DNA from: Mucilaginibacter aquariorum
GTDB lineage: Bacteria > Bacteroidota > Bacteroidia > Sphingobacteriales > Sphingobacteriaceae
DNA length: 64,000 nucleotides
NCBI RefSeq assembly: GCF_024498135.1
Contig: NZ_JANHOH010000001.1
Location: 2,356,001-2,420,000, forward strand
Reading direction: 5' to 3'
Shown here piece after piece: positions 1-64,000 of the stretch (within the stretch, counting starts at the first letter, position 1; each line of letters opens with the position of its first letter). A program made the position numbers and the translations under genes. The notes below the pieces were generated by a model. That model made no database searches. It saw nothing but the letters and a program-made list of their open reading frames with translations, and was not told where the DNA came from.

Positions 1-328
1 AGCCTGCGCCGTTTGCAATGTTAAGATATAGTGCCTGCAAAATATGCTTTGGGTTAAACGACCGGCCTGCCTGCTGCACCTTTTTGTATGCCACGGCCGG
101 CTGCAAAACCATTTCCGGCGCGCCTAATTGGTCAAGGACATCAACCAAAATGTCAACTTCGTTGCCGGTTATGCCCCTGTGGGTTGCTTCATAGACGTGA
201 CTGTTGAGTTCCATAAGCAGCTCCCGCTGGTCGGTTGCCGGCAGGATGCTTATGCCCCGGCTAACCCTTGCAAAGTAGTCGTCGTATATTTTCTGGGCGG
301 TTGGATTGGTAAAAATTATTCTTTTCAT
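1..328 (-). CDS. HAAS/DUF1700-like membrane signalling protein (partial, C-terminus outside window)
   Basis: The frame opens with ATG at 328 and stays open to the left edge, giving 109 visible residues. The start MKRIIFTNPTAQKIYDDYF and the following helical segment (RELLMELNSHVYEA) look like the HAAS/DUF1700 alpha-helical domain that in many bacteria sits beside a PadR regulator. It overlaps the upstream PadR gene by an ATGA junction (325-328), so the two are translationally coupled. The family usually continues into membrane helices, which would lie outside the window. The assignment rests on neighbour and pattern; the pairing with PadR is the strongest support. Confidence 0.7.
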   Translation of the reverse strand, partial: MKRIIFTNPTAQKIYDDYFARVSRGISILPATDQRELLMELNSHVYEATHRGITGNEVDILVDVLDQLGAPEMVLQPAVAYKKVQQAGRSFNPKHILQALYLNIANGAG

Positions 329-660
329 TTCTCAATTTTGTTTATGGCTGCCGCTAAAGCCAACCAGATTCCTTTCATCTCGGCTAAGGTCGCCCGGCCG
401 CTACCAGTTAGCGTATAGTACTTGCGCGGTATGCCTGATTCCTGCTCTACCCATTTTGAATTGATAATTCCTTCTGTTTTCAGGCGGTTTAATAATGGGT
501 ATAAAGTGCCCTCGGCAACCTCGAGCGAGGTATGGGTTTTTATTTCCTGCACAAGCTCATAGCCATAATATTCCTTTCTTTCAAGGATTACCAATATGAT
601 ATATGATAGCGTTCCCTTCTTTACCTGGGAAAACCAGTTCTGCACAAATTCAGTATTCAT
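325..660 (-). CDS. PadR family transcriptional regulator
   Basis: This 111-residue protein has a winged-helix PadR fold: KKGTLSYIILVILERKEYYGYELVQEI, shown here as LSYIILVILERKEYYGYEL, followed by the wing region GTLYPLLNRLKTEGII and RKYYTLTGSGR. I chose the ATG at 660 (MNTEFVQNW) rather than an upstream ATG at 678 because 678 lies inside a palindromic operator and promoter. It overlaps the HAAS-type gene downstream by ATGA. PadR proteins repress their own operon; here a 32-bp imperfect palindrome lies over the promoter, which fits autorepression. Confidence 0.9.
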   Translation of the reverse strand: MNTEFVQNWFSQVKKGTLSYIILVILERKEYYGYELVQEIKTHTSLEVAEGTLYPLLNRLKTEGIINSKWVEQESGIPRKYYTLTGSGRATLAEMKGIWLALAAAINKIEK

Positions 661-664
661 CACA

Positions 665-707
665 CAAAGATAATACATAGTTATACAATGTACAATGTTT
701 AGCTATG
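665..707 (-). promoter_or_regulatory. PadR promoter with overlapping palindromic operator
   Basis: On the minus strand TATCTTTG (665-672) matches the Bacteroidota -7 consensus, with a TTG about 20 bases upstream. Positions 676-707 form a 32-bp imperfect palindrome with ends CATAG/CTATG and core ACAATGTACAATGT, covering the -33 region. Its place directly before padR suggests the PadR autoregulatory site. Confidence 0.6.
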
Positions 708-994
708 TTTTTAGGTAATCGGTATGATTTAGATTAGTGTGTACCCCAGGCAGATGCTCGGTCGTGCAGGCTGATCTACTTTGGCATGCGCCTGATAATT
801 TCAATCTGATAACGCAGCCATCAGGAAATATATCCGCGGTCTGCAAGATTCTTCTGTAGTTCTGGCTACGCAAAAGGCAGTTCATTTTTGCGACAACCGT
901 AGAAATTCGCCTGCCTGTATCAAAAATGTTTGAAGTTAAGGGCAGTTAGAAGGCTGAAGTACACTAAAATGGTTAACTTTAAATAAAAAAGGCT

Positions 995-1321
995 ATGGGT
1001 ACGATGACAACGGTTTCCGAAGTGATCAGCAAACTTCAGCAGGAAGGCTATACTACGGATTTTAACTTGAAAAATAATTGTTTGGAATGTCAGGGCAATG
1101 CCCTGGAGATCCATCCGGAAGAATTTGTAGTAGATAAGCATTACCGCTTTGAAGGGCAATCTGATCCCGCTGATCAGGCAATTGTATATGCCATATCATC
1201 CACCAAGCACGACATTAAAGGTATCTTAGTAAATGGTTATGGCACTTCGAGCGAAATGCTCACAGAGGCACTAGTCAATGCATTAGACATTGGAACGGGA
1301 AAAAAGGCCGGCCAAAGATGA
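995..1321 (+). CDS. Small conserved Bacteroidota protein (often labelled phosphoribosylpyrophosphate synthetase)
   Basis: This 108-residue soluble protein has the pattern TTVSEVISKLQQEGYTTDF, then LECQGNALEIHPEEF, YRFEGQSDPADQAIVYAISS and KGILVNGYG. It belongs to a small Bacteroidota family that databases often call phosphoribosylpyrophosphate synthetase. It has none of the PRPP-binding features of a real PRPP synthetase and is far too short, so that label should not be trusted. An alternative start is MTTVSEV at 1004. It stands alone on the plus strand beside stress genes, which fits a stress-response role, but the function is unknown. Confidence 0.75.
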   Translation: MGTMTTVSEVISKLQQEGYTTDFNLKNNCLECQGNALEIHPEEFVVDKHYRFEGQSDPADQAIVYAISSTKHDIKGILVNGYGTSSEMLTEALVNALDIGTGKKAGQR

Positions 1322-1377
1322 CCGGCAATTTTTGTAGTATCAGCATAATCTTGAGAACCGTCATAAGTTTCGATGAT

Positions 1378-2214
1378 TTAACTGGGAAAGATCATAACCG
1401 GGATATGTATATATGCGGGCAAGATATAGGGCGCAGCCGATCCTAATAGTTCATTAAAATGATACCTTTTGTTCACCAATACTAAAAGATCCGCCTTCAG
1501 GTCATTGACCAGTACATCAATGGCTTTAGGTATATTCCGTTCCCTGATATGGCTTAAATAAAAATGATCCTGATTTGCAACACCGTCGATCGCATCATGG
1601 TAAACCTCCCTCGCGTAGTTATCTTCCAAATAAGGCATTCCCTTTGCGGCCAGGTCGGCAATGGTAACGCTGGCATTAAATGCGGCCGCGAGTTGACCCA
1701 GCAGCCTGACTACGTTCTTTCGGCAATAACGCAGGTCCGCCACATAGAGTATCTTATCCAGGGACTTCCAGGTTAATTTTTCGGGAACCAATAATATGGG
1801 GCAGTTTGTCCTCATAGCGGAAAAAATGCCAGAGCCGTCGATCAATACCTTCGAATCCTTATTATCCCTGACTTGTTTAACCAGCAAACCTATATCTTCT
1901 TTCCTTACTACAGCTAAAAGTTTTTCTTTGAGGCATTGGTCGCGGTTTATAAATTGTACCAGCGGTTTCAGGCCGGTGCCTGTACGGATTTCGGCTGTAA
2001 GTTTTTTAATCCATTCATTCGCCCGGTCTGATATAACGGGTAAAGCATCGTTAAATCCCGCTACGCTCTTTTGGGCTGCAAATAATTTGGCACTGGGGTT
2101 GAATGTGTTCCATATAAATAAACGCACCTTCATAGTTGCCGCTAACCATAAAGCAAACTTGGCGGCCTGGACATTCTGATCATTGTAATCGGTGAATAGC
2201 AATATATTTTTCAT
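1378..2214 (-). CDS. Universal stress protein, tandem UspA domains
   Basis: The 278-residue length is that of a two-domain Usp. The first domain starts MKNILLFTDYNDQNVQAAKFALWLA and contains the aspartate after the first strand. The second begins near residue 148 with DKILYVADLRYCRKNVVRLL and ends in DLLVLVNKRYHFNELLGS, close to the usual DLIVMGTHG-type segment. The ATP-binding GX2GX9G loop is poor in both halves, so nucleotide binding is uncertain. Neighbours (GreA/B-like protein, Hmp, DUF2945) suggest a stress/low-oxygen group. It is transcribed after the GreA/B-like gene on the same strand, 86 bases downstream. Confidence 0.88.
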   Translation of the reverse strand: MKNILLFTDYNDQNVQAAKFALWLAATMKVRLFIWNTFNPSAKLFAAQKSVAGFNDALPVISDRANEWIKKLTAEIRTGTGLKPLVQFINRDQCLKEKLLAVVRKEDIGLLVKQVRDNKDSKVLIDGSGIFSAMRTNCPILLVPEKLTWKSLDKILYVADLRYCRKNVVRLLGQLAAAFNASVTIADLAAKGMPYLEDNYAREVYHDAIDGVANQDHFYLSHIRERNIPKAIDVLVNDLKADLLVLVNKRYHFNELLGSAAPYILPAYIHIPVMIFPS

Positions 2215-2300
2215 AAAATTTTTATTTTAAGGGTTTTAAGCCCGGTGAAAGGACTGTATTGAAACGGTCCTTAAGTAAGTTCTAAGTTTGTGAAACACGA

Positions 2301-2702
2301 TCACCTGCCACCGTCGACTGCGCGGCCGGCCGAATCCACGGAAATGATTTTGAGTTTATTGACGCCATCCTTCATTTCCCATTCAGTTTCCGCTCCTGCC
2401 GGATAACCAAGCAAGGCGATGACGAGCGGATCCGTAACCGGAATGTTATTGGTTCCGGGCTGCTGGTCACCTGCGGGCATAATATGAATGCTGAACGTCT
2501 GGTGTTTTTTGATGTTCGAGATCAATACATCACTTGTTGAAGAAACAACATTGAGGGGGATGTACTGTTTGGTAACTATTTTCGCGTCCATTAATTCCAC
2601 AAACAATTTGTGTTTATTAAAAGCGGGAATACTTGCAGACGCATATTGGTCTGCCAATAATTTATAGTCTTCTTTGGATAAAATTAACGGGATATTTCGC
2701 AT
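2301..2702 (-). CDS. GreA/GreB C-terminal-like (Rnk-type) protein
   Basis: This is a 133-residue protein whose C-terminal half carries DPLVIALLGYPAGAETEWEM, the pattern of the GreA/GreB C-terminal (FKBP-like) fold (SPxGxALLGxxxGdxxxW). It lacks the GreA coiled coil, so it resembles Rnk-type proteins that bind RNA polymerase without cleavage activity. Three paralogues occur in this window (28674, 32949 and 33417); the closest is the one at 33417, which shares the KxKLFVEL.DA.IV segment. It lies upstream of the universal stress protein on the same strand. Confidence 0.8.
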   Translation of the reverse strand: MRNIPLILSKEDYKLLADQYASASIPAFNKHKLFVELMDAKIVTKQYIPLNVVSSTSDVLISNIKKHQTFSIHIMPAGDQQPGTNNIPVTDPLVIALLGYPAGAETEWEMKDGVNKLKIISVDSAGRAVDGGR

Positions 2703-2890
2703 AATGCAAAAGATTAACTTTCAACAATTAAGTTGAGCTGTAATTTGACATTCCTATAATTCCTTGCTAATGGAATTGCCGAATCAGCTTAGCCGGATGG
2801 CGCCATGCCAGCGGCACTGGCATTGACGTACATTAAGCTAAAGCCTATTATAAAAAATCGGCTTCAGCTTCCGCTTTGCAGATCATTCGG

Positions 2891-3241
2891 TTACCAAAAC
2901 CCGTGAAACGGGTAGATCAGAAGCTTATGGCAGTACTTGAAAAGACTACTGGCAATCACATTGGAAGATCCCAAAGCTATTGGCGGAATGCCGGGGCAGC
3001 TGATATTACGAAATTGATGATGGAGGGTGACAAACTGTTTACCTATCTTAACCGGTTCAGAAAACACATCCATAATGGCGGATGCTTTAGGACAACATGG
3101 ATCGATCGAAATATGCAGCACTTTAGCGCTGGAAATCTCTGCTGCAAAAGAAGCCTCGGAGCGTTTTTCTGAGCCTGTAGCGCACACCGCCGAAAAGCAG
3201 ATAACTATAAAAAAAACGGCTCTTAAATATTCCTTTTGCAT
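2891..3241 (-). CDS. Possible secreted protein of unknown function (may be decayed)
   Basis: The 116-residue frame begins with a convincing signal peptide (MQKEYLRAVFFIVICFSAVCA). The mature part includes SSAKVLHISIDPCCPKASAI and later FSEPVKIGKQFVTLHHQFRN. The C-terminus loses protein-like character. There is no clear promoter and no recognised family. It may be a real small exported protein or the start of a decayed gene; the coding call rests mainly on the signal peptide. Confidence 0.35.
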   Translation of the reverse strand: MQKEYLRAVFFIVICFSAVCATGSEKRSEASFAAEISSAKVLHISIDPCCPKASAIMDVFSEPVKIGKQFVTLHHQFRNISCPGIPPIALGSSNVIASSLFKYCHKLLIYPFHGFW

Positions 3242-3318
3242 TTAAACAAGTTTACTCATTTTAATGTAATCTGAATGTTAAAAACTGGTTTTCAAGGCCT
3301 TAATTTGCTGGTAAATCT

Positions 3319-3326
3319 TAATTTTG
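3319..3326 (+). promoter_or_regulatory. -7 promoter element for the DUF2945 gene
   Basis: TAATTTTG matches TAnnTTTG and lies 20 bases before the ATG at 3347. It helps choose that ATG over an earlier possible start at 3275, which would lie upstream of the promoter. Confidence 0.5.
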
Positions 3327-3346
3327 GGGTCATAACTTCAATAGAT

Positions 3347-3562
3347 ATGGCAAGCGTAATTCATTTTAAGATCGGCGACCATGTCAGCTGGAATTCAGAG
3401 GCGGGGCATGTCACCGGCAAGATCATTAAAGTACATACCAGCGACTTTCAATTTAAAGGATACACCCACCACTGTACGCCAGCCGAACCCCAGTATGAAA
3501 TAAAAAGCGACAAAAGCGACCATATTGCCGCCCATAAAGGCACCGCCTTGAAGAAGATTTAA
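3347..3562 (+). CDS. DUF2945 / hypervirulence-associated TUDOR-like small protein
   Basis: The 71-residue protein starts MASVIHFKIGDHVSWNSEAG, followed by GHVTGKIIKVHTSDFQFKG, and ends with YEIKSDKSDHIAAHKGTALK. This order (GDxVxWxSxxGxxxGxI, then pxYxIkSdktdhiAxHKxxaLkk) is typical of DUF2945. The function is not established; the fold is thought to be TUDOR/SH3-like. It was probably transcribed alone from the TAATTTTG promoter and sits between stress genes. Confidence 0.85.
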   Translation: MASVIHFKIGDHVSWNSEAGHVTGKIIKVHTSDFQFKGYTHHCTPAEPQYEIKSDKSDHIAAHKGTALKKI

Positions 3563-3744
3563 TCTTTCGGGAATAATTTGTGTAACGCAAAATATTAACC
3601 GCCTGGTGGTGGGATCATTACCTAAATTTATCACCGTCCCATGCAGGCCGGAATAATCCGGAACAGAATTTCTACGGGTTAAGGGCAAACATTCCTGAAG
3701 CAAAGCGTAATAAAAGATAATTTTGTCTTTATTGTTTTGATTCC

Positions 3745-3789
3745 TACATTTGCAGCACCCTTTAAAGGATAAAAAGGTATTAATATATT
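3745..3789 (+). promoter_or_regulatory. hmp promoter and 22-bp element shared with ccoN
   Basis: TACATTTG (3745-3752) is a perfect -7 element with TTTTG (3721-3725) 19 bases upstream. Between the predicted transcript start and the ATG, positions 3768-3789 (GATAAAAAGG followed by TATTAATATATT) are identical to 13884-13905 read on the minus strand just before ccoN. The element ends 6 bases before the hmp start, so it lies in the leader RNA. Confidence 0.65.
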
Positions 3790-3795
3790 TATTTT

Positions 3796-5007
3796 ATGAC
3801 AACAGAACAAAAAGCTCTTATTACCGCAACCGTTCCCGTGTTAAGGGAAAACGGCGTATTGCTAACGAAATATTTCTATAACCGGATGTTCACTCATCAT
3901 CCGGAACTAAAAAACCTCTTTAATATGGGCAACCAAAAAAGCGGCAAGCAGCAAACGGCATTGGCACTTGCAGTCCTTGCTTACGCTGAAAATATTGCAG
4001 ACCCAATGGTTTTACTACCCGTTGTCGACCGGATCGGCCACAAACACGTCAGTCTCGACATTCGTCCGGAACAATATCAAATCGTTGGCCGGCATTTGAT
4101 CGCATCCATTCAGGAGGTACTGGGTGAGGCCGCGACTCCGGCCATCGTTGATGCCTGGTCAGCTGCTTACCAACAGCTCGCGTCATTAATGAGCGGGCAT
4201 GAAGCTACGTTATATCAGCATAAAGCGGCCACGGAAAGCGGATGGACTGGCTGGCGACCATTTATTGTCCAACGTAAGGTAGCCGAGTCAAATGAGATCA
4301 CCTCATTTTACCTGTATCCTGCCGATGGCGGAAATGTAACAACACATCTGCCGGGACAATTTATAAGTTTGCGCACATTCCTGCCCGAACTAAAATTGAA
4401 CCAGTCAAGACAATACAGCATCTCGAGCGAACCAAATGACGAATACTACCGGATCTCTGTTAAAAGGGAACTGGGTCATCAGCTGGATACGAACGGTATG
4501 ATCAGCAACAGGTTGCACGACCATGTGAATGTAAACGATAAGGTTGAGATCACTTCACCATCCGGCAATTTTACATTGGCAAACGACCTCGATACACCTG
4601 TCACCCTGATCAGTGGCGGTGTTGGACTTACGCCGTTACTGAGTATGCTGCAAAGCCTTATTAAAAACGATCATCAGCATCCCATCACCTGGTTACACGG
4701 TTGCCGCAGCGAAAATGTACACGCCTTTAAGCAGCATGTTGAAGATATTGCTGCGGAGTATCCGAATTTCAGTCATTATACTTTTTATAACGACCCGACC
4801 GATGCAAATAGGGCGGCAGGCATTTTTCCTGGTTATCTTGACATCGCTGCAATACCGCAGCTTGACCTGGATTTGAATGGACATTACTTCGTTTGCGGTC
4901 CTGCCGTTTTCATAACGAAGCAATATGAAGACCTTATCGCTGCGGGGGTTAATAAAGACCGCATTTATTTTGAAGAATTCGGGCCACAAGTGCTGTCCTT
5001 AAATTAA
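3796..5007 (+). CDS. hmp: Flavohaemoglobin, nitric oxide dioxygenase
   Basis: At 403 residues this has normal Hmp length. Residues 1-140 are the globin domain with proximal histidine H84 in KHVSLDIRPEQY and the conserved Y94. Residues 150-260 are the FAD domain with RQYSIS at 205-210. The C-terminal NAD(P)H domain has GGVGLTP at 274-280 and a CGP motif near the end. The enzyme turns NO and O2 into nitrate using NAD(P)H in the cytosol. It shares a 22-bp leader element with the cbb3/globin operon, which suggests common control. All key residues are intact. Confidence 0.97.
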   Translation: MTTEQKALITATVPVLRENGVLLTKYFYNRMFTHHPELKNLFNMGNQKSGKQQTALALAVLAYAENIADPMVLLPVVDRIGHKHVSLDIRPEQYQIVGRHLIASIQEVLGEAATPAIVDAWSAAYQQLASLMSGHEATLYQHKAATESGWTGWRPFIVQRKVAESNEITSFYLYPADGGNVTTHLPGQFISLRTFLPELKLNQSRQYSISSEPNDEYYRISVKRELGHQLDTNGMISNRLHDHVNVNDKVEITSPSGNFTLANDLDTPVTLISGGVGLTPLLSMLQSLIKNDHQHPITWLHGCRSENVHAFKQHVEDIAAEYPNFSHYTFYNDPTDANRAAGIFPGYLDIAAIPQLDLDLNGHYFVCGPAVFITKQYEDLIAAGVNKDRIYFEEFGPQVLSLN

Positions 5008-5037
5008 GCTTAAGCTCCGGCTTCATTTTAAAATTAA

Positions 5038-5203
5038 CGCTTACGCTAAAAAACAAGTTTCGAAAACAAATATTAAACAGCGTTCCGCAGACCTAATGGC
5101 CGGAATAGTGAAAAATTCATAAAAGCGTTGTTAAAATTTTGATCAGGGCTCATAAAAATGCTTTTAAGAATGCCTGACACGATTCGATGTTAAAGCGTAA
5201 GCG
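5038..5203. repeat. Distant 10-bp inverted repeat between hmp and the DUF488 gene
   Basis: CGCTTACGCT (5038-5047) and its exact reverse complement AGCGTAAGCG (5194-5203) flank 146 bases. Both copies lie in A/T-rich TTAA surroundings. The stretch between has no gene. It may be a pair of binding sites or chance. Confidence 0.3.
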
Positions 5204-5218
5204 ATTAATGCAATTACC

Positions 5219-5593
5219 ATGACAGTATTTAAAATAAAGCGGATATATGAACCGGCGGAAAAGGCGGACGGAAGGCGGGTCCTTGTCGACCGCTTATGGC
5301 CCAGGGGGGTAAAAAAGAATTCCATACCTGTTGATGCCTGGCAAAAAGATCTTGCACCAACCGGAAACTTACGATCGTGGTACAAACACGATCCGGCAAA
5401 ATGGGAAGAGTTTCAACTACGATATTTACTTGAACTGAAGCACAACCCTGCGGTGGAGGACTTCCTGCGAGCGACAGCAGGCGAACAAAGCATTACGCTT
5501 TTATATGCTGCGAAAGACAAGGAACATAACCATACCCTCGTATTACAGCGAATACTGGAAGAAATGTCCGGTTCGGTGATTGTTCCTCGTTGA
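5219..5593 (+). CDS. DUF488 family protein
   Basis: The 124-residue protein has the DUF488 signatures RIYEPAEKADGRRVLVDRLW, then WPRGV, the WxKDLAPT segment, LRSWYKHDPAKWEEF and LLYAAKDKEHNHTLVL. The family is widespread and unsolved; members are often found with uroporphyrin, thiol or NO-stress genes. The start ATG at 5219 is the first in frame and lies right before the conserved N-terminus. It converges on the long minus-strand operon ending at 5664. Confidence 0.9.
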   Translation: MTVFKIKRIYEPAEKADGRRVLVDRLWPRGVKKNSIPVDAWQKDLAPTGNLRSWYKHDPAKWEEFQLRYLLELKHNPAVEDFLRATAGEQSITLLYAAKDKEHNHTLVLQRILEEMSGSVIVPR

Positions 5594-5663
5594 ACCGATA
5601 GCTGCTTTTAATAACGCTGGGCTTGATTCATGTAGCATAAAACCGGACATGTCTGTTGCAACG

Positions 5664-5972
5664 TTACCGGAGCACGTAATAGGCTGCCATCAGAAAATTA
5701 ATAGCCAGGCTGATGACGGTAAGCGAGAGGATCGCTCTTATCCCGGCGCCGCAGAAACCGGCCGTCAAATTGATAAAAAACAGTAAAACGGTTACCCCTA
5801 AGCAATAAGGTGTCGCACCATAATAAAAGACCAGAGCTGCCGGCAACGGCAGACAAAATACGGCTTGAAAGACAAATGAAATAACGAACCATGGCATGCG
5901 GTCTTTTTCATGTTTTTCGGTAAAAGCGGTCCACCTGTTCCAGGTGGCATTGTGTTTAATTTGATTCTCCAT
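5664..5972 (-). CDS. Small membrane protein, last gene of the oxidase/globin operon
   Basis: This 102-residue protein has a charged, soluble N-terminus (about 25 residues) followed by three hydrophobic helices (FVISFVFQAVFCLPLPAAL, CLGVTVLLFFINLTAGFC and LSLTVISLAINFLMAAYYVL). I recognise no family. It lies 34 bases after the ferredoxin on the same strand and is the last gene in the operon. The short loops and helix-rich build suggest an inner-membrane accessory protein. Confidence 0.7.
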   Translation of the reverse strand: MENQIKHNATWNRWTAFTEKHEKDRMPWFVISFVFQAVFCLPLPAALVFYYGATPYCLGVTVLLFFINLTAGFCGAGIRAILSLTVISLAINFLMAAYYVLR

Positions 5973-6006
5973 TTTTATTTATTTTAGATTAGAACATTAT
6001 CCTGAT

Positions 6007-6339
6007 CTACCCCACCAGCCGGACCAATAAACCGTCCATGCCGGGCCGCAGTCTGATCTGGCAGGCCAAACGGGTGAACCGTGGCAGGTTCGGCAGGAGG
6101 TCCAGCATATCAAGTTCCTGGTCGGTTGGGAGCGATAAGTGCTCATTGCCGGACAAGACCTCCACGGCGCAGGTGGCGCAAAGAGCGATACCGCCACAGG
6201 TGCCCAAAACCGGATAGCCGCCTGCCTTGAGCGCTTCCATCAAACTCAGGTTGAGCGTAACGTGTATTTCCAGCGTTTCCTCCCGCTCATCGGCGTTGAT
6301 GATGCGGATCGAGATGAGATCAGAACGTATTGATGCCAT
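6007..6339 (-). CDS. 2Fe-2S ferredoxin, adrenodoxin-like spacing
   Basis: The 110-residue protein has cysteines in TCGGIALCATCAVEVL plus a later RLACQI, the CX5CX2C...C arrangement of vertebrate/adrenodoxin-type [2Fe-2S] ferredoxins. The C-terminus RLRPGMDGLLVRLV also fits. It overlaps the upstream reductase gene by 20 bases, so the two are probably made together and the reductase is the likely electron donor. It is the second of two such ferredoxins in the operon. Confidence 0.9.
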   Translation of the reverse strand: MASIRSDLISIRIINADEREETLEIHVTLNLSLMEALKAGGYPVLGTCGGIALCATCAVEVLSGNEHLSLPTDQELDMLDLLPNLPRFTRLACQIRLRPGMDGLLVRLVG

Positions 6340-7342
6340 ATACCGTCGTATATTTAAAACTTAGTTTCTCTTCGGGATAGACGTATTTAAAAGCGCTTTG
6401 CATGGCCAGCGCAGTTTCATGAAAGCCACATAAGATGAGTTTGAGCTTCCCCGGATACGTATTGATATCGCCCACGGCATAAATCCGTGCGATATTGGTC
6501 GAATAGTCTGCCGGACTCACAGGGATTGCCGACTGTATGACGTCCAGTCCCCATTCTGCGATCGGGCCCAGTTTAGGCGTCAAACCGAAAAGCGGGATGA
6601 AGTGATCGGCTGGAATGATAAAATGGGGCAACTCTTGACTGACAATACGCAATTCCTGCAGATGACCGTCACCATACAGTGTTGTCACGTTCGAGTGAAG
6701 CAGCAGGTCTATTTTTCCCGCCTTTGCCATTTTAAAGACTTTTTCGGCAACTTCAGGAGAGCCACGAAAGGTGTCCCCCCGGTGCACGAGGGTGACTTTT
6801 CCCGCAATGTCCGCGAGGAAAACCGTCCAGTCCAGCGCCGAATCTCCGCCGCCCGCCAAAACCACGTTCCGGCCGCGCAGGGTTTCCGGGTTCCTGATCA
6901 TATAGCTTACGCCCTTTCCCTCGAATTCCCTTAAACCATCGATAGCCGGCTTACGCGGCTCAAAACAACCAAGACCGCCGGCAATAACCAACACCTTGCA
7001 GTGAATCACGGTGTTTTCATTAGTAACTACGGTCAATGAACCATCGTTTTCTTGTCGGACGCTATCCACCCGTTCGCCAAAAGTGAATTCAGGATCAAAA
7101 GGGCTAATCTGCTCAATTAACCGGTCCACCAGCTCCTGGCCCATGATCTGCGGATAGCCCGGGATATCATAAATTGGCTTATGCGGATAGATCTCCGACA
7201 ATTGCCCGCCCGCCTGAGGCAGTGCGTCGATCAAATGGCACCGCATCTTTAGCAGGCCCGCCTCGAAGACGGCGAACAGACCTACCGGTCCGGCTCCGAT
7301 GATACAAATGTCTGTTTCTGGAATTTTCGTCTGCTCTTTCAT
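6320..7342 (-). CDS. Thioredoxin-reductase-like ferredoxin-NADP reductase
   Basis: This 340-residue flavoprotein starts with the FAD-binding IIGAGPVGLFAVFEAGLL and AGGQLSEIYPHKPIYDIPGY typical of YumC-type FNRs. A second dinucleotide site is at VLAGGGDSALDW, and the C-terminal FAD motif is AVGDINTYPGKLKLI. The CxxC of true thioredoxin reductase is absent, as expected for this family. It moves electrons between NADPH and ferredoxin. It lies between a cupin and an adrenodoxin-like ferredoxin that overlaps its end, giving a plausible electron chain for the operon. Confidence 0.93.
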   Translation of the reverse strand: MKEQTKIPETDICIIGAGPVGLFAVFEAGLLKMRCHLIDALPQAGGQLSEIYPHKPIYDIPGYPQIMGQELVDRLIEQISPFDPEFTFGERVDSVRQENDGSLTVVTNENTVIHCKVLVIAGGLGCFEPRKPAIDGLREFEGKGVSYMIRNPETLRGRNVVLAGGGDSALDWTVFLADIAGKVTLVHRGDTFRGSPEVAEKVFKMAKAGKIDLLLHSNVTTLYGDGHLQELRIVSQELPHFIIPADHFIPLFGLTPKLGPIAEWGLDVIQSAIPVSPADYSTNIARIYAVGDINTYPGKLKLILCGFHETALAMQSAFKYVYPEEKLSFKYTTVYGINTF

Positions 7343-7360
7343 AGTCGTTCGGGGTCAGGT

Positions 7361-7657
7361 TCATCCCTGGATTAAAAAGCAAATGCTGTCCTCCGCAGCT
7401 TCCACCGAATGCGGAACATTAACCGGGATATCAAGGTCATCAAACTTGTCCATGGTCACTTTGCCATTAGCGCTGAAATAATCAATTTTACCTTCGACTA
7501 CGACCAGCCGGGCCGGTACGCCTGTTTGATGTTCTTTTAAGGTCATGCCTTTCTTGAATCCGAGTACAATGACCTTGGCCGAATTTCCTTTAACTAAGAC
7601 CTTAACTACCGGCGCGTCGGCAACTTTAAGTTGGGTTATAACATCTTGTATGATCAT
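7361..7657 (-). CDS. Cupin-domain protein
   Basis: The 98-residue single-domain protein has the cupin pattern VLGFKKGMTLKEHQTGVPAR, VVEGKIDYFSANG and DIPVNVPHSVEA. Metal-binding histidines are only partly present (EHQT and PHSV), so metal binding is possible but not certain. A second small cupin is found in the same operon (8501-8776). It lies between a ferredoxin and the ferredoxin reductase, and may sense or handle a ligand of the pathway. Confidence 0.82.
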   Translation of the reverse strand: MIIQDVITQLKVADAPVVKVLVKGNSAKVIVLGFKKGMTLKEHQTGVPARLVVVEGKIDYFSANGKVTMDKFDDLDIPVNVPHSVEAAEDSICFLIQG

Positions 7658-7667
7658 ATCTGTATTT

Positions 7668-8000
7668 TTAGATTAATATTCTTACTGTTAACCCATCCAG
7701 CTGTTCATCGATCATTAACTGGCAGGACAGGCATATATTTTTGTTTTGGCGGCCTGCCCTTAGCAGGTTGGCATCGCCGTTTCGCTCGTAAGCGGTAGGG
7801 TTTTGTTTTTTTTCGGTAATTTCAATCACACAGGTTCCGCATTTACCCATACCGAGGCATTCTCCAAACCCTTCTATGTAGATGCGGTCATAGATGAGCA
7901 TCATCAGGCTGCGGTATTCGTTGGAATAGGTGCGCAGTTCATGCTGCTGACCGTCATAGGTCACCTGAACTGTTATGTCTTCTGTCCGCCCGCTGCTCAT
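7668..8000 (-). CDS. 2Fe-2S ferredoxin, first of the operon
   Basis: The 110-residue protein carries GECLGMGKCGTCVIEI followed by ICLSCQL, four cysteines spaced for one [2Fe-2S] cluster. Its pattern SLMMLIYDRIYIEGFGECLG is like that of the ferredoxin at 23470, which suggests that the two are paralogues. It starts inside the stop of the haemerythrin gene (ATGA at 7997-8000), so the two are translationally coupled. The reductase downstream is the likely reductant. Confidence 0.9.
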   Translation of the reverse strand: MSSGRTEDITVQVTYDGQQHELRTYSNEYRSLMMLIYDRIYIEGFGECLGMGKCGTCVIEITEKKQNPTAYERNGDANLLRAGRQNKNICLSCQLMIDEQLDGLTVRILI

Positions 8001-8491
8001 GATAACACGTAGTTTTTCGCCCAGAACTCATCCGGAAAATCATCATTAAACGCGGCGGGATGTTTTTCGGAAAAAAATGCGCCGACCAGTTTTAGCGCGC
8101 TTTCAGGTAAATGCGTTTCTAAATGCGGGAACAGCGTCCTTTCTTCAAACCGGATATGTTTGATCAGCAGTTCCGCGAAGGAAAGGTATTCGGCCGCGTT
8201 TTCATTTTCGTAATGATTCAAATGATCCAGCCGTGCGCCAAGCATGAGGTGTTCGGAAATTCCCTGACGGGTCAGGCTATCGTCCAGGCGGTTGAAAAGC
8301 AATGCCTCTTCCTCCTGGAAATGTTCCTTCAGGTGTCCTGCCCAAAAGAAATTGATATATTTTAAGATCTTATGAAGGGGAATATCTTTTCGTAAGCCTT
8401 CCTTGATCTTCCAGCAGAACAGCAGGCCGGCATGATGGTCGTGGGACAGGGCGATCATGTGTTTGTTGCGTTTAATAGGCTTGTTTTCCAT
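7997..8491 (-). CDS. Haemerythrin-domain protein
   Basis: The 164-residue four-helix protein has di-iron ligands in IALSHDHHAGLLF, in GHLKEHFQEEEALLF and in KHIRFEERTLFPHLE, the HxxxE/HxxxxE pattern of the haemerythrin HHE family. Such proteins bind O2, NO or act in iron-sulfur repair. Its place among globins and ferredoxins, with an ATGA overlap with the next ferredoxin, supports a role in O2/NO sensing or detoxification. C-terminal residues after 140 are not part of the core fold. Confidence 0.9.
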   Translation of the reverse strand: MENKPIKRNKHMIALSHDHHAGLLFCWKIKEGLRKDIPLHKILKYINFFWAGHLKEHFQEEEALLFNRLDDSLTRQGISEHLMLGARLDHLNHYENENAAEYLSFAELLIKHIRFEERTLFPHLETHLPESALKLVGAFFSEKHPAAFNDDFPDEFWAKNYVLS

Positions 8492-8500
8492 AGAACGGTT

Positions 8501-8776
8501 TTATAAAGCGGAATAAGTGATGACCGCGTCGCTTCCCATGACGATCAGTGCTTTGAAATCTTCGACGACCTTCAGGATATGTTCTTCGTGGGTGGCAATG
8601 CATTGATTTGAACCGGCGCATAATTCAAAAGTTTCGCCCTTATAGATGAGCAGCGCGTTGCCTGACTCCACCATGATAAAAGCATCGGAGGTGGCGAAAT
8701 GCCGGGACATATTGGTACCGGCCGGCAATTCTACTTTGATAATTCTGTATTGTTTGTTCTTAGTTAATTCTTCCAT
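8501..8776 (-). CDS. Small cupin-like protein
   Basis: The 91-residue protein starts MEELTKNKQYRIIKVELPAG, shown by position, and has cupin strands PAGTNMSRHFATSDAFIMVE, ALLIYKGETFELCAG and ATHEEHILKVVEDFKALIVM. I prefer the ATG at 8776 over one at 8821 because the latter would overlap the preceding membrane-protein gene by 62 bases and adds cysteine/lysine-rich residues unlike the family. It overlaps the upstream gene by 17 bases. Related to the second cupin of the operon. Confidence 0.78.
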   Translation of the reverse strand: MEELTKNKQYRIIKVELPAGTNMSRHFATSDAFIMVESGNALLIYKGETFELCAGSNQCIATHEEHILKVVEDFKALIVMGSDAVITYSAL

Positions 8777-9233
8777 GATATGACATTTTTTTTTCTGAAA
8801 ACAGCATTTTGCCGCTTTCAATACCGATCAGTAACAGTAGCGGCGCTTTGATCACTTCGAAAATGATATAGAACCAATGGGCGTTATGTTCGGTGACCTG
8901 GCGCCCGCGGATGATCTGATCGGCACCCTGGTCGAGGACCGGCAAAAGCCATTTGGTTTCAAGGACCAGGATAATTCCGGCCATGGTAATCAGATAAAAT
9001 CCCATGCGACTCGTTTTCCTGAAAATGCAAGTGGTCACAAGGATCAAAAAAAAGGTCCATTCCCAAAGGTTCAGCGCCTTAAATATGATCTTACCGACTT
9101 GCAGGCCTTCAGCTATGCCGAGGCCGGGCGCGGTAAATTTTAAAGGCGCCTCCATAAAACTTATAGCCATAAAGAATCCTAACCAAAAAATGGCTGTGAT
9201 ACTTCTCAGCGATAGTGCGAAACCGTCATTCAT
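8760..9233 (-). CDS. Four-helix inner-membrane protein of unknown function
   Basis: The 157-residue protein has four hydrophobic segments: about residues 10-28, 50-68, 76-95 and 118-140. The motif FMEAPLKFTAPGL followed by GKIIFKALNLWEW resembles DUF4149-like small membrane proteins. It sits six bases after the second truncated haemoglobin, within the oxidase/globin operon. A role in the membrane arm of the pathway is a guess from context only. Confidence 0.75.
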   Translation of the reverse strand: MNDGFALSLRSITAIFWLGFFMAISFMEAPLKFTAPGLGIAEGLQVGKIIFKALNLWEWTFFLILVTTCIFRKTSRMGFYLITMAGIILVLETKWLLPVLDQGADQIIRGRQVTEHNAHWFYIIFEVIKAPLLLLIGIESGKMLFSEKKMSYHGRIN

Positions 9234-9238
9234 GGCTT

Positions 9239-9607
9239 TTACGGGTTAATATTTTTTACCGCCTTCATAATACGGGCGATGCTGTTGGCTCGTTTTTTTG
9301 CATTTTCCGCGATCTGACCTTGGAAAAGGTCGTCTACGGTTCCATGGAAAAGTAAGAGCCAACGGTCGAAATGTTCTTTCGTCAGCGCCAGCGGCAAGTG
9401 CTTGGTCAGCGGATCATCACTGAACTTTTTAGTATAAAGCAGTAAGGTTGACCAGAAGTCGGTCATTCGTTCCAGGTGATGGTCCCATTGGTCGCCAATG
9501 ACGATTTCAAAGACCGGTGCCAGTAATTCATCCTGCCGTACCTTACCATAAAAAGTATTGACCAGGTTCCTTATATCTGCTTCATTATTGATGTCTTGAT
9601 TTTCCAT
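9239..9607 (-). CDS. Group III truncated haemoglobin (second copy)
   Basis: The 122-residue protein has the trHbP pattern: LVNTFYGKVRQDELLAPVF, then HHLERMTDFWSTLLLY and HLPLALTKEHFDRWLLLFHG. The proximal histidine is in KEHFDRW. It follows the first truncated haemoglobin by 6 bases and is divergent from it, so the pair is an old duplication or two different globins. Group III globins bind O2 and NO; their exact role is not fixed. Confidence 0.92.
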   Translation of the reverse strand: MENQDINNEADIRNLVNTFYGKVRQDELLAPVFEIVIGDQWDHHLERMTDFWSTLLLYTKKFSDDPLTKHLPLALTKEHFDRWLLLFHGTVDDLFQGQIAENAKKRANSIARIMKAVKNINP

Positions 9608-9613
9608 TTTGTA

Positions 9614-10000
9614 TCATACGATTACGCGGTCACTATTGCCGTTGAGCTGCTGCAAACGGATTAAAAACATACTGGCCATCAGTTCGGCGCGCTTCTTTGC
9701 ATCCTCGGCAACGTCGCCTTCAAACCGCTCATTGATGGTACCGTAAAATAGTCCCAGCCAGCGCTCAAAATGCGCTTGCCCGATCTTTAATGGTGCATGT
9801 TTGGCAAAAGGGTTACCCCGAAAGCCGGGCACGCCGAAAAGCGCGGCATTCCAGAAAGCATACATCTTCTGCAGATGTGGTTCCCAGTCAGCGATCGCTT
9901 CCATAAAGACCGGTCCGATCAGCCCGTCGGTTTGCACCCGGCTATAAAATTCATCGACAAATACCTTGATGTCTTCGACGTCTTCGATTTTCTTTTTCAT
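9614..10000 (-). CDS. Group III truncated haemoglobin (first copy)
   Basis: The 128-residue protein has FVDEFYSRVQTDGLIGPVF, HLQKMYAFWNAALFGVPGF and HAPLKIGQAHFERWLGLFYG, the classic group III globin pattern with proximal histidine in AHFERW. I take the ATG at 10000 (MKKKIEDVED), which overlaps the stop of the upstream gene as ATGA (9997-10000), rather than an in-frame start 81 bases upstream inside that gene. It is translationally coupled to the Ig-like protein upstream. Confidence 0.93.
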   Translation of the reverse strand: MKKKIEDVEDIKVFVDEFYSRVQTDGLIGPVFMEAIADWEPHLQKMYAFWNAALFGVPGFRGNPFAKHAPLKIGQAHFERWLGLFYGTINERFEGDVAEDAKKRAELMASMFLIRLQQLNGNSDRVIV

Positions 10001-10410
10001 TTGAACAACGGAGTTTGACCAGAAGTGATATGGTAATAAACCGCCCATGCGGTAAAAGCAATTAACAGGATAATGATCCAAAAGGGAATACTCTGCGGCG
10101 TTTCGCTCCCCTGCAGCATAAAGGTTTTCTGGTCACCCTTGCCATAGGCATTGATCATCAACGGGATCACGCCATCCACTACTTCATCTTTACCGATGCC
10201 TTCAACGGCGATGGCAGGGCCATTTCGCACGATGAACGGAATGGTTTTAAGTCCTTCTTTTCCCTTATGATCTTTGCTCACCACCCTAAGCGTATGTTTG
10301 CCGTCTGCCAGCTTCTTGGTATCCAGGTCAAAGGAAACGGGCGCCGGGAAAGTGCCGATGGGCTGGGGGTCATCGTCAATGAACAGCGTTACAAAGCTTT
10401 TGTCTTCCAT
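9997..10410 (-). CDS. Ig-like domain protein with C-terminal membrane anchor
   Basis: The 137-residue protein starts without a signal peptide and has a beta-rich N-terminal domain with FVTLFIDDDPQPIGTFPAP and KLADGKHTLRVVSKDHKGKEG, similar to Ig-like/Big repeats. The C-terminus holds one helix, SIPFWIIILLIAFTAWAVYY. It therefore looks tail-anchored, with the domain's side of the membrane unclear. It is part of the cbb3 operon and may be an extra oxidase subunit, comparable in position to CcoH/CcoQ. No direct homology to those is visible. Confidence 0.7.
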   Translation of the reverse strand: MEDKSFVTLFIDDDPQPIGTFPAPVSFDLDTKKLADGKHTLRVVSKDHKGKEGLKTIPFIVRNGPAIAVEGIGKDEVVDGVIPLMINAYGKGDQKTFMLQGSETPQSIPFWIIILLIAFTAWAVYYHITSGQTPLFK

Positions 10411-10413
10411 TGC

Positions 10414-10692
10414 TTAGGGATTTAAAATGATATTTTTAATATTTTCATGACTTTTCTCCCTGGGCCTGGCTAGGCACTTGACCATCGCGTAAAAGGAATA
10501 CACTGTGATGATCACCATAAGGCTTACCACGGCATAGTCCCAATTGCTGGACGGTCCGGCACCGTGAGTGATCCCTTGCAGAAATTTGGGCTGCTGCGCC
10601 TTACAGGCATCACAGGCCATGGCGGTGGAATGTGCTCCAAAAATGGCTACTGCCAGCAATAATGTGTTTAAATAAAATGGGTGCTTTTTCAT
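10414..10692 (-). CDS. Exported small membrane protein with a CDAC motif
   Basis: The 92-residue protein has an N-terminal signal sequence ending at TAMA, followed by CDACKAQQPK, and then one membrane helix (YAVVSLMVIITVYSFYAMV). The CxxC could bind copper, haem or act in thiol chemistry, which would fit assembly of a haem-copper oxidase. It starts 2 bases after ccoO ends. The family is not known to me. Confidence 0.7.
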   Translation of the reverse strand: MKKHPFYLNTLLLAVAIFGAHSTAMACDACKAQQPKFLQGITHGAGPSSNWDYAVVSLMVIITVYSFYAMVKCLARPREKSHENIKNIILNP

Positions 10693-10694
10693 AT

Positions 10695-11717
10695 CTATTT
10701 GGCTACAGGCCCTGATTTGACCTGGTTAAATAATTCTTTTATTTCCGTCAGCGTAACCTTTCTGCCATTATTACCCCAGCTCGTGCGCTCATGGTTCATG
10801 ATGGCGGCAACCTCTTCCGGCTTCAGATTGTTGTTGGTTCCAACAGCAGGCATTACCCCAAAGCCCTCGCTTGCCCTTCCGTTGTAACCCTTCATGATAA
10901 TGGTCAGTTGTACTTTGGGATCTTTGTCCAGGACGATCGGGCTACCCTTGAGGGCGGGAAAGGCCCCTTTCAGTCCCTCTCCGTTCTCCTGGTGGCAACT
11001 CTGACAATTAGCGGCATATAATACCGCACCGTCTAACTCCGTATTCAGCTTGCTGGTCGTGCCGGCCAATGCGGGTTTCACCTCTTTTCCATATAAAAAA
11101 AGCGGACTCGGCTTACCGTCCGGCAATTTTAACTGCTTAAATGATTTAAGATAAGCGACAAGTGCTAATGCGCCTTTGGTAGCGATGATCTTGCCGGTAA
11201 CGCCCTGTCTGAATTCGTCAGGCACATTCACCACCACGTCTTCGGGAAATGCATACTCTTTTACATCGAACAACCAGGAATAGGCCGGCATGATCGATTG
11301 GGCGACCACTGACCTCGGGTTATACAAATGCAGCAGGTGCCAATCCTCGCTCGGCTGGCGGTTACCGATATTCATGAGGTCGGGGCCCGTACGTTCCGAG
11401 CCCATCAGATTGGCTGTATTGCGCCATACGTCCGTCCGAACGTTGCGCGCGTAATCAGCGGCAATGCTTGGGCGCGTGCCCCACATTTTGTCCATGTCGA
11501 CGTTACGTACCTGCTGGGTATGACAGGCGATGCAACCTTCTCTGATAAAGATACCTTTACCTGCCACTTCTTCACTGGTCAATGGTTTACTTTCCGGAAG
11601 CGGCGCGTTATTATTTTGCGAATCCAACGCCGGGAACACCGCGGCAAACATCGTCAGCCCGATGAATAGGAAAATGGCTGCACCAAAGAGTCTTTTATGA
11701 TTGTTATAAATATCCAT
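10695..11717 (-). CDS. ccoO: cbb3-type oxidase subunit II (CcoO) fused to a second cytochrome c domain
   Basis: Residues 1-205 are CcoO-like: an N-terminal helix, EGCIACHTQQVRNVDMDKMW (c-type haem site), MGSERTGPDLMNIGNR and SIMPAYSWLF with the axial methionine. Residues 210-340 add a second cytochrome c with NCQSCHQENGEGLKGAFPAL and VMPAVGTNN. Ordinary CcoO has one haem, so this is a CcoO-CcoP-like fusion that could replace CcoP. It passes electrons to CcoN in the cytoplasmic membrane. The gene starts 3 bases after ccoN. Confidence 0.93.
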   Translation of the reverse strand: MDIYNNHKRLFGAAIFLFIGLTMFAAVFPALDSQNNNAPLPESKPLTSEEVAGKGIFIREGCIACHTQQVRNVDMDKMWGTRPSIAADYARNVRTDVWRNTANLMGSERTGPDLMNIGNRQPSEDWHLLHLYNPRSVVAQSIMPAYSWLFDVKEYAFPEDVVVNVPDEFRQGVTGKIIATKGALALVAYLKSFKQLKLPDGKPSPLFLYGKEVKPALAGTTSKLNTELDGAVLYAANCQSCHQENGEGLKGAFPALKGSPIVLDKDPKVQLTIIMKGYNGRASEGFGVMPAVGTNNNLKPEEVAAIMNHERTSWGNNGRKVTLTEIKELFNQVKSGPVAK

Positions 11718-11720
11718 TGC

Positions 11721-13880
11721 TTATTGGTTGATGGGGTTAACGGGTAATTTTTCCAACTCGGCAAATACGGCTTTTTGCAGATCGCCTTGTGTTTTGCTTG
11801 CAATCATATAGTACAGGTTATAGGCAAAAATGAGGTGCGCCGCCCACATCAAAGTGCCGCCGATGGCCCGCCACAGCCAGTATGGCGCCATCAAAACCAC
11901 CGAATCAATAAAGGGCTTGCCTTCCAGCCACGCCATTCCTTTCAAGGTGCCCCCGATCATCAGCGGGATCGTATAAAATAATAGGCCCAGCAGTGCCATC
12001 CAAAAGTGCGCGCCCACCCAGGCCTGTTTTGGTTCCTTACCGGTCAGGCGGGGAACCAGCGTATAAATGGCTGCCCATAACATAAAGGCGATAATCCCGT
12101 ACATCGTCAGGTGAGAATGCGCTGTCGTAAAATCGGTGAAGTGCCAGTACAGGTTGGCGGAGCGAAAGGCCTCGGCCGTTCCCTGGAAGGATCCGGTAAA
12201 GTAAAAGATGATGCCTACCAGGTAAAACGGCAGCGTGTAGCTGGAACCGATCTTATGAAAGTTGCCGCGAAAGGTCATCAGAAAATTCGTGGTACCGGCA
12301 AACACCGGGATCAGCATGCCCATACTGCCGATGATCGCTACCGTTTGCAGCCACCATGGGATCGCGCTGAAAATAAAATGATGCGTCCCGATCAGGGTAT
12401 AGAACAGTATCTGTGTCCAGAAAGCCAGGATGCCCAGGCTATAGGAATAAATAGGGGTATTAAGTTGCTGCGGCAAAAAATAATAGATCAGCCCGAGGTT
12501 AAAGAGCATGAACCACATGCCGACGCCCTGGTGCATATAATAGCCCTGTGCGATACTTTCACCCAGGCCATTTTGCCAGAAAGGCAAATAGCCAACCAGG
12601 GCAATGACGATGGTAAACATGACCGCTGATACAATGTACCAGTTGGAAATATAGATTTCTTTGGTTTTGCGGCGAGCGATCGTTTGCAGGTAATTGACCA
12701 GCGTAATAACCAGTCCGATGGCAAACAGCAACATGATGGGCCAGATATATTCCCGGTATTCACCACCGCCGTTATTGATTCCCGCCATCAGCGATAAACT
12801 GCCCGCAAGTACCGACGCATTGATCAGCACCAGTCCGTACCAGCCCCGTTTCAGGCTGGCAACAACCGTGTTGCTAACTGTGGAAACGACATAATACCCC
12901 AGCCCGATCATAGCCAGTGAGGACCAGCCCCAAAATACCATATTGGTATGTACCGGCCTTAATCGTCCAAAACTAAGCCAGCTGACATGATCGGCATCCG
13001 GGGCAACAAATTTTATGCCCAGGTATTCCCCGACACTTGTGCCTAACACCAGCCAGAAAGTAGCCGTACCAAGGTACCATAAAATCAGTTTGGCTAGCGT
13101 CGGGTCAATATCGGGTCTTTTGACCGCTTTCTTTTTTGGTGCAATAAACCGGGGCGAATCTACTTCCGCGATATGATGCAATAAACCTCTTTTGTCTTCG
13201 GGCGCCTGTACGCCGGATAATTCTGTATCGCTCAACCGAAACCTGAGTGCCTGTCGACGTTTGGTCAGTTCTTGTGTTAATTCTTCCCCGGCTAACTCAT
13301 CAATAGACCGCGCTAGTTTTTGCGCATTTTTTCTGATCTGAGAAGTTCGCACCTTTCTGACGAGATGGCTCACCTTAACAGCAACAATATAAATAGCAAT
13401 AAGGATAGGGATAAGGATCAGCGTCACCGTAATCAATACGCCGGGATTGGTCCAGACATTGCCGGAAGCTTCACCGGACTGTGCGAACGCTGTTAAGCCG
13501 GAAGAAAGAAAAAGGAACAGTAAAAATGGCTTCTTCCAGGTTGCCCCTTTACCTTGATTACCCTGCTGTCCCTGACGGGTACCTCGTCTTTTGATCAGCA
13601 AGTCCAGCTGTTGCTCGTCAAAGTCCTGCAAATGCCTGCTGATCCATGATTCGGCATTTTCGTCAGCGCGGTCAGCCAGCTTTTCCAGGTGGTTGCTATT
13701 TCCAAAAAGCCACAGGGCTAATCCTGCCATTGTTATCAAAAACACCACGACCAAAAACACGATGAGCGCTGATTCGCTGCCAGGTGCTTCAACAGCCGTC
13801 GGGCCGGGCACTTTAGTCTCCCCGAGAACCGGGTAGGCCATCATTTGGAGACTTGCTAAAAAAAACAGGGATCTTTTCAT
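11721..13880 (-). CDS. ccoN: cbb3-type cytochrome oxidase subunit I with long N-terminal extension
   Basis: The last ~460 of 719 residues are a haem-copper oxidase: low-spin haem histidine in RPVHTNMVFWGW, CuB ligands in MHQGVGMWF and GTHHFIF, the active-site tyrosine candidate in PIYSYSLGILAFW, and TTAHSHLTMYGI. The two glutamates of NO reductase after the first CuB histidine are replaced (G and M), which argues for oxidase. The first ~250 residues hold two successive [signal-like hydrophobic segment, TM helix, charged helix] units (about 1-105 and 110-215), not found in ordinary CcoN. It is the main subunit of an operon that includes globins and ferredoxins. Confidence 0.93.
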   Translation of the reverse strand: MKRSLFFLASLQMMAYPVLGETKVPGPTAVEAPGSESALIVFLVVVFLITMAGLALWLFGNSNHLEKLADRADENAESWISRHLQDFDEQQLDLLIKRRGTRQGQQGNQGKGATWKKPFLLFLFLSSGLTAFAQSGEASGNVWTNPGVLITVTLILIPILIAIYIVAVKVSHLVRKVRTSQIRKNAQKLARSIDELAGEELTQELTKRRQALRFRLSDTELSGVQAPEDKRGLLHHIAEVDSPRFIAPKKKAVKRPDIDPTLAKLILWYLGTATFWLVLGTSVGEYLGIKFVAPDADHVSWLSFGRLRPVHTNMVFWGWSSLAMIGLGYYVVSTVSNTVVASLKRGWYGLVLINASVLAGSLSLMAGINNGGGEYREYIWPIMLLFAIGLVITLVNYLQTIARRKTKEIYISNWYIVSAVMFTIVIALVGYLPFWQNGLGESIAQGYYMHQGVGMWFMLFNLGLIYYFLPQQLNTPIYSYSLGILAFWTQILFYTLIGTHHFIFSAIPWWLQTVAIIGSMGMLIPVFAGTTNFLMTFRGNFHKIGSSYTLPFYLVGIIFYFTGSFQGTAEAFRSANLYWHFTDFTTAHSHLTMYGIIAFMLWAAIYTLVPRLTGKEPKQAWVGAHFWMALLGLLFYTIPLMIGGTLKGMAWLEGKPFIDSVVLMAPYWLWRAIGGTLMWAAHLIFAYNLYYMIASKTQGDLQKAVFAELEKLPVNPINQ

Positions 13881-13883
13881 TTT

Positions 13884-13905
13884 AATATATTAATACCTTT
13901 TTATC
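13884..13905 (-). promoter_or_regulatory. 22-bp leader element identical to that before hmp
   Basis: On the minus strand this stretch is identical over 22 bases to 3768-3789. It ends 3 bases before the ccoN start and lies in the 44-base gap after the Rrf2 gene. It has an RNA- or DNA-level regulatory role by inference. Confidence 0.6.
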
Positions 13906-13924
13906 TTTTATGTGGCTAAATTTT

Positions 13925-14362
13925 TTATTTTTTTAAAGCGGTAATCCCGGAAATAAGATCAGTATTAAATTCGCCGATACTCGTAGCATTAAGCATCCGG
14001 TGGAGCTCGTTTCGGATCGTCTTAAATTCATGGTGTAAAGGGCAGGGATTTATTTCAGAACACTGTTTTAGCCCGAGTGCGCAACCTGTAAAGATCCCGT
14101 TCCCATCTACGGCCTCAACCACGTCGCTAATAGGCCGCTGAAGAACAGATTCATCCGTATAAAAGCCGCCGTTTGGTCCTTTTACAGATTGAACAATTCC
14201 CCGTCTGCTCAGGTCCTGCAAAACCTTTGCCAGGAAATGTTCAGGTGAGCCTATGCCTTCTGCAATCTCCTTGATGCCGACGCGGCCACCCCCGGCGGTT
14301 TTGTGCGCAACGAAGAAAACTGCCCGCAGTGCATATTCACACGTTTTTGAAAATATTCCCAT
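13925..14362 (-). CDS. Rrf2 family Fe-S regulator
   Basis: The 145-residue protein starts MGIFSKTCEYALRAVFFVAH and has the winged helix FLAKVLQDLSRRGIVQSVKG, the Rrf2 wing GPNGGFY, and three cysteines in FTGCALGLKQCSEINPCPLH that would hold an Fe-S cluster, as in NsrR/IscR/RsrR types. I use the ATG at 14362; an upstream TTG is unlikely. It is the first gene of the ccoN operon (44-base gap) and likely controls it in response to NO, O2 or redox state. Confidence 0.92.
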   Translation of the reverse strand: MGIFSKTCEYALRAVFFVAHKTAGGGRVGIKEIAEGIGSPEHFLAKVLQDLSRRGIVQSVKGPNGGFYTDESVLQRPISDVVEAVDGNGIFTGCALGLKQCSEINPCPLHHEFKTIRNELHRMLNATSIGEFNTDLISGITALKK

Positions 14363-14382
14363 ACTGAACAAAGGTACAGTAA

Positions 14383-14424
14383 TATTTAAATAATAAAAGA
14401 GTTTCTTATCTTTATTTAAATAAT
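14383..14424. promoter_or_regulatory. Twin 12-bp operator in the Rrf2/monooxygenase divergent region
   Basis: TATTTAAATAAT occurs exactly at 14383-14394 and 14413-14424, with starts 30 bp apart, and each holds the palindrome TATTTAAATA. The minus-strand promoter TACCTTTG of rrf2 lies next to it, directly before the gene. This layout is that of an autoregulatory operator. Confidence 0.6.
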
Positions 14425-14469
14425 TCTTGCATCTTTTTTATAAGAATAGCCGTTCTTACTTACTTGGTC

Positions 14470-14477
14470 TACCTTTG
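14470..14477 (+). promoter_or_regulatory. -7 element of the FAD monooxygenase gene
   Basis: TACCTTTG matches TAnnTTTG, 34 bases before the ATG at 14512. The same octamer serves the divergent rrf2 gene, with the twin operator between the two. Confidence 0.55.
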
Positions 14478-14511
14478 GCTTATGGGAGTACGATAAGCTC
14501 ATGGCAATAAT

Positions 14512-16059
14512 ATGAAGACGGATATAATTATAATCGGCGCGGGCCCAACTGGATTAATGGCAGCATGTCAATTGGCACGTTACGGGGTTAATTTTATTAT
14601 TGTAGATAGAAAATCACAACCAACAGCAGAATCCAGAGCTATGCTGATTACCGCGCGGAGCCTTGAAATCTATCAACAAATGGGGGTTTCTCAAACGGTT
14701 ATTGAACAAGGGAAATACATCCAAAATCTTTCAATTTTTATCAATGGGAAAGAAAAAGTCGCTTTCGCCATTGGTAAAGCAGGAGAAGGACTAACCGATT
14801 TTCCGGATATGCAAGTCTTTGAACAATCGCGTAACGAGGAACTTTTAAATGGGGTATTAATAGAACAGGACCATCCTGTTTGGTGGAATACGGAATTTAT
14901 CAGCTTACACCAGCAAAGCGACCATGTAACTGTTCAACTGAAAAGGAATGGTACAAACGAAGCGATAACGATCAATGCGAAATATCTTATAGCTTGTGAC
15001 GGGGCTAAGAGTAAAGTCCGGCATTTATTAAACTGCAAATTTGAAGGTGGCACGTATGAGAGTAGATTCTTTGTAGCCGACACGAGGATCAAATGGACGC
15101 AACCGCCTAACCAGGTAATTGCCGCTCCTTCCAAAATAAATTTCTGCGCGTTTTTTCCAATGTATGGAGATGATAATTATAGGGTATTGGGAACTATTCC
15201 CAAATGCTTTAAAAACAAGGAAGACTTCTCGTTTAAAGACCTGGAAACCCTCATTAAAACAACTACGCAAATTCCACTTTCGTTTGAAAACGTAAATTGG
15301 TTTGCTACCTACCAATTGCATTGTCGGTGCACGGATAGGTTTAAAGCTGGGCGATGTTTTTTAGCTGGTGACGCAGCTCATATCCATAGTCCGGCAGGAG
15401 GACAAGGAATGAATACAGGCTTACAGGATGCTTATAACTTATCCTGGAAACTCGCTATGGTACTTCAAAATAATGCGGGAGAAAAACTTTTGGATAGTTA
15501 CCATTTAGAACGGTATCCCTTCGCGAGATGGCTGCTCAAATTTACTGACAGGATTTTTGCATTGATGACCAGCAGTAATTGGATAATCTCATGGTTGCGT
15601 ACCAATTTAGCACCTTTATTGATCAACAAATTGGTCAATAAAAGGGCTACGGGTGTTAAGCTTTTTAAAATGTTTTCTCAGATATGGTACGCTTACAGAA
15701 CCAGCCCATTATCTCTACACACGTCTAAACAAAAGCTGCAATTTAAAGCAGGAGACAGATTTCCTTATGTGCTGACCTTAATTGACAATAAACTACAAAG
15801 CTGCTACCATCTGCTGACAGAACCCAAATTTCATTTAGTAATTATTGGCCAAGAGGTTAACGCTGAAGAGAACAATTTAAACTTGTCAGAATTGAAGTCC
15901 ATAATTAAAGTTATATATCTCACGTCATCAAAGGAATGGGAATCGCTTGGTATAAAGCAGAGACTTTACATTTTGGTAAGGCCCGACAGTTACATGGCCA
16001 TGGTAAGTGACCACCTTGATCAAAAGATAATTCAAGGTTATTTTGACAGGCTATTTTAA
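14512..16059 (+). CDS. FAD-dependent aromatic-ring/antibiotic monooxygenase
   Basis: The 515-residue protein has IIIGAGPTGLMAACQLARYG (Rossmann FAD site), the DG motif in LIACDGAKSKVR and RCFLAGDAAHIHSPAGGQGM, marks of class A flavin monooxygenases (PheA/TfdB/Rox-type). A C-terminal thioredoxin-like domain starts near residue 400. It hydroxylates an aromatic substrate with NAD(P)H and O2; the substrate is unknown, but rifampicin- or polyketide-like compounds are possible. It is more A/T-rich than its neighbours, which hints at recent acquisition. It is divergent from rrf2, with shared control likely. Confidence 0.9.
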   Translation: MKTDIIIIGAGPTGLMAACQLARYGVNFIIVDRKSQPTAESRAMLITARSLEIYQQMGVSQTVIEQGKYIQNLSIFINGKEKVAFAIGKAGEGLTDFPDMQVFEQSRNEELLNGVLIEQDHPVWWNTEFISLHQQSDHVTVQLKRNGTNEAITINAKYLIACDGAKSKVRHLLNCKFEGGTYESRFFVADTRIKWTQPPNQVIAAPSKINFCAFFPMYGDDNYRVLGTIPKCFKNKEDFSFKDLETLIKTTTQIPLSFENVNWFATYQLHCRCTDRFKAGRCFLAGDAAHIHSPAGGQGMNTGLQDAYNLSWKLAMVLQNNAGEKLLDSYHLERYPFARWLLKFTDRIFALMTSSNWIISWLRTNLAPLLINKLVNKRATGVKLFKMFSQIWYAYRTSPLSLHTSKQKLQFKAGDRFPYVLTLIDNKLQSCYHLLTEPKFHLVIIGQEVNAEENNLNLSELKSIIKVIYLTSSKEWESLGIKQRLYILVRPDSYMAMVSDHLDQKIIQGYFDRLF

Positions 16060-16157
16060 ATTCATTATGGTTCAGATCTTTACTTGCCGTTTGCGCTAAT
16101 TCGTATAACTTTAGATATTATCCGGTAATTGATCCAGCGTGTCAAATCTTAATAATA

Positions 16158-17828
16158 ATGTTTACCAACTTTAACAAAGCAGAACAAAAAATACGTTATC
16201 CCGAAGATAGACGATGGTTTATTGGCATTAAGCCTGTTGCGCTTGTTGTCCTATTAATTTTATTAATGATGACGGTTGGCCTTGCCTGGTTGCAATTTAT
16301 CGTTTTTGGTTTACCAGCCGACCCTTCAAGGAGCCTTCCACCTTTGTCACCATCTGATCCAACAGGTTTTCCATTGTGGTTAAGTTTAAGCCACTGGGTA
16401 AACTTCTTTTTTTTAATTATGATTATCAGGAGCGGGCTTTCCATTTTAGCCGATCACCCTCGTTTGTACTGGAACCGGGGCTGTTCGCCAAGCTCGGAAT
16501 GGCTTAGATTTACACCTATTAAGGTGCCTGATGACCGTGTTTACACCGCGAAAGAAGACGGACGTTATTTAAACCCAATTATTGGACTTCCCGGTTATCG
16601 GCATTCTGTGGGCATCGCCCGTGCCTGGCATTTTATTACGGTTCCGTTTTTCCTGCTTAATGGTGTCGTATTTATTACGCTGTTGTTTGTCACTAACCAA
16701 TGGAAACGCCTCGTGCCGGTTTCATGGCAGATCATACCGGATTCCTGGAATGTTTTTGTACATTATGCTACCTTCCACATGCCTGTTGAACCTAACGGTT
16801 TTTATCATTTTAACGCCTTACAGCAAGTCTCCTATTTCGCGGTTGTTTTCCTGCTGGCGCCTATTGCTATGTTAAGCGGCATGTCTATGTCACCAGCGAT
16901 TGAAAACCGTTTTCATTGGCTCCCTAAATTGTTTGGCAACAGACAAGGTGCACGTTCGGTGCACTTTTTAGTTATGCTGGCTTATTTGGCATTCATTATC
17001 GTCCATGTGGCTATGGTGGCTGCAACCGGGCTAACCCGGAACATGAACCATATTACTGTGAATACTGATAACCCTGTTAGCCATATGGGTTTATATATTG
17101 CATTAGGTATCATTTTATTTACCATTGCCTGTGGTTTCCTGGCACATTGGATCTCCTGGCAACGGCCACGCTATTTACAGCGGACAGAAGCTGCTATCAA
17201 CGGTACATTGTGGCTAAACAGCATCAATAAATTCAAACCGAAGCTCTATTTCAAGCAAAAAGATATTTCACCTTACTTTTGGGTAAATGGCAATATGCCG
17301 GAATCTGAAGAGTGGAAAAAATTAGCCGCGAAAAAATTTAAAGATTTCAAGCTTTCGGTTGGCGGGCTGGTTGAAAACCCGGTTGAGTTATCACTCGACG
17401 AACTCAAACAGATGGGCCTGGAGCAAAATATCACCATGCACCATTGCATACAGGGTTGGTCGGGCATTGCGGAATGGGGCGGCCTGCCTATCAAGGCGTT
17501 GGTCGACCTTGTTAGGCCGCGCTCGTCAGTGACTACCGTTGTATTTTACTCTTTTGGGGAGGGGCTTTACGGCGGTACGTATTACGACACCCACACATTA
17601 GATAATTGCCTAAAGCCCGAATCTATTTTGGCCTGGGAAATGAACTACCAGCCACTGCCCGAAAAATACGGCGCCCCCCTCCGTTTACGGGTAGAAAACC
17701 AGTTAGGTTATAAAATGGTTAAATGGGTTTGCAAAATTGAGTTCTTAGAGACGCACGAACATGTTGGTAGAGGTTTTGGTGGGAAGAATGAGGATGATGA
17801 GTATTTTGATCTGCTCGCTGATACTTAA
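16158..17828 (+). CDS. Cytochrome b561-type membrane domain fused to a sulfite-oxidase-like molybdoenzyme domain
   Basis: Residues 1-330 hold six or so helices with candidate haem histidines (SHWVNFFFLIM, ARAWHFITV, VHFLVMLAYLAFIIVHVAM). Residues 345-556 are an oxidoreductase molybdopterin-binding domain: FKLSVGGLVENPVELSLDEL, then the putative molybdenum cysteine in ITMHHCIQGWSGIAEWGG and RLRVENQLGYKMVKWV. In one chain it joins what MsrQ and MsrP are as two proteins, although no export signal for the enzyme part is seen. It probably reduces an oxidised substrate at the membrane. No operon partner is evident. Confidence 0.87.
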   Translation: MFTNFNKAEQKIRYPEDRRWFIGIKPVALVVLLILLMMTVGLAWLQFIVFGLPADPSRSLPPLSPSDPTGFPLWLSLSHWVNFFFLIMIIRSGLSILADHPRLYWNRGCSPSSEWLRFTPIKVPDDRVYTAKEDGRYLNPIIGLPGYRHSVGIARAWHFITVPFFLLNGVVFITLLFVTNQWKRLVPVSWQIIPDSWNVFVHYATFHMPVEPNGFYHFNALQQVSYFAVVFLLAPIAMLSGMSMSPAIENRFHWLPKLFGNRQGARSVHFLVMLAYLAFIIVHVAMVAATGLTRNMNHITVNTDNPVSHMGLYIALGIILFTIACGFLAHWISWQRPRYLQRTEAAINGTLWLNSINKFKPKLYFKQKDISPYFWVNGNMPESEEWKKLAAKKFKDFKLSVGGLVENPVELSLDELKQMGLEQNITMHHCIQGWSGIAEWGGLPIKALVDLVRPRSSVTTVVFYSFGEGLYGGTYYDTHTLDNCLKPESILAWEMNYQPLPEKYGAPLRLRVENQLGYKMVKWVCKIEFLETHEHVGRGFGGKNEDDEYFDLLADT

Positions 17829-17979
17829 TTAAGGTAGTGGGCGCTGCGAGATTTTTAAATGCAGTTTTTCTTTAACCACTTAGACAGCGTTGTTGATGTA
17901 CTATTGTACAAATTTGCCCTGAAATTTGAAGATGTGCAATTATTTAATTGCCATGATTTCCGGTCGGAATGAATCCGAC

Positions 17980-18220
17980 TTACTTTTTCCAGGTCCCTTT
18001 GGCATTCCCAATTTGCCATCGGATAGCTTTATAAATAGAGGCGCTTCTTTGGGCCTTTACTAAATCAGGTCGCGCCCTATTTCTGTCGCCAAAATATCCC
18101 TTTTAGCGCATATAAAACCCATCAAATTAATCACGAGGATTTAATTTCAACGATAGCTGGCATCGTATTGTTGCCCTCCTTTCCGAGCTTTGAAACGCCT
18201 CCATTCAACAGATCATAAAG
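17980..18220 (-). pseudogene. Two short coding remnants in a gene-poor stretch
   Basis: On the minus strand 18131-18220 reads LYDLLNGGVSKLGKEGNN and on to a stop, and 17980-18099 reads GYFGDRNRARPDLVKAQRSA and on to a stop. Both are protein-like but in different frames, and each is closed upstream by a stop codon (TGA, TAA). Neither family is known to me. The 690-base interval 17829-18521 holds nothing else but a terminator, so this is probably decayed coding sequence. Confidence 0.35.
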
Positions 18221-18457
18221 CCGACATCAGTGAATGAAATTTGTCCCTGGAACCATTACCGGGGCATAGGCGATACTATCATTTGGACAAACAAGAACGT
18301 GGTGTTACGGAAGAAGTCGGTAAAAAATAAACTTCGGGCCGAATCGCTCCGGATAGTTCCTGGAAAATGTTCGTAAGTAGGAATGCACAATATTACCGGA
18401 GCCGCGATGCAGTTATGACAGGTCGGATCCAATTACAAAATTGACCGGTAGAGTGGA

Positions 18458-18497
18458 ACGGCGTACTCTGTCTGCTGACATGGCTACGCCGTTTTTT
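18458..18497 (+). terminator. Intrinsic terminator in the gap before the efflux operon
   Basis: ACGGCGTA (18458-18465) pairs with TACGCCGT (18485-18492), followed by TTTTT. It faces plus-strand transcription, yet the nearest plus-strand gene ends 630 bases upstream. Confidence 0.5.
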
Positions 18498-18521
18498 GCG
18501 GAAATGATCCGCTAAGCTTGA

Positions 18522-20111
18522 CTAGAATGGTGCAGGTTGATCCGCCCTCAGGTTAAGGATAGTTTTATTGATATAAGGAAAAAGCGCGATCAGGATGATG
18601 GTAAAGAATAACAACAAGCTGATCCCCTGATAATAATCCATCGCGAACCGGATCTGCCCCTGGGTATTGATCGATCTTACGACCAGGCGATCGGCTATTT
18701 TTGATGCCTGACCGGCCGGAATCCCTTTTGACAACAGCGCTTTTGTATGTTTCATGATCGTTTGTCCGGCAACCGGATTGATACGGCTGAGTTGCTCCTG
18801 AAAAGTATTATAATGCTTGCTCTTGGAAAAGAGTTCAAAAAAATTGATCAGCGCGATGCTCACCATAAATCCCAGGCACCGGACAAATAAACAAACGCCA
18901 GCAGCCGTGGCACCCAGCCGGAAAGGCACCGCCGAGATCGCAAAGACGATAGTTGGCGTCATTAACATACCGGCGCCAAGGCCTTGTATGACCAGGGGAA
19001 TGATGAACTCGGATTCGTTAGCCTGCGTATTGAAAAGAAAAAACATCCAGTTATGGTAGATGAAAAGCAGAAGGAAACCGCTGATCAATATCAGTCTTGT
19101 CGGCCGGTGCTGCAGCACCAGGACACAGGAAAAGATCACGCCAACGATAATTCCGGAAATATTGTATAAATTGATATACGATAAGTGTATGGGGTCAAGG
19201 CCGAGTACGGTTACAAAATAAGTGGAAGTGAGGCCGGAAGCAAACCGGCAGATGTAAAAGATGAAAAGGACGATAGCCCCCAGCACAAAATTGCGGTAAC
19301 GAAACGCGCCGAGTTCAAAATACGGGCGTTTTAAACGCCATTGTCTTAACAGGCACAGCGATAATAGCCCCGCACCTACGCTTAAACTAAAAACAATACG
19401 CTTGTCTTCCAGCCAATAATATTCCTGTCCGTAAACACAGGCATAACCGATCGTGCCCAGAAAGGCGGCGTAGAGTACAAAGCTCGCCCAGTCCAGCTGA
19501 TAAAGCGGAAACTTAACATTTAATCGCACATTATTCATCACGATACCAAGCAATACCAGGCTTGGCGCATAGGAAAATATGGCGGCCTTATATAAGGTAT
19601 TGAAGTTAAATGAATCGATCAGCTCAGCCGTAATAAAATTATCAAAGGGGATCATACAGATCAGCAGACCGAAAAAGATCGAGTAGCCGACCTCCCGCGC
19701 CCGTTCCGTTCTCAGCCGGCTAAAGATCAGCGCAAGGGATATATTGACCGTACAGGTGAAGGCCATACCCTGTAAGAACCTGCAGATAAACAGGAAGGCG
19801 AGACTCTGACTGACATAACAGATGTAACTGGTGAGGAGCTGAATGAACGTAATAATAAAGAAATATTCCTTGGTCGCCAGATACTGGAAAAACCTCCGCT
19901 CCAGCGAAAAGAAACTCGTATAGCCCACATAAAATAAGACGACGGCGAATTGAATGTCATACGGTTCACACCCGTAATAGCCTGCAGCGGCATTAATGTT
20001 GGATAGCGGTAAAAAGAAAAGTACAAGACTCGGTAATAAAACAATAAATAGAACCACCTTGATCAGCCAGTCCGGCACCCATGACCTAAAAATAGGGATG
20101 ACCTTGCTCAT
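18522..20111 (-). CDS. DHA2-type major facilitator drug efflux transporter (EmrB-like)
   Basis: This 529-residue protein has about 14 hydrophobic helices, as in the DHA2 drug:H+ antiporters. Recognisable parts are ICRFLQGMAFTCTVNISLAL (motif near helix 4) and VIQGLGAGMLMTPTIVFAIS. The HlyD-type partner overlaps it by ATGA (20108-20111), and an outer membrane TolC-like gene precedes both. Together they form a tripartite pump through the envelope. The N-terminal 45 residues and some helices differ from E. coli EmrB; the substrate is unknown. Confidence 0.9.
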   Translation of the reverse strand: MSKVIPIFRSWVPDWLIKVVLFIVLLPSLVLFFLPLSNINAAAGYYGCEPYDIQFAVVLFYVGYTSFFSLERRFFQYLATKEYFFIITFIQLLTSYICYVSQSLAFLFICRFLQGMAFTCTVNISLALIFSRLRTERAREVGYSIFFGLLICMIPFDNFITAELIDSFNFNTLYKAAIFSYAPSLVLLGIVMNNVRLNVKFPLYQLDWASFVLYAAFLGTIGYACVYGQEYYWLEDKRIVFSLSVGAGLLSLCLLRQWRLKRPYFELGAFRYRNFVLGAIVLFIFYICRFASGLTSTYFVTVLGLDPIHLSYINLYNISGIIVGVIFSCVLVLQHRPTRLILISGFLLLFIYHNWMFFLFNTQANESEFIIPLVIQGLGAGMLMTPTIVFAISAVPFRLGATAAGVCLFVRCLGFMVSIALINFFELFSKSKHYNTFQEQLSRINPVAGQTIMKHTKALLSKGIPAGQASKIADRLVVRSINTQGQIRFAMDYYQGISLLLFFTIILIALFPYINKTILNLRADQPAPF

Positions 20112-21172
20112 GACCGCTGTTTGCTGATAGAAACATTAACGTTCATGCCTGCTTTGAGGAGATCGACTTCCTTTCGATCGCCGGTAAGCCGGATCCGGAC
20201 AGGAACGCGCTGAACGATCTTTACATAGTTACCGGTAGAATTGTCGGGCGGTAACAGGGAAAAGCTGGAGCCTGTCGCCGGCGATAAAGAAATGATTACG
20301 CCCTTGAACTTTTTTCCCGGGTAAGCATCGGCTTCGATCTCCGCGGCCTCACCGATTTGCATGCCACCGATCTGCGTTTCCTTGTAATTGGCAACCACCC
20401 ACTTGTCAGTTTCCTGGTCAACAATATAGGCCAGTACCTGTCCTGCATCGATCATCTGGCCTTTTTCAACATTCCGGCGGCCCATACGACAATTATACGG
20501 AGCGGTAATGACCGTATAGCTAACGTCAAGCTTGTGCCGGTCCAGTAAGGCGGACAACCTTTTTATCTCCGCATTAATGACAATCTGCTGGGCTTGCGTG
20601 TCCTTAATCTTTGATAAGGACGCCCTATAGTTTTTGTTGGCCGATAAGAGGTCGGCATCCGCAACATCCTTCAACGCCTGCACATTTTCGAGCTGCTGCT
20701 TGGTGGCGGATTCTACCTCGTATAATTTCTGATACCGGGCATAATCCAATTGCTGTTTGACCACTTTGGCTTCCGCCGCTGCGATCTGAGCGCGGTTAAC
20801 CTCGGAGATTTCTGTTAACGTTTCGACATTACTTTCCAGAACCGTCAGTTGCGACCGAGCATTGAGCAAAGCAGCCTCCGTTTGCGCCTGCTGGATGACA
20901 TATTCCCGATTATCGATCACGAGAAGCGTGTCACCCTTTTTCATATCCTGGTTTTCTTCAAACTTTACGGCTACAATGAAACCTCCGGCCCGCGAAATGA
21001 CCGGATTGATATATTCCTGAACCTGGGCATCGTTAGTTTCTTCAAAATGGTAGAGTTCCCACAACGAAATGATCCCCCAACCTGCTAATACGAGGACGAT
21101 AGCGCCCGCGATCCAGGCCGTAACACGGGTAATGAGGTGGTCCGTTACCGAATATTTGTTTTTCTTGTTCAT
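20108..21172 (-). CDS. HlyD/EmrA-type membrane fusion protein
   Basis: The 354-residue protein has an N-terminal membrane anchor (AWIAGAIVLVLAGWGIISLW), a biotinyl-lipoyl-like part (NPVISRAGGFIVAVKFEENQ), a long coiled coil rich in Gln/Ala at about 90-190, and the conserved VITAPYNCRMGRRNVEKGQM region. The family links the inner-membrane pump to the outer-membrane channel. The gene overlaps the transporter by ATGA and follows the TolC-like gene by 8 bases. Confidence 0.93.
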   Translation of the reverse strand: MNKKNKYSVTDHLITRVTAWIAGAIVLVLAGWGIISLWELYHFEETNDAQVQEYINPVISRAGGFIVAVKFEENQDMKKGDTLLVIDNREYVIQQAQTEAALLNARSQLTVLESNVETLTEISEVNRAQIAAAEAKVVKQQLDYARYQKLYEVESATKQQLENVQALKDVADADLLSANKNYRASLSKIKDTQAQQIVINAEIKRLSALLDRHKLDVSYTVITAPYNCRMGRRNVEKGQMIDAGQVLAYIVDQETDKWVVANYKETQIGGMQIGEAAEIEADAYPGKKFKGVIISLSPATGSSFSLLPPDNSTGNYVKIVQRVPVRIRLTGDRKEVDLLKAGMNVNVSISKQRS

Positions 21173-21180
21173 GGTCTTTT

Positions 21181-22515
21181 TTATAAATTTCCTATGACGT
21201 TTTGCAGTTGATAGTATTGTAAGCTTGCGGCCATTTCGGCCGTAGCCAGATCGAAATGCGTTTGCAGTAATTGTACACTGGCATCCAGCAAGTCGGTAAC
21301 TAAGGAGGTTTGATTAAAATAGGTATTGTTAACGATCCGGTGATTCTCTTTGGCCTGTTCGACGTTCACTTTGGCCACATCAACACCAATAAGCGCTTCT
21401 TTGTAGCGTAAGTAAGCCTCTTTAACCTGCTTCCTCACCTGGTCCTCTGTGTCAGCGTGTTCAATCTCCTGCTTTTTCAGCTCCAGCTCAGCTATTTTTT
21501 CTTTATGCCTGTTGAGGTAGATGGCTGAGATCGGAAAGGAAGCCCTGACCCCCGCGATGCCTAAAGAATACAGGTGTGGATTATAAGGGTAAAGAAATAT
21601 CTGCGGATTAGCATAATAGAAATCGCCGTACAGACCGATCTTTAAGGAAACATTCGCTTTCACCGTTTTTAATTCGATCTTTTTCAGCTCTGTTTCCTGC
21701 TCAGACATGTGGTACTGAAACGAATGCGACACTGCTTCAGCCAGGTACGCTTCGTAGGTTTCCGGATGGGTGGTTTCGGCATTGGTGGGATCGGTCGGGA
21801 TGACCACTTGCTCATCAGGCTCCCCGATGAGGATATTGAGCTTCTGGTTCGAAAGGCTGATATCATTTTCGATCGTAACAAGGGACAGTTTCTGTCGGGA
21901 TAATTTCAGTTCCACGCGTAATACGTCGCTCTTTAACACGACACCGTTCTTCAGAAAATGCCTGATCTCTTCCAATTGCTTCTCCTGGTCAGCAATGTCT
22001 TTGATCATCAGCTGTTTAAAAATAAGGCTGCGCTGCAGTTCCAGATAACGGCTTGCTGCCCGGTACCTGATATCGGATATCGTCAGATTCTGCTGTTCTA
22101 TCGCGATCTTGTCCCTCACCTTCTCTTCCGCGATCTTCAGGTTTGTTTTGCTGCCGTTGTAAATATTCAGGTAGCCGTCCGCGCCTATTTTGTAAAGGGT
22201 GTGTATAACTTCATGCTGGGTCGGCTTATTGAACAAGCCATGTTCATAAACGGGAATATTGCTGGCTTGTTCGAAATTGCCGCCAACCGATAGCTCCGGC
22301 AGACGTTCCGTGACCGCATCCCGGATCGCTTCTTTACTGCGCTGTACTTGCAGCCGCTGCATTTGGATGACCTTGCTGTGGACATCAGACTTTTGCCATA
22401 CCTCCTGCAACGACAACGACAGCGGAATGCTCCCGGGGCCCTGTTGAGCACTGGACCGGCTGGCGGATGCCAGCAGGCAACCGTAAACAGCGACAAGTTT
22501 CGTATATCTATGCAT
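21181..22515 (-). CDS. TolC-family outer membrane efflux protein
   Basis: The 444-residue protein begins with a signal peptide (MHRYTKLVAVYGCLLASASR, then SSAQQ) at ATG 22515. An earlier in-frame ATG at 22647 would put the TACTTTTG promoter inside the gene, so I reject it. Duplicated helical repeats (LSLQEVWQKS..., IEHADTEDQVRKQVKEAYLR, NTYFNQTSLVTDLLDASVQL) mark the TolC fold. First gene of the efflux operon, divergent from araC. Confidence 0.93.
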   Translation of the reverse strand: MHRYTKLVAVYGCLLASASRSSAQQGPGSIPLSLSLQEVWQKSDVHSKVIQMQRLQVQRSKEAIRDAVTERLPELSVGGNFEQASNIPVYEHGLFNKPTQHEVIHTLYKIGADGYLNIYNGSKTNLKIAEEKVRDKIAIEQQNLTISDIRYRAASRYLELQRSLIFKQLMIKDIADQEKQLEEIRHFLKNGVVLKSDVLRVELKLSRQKLSLVTIENDISLSNQKLNILIGEPDEQVVIPTDPTNAETTHPETYEAYLAEAVSHSFQYHMSEQETELKKIELKTVKANVSLKIGLYGDFYYANPQIFLYPYNPHLYSLGIAGVRASFPISAIYLNRHKEKIAELELKKQEIEHADTEDQVRKQVKEAYLRYKEALIGVDVAKVNVEQAKENHRIVNNTYFNQTSLVTDLLDASVQLLQTHFDLATAEMAASLQYYQLQNVIGNL

Positions 22516-22529
22516 ATCTATTTTGGTCG

Positions 22530-22537
22530 CAAAAGTA
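22530..22537 (-). promoter_or_regulatory. -7 element for the efflux operon
   Basis: Minus-strand TACTTTTG (reverse complement of 22530-22537) matches TAnnTTTG and lies 15 bases before the TolC-like start at 22515. It faces away from the araC gene. Confidence 0.55.
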
Positions 22538-22684
22538 TGCCTAACGGAAGCACGCGGCTTTACGTAATAAGCCATATATTTTATCATTCCGGCCAAAATG
22601 GACAAGTTGAGGTAAATCATAGCTATCTTTCGCAACGATTTGAGCAAACCTTTGCGAAAATCATTTAGTTAATCCCATTTTGTT

Positions 22685-23473
22685 ATGAGTTTAATAGCGT
22701 CATTGCCGGATATAGACCGGGAGGAACGATCCATTTACGTACTGCATGAAAAACTGGAACGCCTTATTCCGGTGCATCAGCATAGCAAAGGCCAGTTGTC
22801 CTACGTTGAAGGGGGCATTGCCTATGTACACATTCAAAACAAAACACTGGTTATTCCCGCCCGTCATTATTTCTGGATACCGCCTTGCCTGCCACATATT
22901 TTGAAAGTAAGCCATTCGGCGACCGTGTTACGTTCCATATTTTTCTATGCATTCGACGATGACAAAAATCCGTTCTATGGGAAAGTGGGAATTTACCCCA
23001 TTAACGAACTGCTGCTGCAAATGATCAAGCATTCTGAACAATGGGAAGGGCAGATCAGGCCCGATGACGATCGTTATCAGTTCCTGGCAACGGTTAAAAA
23101 TATCCTGCCGGAAATTAGTACCCGGGTGATGCCGATGGCGCTGCCCACAACGGACCATGAAAGGATGGTGACAGTGCTGTCTTTTATAGAAAAACAGATC
23201 GCGGAGCCGCACACCCTGGATAGCATCAGCGATCGTTTCGGCTTCAGCAACCGTTCACTCTCGCGGCTGTTTAGGTCGACTCTGGGTATTTCCTTTCTGC
23301 AGTATCTCAAGCTGCTAAGAATGGTAAAAGCGTTCGAAATGATCCTGGGAACCGATATGTCGATGACGGCGATCGCCTATGCGGTGGGCTACCACAGCCT
23401 TTCATCTTTTAGCACTGCATTTCACCAGTTCACAAACTTGTCACCATCAAGTTTCAATAGATATAAATCATGA
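22685..23473 (+). CDS. AraC family regulator with cupin sensor domain
   Basis: The 262-residue protein has an N-terminal cupin (VHQHSKGQLSYVEGGIAYVH and ARHYFWIPPCLPHILKV) and a C-terminal double helix-turn-helix (LDSISDRFGFSNRSLSRLFR and MTAIAYAVGYHSLSSFSTAF). It is divergent from the efflux operon, which it most likely controls in response to a small ligand. Its stop overlaps the start of a ferredoxin gene by ATGA, so the two are made together. Confidence 0.93.
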   Translation: MSLIASLPDIDREERSIYVLHEKLERLIPVHQHSKGQLSYVEGGIAYVHIQNKTLVIPARHYFWIPPCLPHILKVSHSATVLRSIFFYAFDDDKNPFYGKVGIYPINELLLQMIKHSEQWEGQIRPDDDRYQFLATVKNILPEISTRVMPMALPTTDHERMVTVLSFIEKQIAEPHTLDSISDRFGFSNRSLSRLFRSTLGISFLQYLKLLRMVKAFEMILGTDMSMTAIAYAVGYHSLSSFSTAFHQFTNLSPSSFNRYKS

Positions 23474-23751
23474 TACAGGAAAATACGCTTCAGCTGACGC
23501 TGATCTATCTTGGCGAAAAACATCAGGTCATGGTCAATACGTCCGCTTATTACAGCTTGATGACCCTGATCTCACACCATCTTGCCATACCTGGCTTTGG
23601 CCTGTGTTCCGGTATGGGCAGCTGCGGTACCTGCCTTGTTCAGCTCGTAGATCCAATTTCCTGCGTAAAAAGGCAAGTGCTGGCCTGTGGCACGAAAGTG
23701 GATCATCAGCTTTCCAACACCAGTATTGTTATACCGGATAAAGTTTACTAG
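23470..23751 (+). CDS. 2Fe-2S ferredoxin coupled to the AraC regulator
   Basis: The 93-residue protein has GFGLCSGMGSCGTCLVQL and a later VLACGT, the four-cysteine [2Fe-2S] pattern. It resembles the ferredoxin at 7668-8000 in the segment before the first cysteine (SLMTLISHHLAIPGF vs SLMMLIYDRIYIEGF). Its ATG is inside the stop of araC (23470-23473). A ferredoxin translated with an AraC regulator is unusual. It may give electrons to an enzyme acting on the efflux substrate or to the flavin reductase at 24804. It converges with folE. Confidence 0.88.
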   Translation: MIQENTLQLTLIYLGEKHQVMVNTSAYYSLMTLISHHLAIPGFGLCSGMGSCGTCLVQLVDPISCVKRQVLACGTKVDHQLSNTSIVIPDKVY

Positions 23752-23756
23752 CATAT

Positions 23757-24440
23757 TTACAAATCCAGGTACCTCAAAAATTCATCTCTGGTGGCTTGTT
23801 CCAGAAAGGCCCCTGAGTATTCTGCGGTCACGGTACTGCTGGCGGTGTCTTTAATGCCCCTTGAGGAAACACAAAGATGAACAGCGTCGATCAGTACCGC
23901 GACATCTTCTGTTCCCAGTACCCTTTTCAGCTCTTCAGCAATTTGCCTGGTCAGCCGCTCCTGTACCTGCGGGCGCTGTGCAAAATAACGGGCGATCCGG
24001 TTTAGCTTGGACAGGCCGATAACTTTGCGGCTGGGGATATAGGCGATATGTGCCTTGCCAATGATGGGAACAAAGTGGTGCTCGCAATTGGAGTAAAGCA
24101 CAATATTTTTTTCAACCAGCATTTGCCGGTACCCATACCGATTTTTAAAAAGTGCTATTTGAGGCTTGTTACGCGGGTCAAGGCCGCTGAAAATTTCTTT
24201 AACATACATCTTCCCCACCCGCAATGGGGTACCTTTCAGGCTGTCGTCGTTGAGGTCGAGTCCCAGTGTCTGCATGATCTCTTTAAAATGATACGCGATA
24301 AGTAAGATCTTTTCCTCATCATCCATATCAAATGCGTCAGCCCGTAGAGGTGTTTCCCATGAAGTTCCTATGTGTTCTTCACCTAATTCGTCAATCATAT
24401 CACTCTTCGCCGTATTCGACGAAGTTTCGTTCTGTTTCAT
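23757..24440 (-). CDS. folE: GTP cyclohydrolase I
   Basis: The zinc/catalytic parts are present: YSNCEHHFVPIIGKAHIAYI and CVSSRGIKDTASSTVTAEYS, plus ADAFDMDDEEKI and SLKGTPLRVGKMYV. It makes 7,8-dihydroneopterin triphosphate from GTP. The start is uncertain: ATG 24440 overlaps the upstream gene by 41 bases; ATG 24398 would give a 2-base gap. Last gene of an operon with a PTPS-like protein, a flavin reductase and DoxX, under an ECF sigma-type promoter. Confidence 0.96.
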   Translation of the reverse strand: MKQNETSSNTAKSDMIDELGEEHIGTSWETPLRADAFDMDDEEKILLIAYHFKEIMQTLGLDLNDDSLKGTPLRVGKMYVKEIFSGLDPRNKPQIALFKNRYGYRQMLVEKNIVLYSNCEHHFVPIIGKAHIAYIPSRKVIGLSKLNRIARYFAQRPQVQERLTRQIAEELKRVLGTEDVAVLIDAVHLCVSSRGIKDTASSTVTAEYSGAFLEQATRDEFLRYLDL

Positions 24441-24804
24441 AAAGTACAAGTATTAATTTTTGTGGTATGGATGGTTTCAATAAATTATAGATCACCATGG
24501 CGATGTTTTCCGCGGTGGGGTTTAAACACGCAAATTCGGGCAGGTCAAGATTGAGATTTCGGTGGTCGAAACGACTTGTAATTTTTTCTTCAACGATATC
24601 TTTTAACGACTTGATGTCCATTACATAGCCCGTATCTGGCATGATATCGCCCGTAATTTTTACGATCAGTTCATAGTTATGCCCGTGATAATTGGGGTTG
24701 TTGCATTTTCCGAAAACCCCGCGGTTTTCTTCAGCGGTCCAACGGGGATTGTGAAGCCGGTGAGCGGCGTTAAAATGAAACCGCCGGCAGATGGTCGCTT
24801 TCAT
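24400..24804 (-). CDS. queD: 6-pyruvoyl-tetrahydropterin synthase/QueD family enzyme
   Basis: The 134-residue protein has zinc ligands in FHFNAAHRLHN and HGHNYEL and a catalytic cysteine in GKCNNPNYHGHNY. The GKCNNPNxHGHNY signature is closer to animal PTPS than to E. coli QueD, so biopterin-like products are as likely as queuosine precursors. ATG 24804 overlaps the stop of the flavin reductase by one base (TGATG), which decides the start. FolE follows, giving the first two steps of pterin synthesis. Confidence 0.92.
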   Translation of the reverse strand: MKATICRRFHFNAAHRLHNPRWTAEENRGVFGKCNNPNYHGHNYELIVKITGDIMPDTGYVMDIKSLKDIVEEKITSRFDHRNLNLDLPEFACLNPTAENIAMVIYNLLKPSIPQKLILVLYETERNFVEYGEE

Positions 24805-25469
24805 CAATGCTCTATAACGATCCACTTGTTTTCAATGCCTAATCGATGCAATAAACCGACCATATCTGTGGTGAATTCATCCGGTCCGCAGATATAAAAA
24901 TGTTTCGGTTCCCGGCCGATACAAGCCGCAAGAAGGTCTTTGTCGATCACTTTCTTTGAAATGCCAGGCGGCCCGTTTCTAATAATGTCAATATAATCTT
25001 TACCCAAAAGCGACGTTAACTCGTCTTTTAAAATGATATCCACGGGCGAATGATTGGCGAATAATAAGGTATTGCCCGCCAGCAGGCCGGTTTTTTTCAG
25101 TTGCCGGAATATCGCAATAAAAGGCGTGACCCCTGCTCCGCCGGCGATAAAGACGCCAGGCCCGTGATAAGCAATAGCGCCAAAAACCTCATGGATCAGG
25201 AGCTCATCTCCCGGGCCAAGTTTCGCCAATTGTTCGGTAACACCGTTATGGCCGGTATAGATTTTGATCGTGAATTCCAGGAAATCCGCATCAGGAACCG
25301 ATGTAAAGGTAAAAGGCCGGCATTGATCAGTCCATCCGGGCCGGTTGATGGCTACATCTGTAGCCTGGCCCGGTATAAATTCATACCCAGCCGGTTTTTC
25401 AACAACAAAACGTTTTACATTATGGGTCAGATGACCAACTGCTAAGATCTTAACGATATGCTTTTCCAT
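24804..25469 (-). CDS. Ferredoxin-NADP reductase-like flavin oxidoreductase
   Basis: This 221-residue protein has an FAD-binding barrel (IPGQATDVAINRPGWTDQCR, RPFTFTSVPD) and an NAD(P)H domain (VFIAGGAGVTPFIAIFRQL, FYICGPDEF). It lacks an Fe-S domain, so it probably reduces a separate partner. It overlaps DoxX (TAATG at 25467-25471) and the PTPS-like gene, which points to a role in a redox/pterin pathway. Confidence 0.9.
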   Translation of the reverse strand: MEKHIVKILAVGHLTHNVKRFVVEKPAGYEFIPGQATDVAINRPGWTDQCRPFTFTSVPDADFLEFTIKIYTGHNGVTEQLAKLGPGDELLIHEVFGAIAYHGPGVFIAGGAGVTPFIAIFRQLKKTGLLAGNTLLFANHSPVDIILKDELTSLLGKDYIDIIRNGPPGISKKVIDKDLLAACIGREPKHFYICGPDEFTTDMVGLLHRLGIENKWIVIEH

Positions 25470-25858
25470 TATGCGGCTGTTAACTGTTTGCGCGCAGAAA
25501 GCCTGGCCAATGAATACGCTCCTATAGCCATAACAATATCGCGAACCGCAACATCCAGGTAGCTGCCGGAACTCAGTAGCGTAAGGGCGATGAGCAACAG
25601 CCAGGCGCTCACGATCCAGCCGCCTGCCTGGGGTCTGGTTAATACGATAAAACCGGCTATGATCTCTATTACGCCAACAAGCATCATAAAAATGTGGGCG
25701 TCAAAAGGCAGGAGCCTTTTCATGGCGGGACTAAGGTACTGTTCCCAGTTCGTCAACAGATTTAGAAACTTGTCTGCCCCGGCCACGATGGGCACCAGCC
25801 CGTAAGTAAATCTTAACAGGGTCTGCACCTGATTTACATTTTTTGTTTGTGTTTGCAT
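25469..25858 (-). CDS. DoxX-like membrane protein
   Basis: The 129-residue protein has four hydrophobic helices and the DoxX pattern TLLRFTYGLVPIVAGADKFL, then MLVGVIEIIAGFIVL and WLLLIALTLLSSGSYLDVAV. It starts ahead of the reductase with an overlap of one base. First gene of the operon driven by the ECF-type promoter at 25882-25911. DoxX-like proteins are tied to redox homeostasis in several bacteria. Confidence 0.88.
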   Translation of the reverse strand: MQTQTKNVNQVQTLLRFTYGLVPIVAGADKFLNLLTNWEQYLSPAMKRLLPFDAHIFMMLVGVIEIIAGFIVLTRPQAGGWIVSAWLLLIALTLLSSGSYLDVAVRDIVMAIGAYSLARLSARKQLTAA

Positions 25859-25881
25859 GATTTCTTTTATTGATATACCTG

Positions 25882-25980
25882 TTAGAGTACGGCGTTTTGA
25901 AAAGGGTTACAAAATTCACAAAACAGCGTAACTCCCATTTAACTATCTTTATTTTGTAACCCTTTACGATTTTGATACTC
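25882..25980. promoter_or_regulatory. Mirror-image ECF sigma promoters between doxX operon and sigma gene
   Basis: TGTAACCC followed after 13-14 bases by TACTCTA occurs on both strands: minus strand 25904-25911 and 25882-25889, plus strand 25955-25962 and 25976-25980. The -35 parts lie in a perfect 15-bp inverted repeat (25901-25915 and 25951-25965, ATTTTGTAACCCTTT). TGTAAC is a typical ECF -35, so the sigma factor probably activates both itself and the pterin operon. Confidence 0.75.
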
Positions 25981-26003
25981 TATTAAAATACAGCCGATAT
26001 GTT

Positions 26004-26642
26004 ATGGAGAGACCTCAAGTAAATAATGTAAGTGATGACGAACTCGTTGACCGGATAGTTAAAGGGGAACCGCGTCTTTATGAAAGCCTGATGCGCAAAT
26101 ATAATTCCAGGATGTACCGGATCAGCATGTCAATTGTTAATGATGACGCCGAGGCGGAGGACATTATGCAGATCTCGTATCTGAATGCTTACCGGCAATT
26201 AAGTAATTACCGCCAGCAGTCCAGTTTTGCCACCTGGCTCACCCGTATCCTTATTAATGAAAGTTTACTGCATAAAAAGAGAAACACAAAAAAAGAAAAA
26301 GCATTGATGGAAACAGCGTTTACTGATGAGCATCATGAAACCCCGTTGAGCAATCTGATGAACAAGGAATTAAAGGCCATCCTGGAAGGTGCCGTAGCCA
26401 GCCTGCCTGAAAAATACCGCCTTGTTTTTGTTATGCGGGAAGTACAGGGAATGAGCACCAATGAAACGATGGAAGTGCTGGCTTTGGGCGAATCCAACGT
26501 TAAGATTCGCCTGGCGCGTGCAAAAGACATGCTTCGGGCCGAACTCAACAAAAACTGGAAACCGGAACAGATCTACGAGTTTAACCTTGTCAGGTGCGAT
26601 GTAGTCGTCGATCATGTCATGGCAATCATCAAAAATGACTGA
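26004..26642 (+). CDS. ECF-type RNA polymerase sigma factor
   Basis: The 212-residue protein has region 2 (ESLMRKYNSRMYRISMSIV, DDAEAEDIMQISYLNAYRQL, ATWLTRILINESL) and region 4 (LPEKYRLVFVMREVQGMSTN, ESNVKIRLARAKDMLRAEL). Between them is a linker of about 50 residues. No anti-sigma gene is next to it. Its own promoter and the divergent doxX promoter have the same ECF sequence. The C-terminal 35 residues (with a single Cys and Val/Asp-rich end) could be a small sensor tail. Confidence 0.94.
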   Translation: MERPQVNNVSDDELVDRIVKGEPRLYESLMRKYNSRMYRISMSIVNDDAEAEDIMQISYLNAYRQLSNYRQQSSFATWLTRILINESLLHKKRNTKKEKALMETAFTDEHHETPLSNLMNKELKAILEGAVASLPEKYRLVFVMREVQGMSTNETMEVLALGESNVKIRLARAKDMLRAELNKNWKPEQIYEFNLVRCDVVVDHVMAIIKND

Positions 26643-26821
26643 CCTATTAACAATTATCATTTATCCGGTTAGATTTTAACCGCTTATTTTGTTAAGCTAT
26701 AGCTTAAACCGTTGAAACCATAGTAAAGACAAGCAACTTAGTAATACTTTTCATTTATTTCAAGCGTATCGTATGAATGGGGGTTGTTTTAGAAAAATTT
26801 GGTAAATCAGTTTAATCTGTT

Positions 26822-26829
26822 TATATTTG
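26822..26829 (+). promoter_or_regulatory. -7 element for the peptide C/gltB-like transcript
   Basis: TATATTTG is a perfect TAnnTTTG, within an approximate inverted repeat (GTTTAATCTG before, CAGATTGAAAC after). It would place the transcript start near 26835, almost at the first codon of the small reading frame. Confidence 0.6.
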
Positions 26830-26833
26830 CAGA

Positions 26834-27001
26834 TTGAAACGTTTAAATACACATACGATTCCTGCAAGCACACACGCTTGTCCTGCCAAATTGTTTTTGG
26901 AGCAGAAAGGACTATGCCCGAACGTTTTACCTTCGTTTTTCCCTAAACGTCATTTTTATTCTGCTTACAAGGATTTTAACACTGTAGCCTCAGCCATCTA
27001 A
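26834..27001 (+). CDS. Candidate leader peptide C (YKDF motif) ahead of the gltB-like gene
   Basis: An open frame of 55 codons runs from a possible TTG start at 26834 to TAA at 27001. The peptide carries two cysteines and ends SAYKDFNTVASAI, recalling the SSKDF end of peptides A and B. The codons for KDFN (AAGGATTTTAAC, 26969-26980) are the exact complement of 27042-27053, just before the start of the next gene. A hairpin and T-run follow. The start is weak and the peptide is the most divergent of the five, so it is tentative. Confidence 0.4.
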   Translation: MKRLNTHTIPASTHACPAKLFLEQKGLCPNVLPSFFPKRHFYSAYKDFNTVASAI

Positions 27002-27035
27002 ATTCAATTTAGGCTGAGGGTTCTGCTACTTTTTT
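26988..27035 (+). terminator. Hairpin with T-run between peptide C and the gltB-like gene
   Basis: CCTCAGCC (26988-26995) pairs with GGCTGAGG (27012-27019), extended by CTAAAT/ATTTAG inside; six Ts lie at 27030-27035, 10 bases past the stem. The T-run makes it terminator-like or an attenuator, 25 bases before the ATG at 27060. Confidence 0.55.
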
Positions 27036-27059
27036 CCAACAGTTAAAATCCTTTTCTTT

Positions 27060-28622
27060 ATGTTTCCTATTATCAGAAGAATTTCGGTGCAAGCCGTAAT
27101 TGTTACTTTTTTCGCATTTTTTTGTTTAACGGCTTGGCTGGCGGTGTTTTTTTTGAATGCCTGCTGGCTTTGGGCGGCTATTCCGGCAACCGGATTGCTT
27201 ACTCTGGCCTTTGCAGATATTCGACAGCATCAACACAGTATACTCCGGAACTATCCCGTGGTTGGTCATCTGCGTTCTCTTTTTGAGGCTTTTCGCCCCG
27301 AACTCAGACAATATTTCTGGGAGTCCGACCTGGATGGCAAACCGTTCAGCCGCCGGCAACGGAGCCTGGTCTATCAACGGTCCAAGGAAAGCCAGGAAAC
27401 GGTGGCATTCGGCACGCAACTTGATGTTGGCGCAGCCGGCCATGAATGGATCGCGCATTCCATATATCCCAGCCTTTTCAAGGGTGACCTGCATATTATG
27501 ATCGGGAATAAACAATGTGCGCAACCCTATAAATCCAGTATATTAAATATTGGCGCCCTTAGTTTTGGCGCACTTAGCGACGCCGCGATCAGTGCACTGA
27601 ACCAGGGGGCCAAAATCGGCGGATTCGCACAGAATACCGGCGAGGGAGGCATTAGCCCCTATCATCTTATGGGAGGCGACCTCATTTGGCAGATCGGGAC
27701 GGGCTATTTCGGCTGCCGGGACGCCTTTGGCAGGTTTGATGCGGATTTGTTTAAATCCGTCGCAGTTAACCCGCTGGTGAAAATGATAGAACTGAAGCTG
27801 TCCCAGGGCGCAAAGCCTGGCCTTGGCGGAATGTTGCCGGCCAGTAAGAATACCGCTGAAATCGCCGGGATAAGAAACATCACTCCGGGGACGGATGTAA
27901 TCTCTCCGGCCGGACATACTGCGTTTTCAAATGCAAAAGATATGATCCGCTTTGTCGGAAAATTAAGAAGCCTGTCGGACGGAAAACCGGTCGGGATTAA
28001 ACTTTGTATCGGTTCAAAGCGTGAATTCAGGGAAATCTGTGACGCCATTTACGCGGGTAATATTATTCCTGATTTTATAACCATCGACGGGGCCGAAGGC
28101 GGTACAGGGGCGGCACCGGTAGAATTCAGTGATCACGTGGGCATGCCCCTTTATGAAGCAATAGCATTCGCGGCACGTGTACTCAGGGAGTATCACCTGG
28201 AAAAATCCATCAGGATCATCGCCTCCGGAAAAATAACGGACGGCTTCGACATCATCAGGGCGCTCGCGCTTGGTGCGAGCGGCTGTTATAGCGCAAGGGC
28301 GATGATGTTTTCCCTGGGCTGTATACAGGCGCTACAGTGCCATAGTGACAAATGCCCGGTTGGTATCGCGACCCAGGACCGTTCAAGAGTACACGGGCTT
28401 GTCGCGTCAGACAAGCGGGTGAGGGTAGCGAATTACCACAGGAATACCCTGAAGGCAACGGTTAAACTATTGGAGGCATGCGGCTGCGAAGACCTTTCCG
28501 AAATCGACCCCGCAAATATTTTCAGGAAGCTGAAAGAGGGCCGGTCAGCCAGTTACCAGGCCATCTATTTCGCTGAAAGCGAAGACATGCAAAGCTTGCT
28601 TGAAGTAAGTAGTTTTAATTAA
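27060..28622 (+). CDS. Membrane-anchored FMN-dependent glutamate-synthase-like protein (GltB2 domain)
   Basis: The first ~50 residues hold two hydrophobic segments; the rest is the FMN/glutamate synthase central barrel: SILNIGALSFGALSDAAISA, GEGGISPYHLMGGDLIWQIG, GTDVISPAGHTAF, FITIDGAEGGTGAAPVEF and ASGKITDGFDIIRAL. The Fe-S cysteines are in ALQCHSDKCPVGIATQ. It has no glutaminase or small-subunit domains, so glutamate synthase activity is not shown. It is the complete member of a pair with the gene at 31511 and is preceded by peptide C and its hairpin. Confidence 0.93.
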   Translation: MFPIIRRISVQAVIVTFFAFFCLTAWLAVFFLNACWLWAAIPATGLLTLAFADIRQHQHSILRNYPVVGHLRSLFEAFRPELRQYFWESDLDGKPFSRRQRSLVYQRSKESQETVAFGTQLDVGAAGHEWIAHSIYPSLFKGDLHIMIGNKQCAQPYKSSILNIGALSFGALSDAAISALNQGAKIGGFAQNTGEGGISPYHLMGGDLIWQIGTGYFGCRDAFGRFDADLFKSVAVNPLVKMIELKLSQGAKPGLGGMLPASKNTAEIAGIRNITPGTDVISPAGHTAFSNAKDMIRFVGKLRSLSDGKPVGIKLCIGSKREFREICDAIYAGNIIPDFITIDGAEGGTGAAPVEFSDHVGMPLYEAIAFAARVLREYHLEKSIRIIASGKITDGFDIIRALALGASGCYSARAMMFSLGCIQALQCHSDKCPVGIATQDRSRVHGLVASDKRVRVANYHRNTLKATVKLLEACGCEDLSEIDPANIFRKLKEGRSASYQAIYFAESEDMQSLLEVSSFN

Positions 28623-28673
28623 CACTTCCTCATAACAGTTAACAAAAATCATTCATCTATAAATAGCAAGATT

Positions 28674-29072
28674 ATGAAAACACAAATCAATCACACCGCC
28701 GCAAATTCCATCATTCTTACCACCGGCATGTTCGACCTTTTAAAAGAACAGGTCAGAAAAAAAAAGTTAACCAAGTTCAATGAGGAAAAGATCATCCGGG
28801 AACTCAAAGGTGCTACGCAGGTGCTTCGGAGCCAGTTACCGCCGGATGTAGTGGACGTAAATACCAGGGTTTCGCTGTTGGACCTTACAGATAATACAGA
28901 GGTAGCCTATGATTTCGTTACCCATGAAAAAGCACGGAGAAAGAACGGTACGGAATCAATTCTATCGCCTATTGGAGTGGCCATCGTCGGCTATAGGGAA
29001 GGTGACGAAGTATCCTGGCAAACCGAAGGCCGTATTAAAAAATACCTGATCAAAGGCGTGTCCAGGATTTAA
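28674..29072 (+). CDS. GreA/GreB C-terminal-like (Rnk-type) protein
   Basis: The 132-residue protein has a short N-terminal helical part (FDLLKEQVRKKKLTKFNEEK, IIRELKGATQV) and the GreA/B-C fold LSPIGVAIVGYREGDEVSWQ. It follows the glutamate-synthase-like gene by 51 bases. It differs from the other three copies in the window (2301, 32949, 33417) but shares their length and layout. Such proteins usually modulate RNA polymerase. Confidence 0.82.
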   Translation: MKTQINHTAANSIILTTGMFDLLKEQVRKKKLTKFNEEKIIRELKGATQVLRSQLPPDVVDVNTRVSLLDLTDNTEVAYDFVTHEKARRKNGTESILSPIGVAIVGYREGDEVSWQTEGRIKKYLIKGVSRI

Positions 29073-29217
29073 CGGGCACCAAACTAATCATCGTTTAACA
29101 ACGCCAATGTTTAATATTGGACTAATTCGCAGCCTTAATGGGCTGAACAAAAAATAAAAAATGCCATAACGATTGACCGCAAACATTTAGCGGCCAACTT
29201 GTTATAATTAAGAGATC

Positions 29218-29367
29218 ATGTTCATAAACAATACGCCATATCGCCAGCAGCGGAACGGACTTGCAAAAAGCAGCCCGTGCGCGATAGCTATGGCCGGAAT
29301 TGTTTACTCCTTCAACTATCACTTGCCGAAGGCATTTATTCAAAGCAGCAAGGACTTTATTTATTAA
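29218..29367 (+). CDS. Small peptide A1 (49 aa), C-terminal QSSKDFIY
   Basis: This frame was too short for ordinary annotation. It begins MFINNTPYRQQRNGLAKSSP and ends QSSKDFIY, and aligns with peptide A2 (31072) over its full 49 residues: NNTxYRxQ, GxAKSSP and QSSKDFI are shared. A TATAATTA box (29203-29210) ends 7 bases before the ATG. A GC stem (GCCCCGGGC, 29368-29376; partner 29383-29391) starts directly after the stop. Peptide B1 follows after 63 bases. No homologue is known to me. Confidence 0.7.
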   Translation: MFINNTPYRQQRNGLAKSSPCAIAMAGIVYSFNYHLPKAFIQSSKDFIY

Positions 29368-29430
29368 GCCCCGGGCAATAGCGCCTGGGGCCGGTATGAA
29401 ACACCCGTTTTTTCACTGTATGATAAAGTA

Positions 29431-29583
29431 ATGATGATCCATTTTCAAAAGAAATATTTTAAGCTGCTGCATTTTAAATGCTGCCAAATACAGGCGTCTT
29501 TCCTGCTATATGGCTTATCTGTGCCCGTACATTTTCGTTTCAGCTTTTTTGCCCGGACCACCAGCAAAGACTTTATAAAGTAA
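29431..29583 (+). CDS. Small peptide B1 (50 aa), C-terminal TTSKDFIK
   Basis: The frame codes for a peptide with IQASFLLYGLSVPVHF in the middle and ARTTSKDFIK at the end; peptide B2 has the same two segments (IQSSFLLYGLSVQVHF, AQTTSKDFVK). Synonymous and conservative differences between the copies (AAA/AAG for Lys, ATA/GTA for Ile/Val) point to selection on protein. A GTCCCG/CGGGAC stem begins directly after the stop (29584-29601). It is followed by two membrane-anchored paralogues. Confidence 0.7.
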   Translation: MMIHFQKKYFKLLHFKCCQIQASFLLYGLSVPVHFRFSFFARTTSKDFIK

Positions 29584-29744
29584 GTCCCGAATTTACGGGA
29601 CCGACTTACTGAGCATTGCCGGGGGAAATACCATCCGGCCATACAGGGGCTGAAAACAGCCTGCACCTGCTGCGCAGTAGCCGCCTGATTAACCGGGTGA
29701 GGTACTGCCGATAAATAACTAATTATTGATTTAAATTTCATGTT

Positions 29745-30239
29745 ATGAATACGTTCACAGAAAATTCTCTTATGGTCGTCAGTCTGCTGCTGACGATTAT
29801 TGTACCCTCTGTAGCATTGGTCTGTCTGGAAAGACGCAAGCGGAGAAAAACACTTTTAGCCACTTTAGAAAACACGGCGAGCAGCAACGGCTTGGACCTG
29901 TCCAGGATCAACTACCTGGATGGTAAAGTTATTGCCTGGGACCAAAGTAAAAAAATGCTGCTTTTCACCTATATCATGAATGACCGCCCGACGATGATCG
30001 ATCTTAATCCGATCTCCAGGTGTTATGTCGTGAGGAAAAAAAATGGCAGGGATACAACCTCGATCCTGTTACAGATCGAAGACGCAAATAAACGTGTGCG
30101 TCACAGTATCCCGTTTTACGAACAGTTTACCGATAGGGAGGGAAACGTTGAAAAATTTGATGTTTACTCACGGGAATGGGCGCATTTGATCAATAGCAAC
30201 CTGAGCGCTGGAACTCAGCCATCAGACTTGCCTGAATAA
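29745..30239 (+). CDS. Single-TM protein of unknown family, copy 1
   Basis: The 164-residue protein has one N-terminal helix (SLMVVSLLLTIIVPSVALVCL), a basic stop-transfer RRKRRK, and a cytosolic domain with a core like VIAWDQSKKMLLFTYI, PTMIDLNPISRCYVVRKKNG and HSIPFYEQF. Copies 2 (30279) and 3 (34229) share the layout: TM, ..D..V...D...K.L......, then a strand with the I.L..l..C.v pattern and ipFY.q. I recognise no known family. It lies after peptides A1/B1. Confidence 0.72.
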   Translation: MNTFTENSLMVVSLLLTIIVPSVALVCLERRKRRKTLLATLENTASSNGLDLSRINYLDGKVIAWDQSKKMLLFTYIMNDRPTMIDLNPISRCYVVRKKNGRDTTSILLQIEDANKRVRHSIPFYEQFTDREGNVEKFDVYSREWAHLINSNLSAGTQPSDLPE

Positions 30240-30278
30240 GGACAGATAACAGAATTCAAAACATTAATATAATTCATT

Positions 30279-30773
30279 ATGAACGCAATCATCATCAATT
30301 TCTTTTTGGCGGCACTTATGTTCGTCATCATGATCTTCTTACTGGTTTTTATCATCGATTATTTTAGACGAAAAAAGATCAAAAACACATTATTGTCCAG
30401 ACTGAACCAGACCGCGGCTTACAACCAGGCCGAATTGGATACCGTAGCATTCCCGGGCGACCGGGTGATCGGGATCGACCAGAAGGAAAGGATACTGATA
30501 TATTTTAACGGAAGGCACAAACCGGAAATCATTGATTTAAAGGATATCGTTTACTGTAACATCAATAAGCATTTCCACAGGCGCCATTTACATAGCATTC
30601 AGTTAGAATTAATGCATGGAAATACTGAAAAGCTCCATTTACTGCCATTTTACCAAAAGCCTGTTGATACGGAATTTAACTTGACTTCGGCAATGAAAAA
30701 CGCTGAAAAATGGCACAGCATCATTTCGCGATGTCTTCCGGGAAGCGCGCCGCGCGCGCAATTGCTCACCTGA
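30279..30773 (+). CDS. Single-TM protein of unknown family, copy 2
   Basis: This is a second 164-residue member: N-terminal helix NFFLAALMFVIMIFLLVFII, basic RRKKIK, then GDRVIGIDQKERILIYFNG, IIDLKDIVYCNINKH and LLPFYQKPV. It follows copy 1 by 39 bases, so they are likely co-transcribed. The shared core (D..ViaiD..k.lli.f...p.iidL..i..c.v) suggests a small intracellular sensing or binding domain at the membrane. Confidence 0.72.
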   Translation: MNAIIINFFLAALMFVIMIFLLVFIIDYFRRKKIKNTLLSRLNQTAAYNQAELDTVAFPGDRVIGIDQKERILIYFNGRHKPEIIDLKDIVYCNINKHFHRRHLHSIQLELMHGNTEKLHLLPFYQKPVDTEFNLTSAMKNAEKWHSIISRCLPGSAPRAQLLT

Positions 30774-30874
30774 TGACGGCATCAGGATCCCGTTTGATCA
30801 TCATCAATAACGGAGTGATCGCCCGGCAACCGTCGCTCATGATAACACTTTTCGGCGATCATTTGGCTGACGGC

Positions 30875-30893
30875 CGGCAGCCTTCTGCCGTTT
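30875..30893 (+). terminator. Terminator after the first single-TM pair
   Basis: CGGCAG (30875-30880) pairs with CTGCCG (30885-30890), loop CCTT, followed by TTT. It separates the A1/B1 unit from the A2/B2 unit. Confidence 0.5.
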
Positions 30894-31033
30894 AAAACAA
30901 ATCGGTGAAATATTCTAATACTGCGCCGACCGCAGTGAAATTTTATGAAAATTGAACTCCTGATCCCAGAAGCATGTACGCATAATTTTGCACGTAATCA
31001 TTTTATTATTACAGCGTTATGATATATAGTTAA

Positions 31034-31062
31034 AACAAATAGCTTTCTATTTGTTATATTTG
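31034..31062 (+). promoter_or_regulatory. Promoter with 9-bp inverted repeat before peptide A2
   Basis: TATATTTG (31055-31062) is a perfect -7 element. AACAAATAG (31034-31042) and CTATTTGTT (31047-31055) form a perfect inverted repeat with loop CTTT, touching the -7. The ATG of A2 lies 9 bases after the -7, so its leader is almost absent. A repressor site is likely. Confidence 0.6.
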
Positions 31063-31071
31063 TACTACATC

Positions 31072-31221
31072 ATGTTAATGAACAATACCACATATCGCCC
31101 GCAACTGGCCGGACCTGCAAAAAGCAGCCCGGAAGTAAACGTTGTGCGGCTTCCTGTTTGTTCATTCGGATCCGCTGTCGCATTCGTTATCCTTCAAAGC
31201 AGCAAGGACTTTATTAATTAA
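31072..31221 (+). CDS. Small peptide A2 (49 aa), C-terminal QSSKDFIN
   Basis: The frame starts MLMNNTTYRPQLAGPAKSSP and ends QSSKDFIN; same length and layout as A1, with the middle part varying. The stop is followed directly by a stem (31222-31246). The KDF-stop region ACTTTATTA (31208-31216) is the exact complement of TAATAAAGT (31275-31283), six bases before the start of B2. A2 and B2 are thus linked by possible RNA pairing as well as order. Confidence 0.72.
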   Translation: MLMNNTTYRPQLAGPAKSSPEVNVVRLPVCSFGSAVAFVILQSSKDFIN

Positions 31222-31288
31222 GCCCTGACCATATATGGTTTGGGGCCAGTTTTAAACGATCGTTTTTCACTGTCTAATAAAGTTAATC

Positions 31289-31438
31289 ATGCTATATTTT
31301 CCACTTACATCTTTAAATCTGTTACTGTATCAAAGCAGTAAAATACAGTCTTCCTTCTTGCTGTATGGTTTGTCGGTGCAGGTACATTTCCATTTCGGGT
31401 TCTATGCCCAGACCACCAGCAAGGACTTTGTAAAGTAA
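31289..31438 (+). CDS. Small peptide B2 (49 aa), C-terminal TTSKDFVK
   Basis: The peptide includes IQSSFLLYGLSVQVHFHF and ends AQTTSKDFVK. It matches B1 closely over its last 31 residues (IQxSFLLYGLSVxVHFxFxFxAxTTSKDFxK), while the N-terminus differs. A 10-bp stem (31439-31448 with 31455-31464) starts directly after the stop, followed by a terminator hairpin with six Ts, and then the second glutamate-synthase-like gene. Confidence 0.72.
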   Translation: MLYFPLTSLNLLLYQSSKIQSSFLLYGLSVQVHFHFGFYAQTTSKDFVK

Positions 31439-31464
31439 GCCCCGGACCGATCCAGGTTTGGGGC

Positions 31465-31489
31465 CAGTCAACCGCTTGGCTGATTTTTT
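31465..31489 (+). terminator. Terminator/attenuator before the second gltB-like gene
   Basis: CAGTCAA (31465-31471) pairs with TTGGCTG (31476-31482, one G-U), followed by A and six Ts (31484-31489). It lies right after the post-stop stem of B2 and 21 bases before the ATG at 31511, the position of a transcription attenuator. Confidence 0.6.
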
Positions 31490-31510
31490 CACTTTTTAAT
31501 TTATTGCTTT

Positions 31511-32905
31511 ATGAAGAATTTTCGCTTCAGATCTGGAATAGGTCTGGTATTTATCGCACTTTTTATTTTAAATATTGGTTTGGTGGTGACTGCGGTCATC
31601 ACAACCAATTACCTGCTGATCGCTATGGCGATCGTGCTTTCCTGTGCCCAGTTTTACCTGCATGACCGCTTTGGGCGCAGCTACCGTACTTTAAAAAATT
31701 ATCCTTTCCGTCAGCACCTGAAGGACTGGTTTTACTTTCTTCCGGAAAGGGTCAGCAGGCGGTTCATGAAAACGCCGCGGACAAATACCGAACTGACAGA
31801 AAAAGAATGTTTGCTGCTTGCCCGCCGCTCAAAGAGCGCGGAGACCATTGTGGTTGAGGATAATCTGCTGCCTGAAAACGATCCCGGCTTTGAATATGTG
31901 CGGACGAACCCTGCCTTTTTTTCACTTGGCCCATTGGATCTGACGGTAAATATCGGCACGGCACAATGCCTTCAAACCTATAGTTTAAGTGTATTGAATT
32001 TCGGCGCGCTGGACCGCGGCAGGGTAGCAAATGAAAGCGTCCACGCACTTTCCCAGGCAGCCTACATGTGCGGCTGTGCCGTAAACTCCGGGGAAAAAGG
32101 CCTGACACCCGAAATGGTGAGGGGCGGCGGGGATATCGTCTGGCATATCAGTTACAATGATCTGGCACTCAGGAACCCGGACCGATCTTTTAATGTAACA
32201 CTGTTGCAGACGATCGCCGCCAAACCGTATGTCAAAATGATCGAACTACGGCTTTATTCCACACAGGTGGCCGGCCAGGAAAAGACGCCCAATGAATGGG
32301 CAGTCTTCACCCTGATCAGCAAGCTCCGGCTCTGGTCAGGTGGTAAGCCGGTTGGGATACACCTGTTGAACCCGGATAAGGAATTGGTAGGCCACCTCAT
32401 CAGATCAATGGATCAGGCAGGTGTTTACCTGGATTTTATCAGTATTGAGGAGTCATGGGCGGCGAATCGTTTGATGCACAAAGACGCTGAGCAGCGTTTC
32501 TTCGAGGCGTTATTTACGGCTAAAACGATGCTTCGCAGCTACGGACTAACAACAAAACTGATCGCTACCGGCGTTATCCTGACGGAATATGATATCCTGC
32601 GCCTGTGCGCATTGGGTGCCGATGCCTGTTTTAGTGCGGCGGGTACGCTGATGGAAAATGGATTGCATCCCCAACAGCTGATACGCAGGCTGATATCACC
32701 CGGTATCCGGTTAGCGAACTTTCAGCGCAATACGATTGAGGCCACCCGCGTGCTGATGCAGCACTGCGGTTACGAGCACTTGTCGGAAGCCGACCCGGCA
32801 GATTTTTTCAGAAGGCTCAGCGCGTTCGAGATCGTCTCACTGCAAGACATTTTTGGCCAGACGGGGCAAGAAAGATATGTAACGCCATTGGTCTATCTCA
32901 ACTGA
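31511..32905 (+). CDS. Degenerate glutamate-synthase-like paralogue (lacks Fe-S and key FMN motifs)
   Basis: The 464-residue protein has two N-terminal hydrophobic segments and then a GltB-like barrel: LSVLNFGALDRGRVANESVH, GCAVNSGEKGLTPEMVRGGG, GGKPVGIHLLNPD and LIATGVILTEYDILRLCALG. Compared with the copy at 27060, it has lost the IDGAEGGTGAAP phosphate-binding segment (replaced by ISIEESWAANRL) and the cysteine cluster CHSDKCPVG. It is therefore probably not an active oxidoreductase, but kept its fold for some binding or regulatory task. It follows peptides A2/B2. Confidence 0.85.
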   Translation: MKNFRFRSGIGLVFIALFILNIGLVVTAVITTNYLLIAMAIVLSCAQFYLHDRFGRSYRTLKNYPFRQHLKDWFYFLPERVSRRFMKTPRTNTELTEKECLLLARRSKSAETIVVEDNLLPENDPGFEYVRTNPAFFSLGPLDLTVNIGTAQCLQTYSLSVLNFGALDRGRVANESVHALSQAAYMCGCAVNSGEKGLTPEMVRGGGDIVWHISYNDLALRNPDRSFNVTLLQTIAAKPYVKMIELRLYSTQVAGQEKTPNEWAVFTLISKLRLWSGGKPVGIHLLNPDKELVGHLIRSMDQAGVYLDFISIEESWAANRLMHKDAEQRFFEALFTAKTMLRSYGLTTKLIATGVILTEYDILRLCALGADACFSAAGTLMENGLHPQQLIRRLISPGIRLANFQRNTIEATRVLMQHCGYEHLSEADPADFFRRLSAFEIVSLQDIFGQTGQERYVTPLVYLN

Positions 32906-32948
32906 GCGATAGGACCCCGTTTATTCATTTTTAATAAAATAAAGAAAT

Positions 32949-33350
32949 ATGAACACACAACCATTAATTATTGTTCAGCGGGAGCTGGACATTTTAAAAA
33001 GATATCTGCAGGATACCGTTTTAACGGATTTTAATAAAAAGAACCTTTCAGCGGAACTGGCCAATGCAAAGATCGTGGACGAACATGATCTTCCGGATGA
33101 CGCGATCGGCCTGAATACGGTCGTGCACGTCCGGGAACGGCAAAGCAAACAGAGTTTTATTTTTCAAATCGTGTCGCCCGCGGTGGCAGACTTCAGAAAA
33201 AACAAGGTGTCAGTTCTGGCCCCTATCGCCATCGCCCTCCTCGGTTACCGCAAAGGGTCGACGACCAAATGGGAAATGCCGGGGGGCGTACAGGAATTTG
33301 AGATACTGAAAGTTACGCGCGTCCACCAGGAACAGGCTGTTAACGAATAG
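32949..33350 (+). CDS. GreA/GreB C-terminal-like (Rnk-type) protein
   Basis: The 133-residue protein has the GreA/B-C pattern LAPIAIALLGYRKGSTTKWE and a helical N-terminus (VQRELDILKRYLQDTVLTDF, NKKNLSAELANAKIV). It lies 43 bases after the degenerate glutamate-synthase-like gene and is followed by another copy. The set parallels the pair 27060/28674. Confidence 0.82.
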   Translation: MNTQPLIIVQRELDILKRYLQDTVLTDFNKKNLSAELANAKIVDEHDLPDDAIGLNTVVHVRERQSKQSFIFQIVSPAVADFRKNKVSVLAPIAIALLGYRKGSTTKWEMPGGVQEFEILKVTRVHQEQAVNE

Positions 33351-33416
33351 TTCAGGGTGCGGACCTTTCAAACGGCAATGGCGACAATTTTCTTTAACCT
33401 TAAATTATAAAAAAAC

Positions 33417-33866
33417 ATGAGAAAGCATTTTCAATTAACCTTGACCATTGAGGATTTTAAATTATTAATGAAATATTATTTTACAAAAGGACTGTCTGTT
33501 TTTAATAAACGGAAGCTATTTGTGGAATTAAATGATGCGCATATCGTTAGCGAAGGCCTCATGCCACTGAATATTGCACGGCAGGGTTCAAAGGTACTGG
33601 TGAGGAACATTGGCAAAAACCAGATCTATCGCGTCCATATGATCCTGCAAAACTCCGTTCCTGAAAGGTCAAATAGTATACTGATGTCAGACCCTTTATC
33701 GATCGCCTTGCTGGGCTACGCCGATGGTCATCGCACCGAATGGGAAATGCCGGATGGCATTCAGCAATTTGAACTGGTATCCGTTCGGCGTGATATGGAG
33801 GAACCTGCATTTGAGATGGCCGGTAACCCGGACCGCTACGAGGGTGAAGAAGCCCTTTTCGTTTAA
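33417..33866 (+). CDS. GreA/GreB C-terminal-like (Rnk-type) protein
   Basis: The 149-residue protein has SDPLSIALLGYADGHRTEWE and an N-terminus (FNKRKLFVELNDAHIVSEGL) close to the copy at 2301 (FNKHKLFVELMDAKIVTKQY). A 20-residue acidic tail is extra. The four copies in the window suggest a lineage-specific expansion of RNA-polymerase-associated proteins. Confidence 0.82.
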   Translation: MRKHFQLTLTIEDFKLLMKYYFTKGLSVFNKRKLFVELNDAHIVSEGLMPLNIARQGSKVLVRNIGKNQIYRVHMILQNSVPERSNSILMSDPLSIALLGYADGHRTEWEMPDGIQQFELVSVRRDMEEPAFEMAGNPDRYEGEEALFV

Positions 33867-34057
33867 TTGACGGTAAACTGGAAATGGATGGGTGTAGCCC
33901 ACATTACGGCCGCTCAGACTGATTAAAAGCCCGCTGCTATTGCCGGTCCATTCTTATTTGCCGCCGCTGCCGGCACTATAGCGAAAGCTCTGGTGATGCC
34001 ATCGCTTGGCAACAGGCGGCAGATTGCCTGGCGAGCCAAATCTGCAGCAATTTGAAG

Positions 34058-34192
34058 ATGGCTTTTCAGGTATTTGCGCAACGCGCTTTGGGCGGAGTAA
34101 GGACACAGTCCCACATACCTTATGCAGGGTCAGGTAAATCCTGTTCCCTGCTCATTTATTACTGGCAGGTTTTTTCGATCACAAAATCATGA
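34058..34192 (+). CDS. Possible small peptide (44 aa) before the third single-TM gene
   Basis: The frame MAFQVFAQRALGGVRTQSHI ends in SITKS and stops 36 bases before the next gene. Its position is like that of peptide B1, but it lacks the SKDF ending. The stretch 33867-34228 holds nothing else I can name. Coding is uncertain. Confidence 0.25.
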   Translation: MAFQVFAQRALGGVRTQSHIPYAGSGKSCSLLIYYWQVFSITKS

Positions 34193-34228
34193 TCTGGAAG
34201 CCTGTTTTTAAGAATTTAAATTATTATT

Positions 34229-34699
34229 ATGAATCAAGTACTGGAAAACCTCTTTATCGTAGGTTGTATCTTAGCGATAATACTCATCCCGGCCTGTCTG
34301 GCTGTGATCAGCTCGCGCAAACGAAAAAAGCAAAAAATCAGCCGTGAACTTAAAGCGGCTGAGCAGGCAAGGGATCTTTCATTTCATCATGTGGACGAGG
34401 TGGACGATTTTATCCTGGCGCTCGATCCTGTCAGAAAAAAGCTGATCCGGATGAGTCACGCAGATTTTGCGATCGGCCAGTTCGACCTGGAAGGTCTCGA
34501 CAGCTGCGTCCTGATAGAAATAAAACGCGGCGATACACTTCAGCTTTTACAGCTTGGCCTGCGCGACAAGGATCAAAAATTATCACACATCGTTTTTTAC
34601 AAACAATACCAGGGGAATGACTGGCATTTGAAACGTACGATCCGGCTGGCGGAAAAATGGAAGGACCTCATACAGGAGATAATCCGCCCGGCTGCTTAA
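34229..34699 (+). CDS. Single-TM protein of unknown family, copy 3
   Basis: The 156-residue protein has helix NLFIVGCILAIILIPACLAV followed by SSRKRKKQK, and the common core: VDDFILALDPVRKKLIRMSH, FDLEGLDSCVLIEIKRG and HIVFYKQYQG. It is the third relative of the genes at 29745 and 30279 and closes the A2/B2 unit. A terminator follows (34708-34739). Function unknown. Confidence 0.72.
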   Translation: MNQVLENLFIVGCILAIILIPACLAVISSRKRKKQKISRELKAAEQARDLSFHHVDEVDDFILALDPVRKKLIRMSHADFAIGQFDLEGLDSCVLIEIKRGDTLQLLQLGLRDKDQKLSHIVFYKQYQGNDWHLKRTIRLAEKWKDLIQEIIRPAA

Positions 34700-34707
34700 T
34701 CAGGAAA

Positions 34708-34739
34708 CCCTTCGGCAAAAAGCGAAGGGCTCTCTTTTG
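34708..34739 (+). terminator. Terminator of the A2/B2 unit
   Basis: CCCTTCG (34708-34714) pairs with CGAAGGG (34723-34729), followed by CTCTCTTTTG. Confidence 0.7.
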
Positions 34740-34762
34740 TAAAATTCCCCTTATTTATGCTT

Positions 34763-35149
34763 ATGAACAAGTTCCAAATTCCGCTCATCATTATGCTTTT
34801 GCTCTCTTTTACAGGATGCGAGAAAAAGAATGCGCATCGGTCCGATCCTGTGGATAATTGCCGCAACTTAACCCTTGAAGTAACCGACCTATACCCCGGG
34901 GACAGGGTTTACCTATATTATGATATCCGCTTGCTGCTGCGCGAAAAAGTTGATTCAACGGGCGCCCAAAATTTTCAGCGGATGTTTTGCAACCGCTATG
35001 GCCAGCAAGGGGAGCTGCGGATCGTAATCATGGAAGATAAAAATGTCCTGATCGATACGGCTTTAAGAATTAAAAAAACGGCTATAGGCTATCATATTTC
35101 AGCCAACCGTTTTCTTCGCAGCCTATCCATAGTCCCTTTAGCTGACTAA
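34763..35149 (+). CDS. Small lipoprotein of unknown function
   Basis: The 128-residue protein has a lipoprotein signal (MNKFQIPLIIMLLLSFTGCE) with the cysteine in LSFTGC. The mature part has NCRNLTLEVTDLYPGDRVYL, three more cysteines overall, and IMEDKNVLIDTALRIKKT. I prefer ATG 34763 over 34757. It lies after the terminator, so it may be a separate unit, though close to the unknown single-TM genes. Confidence 0.75.
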   Translation: MNKFQIPLIIMLLLSFTGCEKKNAHRSDPVDNCRNLTLEVTDLYPGDRVYLYYDIRLLLREKVDSTGAQNFQRMFCNRYGQQGELRIVIMEDKNVLIDTALRIKKTAIGYHISANRFLRSLSIVPLAD

Positions 35150-35342
35150 TATTGTTTAAACCTAAACCTTACTTTATTTCAGATTGGAAGACTATTGGCA
35201 TTTGGCTCTGCCTATTATATTGGTAAATCCCGCAGCTAGAACGGGACATAAACTTTGTGAACACTCTTTAAGATATGGTATTTTTATATTAATTAAGAGC
35301 TAATATTGATATCAGTCACACAACCTATTTAAAAATATTCTT

Positions 35343-35615
35343 ATGAAAAAAGCTGCCACTAAGAAATTGCATTTGGAAATCGCCTCCTTATTAGAAAAGG
35401 CTCTCCCCGGCAATGCAAAAATAAATTACCAGGATAATATGATTAAAGTAGTCGTTTCACGCGAGGATTTTGAGAATCGTTTTGGCGAAGTACTACATCA
35501 TATAAAACATTTAATTGACGAGGAGCATCCCTTTAGATCGTACGATGTTTCGGTCCTTGTTCGCGATTCCGGCTTTCGGTTTGAACACGTTTTTAAAATC
35601 TGGAAAACATTGTAA
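35343..35615 (+). CDS. Small protein of unknown function (90 aa)
   Basis: The protein has an alternating helix/strand pattern: ATKKLHLEIASLLEKALPGN, IKVVVSREDFENRFGEVLHH, IKHLIDEEHPFRSYDVSVLV and FRFEHVFKIWKTL. No family is known to me. It has its own ATG after an A/T-rich stretch, and 317 bases without a gene follow. Confidence 0.65.
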   Translation: MKKAATKKLHLEIASLLEKALPGNAKINYQDNMIKVVVSREDFENRFGEVLHHIKHLIDEEHPFRSYDVSVLVRDSGFRFEHVFKIWKTL

Positions 35616-35787
35616 TCTTTACTTGCCAGGATCGCCTAATAATCTATAGTTCGATTATAAATGCTTGGCATCCTTTTATTGATCATAAATTGCGACCCAG
35701 CATTGAAATTAATAAGAACAGATTTAAGTTGCAACAGGCTAATCGCATTATAAAATAGTGACATAAATAATTTTAAGTGTATCATTT

Positions 35788-35827
35788 AATATATAAATAA
35801 AAGTCAATAAACTTTTATTTATATATT
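35788..35827. repeat. Perfect 17-bp A/T inverted repeat
   Basis: AATATATAAATAAAAGT (35788-35804) and its exact reverse complement (35811-35827) are separated by CAATAA. It lies between convergent genes in the gene-less stretch 35616-35932. A weak bidirectional terminator or a protein-binding site is possible; an 11-codon frame starts shortly after. Confidence 0.6.
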
Positions 35828-35932
35828 TTGCAGCGTAAATTATCAAAAAAAGAAGGAAATGCTATTAACAGCAAATGCCCGGTCCACTAGTTAAAAGAAT
35901 GAAAAAGATAATCCGCCCCTTAATATAGATTA

Positions 35933-36409
35933 TTATTTGTTTAAGCTCTCCACATCCGGGTATTCATAGGGCTTGTGTGAAAAGATGAATTTGACACGGT
36001 CGCTATCTTTGTAACGAGTCTCCGTACTATCCTGAGGCAAATTTCCGTAAGTCACCTTGTAAGAAAATTTTCCGCTGTCCTTCGGATCCAGACCGGATAT
36101 ATATTCCACCCGTTCGAGACCGCCACGTGCCTGCGCATCATAGTCGTAATAGAAATTTTTTAGTTTGTAGGTGATCAATACAAAGTGTTCTTCCGCAGTA
36201 TGGTGTTTAAAATTGCTTTGCGTGCTTTCAAAGGCCGCGGAATCTCCGTATAAAACTGATATCGTATGCTCATGCAGGTTTAAAAATGCAGTCATCTGCA
36301 CTCCTGCTGTTTGTAAAACGTCAGCTGTTGTTGTTGTCCGCGGAGGGAGCTGGCTGCTGCAAGAGCTGATGACGCCGAATACGAGTAGTAAAATTGACAT
36401 TGCTTTCAT
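35933..36409 (-). CDS. Putative lipoprotein of unknown function
   Basis: The 158-residue protein starts MKAMSILLLVFGVISSCSSQ, with a lipobox cysteine at position 17, and then TTTTADVLQTAGVQMTAFLN. Later parts have EHFVLITYKLKNFYYDYDAQ and SDRVKFIFSHKPYEYPD. The ATG at 36409 gives the best signal sequence; one at 36418 adds three residues. It is probably an outer-membrane or periplasmic lipoprotein with no known family. Confidence 0.7.
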   Translation of the reverse strand: MKAMSILLLVFGVISSCSSQLPPRTTTTADVLQTAGVQMTAFLNLHEHTISVLYGDSAAFESTQSNFKHHTAEEHFVLITYKLKNFYYDYDAQARGGLERVEYISGLDPKDSGKFSYKVTYGNLPQDSTETRYKDSDRVKFIFSHKPYEYPDVESLNK

Positions 36410-36511
36410 GATATTCATTTTAAAAGGTTAAAAAATCGGAGTTATAAGATTTTAAGTATTATCGGTATTTGTCGGTTACCGCAACAATTCGCGGAAGAAC
36501 GGATAGAACAT

Positions 36512-37411
36512 TTATTTGGGGACCGGATCGCGCTTACCCATATTCATCAATACAACCGCAAACAGGATAAGCATAACGCCTGTCCATTGAAACAGGCTTA
36601 CCGGCTCTTCAAGTAACTGATGCGCCATGAATACAGAAACGGGAATTTCAATAGAGGCAACGATGGCGCCCAGCCCAATTCCCGTTAATGGCATTCCCCT
36701 GGTGAACAACAATGGTGGCAGGACAGTCCCAAATAAGGAGACGACCAAACCCCAACTTAGAAATATCCCAAAAGAAAAATGCGGATTAAGCGAGGCGTGA
36801 AAAATGATCAGGATAATAACCAGCCCGCCGAGGATCATAAAAAGGCTTCTTTTTAAGGGAGGCAGATGCAGCTCTAATTTATTGGAGGAATACATGGTAG
36901 CCGTGTAGGATAACGCAGCCATCAATCCCCAGCCAAAACCAGTCCAGTTAACATGGATGGATTGTTTGAATAAATTAGTAGCCAGTATTGTTCCGGCCAG
37001 GATGATCACAACGGCTATGATCTTCCGGGAACCGGGCACTTTTCTTTGTATGATCATTTCTACCAAAACACCCATCCATACTGTTTGGATCAGCAATACA
37101 ATGGCGACACTGACCGGTATATATTGTACGGACAAGTAGTAGAAAATGCTGGTTAAACCTAACGAGGTTCCGGCTACAATCAGTTTAACGATGCTTTTGA
37201 CAGCAATTGTATTTGTTTCCTTTACCGCAGCCGGTTTTTTAAACAAAGTTAAGATCAGCAGTACGGCAAATCCGACGGCAAACTGCGACATGGTCACCTC
37301 AGCTGTATTGAAGCCGTCCTGATAGGCCATTTTCACAAAGGTTCCCAACATACCATAGCAGGCTGCTCCCAATACAATGAAAATACTCCCTTTGAGTACC
37401 TGGCTTTTCAT
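36512..37411 (-). CDS. EamA/DMT family transporter
   Basis: The 299-residue protein has ten hydrophobic helices in two repeats, as in the drug/metabolite transporter family: GAACYGMLGTFVKMAYQDGF in the first and LTGIGLGAIVASIEIPVSVF near the second. It overlaps the azoreductase gene by ATGA (37408-37411), and both face away from the MocR-type regulator at 38132, which probably controls them. Confidence 0.9.
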   Translation of the reverse strand: MKSQVLKGSIFIVLGAACYGMLGTFVKMAYQDGFNTAEVTMSQFAVGFAVLLILTLFKKPAAVKETNTIAVKSIVKLIVAGTSLGLTSIFYYLSVQYIPVSVAIVLLIQTVWMGVLVEMIIQRKVPGSRKIIAVVIILAGTILATNLFKQSIHVNWTGFGWGLMAALSYTATMYSSNKLELHLPPLKRSLFMILGGLVIILIIFHASLNPHFSFGIFLSWGLVVSLFGTVLPPLLFTRGMPLTGIGLGAIVASIEIPVSVFMAHQLLEEPVSLFQWTGVMLILFAVVLMNMGKRDPVPK

Positions 37412-38055
37412 TGTTGTGGAAGTTCAAGGTCAATCAGGTCTTTCAATTCCTGATGCGATAGCGCAATAGCTTTTTGAACCTTTTCAGGGCCGTAGGATAT
37501 GCCGTTAATGGCAATCGTATGGATATGGTGGACACCCATAATATTGAACACGGTTTTCAGATAAGGATCCTGAAAATTCATGTGTTCATTATACCCACCC
37601 TTTTCATAACCCTGATCGCCTCTTGAAAGCAGCAGGAATAAAGTTTTGTTCTCCAGCAAACCGATATAGGGATATTGCAGGTTAGTAGCGTCAAATTTAA
37701 ATGTTTCATTCACACGCACTACTTGGTCGATGTAAGCTTTTAATGCGCTGGGAATAGACCAATTGTACATGGGCGTACCCATGACGATCATATCAGCATG
37801 GTGCAGTTCAGCAATAAAGGCATCGCTGATTTCGAGCGCTTTTTTGTCATCTTCCGTCCTGGCTGCTTCAGGCTTAAAAGCGGCAGCAATCCAATTTTCG
37901 TTAACATGAGGCACATGGCTACTTCCCAGTTCCCGGTAAGTGATCTCTGCATCGTTTTGTATGCCTTGCAAGTGTTCTGTAAATATTTCTGTGAGTTTTC
38001 TGCTTTGGGATCTTTGCCCTCTTGCACTCGCATTGATGACCAATACTTTTTTCAT
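37408..38055 (-). CDS. azoR: FMN-dependent NADH-azoreductase/quinone reductase
   Basis: The 215-residue flavodoxin-like protein starts MKKVLVINASARGQRSQSRK and contains MIVMGTPMYNWSIPSALKAY and LLLSRGDQGYEKGG, the AzoR FMN-binding loops. I chose ATG 38055; two earlier codons would add MNKIKK. It reduces quinones and azo dyes with NADH. It is the first gene of a unit with an EamA transporter. Confidence 0.9.
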   Translation of the reverse strand: MKKVLVINASARGQRSQSRKLTEIFTEHLQGIQNDAEITYRELGSSHVPHVNENWIAAAFKPEAARTEDDKKALEISDAFIAELHHADMIVMGTPMYNWSIPSALKAYIDQVVRVNETFKFDATNLQYPYIGLLENKTLFLLLSRGDQGYEKGGYNEHMNFQDPYLKTVFNIMGVHHIHTIAINGISYGPEKVQKAIALSHQELKDLIDLELPQQ

Positions 38056-38131
38056 TTTCTTAATTTTATTCAAAATTATCCGCTATTTGGATTATATTTA
38101 CATACCAGTTTTCATAATAAACACGGCCCAG

Positions 38132-39595
38132 ATGCTTCCATATAAAACATTGATCCAGGTTGACCGGAACTCATCAGTTTCCCTGCATATCCAGGTTTGC
38201 AATATTTTTATTTCACTGATCACCGATGGTACCTTACAGCCGTCTGATATGTTGCCAAGCTCCCGGATACTTGCTGACCTGATCGGTATTGCACGAAATA
38301 CCGTTAAACTAGCCTATGAAGAACTGATCAGCCAGGGATGGGCAGAATCAGCAGAACGAAAAGGGATTTTTGTACTGTCTAAATTGCCGGTTCGTTCCAA
38401 AGCGTTTACATCGGATGCCGCAGCAGCTAAAAATGATGCGGCAACCTTTGACTGGAAAAAGGACTTCGGCAAGATTCTGCCTAACGAAAACCTTCAGCAG
38501 ATCACCCTTGCGATAGATGATGGCTTCCCTGATGTGCGGCTTGCACCTGTGGATGTGCTGATGCGGGAATACCGCAGCCTGTCCAGGAGGTACCATGGCA
38601 AAAACTTTCTTAAATATGGCAATGCAATGGGTTCTGAAAATCTCAGGGTCGCGCTTCAGAGTTATCTGGCGCACAGCAGGGGCCTCACAACCAGCCTTGA
38701 TAACATCCTGGTTACCAAAGGCAGCCAGATGGGCATCTTTCTTGCAGCCCATTTGCTTTTACAACCCGGTGACCAGATCGCTGTCGGGGTATCCAATTAC
38801 GGTTCAGCCGATGATACCTTCAGGTTTGCCGGTGCCAGCCTGCTGAGGATTCCCGTAGATGATCACGGCATGAATGTGGATGATCTTGAAAGACGATTAA
38901 AAAAAAATAAGATAAAAGCGGTTTATATTATTCCTCACCACCATTTCCCCACAACGGTGACCATGAGTATGGAAAGACGTATGAAACTGTTGAACTTGGC
39001 CAAAGAACACCGGTTTGCCATCATTGAGGACGATTACGATTTTGATTTCCATTATGATAATAAACCTTATGTCCCACTGGCCAGTATAGATCACGATCAT
39101 AATGTGATCTATATCGGATCAATTTCTAAAACATTCGCTCCCGCTTTACGCATAGGCTTTATGGTCGCCTCACAGGGTTTTGTGGAATCGGCTTCGACGA
39201 TACGACAGCTAATTGATAAACAAGGTGATACTTTGTTGGAGGAAGCCTTCGCGGTATTATTCACCGATGGTGAAATGGACAGGCATTTTCGGAAATCACT
39301 GAAGATTTATAAGCAACGGCGAAACTTGTTTTGTGATATGATCAAAGCAAACCTAAAAGATAAGGTCGATTTTAAGATACCGGAAGGAGGATTGGGCGTT
39401 TGGGTGAACTTTGATAAAGGGATCAACCTTTCCGCATTATCTGCAAAAGCAGCGAAAAACGGCCTATATATCGGCGACGGCTCCTTTTACCGGAACGAAA
39501 GCTTTTCACCTAACGCGCTTCGGATGGGATTTGCATCACTTCGTGAAAACGAAATGGAACAGGCATTAGCAATCCTTACCAACAGTTTGCCATAG
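38132..39595 (+). CDS. MocR-type regulator (GntR DNA-binding plus aminotransferase domain), copy 1
   Basis: The 487-residue protein has a GntR helix-turn-helix (MLPSSRILADLIGIARNTVK, AYEELISQGWAES) and a PLP aminotransferase fold (FAIIEDDYDFDFHYDNKPYV; Schiff-base lysine in YIGSISKTFAPALRIGF). ATG 38132 (MLPYKTLIQV) matches the start of its paralogue at 46872. It is divergent from azoR/eamA. The close copy at 45382 keeps the same domains, so both are intact regulators. Confidence 0.93.
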   Translation: MLPYKTLIQVDRNSSVSLHIQVCNIFISLITDGTLQPSDMLPSSRILADLIGIARNTVKLAYEELISQGWAESAERKGIFVLSKLPVRSKAFTSDAAAAKNDAATFDWKKDFGKILPNENLQQITLAIDDGFPDVRLAPVDVLMREYRSLSRRYHGKNFLKYGNAMGSENLRVALQSYLAHSRGLTTSLDNILVTKGSQMGIFLAAHLLLQPGDQIAVGVSNYGSADDTFRFAGASLLRIPVDDHGMNVDDLERRLKKNKIKAVYIIPHHHFPTTVTMSMERRMKLLNLAKEHRFAIIEDDYDFDFHYDNKPYVPLASIDHDHNVIYIGSISKTFAPALRIGFMVASQGFVESASTIRQLIDKQGDTLLEEAFAVLFTDGEMDRHFRKSLKIYKQRRNLFCDMIKANLKDKVDFKIPEGGLGVWVNFDKGINLSALSAKAAKNGLYIGDGSFYRNESFSPNALRMGFASLRENEMEQALAILTNSLP

Positions 39596-39663
39596 TTAAA
39601 TATCGGTATGGTCAAAAGATGTATAGAGATTAATACCAGTTCCTGATGAAATACCTTCTTGCT

Positions 39664-40078
39664 TCATAGATCCGCAGAACGATTGATAGCAGCTCCGGAT
39701 TGTTTCCCTTCCTTATAAATGTCCGGAAATCCGTTCGGAAATAAACTTTGTGCCACCGGGTTCATATCCATTGCCTCCCGGATTAGTTTAATCTTTCCAT
39801 TTTCGCTGACCAGCCTGCCCATATAGGTTTGGTGATACGGCCTGCCTGTTTGGGTCGCGATAACATCAACCTCATATTCGGCAAAAACACGTTCAGGCGT
39901 TTCCATATGTATTTTGATGTGCTGAAAGCGAAAATCCTGAAACGTCTGTGGCAGTCCCGTAAAAAATTCATGCAGCACTTCATGTCTTCCCAACGCCAGG
40001 TCATGCCTATACTGGGTCTATCTAATTTTAAAATCTGGTATGTAAAAGGGATCCAGCAGTGCCTTACCTTTGAGTCAT
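39664..40078 (-). pseudogene. Disrupted NTF2/SnoaL-like protein gene
   Basis: The frame ALLDPFYIPDFKIR ends in a TAG, then continues as TQYRHDLALGRHEVLHEFFT through VFAEYEVDVIATQTGRPYHQ to a normal end. A one-base shift also lies at the beginning (ATG at 40078). The protein would be a SnoaL/NTF2-like fold, as in the intact gene at 41447. Two separate defects argue against a single sequencing error. Confidence 0.7.
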
Positions 40079-40106
40079 TAAATCCATAAATAAACAAATA
40101 AAGATT

Positions 40107-40547
40107 ATGAAAAATTCATTTAAAGTACCCCAGCTTCTCTTACGCCTTGCATTAGGTATCGGTTTTCTTACAACTGTTTCAGACAGGCTCGGCTTATTAC
40201 CTGCCGATACCAGGAACATAGAATGGGGCGCATGGGATAAATTCATTGATTATACCGCTACGCTGATGCCGTTTTTGGACAGGCCTGTTGTAAACGTTAT
40301 GGGGGGCATAGCTACCCTATTTGAAACATCAATAGGTATTTTGCTGATCATCGGTTTCAAAACACGTTACGCCGCTATCGCTAGCTGTATGCTTACTCTG
40401 ACCTTCGCTCTCGCCATGACGGCATTTTTAGGCATAAAGGCTCCTATCAATTTCGCCGTATTCGGAACTTGTACCGGCAGCTTGTTATTATCAACTATCC
40501 CGGTATACAATTGGAGTTTGGACAACTTAGGTAAAAATGCAGAATAA
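40107..40547 (+). CDS. DoxX-family membrane protein, cassette 1
   Basis: The 146-residue protein has four helices, with QLLLRLALGIGFLTTVSDRL and VVNVMGGIATLFETSIGILL. It is very like the protein at 44842 (same start MK.(S/P)(F/L)K(V/I)PQLLLR.ALGI.FLT.VSDRLG). Both lie beside a MocR-type regulator and a secreted 20-kDa protein. DoxX members are linked to thiosulfate or redox metabolism in other bacteria; the role here is unknown. Confidence 0.88.
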   Translation: MKNSFKVPQLLLRLALGIGFLTTVSDRLGLLPADTRNIEWGAWDKFIDYTATLMPFLDRPVVNVMGGIATLFETSIGILLIIGFKTRYAAIASCMLTLTFALAMTAFLGIKAPINFAVFGTCTGSLLLSTIPVYNWSLDNLGKNAE

Positions 40548-40554
40548 GTTTAGC

Positions 40555-40683
40555 ATGAAAATCATCATGTTAAAGCCAGGCGATCAAATGGTCCCGATTT
40601 TTAAGATCAGCACCGTATTCCCGGCATTCGGGGGCTCCGGCAAAGGCAACGATTTTGGACAGACCTTCAGCACATGTGGTTAG
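40555..40683 (+). CDS. Possible small ORF (42 aa)
   Basis: A frame MKIIMLKPGDQMVPIFKIST ends in GQTFSTCG and a TAG, 7 bases after the DoxX gene. The Gly/Phe-rich middle could be a degraded remnant. No counterpart lies between the paralogues on the other cassette, so coding is doubtful. Confidence 0.25.
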   Translation: MKIIMLKPGDQMVPIFKISTVFPAFGGSGKGNDFGQTFSTCG

Positions 40684-40743
40684 GAAGGTTAGGGTATTAT
40701 TAATGGATTCAGGCATGATTTCTTTCCAGATCCTATATTCATC

Positions 40744-41295
40744 ATGAAAAAGTATTTAATTCTACTGGCTGTTATGCTCCCGCTCGGTGCATTTGCGCAA
40801 CTTGAAGTTTACGACAGGTATACACCGGGAGGAAAACATGAGCCCAATATTAACTATTTCGGCTCGAAAAAACTATCAGACCGTTTTGCGTTGACTTACT
40901 TCGGCCTGCTTGAACATCAATGGGGCGAGGCGCTGGTTGGCGCGAGCTACGCGCCTATGCCATCATTGATCCTGGGTCTCAGCGCGGGAATAGAACATGG
41001 GACGAGCAGTCCACGATATAGCGCAAGCATATGGACGGGAAATAAAACAACCACATTTGCAGCATTATGGGAACTAGGTGAAGGAAAATCAAATTATTTA
41101 TATAAAGCCAACCTGTTCTATAATTACACCAATACGGTTACCATCGGCTTAACTGCCTGGCGCAAGCATGGCGTGGGGCCAAATTTCAGGTACACGGTCC
41201 CACATATCAAATCAACGCTCTGGATCATGCCGGCTTATGATTTGGACGCGGACAAAACGAGGATAATGGCCGGCATACAGATCCCGGTACAGTAG
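40744..41295 (+). CDS. Secreted ~20-kDa protein, cassette 1
   Basis: The 183-residue protein has a signal peptide (MKKYLILLAVMLPLGAFAQ) and repeated amphipathic beta strands (FALTYFGLLEHQWGEALVGA, ILGLSAGIEHGTSSPRYSAS, TVTIGLTAWRKHGVGPNFRY), ending with an aromatic-containing strand. It is probably an outer-membrane beta-barrel or periplasmic protein. Its paralogue at 44136 keeps the pattern LEVYxxxxxGGxxEPxIxY...GIEH.(S/T)(N/S)SPRY. Function unknown. Confidence 0.82.
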   Translation: MKKYLILLAVMLPLGAFAQLEVYDRYTPGGKHEPNINYFGSKKLSDRFALTYFGLLEHQWGEALVGASYAPMPSLILGLSAGIEHGTSSPRYSASIWTGNKTTTFAALWELGEGKSNYLYKANLFYNYTNTVTIGLTAWRKHGVGPNFRYTVPHIKSTLWIMPAYDLDADKTRIMAGIQIPVQ

Positions 41296-41446
41296 TATTT
41301 AAAGCAGTTCAGGACCTGTAGTGGAAGATAAACTGGGCCTGAGTATATTTTCAGACTGGGGCAGTAACCGAAGAGCCAGCCCCATTAATTTTGCAGGACG
41401 ATTGGGCCTGAGAAAGACTCTCTAATAATAAACAAAATCAGCAGGA

Positions 41447-41863
41447 ATGAATAAGCAGGGGCAAACAAAAGATATACAAGCAGTATTGAATAGCTTTTAT
41501 CAAAATGTCGGCGAAAAGAATGCAGAAGGAATGGTCGCATTGTGCGCCGAACAGATCGACTGGTATATTGCAAAATCTGATTTTTTGCCATGGACAGGAA
41601 AACGGAAAAGTAAAGCAGATATTAAAGAAGCCCTTAACTTATTGTTTAACGCGCATGTAGATGGCGAAGACCAGTTTGAGCCGGGCCATATTTTCATAGA
41701 TGGTCAAGAAGCAGCCGTTTTTGGATTTGCCTCACGGGTTGCCAAAGCAACGGGCAAAAGATTTAGTACCCAATTTTGCCAGCGTTTTACAATTGAAGAT
41801 GGTAAAATATCAAAATTCCTTATGCTGGAGGACACGCCTCAAGTTGAAAAGGCGTTCAAATAA
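41447..41863 (+). CDS. SnoaL/NTF2-like protein
   Basis: This 138-residue protein has the NTF2 pattern VLNSFYQNVGEKNAEGMVAL, EQIDWYIAKSDFLPWTG, HIFIDGQEAAVFGFASRVAK and FCQRFTIEDGKISKFLMLED. Such folds serve as small enzymes or ligand binders. It precedes the AhpD-like gene by 30 bases. It is the intact relative of the broken gene at 39664-40078. Confidence 0.85.
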   Translation: MNKQGQTKDIQAVLNSFYQNVGEKNAEGMVALCAEQIDWYIAKSDFLPWTGKRKSKADIKEALNLLFNAHVDGEDQFEPGHIFIDGQEAAVFGFASRVAKATGKRFSTQFCQRFTIEDGKISKFLMLEDTPQVEKAFK

Positions 41864-41893
41864 ATTTCGACTGATCAGATAAAATTAAGAAAA

Positions 41894-42328
41894 ATGGAAA
41901 CACGTATTAAAATTGACAAAGTAGAACCAGCCGGTTACCAGGCTGTGTTGGGCATGGAAAAATTTATTGAAAGCACAAACCTTACCAAAACACATAAGGA
42001 TCTGATCAAAATCAGGGCCTCTCAGATCAATGGTTGTGCTTTTTGCATCGACATGCATACTAAAGAGGCGCGCAAGGCCGGTGAGACGGAACAACGTATT
42101 TATGCGCTGACTGCCTGGAGAGACACTCCGTTTTTTTCGGCGGAAGAACGTGCGATCCTTGCGCTGACTGAGGAGGTTACCCTGATCCACAATCATGTAA
42201 AAGATGAGACCTACGCCGCGGCTGCAGCCGTGTTGGACGAAACATACCTGGCGGATGTGATCTTGGCAATCATCACGATCAACGTTTGGAACAGAATAGG
42301 TATTACTACCCAACTCGTTCCTGCATGA
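41894..42328 (+). CDS. Carboxymuconolactone decarboxylase/AhpD-like protein
   Basis: The 144-residue protein carries the peroxidase-like motif NGCAFCIDMHTKEARKAGET (CxxC...H), and EQRIYALTAWRDTPFFSAEE plus ERAILALTEEVTLI. The family contains alkylhydroperoxidase AhpD. A terminator follows immediately (42361-42381), so it ends a small unit that starts with the NTF2-like gene. Confidence 0.93.
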   Translation: METRIKIDKVEPAGYQAVLGMEKFIESTNLTKTHKDLIKIRASQINGCAFCIDMHTKEARKAGETEQRIYALTAWRDTPFFSAEERAILALTEEVTLIHNHVKDETYAAAAAVLDETYLADVILAIITINVWNRIGITTQLVPA

Positions 42329-42360
42329 TAAATTAGTTGTATAGTAACGATTATGATAAA

Positions 42361-42381
42361 GCCCTCGCAAGAGGGCTTTTT
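42361..42381 (+). terminator. Terminator after the AhpD-like gene
   Basis: GCCCTC-GCAA-GAGGGC followed by TTTTT, a strong intrinsic terminator. Confidence 0.85.
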
Positions 42382-42517
42382 GGTAAAACTTGGTTGAGAT
42401 CAGTTCCTGACGCCGGATGTGATATTGGGCTGCTTTTCAGGACTGCCATAAGACTCCAGCTCTGACTTAGTCCAATCTATAAAACAAAAAAGAACATCTG
42501 AAAAAAAAGTTAATACA

Positions 42518-43749
42518 ATGAAAACAATTAAAGAAAGTAACAAAGGCATCAGTACGTTACTAGCCTTTGCATTAATTCCCCTTTCCGGCTTTGCAACGGA
42601 CATTTACATTCCATCCTTGCCCACAATGGCCGGAGGACTTCATGTTTCCTCTCCCTCAATACAATGTCTTTGGTGCTATTTTTTATTACCTCCGGTATCA
42701 GTCAATTATTTACGGGTGCAATTCTGGATAGTTTCGGCCGGTACTGGGCCAGCCTGATCGCACTTGCCGTATTCGCATTTGCCAGTTTCTCCATTGCTTT
42801 ATTTCCTAATATTTATCTGCTTTATGCCATGCGCGATGTCCAGGGCATCACCATTTCATTAATCGTAGTGGGAAAGCGCGCATTTTTTGTCGATGTGTAT
42901 TCCGGTGAAAAGCTGAAGCATTATACCAGCTTATTTGTGATCATATGGTCGACTGCCCCGATCCTGGCGCCCTTTATAGGCGGATATCTTCAAAGTATAT
43001 GGGGCTGGCAATCTAATTTTTATTTCCTGGGTATTTTGGCGGTAATCTTTTTTATACTGGAATTGGTGTTCAGTGGCGAATCGCTTAAACATTTCCACCC
43101 ATTTAAAGCTAAGCCAATCCTGGACGTTTATGGGCACATGCTGCGTACCAGGGACTTTGCGTTGGGCCTCATCATTCTGGGTTCCTGCTACGGACTCGTG
43201 GTGATGTATGGAATGGCGAGCCCATTTATTATTGAGCGGGTATTCCATTTTTCGCCGGTAACGAATGGTTACAGTTCTTTACTATCCGGTGTTGCAATAA
43301 TGCTTGGCGGTGCTATCGCCAAAGCGCTCATTAAAGTGCCCATACAGAAAAAAGTTCCGGTTGCCCTTATATCGATCGTATTGTTTTCCATTCTGATGCT
43401 GGTATCCGGTGTCACCAACGGCAATACCTACCTGATGACCGCGCTTACGATTGGACTTCATACCAGCGGCGGCTTTATATTTAACGTGGTCTACGGGTAC
43501 TATTTAGGCCGTTTCTCGAAGAACGCCGGTACAGCTGCCGGCCTTACCGGAGGCGGCATGTACATTGCCAGCTCAGCGATCTGCTATAGTATGGTAAATT
43601 TATTCGGTATCCGCACGCAAACCATACTCGGCGCGGCGAATATAACAGGTGTCGTGTTGGTCATCATCCTGTTCATCGCCTTTAGCAAGTTCAGGAATAT
43701 TCGCCTGAATGCAGAAGCAGCAACCGTTAATGCCGCAATGGCATCATAA
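42518..43749 (+). pseudogene. Frameshifted Bcr/CflA-type MFS drug transporter
   Basis: The start (MKTIKESNKGISTLLAFALI, then FATDIYIPSLPTMAGGL) is in one frame up to about 42660; the rest (SLVLFFITSGISQLFTGAIL, DSFGRYWASLIAL ... to 43749) is in another. Adding one A in the CAATG at 42662-42666 would restore a full-length 12-helix transporter (SIQ-MSLVLFF). It may be an inactive gene, a programmed shift, or a read error at a short A run. The rest of the protein is intact, so the break is recent or artificial. Confidence 0.8.
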
Positions 43750-43888
43750 ACATACTCCCTCGTTAACGCTATTATATCAAAATATTGACAATTAATTATC
43801 TGGTTGCCTTCCACTCTTATCCGGCGGCGGCGAACAATTACTGAAAGGATAAATAAGGTAGTATTTTAATTAAATTGTTTACTACAGA

Positions 43889-43923
43889 ACAGCGGCGTTT
43901 TAAAAACGCCGCTGTTTTTTTTA
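43889..43923 (+). terminator. Strong terminator after the MFS gene
   Basis: ACAGCGGCGTTTT (43889-43901) pairs with AAAACGCCGCTGT (43902-43914), followed by a run of Ts. Otherwise, the gene-less stretch 43750-44135 has only a short GATTGA/TCAATC inverted repeat just before the next gene. Confidence 0.85.
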
Positions 43924-44135
43924 CTAAACTTCCTAAGCATTTTTTTAGCTGCCCTTAATAGTCATTGACTTGATTCGTTTGTCAACGAAATTATGCTGCG
44001 CTTCATTGCTATCTGAGTTGATTAGCCCGTCAGGGTCATCTGGATCACGAGGAATTTGAAATCTGGACCAAAATCAGGGGACGGCACCTACTTAAATTAG
44101 ATTGAAAATCAATCAATTAAATCTCAGATGTAATT

Positions 44136-44732
44136 ATGCGCAATCTTTCAAACCTTATATCAAAGGACGCCGGGGGCGTCTTTTTTAAACTATTACTTTG
44201 CTTTCTTTTCTTAAATGTCGCAACACCTGCACGCGCCCAGTTAGAGGTCTATGGGAAATTTCGAGCCGGAGGAGCTTTCGAACCAGTCATAGATTATAAC
44301 GGCACAAAGCTCATCAATGATAAATTTTCCATCATTTACTTTGGACTTATACGTAAAACCTGGGGGCAGGCACTGATCAGTTTGTCCTACTCACCAACCA
44401 AAAAAATCAGTGTTTCTGCGGGTATGGGGATCGAACACGCCTCTAATTCGCCGAGATACACGGCAAGTTTCTTTACAAGAAGCGATCGTACGACGTTTCT
44501 TTTATTAGGCGAATTGGGAAGTGGTAATAGTAATTATCTGTATAAAATGAATCTGTTCCACCAGTACACGGACCAATTCACTTTTGGTGCCACTGCTTGG
44601 CGTTACCATGGATTGGGACCAAATTTCAGGTGGCTGGTCCCTAAGCTTCAAACCACTTTATGGGCAATGCCAGCCTACGATATTGATGCCAGGTACGGAA
44701 GGCTTATGCTGGGCGTAAGTTTAAAAATATAA
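44136..44732 (+). CDS. Secreted ~20-kDa protein, cassette 2
   Basis: The 198-residue protein has a signal peptide after a short basic start (FFKLLLCFLFLNVATPARAQ) and then LEVYGKFRAGGAFEPVIDYN, FSIIYFGLIRKTWGQALISL, GMGIEHASNSPRYTASFF and LWAMPAYDIDARYGRLMLGV. It is a clear paralogue of 40744 and was probably also exported to the envelope. It is followed by its own DoxX gene. Confidence 0.82.
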   Translation: MRNLSNLISKDAGGVFFKLLLCFLFLNVATPARAQLEVYGKFRAGGAFEPVIDYNGTKLINDKFSIIYFGLIRKTWGQALISLSYSPTKKISVSAGMGIEHASNSPRYTASFFTRSDRTTFLLLGELGSGNSNYLYKMNLFHQYTDQFTFGATAWRYHGLGPNFRWLVPKLQTTLWAMPAYDIDARYGRLMLGVSLKI

Positions 44733-44841
44733 CCGGACAATAATTTAGAAATGTCTAACTGGATCATCCACAATATATAATGTGGGTCAATTATTAGCTT
44801 GGTTGGATTGCTACTTTCGATAAATAAAATAATAAACGAAT

Positions 44842-45288
44842 ATGAAAGATCCATTAAAAATCCCACAATTGCTCCTGAGATGTGCGTTGGGTATTACATT
44901 TTTAACACCTGTCTCAGACAGGTTAGGTATTCTTGGGCCCAAGGGCACTGGAAATGTTGAATGGGGGAACTGGCAGAATTTTATCAACTATACGTCTACG
45001 CTAATGCCCCTATTCGACAGGCCTGTTGTTAATATACTGGGAGGCATTGCCACCGTAACTGAGTTGATCATCGCCATCTTATTAATCATAGGATACAGGA
45101 CGAGAAATGCTTCTGCTGCCGCTTCGTTGATCACGCTGACGTTTATCGTGTTCATGGTATTATCCGTTGGTATACAAAAGCCGATCAATTATGGGGTTTT
45201 TACCGCTACGACCGCTGGTTTCCTCCTTGCCCGTGTTCCTAATTACGAATGGAGTATTGACCGGCTATTAGCGAAAAAATCAGGCTGA
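44842..45288 (+). CDS. DoxX-family membrane protein, cassette 2
   Basis: The 148-residue protein has four hydrophobic helices (QLLLRCALGITFLTPVSDRL, VVNILGGIATVTELIIAILL, AASLITLTFIVFMVLSVGI). It is close to the protein at 40107. It converges with the MocR-type regulator copy at 45382. Confidence 0.88.
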   Translation: MKDPLKIPQLLLRCALGITFLTPVSDRLGILGPKGTGNVEWGNWQNFINYTSTLMPLFDRPVVNILGGIATVTELIIAILLIIGYRTRNASAAASLITLTFIVFMVLSVGIQKPINYGVFTATTAGFLLARVPNYEWSIDRLLAKKSG

Positions 45289-45381
45289 AGAGCATTCCGA
45301 AAGGATTGGTCAGCAATTAACTCATCGGGCGAAGGAGCGGTTCGCTTGTTCGCTCGATTTTTATGGGGTGATGTCCAATTG

Positions 45382-46872
45382 CTATTGCCGCTTGTGGTCG
45401 TTACAATGATCAAGAGCCAGTCTTAACAAATCCAGTACTTGTTCAATCTCTTTTTCGGTTAATGAAGCAAAACCAAGCCGTAGACCATTGGGTATTACAC
45501 TCTCATTATGATAGAAAGTTCCGTCCGCAATCCTTAACCCTTTATCTCCAAGCTTTTTGGAAAGGTGCTTTAAATCGATACTGTTATCGAAAATTGACCA
45601 TACGGCTAACCCACCTTCAGGTTTCTTAAAGGAAATTACATCCTTAAAATTTGATTGCAATATTTGACAAAACAAATCTCTACGTTCCTTATAGATCCTT
45701 AGTGATTTACGGAAATGCCTTTCCATTTCGCCATTTTCATAAAGTAAAGAAAATGCTTCTTCCAGCAATGAATCGCCCTGCTTGTCGATCAGCTGTCTTA
45801 GGGAACATGCCGCTGTAACAAAACCAGGTTCAGCAATCAAGAATCCCATGCGTAGCGCCGGCGCAAATGTTTTACTGATCGAACCGATATAGATCACATT
45901 GTGATTATGGTCAATACTAGCTAAGGGGACAAAAGGTTTGTTATCATAGTGAAAATCAAAATCGTAATCGTCCTCAATGATCGCGAAGCGGTATGTTTTG
46001 GCTAGGTTCAACAACTTAAGCCTTCGCTCCATACTCATGGTCACCGTGGTAGGAAAATGATGATGCGGGATCAGGTATACAGCTTTGATAGATTTATGTT
46101 TTAAAGCTTCCTCAAGGATATCCACGTTCATGCCCTGATCATCAATCGGAATCCTCAGCAACCGCGCGCCGGCATATTTGAAGATCTCATCAGCGGATCG
46201 GTAATTTAAATCCCCCACAGCGATTGTGTCATATTTCGTGGTCAATAATTGTGCAGACAGATAGATACCCATTTGGCTACCCTTGGTGATAAGGATATTT
46301 TCCGGCTGTACGGTTAAGCCCCTTGTTTCTGAAAGATACCGGCAAAGCGCATTGCGGAGACGTTCCGAGCCTTGCGGGAACCCATATCTTAAAAAGTTCT
46401 TTCCCTGAATTTTCTTTGAAATACTTCGGTATTCCCGCATCAAGAGATCTACTGGTGTCAACCTTACATCTGGAAATCCCTCATCAATCGCCAAGAAGGT
46501 TTTTTGCACATTCTTGCTGACCAATTTCTCCTCGAACGGGTTATTCCATGCGAAAGCCGGCCCCTTTGAATAGTAAACACCATCCAAAGCCATTATTTTT
46601 TTTCTCGACAAAACCGGTAACTTGGCTAGTACGAAAATGCCTTTGCGCGGGATGGATTCGGCCCAACCCTGGGATATCAATTCTTCATAGGCCATTTTTG
46701 CTGTGTTGCGGTTTATACCTAATAGCTGGCCCAATATCCGCGAACTGGGCAACACATCTGTAGGCTGATGAGTTCCGTCAGTAATTAGGCTAATGAAGCT
46801 GCTGCATAATTGAACATAAAGCGCAACACCTGATTTACGGTTTAGCTTTATCAGCGTTTTATAAGGCAACAT
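45382..46872 (-). CDS. MocR-type regulator, copy 2
   Basis: The 496-residue protein has the GntR domain (DVLPSSRILGQLLGINRNTA, KMAYEELISQGWAES) and the aminotransferase domain (FAIIEDDYDFDFHYDNKPFV; lysine in YIGSISKTFAPALRMGF). It is a close copy of 38132-39595, in the opposite orientation. It likely controls the cassette of DoxX and the secreted protein to its right-hand end, though the two converge at their 3' ends. Confidence 0.93.
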   Translation of the reverse strand: MLPYKTLIKLNRKSGVALYVQLCSSFISLITDGTHQPTDVLPSSRILGQLLGINRNTAKMAYEELISQGWAESIPRKGIFVLAKLPVLSRKKIMALDGVYYSKGPAFAWNNPFEEKLVSKNVQKTFLAIDEGFPDVRLTPVDLLMREYRSISKKIQGKNFLRYGFPQGSERLRNALCRYLSETRGLTVQPENILITKGSQMGIYLSAQLLTTKYDTIAVGDLNYRSADEIFKYAGARLLRIPIDDQGMNVDILEEALKHKSIKAVYLIPHHHFPTTVTMSMERRLKLLNLAKTYRFAIIEDDYDFDFHYDNKPFVPLASIDHNHNVIYIGSISKTFAPALRMGFLIAEPGFVTAACSLRQLIDKQGDSLLEEAFSLLYENGEMERHFRKSLRIYKERRDLFCQILQSNFKDVISFKKPEGGLAVWSIFDNSIDLKHLSKKLGDKGLRIADGTFYHNESVIPNGLRLGFASLTEKEIEQVLDLLRLALDHCNDHKRQ

Positions 46873-47100
46873 GGCATATATATTACAGGGTGATTGTTGT
46901 CATTTTGCCATTACATAAAAAAGTCGTATAGCAGAATAGTTATGCCAAGGTATTTGTTTTCTGGATTAAGATAATGGCCCAGTTACAAAACAATTAGTAC
47001 CCCAGAAGGGGAATCTAAGGGCCGCTATATGAGGAAAGGATTTGCTCTTCGAAAGTATGGCAGGACGAACTTTTAGCCGCGATTGAGCGCCGTTTATTGA

Positions 47101-47262
47101 TCACCGTTGCTCAAAACGTCCCGATTTCTGAGAAGGAATGATCTTATAAAGAATCAACTCGATCACGTTACCGACGTCACCTTCTTCGTCCACAAAACCA
47201 TGTGACGGAGGAACAGAATCAACCAGAATAAATGGGGTGACCCGGTCGATCAGTTTTTGCAT
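47101..47262 (-). CDS. Possible small protein (53 aa)
   Basis: The frame MQKLIDRVTPFILVDSVPPS then HGFVDEEGDVGNVIELILYK ends FEQR. It looks protein-like but is too short for a family call. It lies in a 1,050-base stretch (46873-47922) otherwise without recognisable genes, so it may be a remnant. Confidence 0.3.
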   Translation of the reverse strand: MQKLIDRVTPFILVDSVPPSHGFVDEEGDVGNVIELILYKIIPSQKSGRFEQR

Positions 47263-47536
47263 AATCTGCTGTTTCTGCTAATATTAGTCTTTAACAAAAA
47301 CATACGTTCCGATCTTTTCGGATAGGTGAAATTGCGATCGCTGATCCTTTTTCATTAAGCGTACAGGTACTTGCTTTGCAAAAAACTGTACGGCACTTCC
47401 TTTTCAACGCATCATTCAAGCCTTGCTGGTTGACCGCGCTCCGCGTTGTTTCGCTAGGTAAAGTTGCGCTGCTTTCATTTCTGCCCTGATAATTGATTTA
47501 ACTACGTCCGGCCCCCCGCTTTTGAGAATGACCCGC

Positions 47537-47609
47537 GTGAAAGGCCAGACCCGAGCCCTGCGGGTGCCTCGTCCGGCAACGGTAGCCGGAAAAGCAGTCG
47601 GCCTTTCAC
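47537..47609. repeat. 10-bp inverted repeat at the edge of the mobile-type region
   Basis: GTGAAAGGCC (47537-47546) and GGCCTTTCAC (47600-47609) are exact reverse complements 53 bases apart in a GC-rich stretch upstream of ssb. Structured DNA of this kind is common near replication or transfer functions, but none is shown here. Confidence 0.35.
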
Positions 47610-47922
47610 CGGCAGAGGTACTTTCATCGATTTTCCGTTAGATCTATTTCCACAGCCTTCCCATGCCTGCTTTTACGTTTTTATAAGCTTTCATTTAGCC
47701 TTTGCTGAGGCAAATTTATACCTCTTCGGCACGAAAGGCCAAGGCAGGTGCCGCCTAAAAAATCTCCACACCTCCGCTGCGCTCCGGGTCGTATTTTTTG
47801 CGTCAGCCTTGCGTGCCAGCCCCCCGCGCAAATATTCTGCCTCTATCAAAGGCCAAATGAGGGTTTTAGCCGAATCGGGACTTTGAGTAACAGATTTTTT
47901 AACCATTAATATTTAAAACGCA

Positions 47923-48318
47923 ATGGAAACATTAACAGGAAGATTAACCGCAGACGCTAAAGTTAGCGTGGTTAACGGGGACAAAAAAGTAGTGAATTTC
48001 TCAATCGCTATGAATGACAGTTATCGGTCGAATGGTGAAACGGTGCGTACCACAACCTACGTGGATTGCGCTTACTGGATAAACGAAGCAGTTGGGGAAT
48101 ACCTGAAAAAAGGTTTGGTGGTGCAGTTGTTCGGTCGCCTTGGGGCAAGGGCATGGAATGACAAAGACGGTAATTCACACGCAGCTATTACGCTGAATGT
48201 ATCCCGTATCATTTTCATCGGTGGGGCTACAGCAGATAATGCAGACAAGCCTGCACAGAAAGCCGAAAAGAAACAGGGTGCAAACGCAGGTAGTGATGAT
48301 GACGACCTGCCCTTTTAA
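47923..48318 (+). CDS. ssb: Single-stranded DNA-binding protein (element type)
   Basis: The 131-residue protein starts METLTGRLTADAKVSVVNGD and has RTTTYVDCAYWINEAVGEYL, LVQLFGRLGARAWNDKDGNS and an acidic end DDDDLPF, the OB fold and tail of SSB. It heads the PRTRC-type region, and short SSBs of this kind are common on plasmids and integrative elements. Confidence 0.92.
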   Translation: METLTGRLTADAKVSVVNGDKKVVNFSIAMNDSYRSNGETVRTTTYVDCAYWINEAVGEYLKKGLVVQLFGRLGARAWNDKDGNSHAAITLNVSRIIFIGGATADNADKPAQKAEKKQGANAGSDDDDLPF

Positions 48319-48376
48319 CCACCATAACAAAATATTCATTGTACAGACCAATCAATTCATTTAAAAAATTAACATC

Positions 48377-49447
48377 ATGGGACACAATCTGAATTATAAC
48401 GAACAAACAGGAAACCACTGCTTTTTTAGCGTTAAGGAAAAGGCTTGGCACGGCTTAGGTCAAATCGTTGACCAATACCCTACAAGTGCGGAGGCGATGC
48501 AGTACGCAGGGTTGGATTATACGGTAGAAAAACGCCCGCTGTTTACCAACAGCCTGGAAAACGAGTTATCGGAAATTGATACCGGCATAGCAGCTTTTAA
48601 AATCACCGTTCCCAATTTTTACGCAACTGTTCGCAATGATAACAACGCAGTTTTGGGTGTAGTCGGTAAGGACTACGAAGTCGTACAAAACGTGAACGCC
48701 TTTGAATTTTTTGACGCCATAGTTGGTGGCGGGGATGGTATTCTATACGAAACCGCAGGGGCTTTAGGCAAGGGAGAACGGATATTTATTACCGCTAAAC
48801 TGCCGGGCTATATTCGGGTAGGCCATCAGGATATGATTGAACAATACCTCATGCTAACCACCTCGCATGATGGTTTCGGAAGTATCACCGCAGCATTTAC
48901 ACCTGTCCGTGTTGTCTGCCAAAACACGCTTAACGCAGCCATGCGTAATCATACCAATGCTATAAAAATCAGGCATACGGCATCTGCCAACGACCGATTG
49001 AAACAGGCGCATACGCTGATGGGTATTTCGGGCAATATGGCCGAAGAAATGGAGGGCATATTTAACCATTGGTCACAGGTTAAAATTACCGACAAGCAGG
49101 TGAAAAAACTGATACAGGTGGCTATGGCACCGAACAGGGAAACCATAACCAATCTGGAACTCGGGTTACTGGATAAGCTATCAACCAATTACACCAACAT
49201 CGTAGACAGCGTGTACGAATATGCTTTGGGCAGCCCGACCCAACAGATGGACACTACCGCAGGCACTGTTTACGGGGCTTATAATGCCATCACGGGCTAT
49301 TTCCAAAATGTGCGCACTTACAAAGATGGTGAGGCCAAATTCAAATCTATCATGGATGGTACAGCCAAACAACGGGGGCAGGCAGCCTTTGACCTTTGCC
49401 GTGATTTTTCCCGTCATGGAATGGATGCGCTAACCCAAATTAAATAA
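48377..49447 (+). CDS. DUF932 phage/plasmid-like protein
   Basis: The 356-residue protein has the DUF932 pattern GNHCFFSVKEKAWHGLGQIV, YTVEKRPLFTN, VVGKDYEVVQNVNAFEFFDA, LMLTTSHDGFGSITAAFTPV and RVVCQNTLNAAMR. The family is found on conjugative elements and phages; its role is unknown. It lies 58 bases after ssb. Confidence 0.93.
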   Translation: MGHNLNYNEQTGNHCFFSVKEKAWHGLGQIVDQYPTSAEAMQYAGLDYTVEKRPLFTNSLENELSEIDTGIAAFKITVPNFYATVRNDNNAVLGVVGKDYEVVQNVNAFEFFDAIVGGGDGILYETAGALGKGERIFITAKLPGYIRVGHQDMIEQYLMLTTSHDGFGSITAAFTPVRVVCQNTLNAAMRNHTNAIKIRHTASANDRLKQAHTLMGISGNMAEEMEGIFNHWSQVKITDKQVKKLIQVAMAPNRETITNLELGLLDKLSTNYTNIVDSVYEYALGSPTQQMDTTAGTVYGAYNAITGYFQNVRTYKDGEAKFKSIMDGTAKQRGQAAFDLCRDFSRHGMDALTQIK

Positions 49448-49495
49448 TCAGCAAGGGGGAGCAATCCCCCTTATTTCAAACTCAAAATTAAAATC

Positions 49496-49873
49496 ATGCA
49501 ACCATTAAGAGCATTAAATAATGTACAGAAAGCAAGGCTTTTACACGCCCTGTTTTTATCCGAGATACCCGCATTCTTAACCTATACCCAACAGCTTTGC
49601 ACCTGTATGCGGGAGAACCCCGAAGAGGTGCGTAAGGTATGGGTGAACCAATTATTCGGTGTAGACTTTTGGTTCTCTTTAGCGGAGGAAGCCAACCGAA
49701 AAATTAAGCAATACCATAAGCAACTGGAAAAAAGCAGTGCGGTATTCAGCGACCAGTTATTTGACGGTTACGGGGCTTTGTTTCTCAATCACTGCCTGAC
49801 CACTTACGCCGAAAAGGGCGAACTCAGCGACCCCAAATTTAAAACAGCAGTTGATTTACTTTTTAATCCCTGA
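49496..49873 (+). CDS. Element-type protein of unknown function
   Basis: The 125-residue, mostly helical protein has LRALNNVQKARLLHALFLSE, YTQQLCTCMRENPEEVRKVW and LFDGYGALFLNHCLTTYAEK. I recognise no fixed family name, but such proteins are seen next to PRTRC genes. Its stop is 4 bases before the next gene. Confidence 0.7.
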   Translation: MQPLRALNNVQKARLLHALFLSEIPAFLTYTQQLCTCMRENPEEVRKVWVNQLFGVDFWFSLAEEANRKIKQYHKQLEKSSAVFSDQLFDGYGALFLNHCLTTYAEKGELSDPKFKTAVDLLFNP

Positions 49874-49877
49874 AATC

Positions 49878-50126
49878 ATGAACACGCTCATACATCATAG
49901 CACAACCATTATCGGGGTAGCCCTGATGGTTACAGGTTTAGTAGTCCGTACCCTAATCAGCAGGCGCAGGTTTAACCGCAGGGGCATTACAGGTTTACAG
50001 CTTTTTCAGTCTTTTTGGCATTGGCGCATCACCACCCTGATAGAAAGCCTGCTCAATATGATAGCAGCCCTGATGATACTCGCAGGTGCGTTTCTTACTG
50101 CCTGCGGAATTTATAGCAATCACTAA
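49878..50126 (+). CDS. Small membrane protein of the PRTRC region
   Basis: The 82-residue protein has two hydrophobic helices (TIIGVALMVTGLVVRTLI and LLNMIAALMILAGAFLTACG) around a basic loop RRRFNRRG. The start ATG at 49878 is 4 bases after the previous stop. No known family. Confidence 0.65.
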   Translation: MNTLIHHSTTIIGVALMVTGLVVRTLISRRRFNRRGITGLQLFQSFWHWRITTLIESLLNMIAALMILAGAFLTACGIYSNH

Positions 50127-50139
50127 AAAACAGAAAACC

Positions 50140-50718
50140 ATGAAAACGAACTTTTTTGAAAATATCGCCAAGCTGAACGCCCCCGGCATTTGGACGATTG
50201 GCATCCAAAACGATGAGAACGGCGATTTTACCGTATCGGCATTATACGCACCATTTAAGTCAAACGACCCTGCCACAAAAATGATTGTCCCCCTTATTCA
50301 TCGGGGAAAGGCCACGGATATGGACGAGGGATTTTTTGAAGCCACTGTAACACAGGTGGAAAGTTTAAAAGGGCTTTACAGCAACATTAAAGCGGTAACT
50401 GCAAGTGTGGAAGCTGCGAATAAAAAGGTAACGCAGGGCAACAAACCCCAACCCGGTAAACAGGCCAATGGCAACCCCGACGAAATCGAGGCAGGAGAAC
50501 CCAAAATAAGCGCCGAGGAAAAGAAAAAAGCCTATACCGATGCCATCAGGAAAGTGGTGGAACTGAACGATGCCTGCAAATATGAGGACGCCCTGAATAT
50601 TCTGCCATCGGTAGAAGATTATCCCGAGAAAAAAGAGGAACTGGAAAAAAGAAAGGCCGACCTGACCCGCAAGGCAGCGCAGTACAAACAGGCATTACAA
50701 TTATTTGAACAATCTTAA
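50140..50718 (+). CDS. PRTRC system protein E
   Basis: The 192-residue protein has MKTNFFENIAKLNAPGIWTI, YAPFKSNDPATKMIVPLIHR and a C-terminal helical hairpin (EKKEELEKRKADLTRKAAQY). The N-terminal domain and its neighbours mark PRTRC protein E. The region 110-145 is Pro/Gly/Glu-rich and probably flexible. The PRTRC module (ParB-related, ThiF-related cassette) is of unknown function and lies on plasmids and elements. Confidence 0.88.
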   Translation: MKTNFFENIAKLNAPGIWTIGIQNDENGDFTVSALYAPFKSNDPATKMIVPLIHRGKATDMDEGFFEATVTQVESLKGLYSNIKAVTASVEAANKKVTQGNKPQPGKQANGNPDEIEAGEPKISAEEKKKAYTDAIRKVVELNDACKYEDALNILPSVEDYPEKKEELEKRKADLTRKAAQYKQALQLFEQS

Positions 50719-50729
50719 AATCTAAGGCC

Positions 50730-50948
50730 ATGCTACAGACCACGCATTTAGAAAGGATTTTTATCCATAAAGAGAACGGGCAGGAAGTCCGTTTGACCGA
50801 CCCCAACGACCGCATGAACCCTGATGCTGTACTTAATTTCTATACCGGTACTTACCCCATCCTTACCAACGCCCGTATTGTCGGGCCTGAAATCAAAAAC
50901 GATGAGGTGCAGTACCGCTTTGAAAGCACTATGGGTACAAAAGGCTAA
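50730..50948 (+). CDS. PRTRC system protein C
   Basis: The 72-residue protein has FIHKENGQEVRLTDPNDRMN and LNFYTGTYPILTNARIVGPE, the usual pattern of PRTRC protein C, with QYRFESTMGTKG at the end. It follows protein E by 11 bases. Confidence 0.9.
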   Translation: MLQTTHLERIFIHKENGQEVRLTDPNDRMNPDAVLNFYTGTYPILTNARIVGPEIKNDEVQYRFESTMGTKG

Positions 50949-50958
50949 AAACAAGTGT

Positions 50959-51135
50959 ATGAAACGGACAAAATCAGACCGCAAATTAACCATCATAGAG
51001 GAGGGAAAACAATGGCAGCTACATCAGTTATTCGGGGAGTTCATTCAGCTGTTAGACCGCCTGCCCGATGCAAGGCAGGTACAGGCAAACGTGCTCAGAA
51101 GCGCACCGCCCGAGCGCACGGTAATGGTTTTTTAA
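50959..51135 (+). CDS. Small helical protein of the PRTRC region
   Basis: The 58-residue frame MKRTKSDRKLTIIEEGKQWQ ends in SAPPERTVMVF. It lies 10 bases after protein C and its amphipathic pattern looks real. The same DNA in the other frame (the supposed start of the next protein) reads as low-quality sequence, so I call this frame instead. Confidence 0.6.
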   Translation: MKRTKSDRKLTIIEEGKQWQLHQLFGEFIQLLDRLPDARQVQANVLRSAPPERTVMVF

Positions 51136-51191
51136 GTCATTCTTTCAGCAGCTTTCACGCTTTACCGTTCACCGATTTTAACCGGAGTGAA

Positions 51192-52121
51192 ATGGAATTT
51201 TTTGGATCGCTTAAAAACTTTTGCAGGCTGCACAATTGGGATGCCCCTGATGTTTCAGGTTTACCGTTCCCGCAGAATATCGCAAAAGTAATGGCCGAGT
51301 TATCGGGAAGAAACTTCAATGGCGCAGCCTGTATGCTTTTACAGGATAAGGGCAAGCCCGCCAAACTGGCGACCGTCAAAACTTTTGACACACAATACCG
51401 CCTGTACTATATACCTGTGCGCCCCTTTTGGAAAATGAAAAACAACCCGAAGCAGCAGGCGCAATACCATTTGACAAGGGCGGTTTTTTCCTACCTGTAC
51501 AATACTGTGGATATTCCCTATTTCCGTGAACCCTGCTATTTGGACAACACCTATGATGCGCTTGAAAACTGGATAGCAGAAGTTGCAGGGGAAGAAATTG
51601 AAGACGATGAGGACAAAGCGTTTCGGCAAAGGCAGTTCAATGATTTTAAGGTCATGCAAAAAGCGGGAGATGCTTTACTACCTGAAATAAAACAGGCAGT
51701 AAGTTTGACCGACTGGCAACAGCTATTGGAAGAATTTAAAGCACAGGATAAATGGGAAAGCAGTTTTTGCGAGGTAGTTACCGAAATCTATAAACTGGCA
51801 GTTGATTATCCCCAAAGAAATATCAGGACTTCGATGCACTACGACCTTGTGGAAACCGATGGCGGGGACATGATCTATTGGGAAAATTACCTCTCCTTTT
51901 ACTGGAGTGGTGAGGACAGCCTGAACGAAATGCTGTTTGACATGGTGAACAGTGAACTACAGGAAATGGGTTACCAGGAAGAACCGATGGCCATTCAGTG
52001 GTACGATACCACGGTGGAAAAAGTACACTATGATTTTGATTTTGAAACGAGGCTGTTTTGGTTGCTTAACGAACTGACAGCCCTGCTAAACGATATGGAT
52101 TATGAAGAACCTGACAAATAA
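51192..52121 (+). CDS. PRTRC system protein F-like
   Basis: The 309-residue protein begins MEFFGSLKNFCRLHNWDAPD and contains YRLYYIPVRPFWKMKNNPKQ, YLYNTVDIPYFREPCYLDNT and YDLVETDGGDMIYWENYL. The order in the cassette (after protein C, before B) fits PRTRC protein F. An upstream frame is open to 50955 but overlaps the small gene at 50959; the true start may be a little before 51192, as SFHALPFTDFNRSE reads as coding. Confidence 0.75.
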   Translation: MEFFGSLKNFCRLHNWDAPDVSGLPFPQNIAKVMAELSGRNFNGAACMLLQDKGKPAKLATVKTFDTQYRLYYIPVRPFWKMKNNPKQQAQYHLTRAVFSYLYNTVDIPYFREPCYLDNTYDALENWIAEVAGEEIEDDEDKAFRQRQFNDFKVMQKAGDALLPEIKQAVSLTDWQQLLEEFKAQDKWESSFCEVVTEIYKLAVDYPQRNIRTSMHYDLVETDGGDMIYWENYLSFYWSGEDSLNEMLFDMVNSELQEMGYQEEPMAIQWYDTTVEKVHYDFDFETRLFWLLNELTALLNDMDYEEPDK

Positions 52122-52827
52122 TTTCAGCAGCAGCTACCAGCCTGTGAAAGCCCTGCTGATTTACAACAAACAAACGGAGGAAGCGGAACATAACAGCATC
52201 TACGTGGAAAGTTACGACATCGGAAAATTTGGTAACCCGATTAACGCACACCCCCTGACCGTGAAAGAAACACTGGCATTGAGCGGGATATTCCAAACGG
52301 CACAGGAACTCAAAACAGGTTTCCTGCGCTGCAAAGGGTTAATGCCCAATAAGGTGCTATATGTCAATCCCGAAAAGGGCGGTTATGCGGTTTGGTACAC
52401 ACCACCACGGGAGGTGCCATTGTTCTTTTCGGGCAGCCTCGGCATCAAATCAGGCAGGGGAAAAGTTCCTGCAATGATTTGGAGGGCGGACAGGGAAAGC
52501 CTCGCCATTTATGCAATGAAATGCAACCGAAAACCTATGGAAAAAACCATCCTTTACCATGCCCCGTTTTTTAATATCTATTGCGATGGGAAAGTGTGCA
52601 TGGGTAATGTGCGCATTGACATCGGGCAGGAAACCCGTTTGGAGGATTTTATGGAGCAATGGGAAAAATATTTTTGGAACAGCTATTTCAGCCATTTGAT
52701 GAACGACCATAACCCCGTAACCGAAAATATTGTCCAAATATGGAAAACCCAAATAAGCAGCGACAGGGCTTTTCCCTGCCAAGTGCTGAAACCGACAAGA
52801 TACACCCTTAAAAACCTGTTTGTATGA
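52102..52827 (+). CDS. PRTRC system protein B
   Basis: The 241-residue protein has NAHPLTVKETLALSGIFQTA, LYVNPEKGGYAVWYTPPREV and FFSGSLGIKSGRGKVPAMIW, typical of PRTRC protein B. It overlaps the previous gene by 20 bases and the ThiF gene by ATGA (52824-52827), so the set is translated as one unit. Confidence 0.9.
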   Translation: MKNLTNNFSSSYQPVKALLIYNKQTEEAEHNSIYVESYDIGKFGNPINAHPLTVKETLALSGIFQTAQELKTGFLRCKGLMPNKVLYVNPEKGGYAVWYTPPREVPLFFSGSLGIKSGRGKVPAMIWRADRESLAIYAMKCNRKPMEKTILYHAPFFNIYCDGKVCMGNVRIDIGQETRLEDFMEQWEKYFWNSYFSHLMNDHNPVTENIVQIWKTQISSDRAFPCQVLKPTRYTLKNLFV

Positions 52828-53648
52828 AAACCAAGAAACTGAAAGCGGTAAAACCCGCTGCGCATATCGCAGCAAAAACCTTACTAACGCCTTATAACCC
52901 GATTATCGTAAACCTGATTGGTGCAGGGGGAACTGGCAGCCAGTTCCTGACCGCATTGGCAAGGATGAACCATGCGCTGATTGCGCTAAACCATCCGGGC
53001 CTCATGGTGCGGGTGTTTGATGACGATACGGTAGAACCCGCCAACTTAGGAAGGCAGCTTTTTACCTCGGCAGAAATCGGGCAGAATAAGGCCGTGGCGT
53101 TGATAAACCGCATTAACCTGTTTTTCGGCACGAACTGGAAAGCCGTACCTGAAAAATATACAGAGGAAACGCTGAAAACTCAACCCGATTACTGGCTTGC
53201 TGAACTGACCATATCCTGCGTCGATACCGTTGCCGCTCGTTTTGAGATTGCGGAAATATTGACCAAACTTTATAAAAGCAGGATGCACGCCCATCACCAT
53301 CCCTTATACTGGATGGATTTTGGCAATAGCAAAGAAACAGGGCAGGTAATCCTTTCCACCGTTTCAGAAGTTTCGCAGCCCGAATCAAAAAAGTTTGCGC
53401 TTAAAGGCAGGCTGCCGATGGTGACCGAGGAATTTAAGGAACTACTGGAAAACTCCGAAGCTAATGACAACACTCCAAGCTGTTCTTTGGCCGAAGCCCT
53501 GACCAAACAGGATTTATTTATTAATTCGACACTCGCCAATTTAGGGGCATCATTATTATGGCAGCTATTCAGGGAAGGCATATTATTGAACAGGGGATTT
53601 TTTCTCAACCTCAGAGATTTCAGGACAATACCACTCAAGGTGGCCTAA
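52824..53648 (+). CDS. PRTRC ThiF family (E1-like) protein
   Basis: The 274-residue protein has the ThiF/E1 nucleotide site VNLIGAGGTGSQFLTALARM, VRVFDDDTVEPANLGRQLF, and a SCVDTVAARFEIAE segment. The catalytic-cysteine area is not as in canonical E1. The protein adenylates a carboxyl end or binds ATP in other systems. No JAB-type PRTRC A protein and no ParB-type protein lie in this window. Confidence 0.92.
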   Translation: MKTKKLKAVKPAAHIAAKTLLTPYNPIIVNLIGAGGTGSQFLTALARMNHALIALNHPGLMVRVFDDDTVEPANLGRQLFTSAEIGQNKAVALINRINLFFGTNWKAVPEKYTEETLKTQPDYWLAELTISCVDTVAARFEIAEILTKLYKSRMHAHHHPLYWMDFGNSKETGQVILSTVSEVSQPESKKFALKGRLPMVTEEFKELLENSEANDNTPSCSLAEALTKQDLFINSTLANLGASLLWQLFREGILLNRGFFLNLRDFRTIPLKVA

Positions 53649-53658
53649 TCAGCAGCCC

Positions 53659-53859
53659 ATGAAAATTAAAGATTTAGACGGAAAAGAAATAGCAGTGGCG
53701 GATTTGGCTTTGGCGCTAATGCAGGCTGATGATTACCGGCATTACAGGCTGAGCAATCCGTCCCCGCACCAATTGTATTTATATAAATATTGGGAAGATA
53801 TTTATCAAAAACTATTATCATTGAACTGCGAAAAACAACAGGGAAAGAAACAGGCATGA
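53659..53859 (+). CDS. Small protein of unknown function
   Basis: The 66-residue protein has IKDLDGKEIAVADLALALMQ and YLYKYWEDIYQKLLSLNCEK. Its stop overlaps the macro-domain start by ATGA (53856-53859). It has no known family but is translated with the macro-domain gene. Confidence 0.7.
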   Translation: MKIKDLDGKEIAVADLALALMQADDYRHYRLSNPSPHQLYLYKYWEDIYQKLLSLNCEKQQGKKQA

Positions 53860-54323
53860 TACGGTACACCACAGGCAATATAATGGATTCAAGCGCAGAG
53901 GCATTGGTCAATACCGTCAACACGGTCGGCGTTATGGGAAAAGGGATTGCCCTGCAATTCAAACAAACCTTTCCCCATAACTTTGATGTTTACAAACAAA
54001 CCTGCCAAAGCGGTCAATTCACTACAGGCAAAATACTAGCAGTAAAGGATAGCGACCTGCTTTTAGGTGAAAGACTTATTATTAACCTGCCGACAAAACA
54101 ACACTGGAAAATGCCCTCTACTTATGAATATGTGGAAAGCGGGCTAATCGCTTTACTGGCGTATCTTAAAGAAAACCCTATAAAAAGCTTGGCTATGCCT
54201 GCATTGGGCTGTGGAAACGGTGGTTTGGATTGGTTAAAGGTAAAGCCAATGATCGAGCGCCATTTGAGCGAACCCGATATGGCCATATGGGTTTATGAAC
54301 CTCAAAAGAAAGGGGCGGTCTGA
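53856..54323 (+). CDS. Macro-domain protein (DarG-like)
   Basis: The 155-residue protein has MIRYTTGNIMDSSAEALVNT and NTVGVMGKGIALQFKQTF, plus ALGCGNGGLDWLKVKPMI: an ADP-ribose-binding macro domain of the DarG/ADP-ribosyl hydrolase type. The C-terminal DarG extension and a DarT toxin partner are absent, so it is a stand-alone macro protein on the element. Overlaps with both neighbours (ATGA and TGATG) show operon expression. Confidence 0.92.
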   Translation: MIRYTTGNIMDSSAEALVNTVNTVGVMGKGIALQFKQTFPHNFDVYKQTCQSGQFTTGKILAVKDSDLLLGERLIINLPTKQHWKMPSTYEYVESGLIALLAYLKENPIKSLAMPALGCGNGGLDWLKVKPMIERHLSEPDMAIWVYEPQKKGAV

Positions 54324-54685
54324 TGGAAATCTTCCGGTTAATTATAGCAGGTGGCAGGGATTTTTCAGATTACCAGTTACTACAAAAAAAGGCCGATGTC
54401 ATGTTATCGTCCAAACGCTTTTCTCACACCATAGAGATCGTATCGGGTAAGGCTAAGGGAGCCGATACGTTGGGAGAGCAATATGCTAAAGCCAACGGCT
54501 TTGCAGTCAAAGAATTTCCCGCTGATTGGCAAATTGGAAAATCAGCAGGTTACGTCCGCAATTCGGAAATGGCGACCTATGCCGATGCGTGTATATGTTT
54601 TTGGAACGGTAAATCCAAAGGGACTAAACACATGATAGATTTAGCAACTGCGAAAGGCATCCCCTTACGTGTAATTCACTATTGA
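54323..54685 (+). CDS. DUF2493 (SLOG-like) protein
   Basis: The 120-residue protein has LIIAGGRDFSDYQLLQKKAD, IVSGKAKGADTLGEQYAKAN, GYVRNSEMATYADACICFWN and KGTKHMIDLATAKG, the DUF2493/YspA-like SLOG pattern of nucleotide-ligand-binding proteins. Last gene in the PRTRC unit; it starts within the macro-domain stop codon. Confidence 0.92.
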   Translation: MEIFRLIIAGGRDFSDYQLLQKKADVMLSSKRFSHTIEIVSGKAKGADTLGEQYAKANGFAVKEFPADWQIGKSAGYVRNSEMATYADACICFWNGKSKGTKHMIDLATAKGIPLRVIHY

Positions 54686-54698
54686 TAAATCGCCCGGC

Positions 54699-54771
54699 GG
54701 GCGGGCATTCGCCCGCCCCGTTTCGCCCCGTGTTTTCGTAGGGTCAATGCTTTGGCTGAAAACACGGGGCG
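54699..54771. repeat. Two GC-rich inverted repeats after the PRTRC unit
   Basis: GGGCGGGC (54699-54706) pairs with GCCCGCCC (54711-54718). Then CGCCCCGTGTTTTC (54724-54737) has its perfect reverse complement at 54758-54771, with a 20-base loop. No strong T-run follows. Such repeats resemble transfer origins or element ends; either is unproven. The adjacent gene-less stretch to 54928 has nothing more. Confidence 0.55.
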
Positions 54772-54928
54772 GTCCATTGCCGACGATATTTTGGTTATTC
54801 TTGATTTTCTTAAATTGTTTTATCGATTGCTTTCGCGATAGCTTTCGTCATCGCTATTGTTTACAGGATTGCCTTGTATACAACTAATTGTCGGCAGTAT
54901 GCTTATCGGAGATGAGCAGATTACGGCC

Positions 54929-55189
54929 TTAATCAAAGCCTTCACTAAAAAATTCTGCCGGCGTTACGCCTAAAGCCTTAATGATCCTGAGGAGATTTTT
55001 ATAATTGATGTTGCCGCCAAGCTCCGCCCGGCGCAGCAGTATCCTTCCTATATTATTTCTGTAAGCAAATTTTTCGTAATGGTCATGACCACCCTTCAGC
55101 CTTAAAGTTTTAATTCGGTTACCCAATTTTTTAAGCGCATCGACCTCGGGGTCATTGCCTTCAATGATGTTAAGCTGGTTTGAAATCAT
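54929..55189 (-). CDS. XRE-like helix-turn-helix protein
   Basis: The 86-residue protein has LKKLGNRIKTLRLKGGHDHY, FAYRNNIGRILLRRAELGGN and INYKNLLRIIKALGVTPAEF, the XRE pattern in which the second helix is replaced by an unusual stretch. The start at 55189 (MISNQLN) drops three residues of an earlier possible start. It probably regulates a nearby element gene. Confidence 0.82.
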   Translation of the reverse strand: MISNQLNIIEGNDPEVDALKKLGNRIKTLRLKGGHDHYEKFAYRNNIGRILLRRAELGGNINYKNLLRIIKALGVTPAEFFSEGFD

Positions 55190-55274
55190 AGCGGGCAAAT
55201 TAGTTTATGGCTCGGACTTCCGGTACTCCTTTAATGCGGTTTCTTTTATGAACATTTTTTAGATTTGATACCTG

Positions 55275-55345
55275 AGCGGACTCTGCCGCTTTTGTGATAA
55301 GGTTTAGCTTGAGAAGTCCCGGCGGCGAGCGTTCGGGACTTTTCT
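55275..55345 (+). terminator. Two hairpins between the regulator and the NHEJ locus
   Basis: AGCGG-ACTCTG-CCGCT-TTT (55275-55293) and AGTCCCG (55315-55321) with CGGGACT (55334-55340) followed by TTTCT. They insulate the ligD region from upstream transcription. Confidence 0.55.
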
Positions 55346-55455
55346 ATTTCAGAATGAATCGCCTGGCTATTGTTTTTAGAAGGATAATTCTTTAGTTAAT
55401 GGTTAAAACCATCTGTTGTGTGCATTGTTTATCAGGTACATCTAAAAATAACACT

Positions 55456-55623
55456 ATGGCAACAAGAGGATCTAAAGTGGAGAGAAACTCTGTATCAGAG
55501 CAACCACATGAATTAAATTACGAAGCAAGGAAAACCGGAACCAGCGCTGAGAAAGTTGAATCTGCAAAAAAATCCGCAGGCAGCAATCAGCGAAGCGCAG
55601 TGGAAAAAAACTTAAAAAAATAA
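55456..55623 (+). CDS. DUF3606-like small protein
   Basis: The 55-residue protein has SEQPHELNYEARKTGTSAEK and VESAKKSAGSNQRSAVEKNL, close to DUF3606. Such small basic proteins are found in many Bacteroidota genomes; the function is unknown. A weak hairpin follows before ligD. I take ATG 55456, since the upstream frame looks random. Confidence 0.75.
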   Translation: MATRGSKVERNSVSEQPHELNYEARKTGTSAEKVESAKKSAGSNQRSAVEKNLKK

Positions 55624-55641
55624 GATCAACGAATGCTAAAT

Positions 55642-55661
55642 GCAGCCCCGAAAGGGGCTTT
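55642..55661 (+). terminator. Short hairpin directly before ligD
   Basis: AGCCCC-GAAA-GGGGCT followed by TTT (55644-55661). It lies in front of the ligD start and speaks for the ATG at 55669 rather than one at 55633. Confidence 0.45.
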
Positions 55662-55668
55662 GCTGTCT

Positions 55669-58329
55669 ATGGCGGAATTGGAACAATACAAAGCTAAGCG
55701 GAATTTTAAAAAGACCGCGGAACCTGCCGGAGGACAACCGGGTACGGATAAGCTGTTGTTTGTCGTTCAAAAGCATGACGCCTCCCATTTACATTACGAT
55801 TTCCGCCTGGAGGTTAAAGGCGTTCTGAAAAGCTGGGCTGTGCCTCGGGGGCCTTCCATGGACCCCGAAGAGCGGCGTTTGGCCATGCCTGTCGAAGATC
55901 ATCCCTATGATTACAAGGATTTTGAAGGCATTATTCCTCAAGGCCAGTACGGCGGCGGTACAGTGATCGTCTGGGATGAGGGATGGTACGAACCTGCAGT
56001 AGATGATAAGTTAAAAGATAAAGCAGCCAAAGAACATTGGATGATGTCCAATTATTACAAGAACGCCCTGAAGATCACGCTGCACGGCCATAAACTCAAG
56101 GGCGATTTTATCCTCATCAAATTTAAAGAAGACAAATACGAAGGCGGCTGGCGGCTCATCAAAGCAGATGACCGGTACGCCACAAAAGAAGATATCCTGA
56201 AAAAAGACAAATCCGTCAAATCCAAACTGACCATCGAACAGATGGCCGAAAAGGAAGGCGCTGAGATCTGGAACAGCAGCCGCGAACAAAAGGTGGCCAC
56301 CAAAGACAAGCCAGCGGAGCCGGAACCGCAAAGGAATATAAACGACCTCAAAAAGCAGGGCATCAAAAAAGCCATGCCCAAATCCGTCAAACCTATGCTT
56401 TGCACCCTGACCAAAGAGGTTGTGCCGGACGAAGGCTACCTCTATGAGGTAAAATGGGACGGCTACCGCATCATTTCCTACACCGAAAAGAAAAAGGTCC
56501 GCATGGATTCCCGAAGTGCGCTCGATTATACCAAAAAATACCCGCCGGTAGCCAAAGCCCTGAAGGAACTGGGCCATGATGCCGTATTGGACGGGGAAGT
56601 GGTCGTATTCAATGAGGACGGGAAACCCGATTTTGATGCGCTTCAAACCTTTAACGGTCATGAGACGCCCATCAATTATTGCGTATTCGATATCCTTTGG
56701 CTCGATGGCTACAGTTTAATGCACCTGGCATTAACTGAACGCAAAGCCATCCTGGAAGAACTCACCCGGGATAATGAGGTACTCCGCTTTAGTACGTCAT
56801 TCGACGACGGTGAAGCTTTGTACCAGCAGGCGCTCGACCTAGACCTGGAGGGCATCGTCGCGAAGCGTAAGGACAGTGAGTACGTTCCGGACGCCCGCGA
56901 CAACCGCTGGCTGAAAACGCCCACCCGCAAGCGGCAGGAATTTGTGATTGGCGGCTGGGCCGAATCCGATAAATCACGTGCCTTCCGCTCGCTTTTATTT
57001 GGCGCTTACAACGCCAACAGCGAATTCGAATGGATCGGCCGCTCGGGGGGCGGCTACAAACAAAGCGAAATGCCAGGCATCCTGGCCCAGTTACAAAACC
57101 TGGAGCGTGATAAATCGCCTTTTGTCAACAAAGTGCTGGACACCAAGGGCGCGAAGACGCATTGGGTCAAACCTGAGCTGGTGGCCAATTTTGAATTCGC
57201 TACCTGGACCAAGACCGGCCGCATCCGCAAACCCGCTACTTTCCTCGGCTTCCGTAAGGACAAAAAAGCCGATCAGGTTGTAAGAGAAGTGCCGCTCAGC
57301 GATGCGCAGGAAGAAGCGATCAAAGCGGATGAACCAGCAGCAATTGAAATAACCCAATCAAAGGCAACAACAACCGATGCGGACAGCAACTGGCCGAAGA
57401 TCGAAGGTAAAAAGATCAATTCCGAACGGGAGTTTGAATTTGCCGGCCAGACGGTCACCATGAATAATATCGGGCAGGAACTCTGGCGCGGCATCACCAA
57501 GGCCCGGCTGATCACCTATTACCACCAGATCTCCGCTTATATCCTGCCGCACCTGAAGGATCGCCCACTATCCCTGCACATCAAGCAGGACGGTGCCAAC
57601 GCCCCCGGCTTTTATATCAAAGACATGGATGGCAGGCAGCCCGATTACCTCGATATATTCAGCGATCAGCGACGGCATAAAAAGAGAGGCAAACGCGACC
57701 GGATCGATTATGCCGTCTGCAATAACGAAGCCGCGCTCCTCTATCTCATCAATTTGGGCAATATCGACCTGAACCCCTGGAGCTCAACTATCAATAACCC
57801 ACTGGAGCCGGACTTTATCAGCATTGATCTCGATCCGTCCGATGGAGACTTCGGCAAGGCCATCAAAACGGCGCAGGCAGCTAAAAAGATATTCGACCAG
57901 TCCAAGCTGCAAAGCGTGGTCAAAACCTCCGGTAAAACCGGCATGCACCTGTTCCTGCCTTGCCAGGGTTTTAATTACCCTCAGGCAAGGACATTAGCTG
58001 AAAAACTCTGCGACAAGATCGCACAACAAATACCTGATATCGCCACGACCGAGGTCACCATCAGCCATCGGGGCGAAAAACTCTTCGTCGATCCCAGTCA
58101 GAATGATTACGCCGATACGCTAGCTGCTTCTTATTCTGTCCGACCCTACAAGCATCCGACCGTTTCCACCCCGCTGAACTGGAAAGAGGTGAAAGACAAC
58201 TTAGATCCCGGCAAATTTACCATGGATAGCCTGCCGGAGCGCCTGGAAAAAAAAGGCGATCTTTTTGAAAACCTGCGAAATGTAAAATGGCGCAGTTCCA
58301 ATTCGAAGATTTTAAAGGGCTTATTATGA
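55669..58329 (+). CDS. ligD: DNA ligase D (phosphoesterase, ligase, polymerase)
   Basis: The 886-residue protein has a 3'-phosphoesterase (FVVQKHDASHLHYDFRLEVK; YDYKDFEGIIPQGQYGGGTV), an ATP-dependent ligase (nucleotidyl lysine K262 in YEVKWDGYR; DGEVVVFN; GIVAKRKDSEY) and a primase-polymerase (catalytic DxD at D720/D722 in SIDLDPSDGDF; SVVKTSGKTGMHLFL; SVRPYKHPTVSTPLNW). It repairs double-strand breaks with Ku. The polymerase RxPDGxxG motif is changed to IKQDGANAPGFY, but the catalytic aspartates stay. Confidence 0.97.
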   Translation: MAELEQYKAKRNFKKTAEPAGGQPGTDKLLFVVQKHDASHLHYDFRLEVKGVLKSWAVPRGPSMDPEERRLAMPVEDHPYDYKDFEGIIPQGQYGGGTVIVWDEGWYEPAVDDKLKDKAAKEHWMMSNYYKNALKITLHGHKLKGDFILIKFKEDKYEGGWRLIKADDRYATKEDILKKDKSVKSKLTIEQMAEKEGAEIWNSSREQKVATKDKPAEPEPQRNINDLKKQGIKKAMPKSVKPMLCTLTKEVVPDEGYLYEVKWDGYRIISYTEKKKVRMDSRSALDYTKKYPPVAKALKELGHDAVLDGEVVVFNEDGKPDFDALQTFNGHETPINYCVFDILWLDGYSLMHLALTERKAILEELTRDNEVLRFSTSFDDGEALYQQALDLDLEGIVAKRKDSEYVPDARDNRWLKTPTRKRQEFVIGGWAESDKSRAFRSLLFGAYNANSEFEWIGRSGGGYKQSEMPGILAQLQNLERDKSPFVNKVLDTKGAKTHWVKPELVANFEFATWTKTGRIRKPATFLGFRKDKKADQVVREVPLSDAQEEAIKADEPAAIEITQSKATTTDADSNWPKIEGKKINSEREFEFAGQTVTMNNIGQELWRGITKARLITYYHQISAYILPHLKDRPLSLHIKQDGANAPGFYIKDMDGRQPDYLDIFSDQRRHKKRGKRDRIDYAVCNNEAALLYLINLGNIDLNPWSSTINNPLEPDFISIDLDPSDGDFGKAIKTAQAAKKIFDQSKLQSVVKTSGKTGMHLFLPCQGFNYPQARTLAEKLCDKIAQQIPDIATTEVTISHRGEKLFVDPSQNDYADTLAASYSVRPYKHPTVSTPLNWKEVKDNLDPGKFTMDSLPERLEKKGDLFENLRNVKWRSSNSKILKGLL

Positions 58330-58577
58330 AAATTGGCGCCGAACTACTAAAGGTCTTAAACAAGACCTACGCGCCGGACGAATACGTCAGCCTAAAATTC
58401 GGACGAAATCATCTGGTTTTTAAAACCGATGAACACGGCCGTCCAGTGATGCTGTTTATTGGCCAGGCAGACGAGAATGGAAGGATCAAAGGTGAACGTT
58501 TTACCCGTAATATCTTAACTGACGCGCAAGGCAAGATCATTAAAGACCACTGGGATAATAAAGATAAGACGGCATGA
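58326..58577 (+). CDS. Small protein coupled to both ligases
   Basis: The 83-residue protein has MKIGAELLKVLNKTYAPDEY, GRNHLVFKTDEHGRPVMLFI and GERFTRNILTDAQGKIIKDH. Its start overlaps the ligD stop (ATGA 58326-58329) and its stop overlaps the next start (ATGA 58574-58577). This tight linkage suggests it works with the end-joining ligases. No family is known to me. Confidence 0.8.
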   Translation: MKIGAELLKVLNKTYAPDEYVSLKFGRNHLVFKTDEHGRPVMLFIGQADENGRIKGERFTRNILTDAQGKIIKDHWDNKDKTA

Positions 58578-61450
58578 AGATCGCGACTTACAATATTAAT
58601 AACATCAATACCCGGCTGGACGTATTACTGCGCTGGCTGGAAGAGGCCAATCCGGATATCGTTTGCCTGCAGGAACTCAAATGCGAGCGAAACAAATTTC
58701 CTGAACAAAAACTTAAAGAGGTGGGCTATAACGCAATCTGGAAAGGACAGAAAAGCTGGAACGGCGTCGCCATTCTCGCCAAAAGCGAGATCAAAGAACT
58801 GCAAGACGACCTGCCCGGCGAGGATGAGGAATTTACCCATAGCCGCTATATCGAAGCCTTTATCGACGGTATTGTGATCGCCTGCATTTATCTACCCAAC
58901 GGCAATCCCTGGCCCGGACCCAAGTTCGATTACAAATTACGCTGGTTTCAAAGGCTCGCCGATCATGCCCGCGACCTGGTGGCCAGGGAGCTGCCCGTTA
59001 TCCTGATCGGAGACTATAATGTCATGCCGACAGACCTGGACACGTACAAACCGGAAAAATATGTGAACAATGCTTTGTTCCGGCCGGAAATAAAAAAAGC
59101 CTACAGAGAACTGGTCGACCAGGGCTGGACCGACGCCGTCAGGACCTTATATCCCAATGAACCAATCTATACTTTCTGGGACTATATGCGTAATGCCTAC
59201 GAAAGGAATGCCGGTTTGCGGCTGGACCATTTCCTGCTCAATAAAGCGGTCGCCAAACGACTAAAAATGGCGGAGGTGGATAAGCACGTCCGTGGCTGGG
59301 AGCATGCGAGCGACCATGCGCCGGTTTGGATCGAACTGGCCGATAACAATCTCCCTGAAAAGAAAAATACCGAAAAGCCGGAACAGCAAGTACAACGCGA
59401 AACGCAAACAGCACAGCCAAAAGGAACCGGTGACTGGCAAACCTTATTAGCAGCCGCTCCCAAGGCAAATATGCCCGCCAAACCGCAACCCATGAAGGCG
59501 ACGCTGGTCCGCGAGCCTTTTGACGACCCCGGCTGGCTGTACGAGATCAAATGGGACGGGTACCGCGCGCTGGCCGTCGTCGAAAATAACCAAGCCGAAT
59601 TGATCTCCCGCAATAACATTTCCTTTGACCAGTTCCATCCCATAACGGACGCTTTAGGCAAATGGAATGCTAACACGATCATCGACGGCGAGATCGTCGT
59701 GCTTAATGCCGACGGCAAATCCGATTTCAGCGCCATTCAGAATTGGCAGCGGCGCAAGGATGGCCAATTGGTCTATAATGTTTTTGATATCCTCTGGTAT
59801 GAAGGCCGCGACCTCAGGGAATTACCCTTAACCGAACGCAAAGCCATTTTGGAGGCGGTACTGCCAGCAGACGAGACCATCAAATTAAGTAAAGCTTTTG
59901 ACGTGAACGGCATCGAGTTTTTCCAGGCGGCGGAAAAAGCCGGCATCGAAGGCATTATGGCGAAGAAAGCCGACAGCGCTTATACCGCCGGTGACCGTTC
60001 CAAAGAATGGCTCAAGGTTAAAGTAGAACGAAGGCAGGAAGTGGTCATTGGCGCTTTCACCCGGAATGCCGGGACTGAGAAGTTATTCAGCGCCCTGGCC
60101 ATCGGCGTTTACGAAAAGGGTGTCCTGCGATATATCGGCAAAGTCGGCACCGGCTGGTCCGAAAAAAAGCAAAAAGAAATGATGGCCCAGTTCGAGCCCC
60201 TCATTACAGAAGTCTGCCCCTTTGATGTGGAACCGGATGTCGATGAACCTTCGCAGTTCCGCCCGCGCCGGCTCGGCGCCAAGCCGTTCTGGCTCAAACC
60301 CGAACTGGTTTGCGAAGTGAATATTGCGGAGATCACCAGCGACGGCAAAGTGCGTCAGGCTTCTTTCAAGGGCATGCGAAGCGATAAGAACCCCAAGGAT
60401 GTCATTATCGAAGTTCCTGCCGATACAACCGCAACTGTAGCCAAAATGGATGAAACGTCTGAACTAATCATAACGAAAACTAACCGCAAAAAAGCCATGA
60501 ACAAAACGATCAAACCCGAAGCCAGTTTCCTGGACCCCGAGAAAGACAGCCAGACCGTCAAAGTCAATGGCTGCCCCTTAACGTTCAATCATCTCTCCAA
60601 AGTCTACTGGCCTGAGGATGGTATTACCAAGCGCGATATGTTCAACTATTATGACCAGGTTGCGGAGTATATGGTACCTTACCTTAAAGACCGCCCCATG
60701 TCGCTCAACCGTTTTCCGAACGGCATACACGGGCCAAGCTTTTACCAGAAAAATGTGAAGGATAAAGTGCCGGATTGTATGGCCACGATGCCGCATACGA
60801 ATGACAAAGGCGAGGAAAAAGAATATTTGGTCGCTACAAATAAGGCAAGCCTTTTATGGATGGTTTCACTGGGGTGCATTGAGATCAATCCATGGTTCAG
60901 CCGCGTGCAATCCCCAGGCAACCCGGATTTCTGTGTCATCGACCTTGACCCCGACAAGCAGCATTTCGACCAGGTGATCAGCGCCGCACAGGAAGTCAAA
61001 AGAGTGCTGGACACTATCGGCGTCACAGCCTATCCGAAAACGTCAGGTTCTACCGGTATGCACATTTACATTCCGCTTGGCGCAAAATATACATATGATC
61101 AGAGTCAGCTTTTTGCAAAGATCATTGTCAGCCTGGTGCATAAGCAAATACCGGAGTACACCAGCCTTGAACGAATGGTTAAAAATCGGGGCGGTAAAAT
61201 GTACCTCGACTTTTTACAAAATCGTCCCGATGCCACGATCGCCGGTGTCTATTCCCTGCGGCCCAAACCCGGCGCAACGGTTTCCATGCCGCTCACCTGG
61301 GACGAAGTAAAACCCGGACTGACAATGAAAGACTTTACCATACATAACGCCATCCAGCGGTTAAAAGAAACCGGTGACTTGTTCAAAGGCGTATTAGGCG
61401 AAGGAATAGACCTTATGGCAGTTATTCAAAAAGCACAAAGCGCATTTTAA
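58574..61450 (+). CDS. Fusion of ExoIII-like nuclease, ATP-dependent ligase and LigD polymerase
   Basis: The 958-residue protein starts with an EEP-type nuclease (MKIATYNINNINTRLDVLLR, QELKCERNKF, GDYNVMPTDLD, LRLDHFLLN, HASDHAPVW), with the residues needed by ExoIII/AP-endonucleases in place. A Gln/Pro-rich linker (about 260-300) follows. The ligase has K326 in YEIKWDGYR, DGEIVVLN and GIMAKKADSAY. The polymerase has DxD at D790/D792 (VIDLDPDKQHF), RFPNGIHGPSFYQK and SLRPKPGATVSMPLTW. In normal LigD the extra domain is a phosphoesterase; here a nuclease takes its place. Confidence 0.93.
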   Translation: MKIATYNINNINTRLDVLLRWLEEANPDIVCLQELKCERNKFPEQKLKEVGYNAIWKGQKSWNGVAILAKSEIKELQDDLPGEDEEFTHSRYIEAFIDGIVIACIYLPNGNPWPGPKFDYKLRWFQRLADHARDLVARELPVILIGDYNVMPTDLDTYKPEKYVNNALFRPEIKKAYRELVDQGWTDAVRTLYPNEPIYTFWDYMRNAYERNAGLRLDHFLLNKAVAKRLKMAEVDKHVRGWEHASDHAPVWIELADNNLPEKKNTEKPEQQVQRETQTAQPKGTGDWQTLLAAAPKANMPAKPQPMKATLVREPFDDPGWLYEIKWDGYRALAVVENNQAELISRNNISFDQFHPITDALGKWNANTIIDGEIVVLNADGKSDFSAIQNWQRRKDGQLVYNVFDILWYEGRDLRELPLTERKAILEAVLPADETIKLSKAFDVNGIEFFQAAEKAGIEGIMAKKADSAYTAGDRSKEWLKVKVERRQEVVIGAFTRNAGTEKLFSALAIGVYEKGVLRYIGKVGTGWSEKKQKEMMAQFEPLITEVCPFDVEPDVDEPSQFRPRRLGAKPFWLKPELVCEVNIAEITSDGKVRQASFKGMRSDKNPKDVIIEVPADTTATVAKMDETSELIITKTNRKKAMNKTIKPEASFLDPEKDSQTVKVNGCPLTFNHLSKVYWPEDGITKRDMFNYYDQVAEYMVPYLKDRPMSLNRFPNGIHGPSFYQKNVKDKVPDCMATMPHTNDKGEEKEYLVATNKASLLWMVSLGCIEINPWFSRVQSPGNPDFCVIDLDPDKQHFDQVISAAQEVKRVLDTIGVTAYPKTSGSTGMHIYIPLGAKYTYDQSQLFAKIIVSLVHKQIPEYTSLERMVKNRGGKMYLDFLQNRPDATIAGVYSLRPKPGATVSMPLTWDEVKPGLTMKDFTIHNAIQRLKETGDLFKGVLGEGIDLMAVIQKAQSAF

Positions 61451-61556
61451 ATCCATCGGTATTGCCATGATTATATGAATTTGCAGGGCCATTCTTGATA
61501 TTAGTAAAATTGTTAATTTGCTAGGACATAATTTACCAAAATCGTTAATTTGTTCC

Positions 61557-61768
61557 ATGCAAAAAGTTTACTATAAGCGAATCACTACCTGGTACGATTA
61601 CCCTGACAATAACGAAATTTTTGAGGATTACATAACTTATGGGTTATCGCGGCATAATTGGGTTGAATATGCCGAACCATTCCTTTAGCAGACATGAAAG
61701 AACGGCAACGAATTGTAGCGGAAGCTTTGAAGGCAGACCCAAGTGAAATTGAGCTTGTTAAGAAATGA
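61557..61768 (+). pseudogene. Small gene split by a frameshift
   Basis: The frame at 61557-61688 reads MQKVYYKRITTWYDYPDNNE through WVEYAEPFL and a stop; from about 61680 another frame reads LADMKERQRIVAEALKADPS ending in a stop at 61768. Joined, they would make one protein of about 70 residues. No family is known. Confidence 0.4.
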
Positions 61769-61789
61769 TACGCCTGCCTAAATAAATCC

Positions 61790-62131
61790 TTACAGATCCG
61801 GTTCCTGGTAAGCTTCGATAAAAACCGCCAGATAAGCCTGCTCCGCAAGACTTAATACCTGACCTTCAAATTGCCTGAGGCAGCCACTCTCAAAAATAAA
61901 CTTGCCCAGATAGTCAGGGTTTTGCTCATCAGGTAACTCATCGTTTACCTCAGCGAATTCCTCCGGTTCCGTGAACAGATGCGTCTCGTCATCTAACGCG
62001 TCTTTGTATATTTTGTATACGCCGGTCGAACGCAAGCCGCGCTGACCATCCTTTTCAATTATTGGCTCAATAATTACATAGCGATCGCTGCCATCTGCCT
62101 GGGGGATGCTCGTTTGTACAGGGTTCATCAT
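61790..62131 (-). CDS. Small protein after Ku
   Basis: The 113-residue acidic protein has QADGSDRYVIIEPIIEKDGQ, LRSTGVYKIYKDALDDE and LAEQAYLAVFIEAYQEPDL. It starts at 62131, 1 base after Ku's stop. It may be a partner of the end-joining system. No known family. Confidence 0.7.
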   Translation of the reverse strand: MMNPVQTSIPQADGSDRYVIIEPIIEKDGQRGLRSTGVYKIYKDALDDETHLFTEPEEFAEVNDELPDEQNPDYLGKFIFESGCLRQFEGQVLSLAEQAYLAVFIEAYQEPDL

Positions 62132-62132
62132 A

Positions 62133-62903
62133 TCATGCCCCTTTCTTAGCATTTAAACTGCTCATCAGCTGATCGTAAAGATCGTCGCCTTTAGCTTTTA
62201 CCGGTTTAAGCTTTTTAATGGTCGGACGCTTACCTTTGGCTTTTTGCTCAATGATATTCATCAGCTCTGTATGAAATTCGTCCTTATATTTTGAAAGATC
62301 CAGCGGCTCTGCATACTGGTCAATCAGCGCAAGACCCATTTTTAGTTCTTTATCACTTACTTTAATGTTATCATCGAGCTTGAGTTCATCCTGTTCGCGT
62401 ATCTGCTGTGCAAAACGAATGCGGGTCACCACGATAGCTTTGTCAACGGGATGAACAATACAAAGACTTTCGGTACTCCGCAGGACAAAACGCGCGAGGC
62501 CTGCCTTGCCTGATTTCTTCAGCGCTGCCAGTAATAGCGCGTAAGCTTTGTTGTTTTTAGTAGCCGGTTCTGTATAATAAGATGTTTCATAATACATCGG
62601 GTTCACCGAAGCGACATCCACGAAACTTTCGATCTCAATGACTTTCGTTTTTTCCGGCGCGGCTGCTTCAAAATCGGCATCCTCTATAATTACATAGTCA
62701 TCATCGTATTTATAACCTTTAACGATCTTATCATAAGGCACTTCCTTTTTCGTGTTTTCATTGACCCGCTGGAATTTAATATGCGCGTGGTCGCGGCTGT
62801 CCAGCATGTCCAGGTCAAGTCTTGTTTCCTGCACCGCTGAGAATAATTTGATGGGGATGCTCACCAGGCCGAAACCGATGGAGCCTGTCCAGATACTTCT
62901 CAT
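62133..62903 (-). CDS. ku: Bacterial Ku protein
   Basis: The 256-residue protein has MRSIWTGSIGFGLVSIPIKL, KFQRVNENTKKEVPYDKIVK, GYKYDDDYVIIEDADFEAA and the Ku-core pattern YYETSYYTEPATKNNKAYAL, with a basic C-terminal tail KGKRPTIKKLKPVKAKG. Ku dimers bind DNA ends and recruit LigD. It overlaps the small gene upstream by ATGA (62900-62903). Confidence 0.97.
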   Translation of the reverse strand: MRSIWTGSIGFGLVSIPIKLFSAVQETRLDLDMLDSRDHAHIKFQRVNENTKKEVPYDKIVKGYKYDDDYVIIEDADFEAAAPEKTKVIEIESFVDVASVNPMYYETSYYTEPATKNNKAYALLLAALKKSGKAGLARFVLRSTESLCIVHPVDKAIVVTRIRFAQQIREQDELKLDDNIKVSDKELKMGLALIDQYAEPLDLSKYKDEFHTELMNIIEQKAKGKRPTIKKLKPVKAKGDDLYDQLMSSLNAKKGA

Positions 62904-63199
62904 AGCTTTAATTTTCTAATGTTGTCATTGATGCCGTGCGGGTGGTGACCCTCGATCTTGTCAGCCAACAGGTGCAGGATCTCCTTATCCACCTCGCCCG
63001 GGTTCTGGCAGATATGCAAAAAATCCTGTGCGTCCGGCTCAAAACTCGCTACGTAAACGCCGTTCTCAAACACTTTATATTTACATTGCTCCTCATTATG
63101 GTGGGGATATTCGCCCACCTCGAAATGATGTACTTTCTTGTCCTTGCTGATCGTGATCGCGTAATTTTCCATAACCATATAACCATTTGATTTCGGCAT
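62900..63199 (-). CDS. Small protein coupled to Ku
   Basis: The 99-residue protein has ENYAITISKDKKVHHFEVGE, YPHHNEEQCKYKVFENGVYV and FLHICQNPGEVDKEILHLLA. The start may be at 63199 or 63172 (MENYAIT). Its stop overlaps the Ku start, which ties it to end joining. I know no family. Confidence 0.75.
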   Translation of the reverse strand: MPKSNGYMVMENYAITISKDKKVHHFEVGEYPHHNEEQCKYKVFENGVYVASFEPDAQDFLHICQNPGEVDKEILHLLADKIEGHHPHGINDNIRKLKL

Positions 63200-63229
63200 T
63201 GTTTATCATAGTATCATCGCATTCGCTGA

Positions 63230-64000
63230 TCAAAGGAGATTCTTTTCAATGTCGGCAATTGAAGGCAAACTATCTTTCAAATCTGTGGGAATGGCCTTTG
63301 TCAGATGGTATTCAGAAATTCCTATTGGTTTCTCCAGTCCTTTTAAAGCATACTCAGCTACAATCTTATTTTTCTCTTTGCATATCAGTATACCTATGGT
63401 CGGCTGGTCATGCTGATGCTTTAACATCCCGTCTACAGCATTTAAGTAGAAGTTTAACTTTCCTGCATATTCGGGAATGAACTTTCCGGCTTTCAGCTCT
63501 ATCACTACAAAGCATCTAAGCCTTAAATGATAGAATAAAAGATCAATATAATAATCTTCGCCTCCGATCTGTAACGGATATTGTCTGCCAACATAACTAA
63601 AACCATTGCCAAGTTCAAGGAGAAATTTCGTCATGTGGCCAACGAGGCCATCCTCCAATTCTCTTTCAAAATGATTTTCTGCCAAATTTAGAAAGTCAAA
63701 CTTATATGGGTCTTTAAAAATTTCTTTTGCAAGATCACTTTGTATTGGCGGAAGTGTAGCCGAAAAATTGGTCACCGCCTTTCCTTTTCTGCTGTACAGA
63801 TCGTTCTCTATCTGGTTTACCAATAGGTTCCGGCTCCAGCCAAATTGTACAGCTTGTTTAATATAAAAAATGCGTTCTTCCTTGTTTTTTACCTTATCCA
63901 GTAAAGTGATATGATGGTACCAGGGCAATTGTGCAAGTGGCACTTGCACAATTGCATCACTATTTTTAATTTGTGCAAGCGGCACTTGCACAAATTCAGG
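63230..64000 (-). CDS. DUF1016/YhcG-type PDDEXK nuclease (partial)
   Basis: The frame is open at the right edge. It has LLDKVKNKEERIFYIKQAVQ, FGWSRNLLVNQIENDLYSRK, and the PD-(D/E)XK core DYYIDLLFYHLRLRCFVVIE then LKAGKFIPEYAGKLNFYLN. The N-terminal domain lies partly outside. The two near-palindromes at 63926-63996 code for the repeated VQVPLAQ near the visible end. Members of DUF1016 may act in restriction or DNA repair. Confidence 0.9.
   Translation of the reverse strand, partial: PEFVQVPLAQIKNSDAIVQVPLAQLPWYHHITLLDKVKNKEERIFYIKQAVQFGWSRNLLVNQIENDLYSRKGKAVTNFSATLPPIQSDLAKEIFKDPYKFDFLNLAENHFERELEDGLVGHMTKFLLELGNGFSYVGRQYPLQIGGEDYYIDLLFYHLRLRCFVVIELKAGKFIPEYAGKLNFYLNAVDGMLKHQHDQPTIGILICKEKNKIVAEYALKGLEKPIGISEYHLTKAIPTDLKDSLPSIADIEKNLL
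63926..63996. repeat. Two 29-bp palindromes inside the DUF1016 gene
   Basis: CAATTGTGCAAGTG (63926-63939) has a perfect reverse complement at 63941-63954. A second near-copy spans 63968-63996 (AATTTGTGCAAGCG and its partner, one mismatch). The copies start 42 bases apart, are in frame, and repeat the peptide VQVPLAQ. Confidence 0.75.

What the first reader, a model, noticed from the sequence alone, without database searches (positions are those of the whole stretch)
58574..61450. End-joining ligase with an ExoIII-like nuclease in place of the phosphoesterase
An EEP nuclease with complete catalytic motifs, an ATP ligase and a LigD polymerase are in one chain, beside a classical LigD. This would allow abasic-site or 3'-end processing, gap filling and sealing in one enzyme. 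Both copies have intact catalytic lysines and aspartates, so they may divide tasks.
Basis: partly seen in the sequence, partly recalled or inferred. Interest (0 to 1): 0.65.

Follow-up and report, generated by a model that had tools for sequence, protein, structure and literature searches.

The report
DNA end-joining enzyme with swapped front domain
In a small group of soil bacteria, the enzyme that cleans, fills and seals broken DNA ends has exchanged its usual end-cleaning part for an unrelated one that elsewhere is a separate neighbouring gene; this may tie two repair pathways together in one protein, but no activity has yet been measured.

Summary
One unbroken 958-aa frame (58574-61450, +) joins an ExoIII/EEP nuclease (1-256), a LigD ligase (299-612) and a LigD polymerase (665-945). 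There is no LigD phosphoesterase (PE) domain. It is coupled by ATGA overlaps to an 83-aa gene and a classical PE-LIG-POL LigD; a Ku gene lies convergent to them. The architecture is real and maintained: whole or altered copies occur in 15 of 149 genomes of the genus and in Pedobacter, with catalytic residues kept and dN far below dS. The LIG-POL tree gives one origin, nested inside PE-LIG-POL enzymes. The sister LigDs lie near a stand-alone EEP gene (12 of 20 loci fetched), and those EEPs are sister to the fused ones. So a neighbouring xth-like gene replaced PE. On some sphingomonad plasmids a PE-less ligD overlaps an xth gene by 4 bp, the same pairing without fusion. The closest solved nuclease is NExo, a 3'-phosphatase lacking AP-endonuclease activity; the fused domain shares its Asn108. 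I infer 3'-end cleaning, then gap filling and sealing, in end joining and/or base excision repair. Abasic-site incision is doubtful. Activity is untested. New variant of LigD.

The parts
55633..58329 (+). classical LigD of a divergent class, PE-LIG-POL, 898 aa
   Evidence: 37% identical to the fused LIG-POL
58326..58577 (+). 83-aa gene of unknown function between the two LigDs; its ATG overlaps the ligD TGA and its TGA overlaps the fusion ATG (ATGA both times)
   Evidence: no Pfam match; homologues beside the fusion in M. gossypiicola (L009, L195) and M. pineti (L196)
58574..61450 (+). EEP-LIG-POL fusion, 958 aa
58574..59341 (+). EEP/ExoIII-like nuclease domain, residues 1-256
59342..59467 (+). 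variable linker, residues 257-298
   Evidence: poorly conserved; highest dN of the gene in 6 of 7 pairs
59468..60409 (+). ATP-dependent ligase domain, residues 299-612
   Evidence: missing in the M. pineti relative
60410..60565 (+). variable linker, residues 613-664
60566..61408 (+). LigD primase-polymerase domain, residues 665-945
61790..62152 (-). 120-aa gene downstream of Ku, unknown
62133..62903 (-). Ku, 256 aa, convergent with the fusion
   Evidence: one of 4 Ku genes in the genome
62900..63199 (-). 99-aa gene (family 'c3') that overlaps the Ku start; the same family precedes other accessory-type Ku genes

Best explanation
It is a LigD whose N-terminal phosphoesterase was replaced, once, in an ancestor of a Mucilaginibacter/Pedobacter lineage, by an ExoIII-family nuclease that had been an independent gene in the same kind of Ku/LigD locus. 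Mechanism, inferred: the EEP domain removes 3'-phosphates and similar 3' blocks (a NExo-like activity, perhaps with limited 3'-5' trimming), the POL domain fills the gap, and the LIG domain seals it. The enzyme would act at Ku-held breaks and/or at single-strand gaps left by Fpg/Nei-type glycosylases. The classical LigD made from the same operon would keep the PE chemistry. Shown here: the architecture, one LIG-POL clade, sister loci with a separate EEP gene, overlapping genes, purifying selection and conserved catalytic residues. Inferred: substrates, the order of steps, use of Ku, and the link to base excision repair.
For: Domains. Nearest solved relative is NExo (2jc4/6fk4, 198 bits for the domain), described as a 3'-phosphatase lacking AP-endonuclease activity (PMC6294502, passages). 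NExo's phosphatase-aiding Asn108 is kept in 47 of 48 close EEP rows, while the paralogue L113 of the same genome has Ser and Gly at 108 and 167. LIG-POL trees: all 20 fused rows used form one clade (SH-aLRT 99, 100) inside PE-LIG-POL enzymes; the fused group plus one PE-less protein joins an accessory PE-LIG-POL clade (97). EEP tree: fused EEPs are sister to the stand-alone EEPs of those accessory loci (100/98 and 98/90). A stand-alone EEP lies in 12 of 20 accessory LigD loci fetched (10 of 20 within 6 kb) against 0 of 70 other named LigD loci and 0 of 40 other Ku loci fetched from the family. An Fpg-like gene lies in 4 of those 20 loci. EEP and LIG-POL relatives lie in one place on 19 of 72,556 plasmid records; in 5 of 11 opened the LigD has no PE, and in three of those xth is annotated as overlapping it by 4 bp. 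The steps Fpg, then 3' processing by Xth, ExoIII or EndoIV, then Prim-Pol, then ligase were reconstituted with separate mycobacterial proteins (PMC5663958, passages). EEP-domain dN 0.045-0.131 with dS 0.48-2.47 or saturated in 7 pairs.
Against: No activity has been measured. Asn108 is not needed for 3'-phosphatase activity (E. coli ExoIII, a known 3'-phosphatase by recall, has Gln there), and Leu at the 167 position is uncharacterised as far as I read. One fused copy (Pedobacter aquatilis, L013) has Phe instead of Asn108. The same Asn/Leu pair is found in family-wide stand-alone EEPs with no NHEJ gene in the stretches fetched, so it is not an NHEJ signature. Eight of 20 accessory loci show no EEP. 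Two c3-type Ku loci of other genomes (L203, L204; L204 is at a contig end) have no EEP either. Fpg is near only 3 of 21 distinct fusion loci and Ku near 3 of 21 (flanks of varying length). Four stand-alone EEPs nest inside the fused EEP set, so the EEP tree alone does not show the fused rows as one clade. Several fused copies are split, shortened or broken (L015, L084, L092). The full-length AlphaFold model was poor (mean pLDDT 60) and was not used.
Confidence: 0.62

Rival explanations
1. The EEP domain is mainly an AP endonuclease (ExoIII/APE1-like), so the fusion is a one-chain short-patch repair enzyme for abasic sites: incision, filling, dRP removal by the ligase domain, sealing.
For: Member of the class II AP-endonuclease family with all eight catalytic residues. 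LigDs of B. subtilis and P. aeruginosa are reported to have dRP-lyase activity, and the Bacillus enzyme completes BER in vitro (PMC4770248, abstract and discussion). SRAP genes (abasic-site crosslinkers, role recalled) lie near 3 of 21 distinct fusion loci and are annotated in 2 opened sphingomonad plasmid loci.
Against: Closest solved relative is NExo, which lacks this activity; Asn at NExo 108 is shared with it, whereas paralogue L113 carries Ser and Gly and matches AP endonucleases better. The bulky Leu may crowd the AP-site pocket (inference).
Confidence: 0.2
2. The fusion is an accessory, partly redundant gene in decay. It persists beside a complete LigD and its nuclease adds little.
For: A split copy in M. 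conchicola, a ligase-less copy in M. pineti and a frame-broken copy in G121; patchy presence, 15 of 149 genus genomes.
Against: Purifying selection on all three domains; invariant catalytic residues at 61-86% identity to the window. The M. pineti loss removes LIG plus nearly all of both linkers in frame and leaves EEP-POL intact, which looks like remodelling rather than decay.
Confidence: 0.12
3. EEP does the job of PE fully, including trimming of 3'-ribonucleotides left by the polymerase, so the swap is functionally neutral.
For: PE is the only domain lost from the fusion, and PE-less LigD is paired with xth in five opened sphingomonad plasmid records.
Against: Many xth-linked LigDs still have PE: 6 of 11 opened plasmid records (one of them broken) and 18 of 20 accessory Mucilaginibacter LigDs in one frame. 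So EEP often adds to PE rather than replacing it.
Confidence: 0.15

Closest known systems
Bacterial LigD (PE-LIG-POL), TIGR02776 / PF21686 + PF01068 + PF04679
   Same: LIG and POL domains in the order seen in the Bacteroidota LigDs examined here; catalytic residues; here also close to a Ku gene
   Different: no PE domain (PF13298); an EEP nuclease at the N terminus instead
NExo of Neisseria meningitidis (PDB 2jc4, 6fk4, 6fk5)
   Same: same EEP family by sequence, all eight catalytic residues, Asn at position 108
   Different: NExo is a free-standing protein; Leu replaces His167; here the domain is fused to ligase and polymerase
Bacillus-type two-domain LigD (LIG-POL) working with AP endonucleases
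   Same: LigD without PE that can complete base excision repair in vitro (PMC4770248)
   Different: the nucleases (Nfo, ExoA) are separate proteins there
Mycobacterial LigC / Prim-PolC excision-repair complex (PMC5663958)
   Same: the functional sequence Fpg, 3' processing by Xth/ExoIII/EndoIV, Prim-Pol gap fill, ATP ligase; Fpg in an operon with LigC and Prim-PolC in some mycobacteria
   Different: separate proteins held by interactions; LigC type; Prim-PolC did not bind Ku in that study
xth-ligD gene pairs on sphingomonad, Dyadobacter and Mycetohabitans plasmids (this work)
   Same: the same activities encoded side by side; PE absent from LigD in five opened sphingomonad records
   Different: not fused; sphingomonad and Dyadobacter order is ligD then xth, Mycetohabitans xth then ligD

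Membership tests
LigD (NHEJ ligase D) | ATP-dependent ligase domain with KxDG motif and C-terminal part | tested here: met
LigD (NHEJ ligase D) | LigD-type primase-polymerase domain with DxD and third Asp | tested here: met
   nests inside LigD in trees
LigD (NHEJ ligase D) | N-terminal 3'-phosphoesterase domain (LigD_N) of the three-domain form | tested here: not met
   no LigD_N in the fusion, so it is not a conventional three-domain LigD; two-domain LigDs without PE are accepted members (PMC7719229, passages)
LigD (NHEJ ligase D) | works with Ku at double-strand breaks | not testable with these tools
   Ku gene about 0.7 kb away and convergent; a Ku gene is in the fetched flanks of 3 of 21 distinct fusion loci
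ExoIII/Xth (EEP superfamily) | full-length Exo_endo_phos domain above curated cut-offs with N7, E34, Y105, D146, N148, D217, D246, H247 (NExo numbering) | tested here: met
NExo-type 3'-phosphatase | Asn108 and His167 | tested here: inconclusive
   Asn kept, His replaced by Leu
NExo-type 3'-phosphatase | 3'-phosphatase activity without AP-endonuclease activity | not testable with these tools
   needs purified enzyme

The most novel reading that the evidence does not exclude
ExoIII-family nucleases are a second, recurrent end-processing partner of LigD. In at least two phyla (Bacteroidota, Pseudomonadota) an xth gene has joined LigD, sometimes with Ku, an Fpg-like glycosylase or SOS-type polymerases and sometimes on plasmids, forming a hybrid of base excision repair and end joining. 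In Sphingobacteriaceae this culminated in one polypeptide that takes a 3'-blocked gap or break to a sealed strand without PE. Descendants (EEP-POL in M. pineti, EEP-LIG plus POL in M. conchicola) show that the modules can be re-cut.
Probability: 0.4. Interest if true: 0.68.

Novelty: new variant of a known kind. Interest (0 to 1): 0.55.

Why it matters
The PE domain is part of conventional LigD, yet some LigDs lack it, and what cleans their 3' ends is not settled (my judgement). Here a natural swap of PE for an unrelated nuclease, with sister loci showing the unfused state, names a candidate answer and a clean test: does EEP do what PE does? It may also join base excision repair and end joining physically, a link that in the papers I read rests on in vitro mixtures, protein interactions and mutant phenotypes. 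The single chain is small enough to purify and assay directly.

Tried and rejected
Missed frameshift or chimeric assembly: rejected; full-length copies occur in ten other genomes of the genus and in named Mucilaginibacter and Pedobacter records.

EEP drawn from the family-wide stand-alone xth genes: rejected; the fused EEP is sister to the NHEJ-island EEPs, not to the family-wide copy (L109) or the AP-endonuclease-like copy (L113).

Several independent fusions: not supported; one LIG-POL clade. In the EEP tree four stand-alone EEPs (L114, L117, L118, L126) nest inside the fused set. I read them as later release from the fusion, but the nesting is only moderately supported except for L114 with L089, and tblastn found no LIG or POL remnants in those loci.

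Phage or viral origin: rejected; the viral scan returned 7 relatives, all matching the ligase part only, and 0 of 71 phage records with a match cover 80% of the query. Anti-phage defence: no PADLOC hit for the fusion, the classical LigD or Ku.

Ku-EEP linkage as a general rule of the family: rejected; 0 of 40 other Ku loci fetched. It belongs to the accessory type.

Structure prediction of the full chain gave mean pLDDT 60 and was set aside; no fold search was made. In one search MAFFT placed ExoIII's NExo-167 column inside an insertion and printed Leu there; by the motif SFLPEE I read it as Ser, by eye.

Counts and what was left out. The 18 accessory loci L243-L260 were picked by hand rows whose match began near residue 259-279, not all such rows; L261 and L262, fetched in the same call as other LigDs, had no EEP. 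The 40 Ku loci are mostly the best-scoring rows, which found Ku in 108 of 151 genomes. Flanks differ (about 6 kb named, 7 kb Ku, 8 kb accessory) and some are cut by contig ends. One search used 62 LIG-POL rows, one search used 133; both give SH-aLRT only. Match lists were cut by the tool, and large searches scored only the top 2-5 candidates per genome. 11 of 19 plasmid records were opened.
Full report
WHAT IS THERE. Window 58574-61450 (+) is one 958-aa frame. Residues 1-256 are an ExoIII/EEP nuclease (TIGR00195, 242 bits, cut-off 183; Pfam Exo_endo_phos 5.9e-29), 299-612 an ATP-dependent LigD ligase and 665-945 a LigD primase-polymerase; the PE domain LigD_N gives no hit. Upstream, 55633-58329 is a classical PE-LIG-POL LigD of a divergent class (37% identity to the fused LIG-POL). 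Between them lies an 83-aa gene. The LigD stop (TGA 58327-58329) overlaps its ATG (58326), and its stop (TGA 58575-58577) overlaps the fusion's ATG (58574): two ATGA overlaps, so the three genes are very probably one translationally coupled operon (coupling inferred). Ku (62133-62903, -) and a 99-aa gene of family c3 that overlaps its start face the fusion. The genome has 4 Ku genes and 4 PE domains. Besides the fusion it holds three PE-LIG-POL LigDs in one frame, a fourth whose PE is split off, a LIG + POL gene pair, a lone POL and four stand-alone EEP genes.

IS IT REAL AND KEPT. Full-length copies occur in 11 of 149 genomes of the genus, this one included; four more hold a broken, split, contig-cut or ligase-less copy. 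In a family sample 6 of 151 genomes carry it, one of them broken; in a phylum sample 2 of 296, both of the window's genus. These match lists were cut by the tool, so degraded copies may be missed. A named-genome scan gave 79 loci, 9 of them fusions or their split or shortened forms, all in records named Mucilaginibacter or Pedobacter (domain scan). The G172 contig has the length of an M. gossypiicola record, so I take the window's genus to be Mucilaginibacter (inference). Across 18 fusions (61-86% identity to the window) the catalytic residues of all three domains are invariant. In 7 pairs of relatives EEP dN is 0.045-0.131 with dS 0.48-2.47 or saturated; the linkers change much faster.

WHERE IT CAME FROM. 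In a tree of 133 LIG-POL rows rooted on divergent LigDs and a focused tree of 62 rows with a mixture model, all 20 fused rows are one clade (SH-aLRT 99 and 100) inside PE-LIG-POL enzymes. A PE-less LIG-POL protein (G131, 702 aa) stands next to them (98 and 95). This group joins (97) a clade of 20 accessory LigDs plus L098. Those accessory LigDs sit in islands. In the window's own genome, locus L107 reads c3, Ku, a YtxH-like gene, stand-alone EEP, Fpg-like glycosylase, then a convergent LigD; L108 reads c3, Ku, YtxH-like, EEP, a 309-aa inserted gene, a fragment of an Fpg-like gene, then a convergent LigD. Of the 20 accessory loci fetched, 12 hold a stand-alone EEP (10 within 6 kb of LigD), 8 hold Ku and 4 an Fpg-like gene. 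Controls: 0 of 70 named non-fusion LigD loci hold an EEP gene, and 0 of 40 other Ku loci from the family hold EEP or Fpg. Two of those 40 (L203, L204) are also c3-type, which speaks against a strict rule. The EEP tree mirrors the LIG-POL tree: a clade of 35 (100/100) splits into 10 stand-alone EEPs, 9 of them within 6 kb of NHEJ genes (100/98), and 25 rows that are 21 fused plus 4 stand-alone (98/90). So EEP and LigD shared a kind of locus before they fused, and the fusion replaced PE. In Mucilaginibacter sp. NORP305, c3, Ku and Fpg face an EEP-LIG-POL fusion, with no EEP on the Ku side.

LATER RE-CUTTING. M. pineti carries EEP-POL of 581 aa: LIG and nearly all of both linkers are absent and the frame is intact, near a classical PE-LIG-POL LigD. 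M. conchicola has EEP-LIG and POL as two adjacent frames. G121 is broken within POL. Each rests on a single assembly as far as I know.

THE SAME PAIRING ELSEWHERE. In plasmids, 19 of 72,556 records hold EEP and LIG-POL relatives in one place: one Dyadobacter, twelve sphingomonad records under nine names, one Ancylobacter and five Mycetohabitans. I opened 11 and saw no fusion in them. In five sphingomonad records LigD lacks PE (624-678 aa); xth overlaps it by 4 bp in three, while in L265 and L282 the xth frame looks shortened or shifted. In the other six LigD has PE, though in L280 it is broken, and in L266 and L280 the xth frame is broken too. Two Bacteroidota genomes outside the family, noticed in the list, also have EEP by LigD and Ku (L275, L276). 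The sphingomonad records may be one lineage, so I do not count them as five events.

WHAT IT LIKELY DOES. The best solved match to the EEP domain is NExo of Neisseria (198 bits), then an Archaeoglobus enzyme (178 bits). NExo is reported to be a strong 3'-phosphatase without AP-endonuclease activity; N108S lowers the phosphatase, S112N gives some to NApe, and H167G gives NExo weak AP incision (PMC6294502, passages read). All 48 EEP rows of the close group keep the eight catalytic residues; 47 of 48 have Asn at 108 and all 48 Leu at 167. The genome's other xth gene, L113, has Ser and Gly and scores higher against AP endonucleases such as NApe and APE1 than against NExo. I therefore favour removal of 3'-phosphates and related 3' blocks and doubt abasic-site incision. 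Limits: ExoIII has Gln at 108, so Asn is not required; I saw no test of Leu at 167; the same residues occur in EEPs with no NHEJ gene in the stretch fetched.

PATHWAY. Bifunctional Fpg leaves a gap with a 3'-phosphate. PMC5663958 (passages) reports a mycobacterial reaction in which Fpg, then XthA, ExoIII or EndoIV, then Prim-PolC, then LigC1 repair 8-oxoguanine, and an operon of Fpg with LigC and Prim-PolC in some species. PMC4770248 (abstract and discussion) reports dRP-lyase activity of LigD and in vitro repair of uracil-containing DNA. The fusion would have the last three activities in one chain; an Fpg-like gene lies near 3 of 21 distinct fusion loci and 4 of 20 accessory loci. A C-family DNA polymerase gene lies near 6 of 21 fusion loci, with a Y-family polymerase beside it in four, and an SRAP-like gene near 3 (Pfam run on one representative each). 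SRAP and ImuA genes also follow two sphingomonad pairs. I infer roles in end joining and in repair of oxidative gaps, without knowing which dominates.

LITERATURE. LigD/EEP/polymerase domain/ligase domain and LigD with Exo_endo_phos found 0 papers. Mucilaginibacter/DNA ligase D/exodeoxyribonuclease III listed 2, domain-architecture terms 20 of 30, LigD/NHEJ/exodeoxyribonuclease/operon 25 of 63; some searches listed 1, 6 and 13. In those titles and abstract openings I saw no description of this fusion. PMC7719229 (passages) mentions 20 additional domains in Ku and LigD proteins in a supplement that I could not open, so the fusion may be listed there. Many journals are not held.

VERDICT. A real, conserved domain swap in LigD, of one origin by the LIG-POL trees, with an unfused parallel in another phylum: a new variant of a known kind. 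The architecture and origin are well supported; the chemistry is a testable inference.

Noticed in passing
52102-53648 (+): Prok-E2 family D gene followed by a ThiF/E1-like gene, a ubiquitin-conjugation-like pair upstream of the NHEJ genes (PRTRC-like by recall).
   Followed up: no
53790-54685 (+): Macro-domain protein overlapping a YspA/SLOG-family protein by one base, possibly a nucleotide-sensing pair.
   Followed up: no
63230-64000 (-): YhcG-type PDDEXK nuclease (DUF1016) with strong matches to PADLOC candidate PDC-S02; the frame runs off the window end, so the N-terminal part lies outside or is missing.
   Followed up: partly
L107 and L108 (own genome): Two more Ku islands with c3 gene, Ku, YtxH-like gene, EEP, Fpg-like gene or fragment, and LigD; in L107 the PE domain is split from LIG-POL by a frame break.
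   Followed up: yes
58326-58577: 83-aa gene without Pfam match, found between the two LigDs in three species.
   Followed up: no
L191, L193, L201, L122: Y-family polymerase and a 980-aa DnaE-type polymerase with PHP domain near the fusion, an SOS-mutagenesis-like cassette.
   Followed up: partly
L278, L282 (sphingomonad plasmids): ligD-xth pair followed by a cupin gene, two SRAP-type genes, DUF1810 and ImuA.
   Followed up: no
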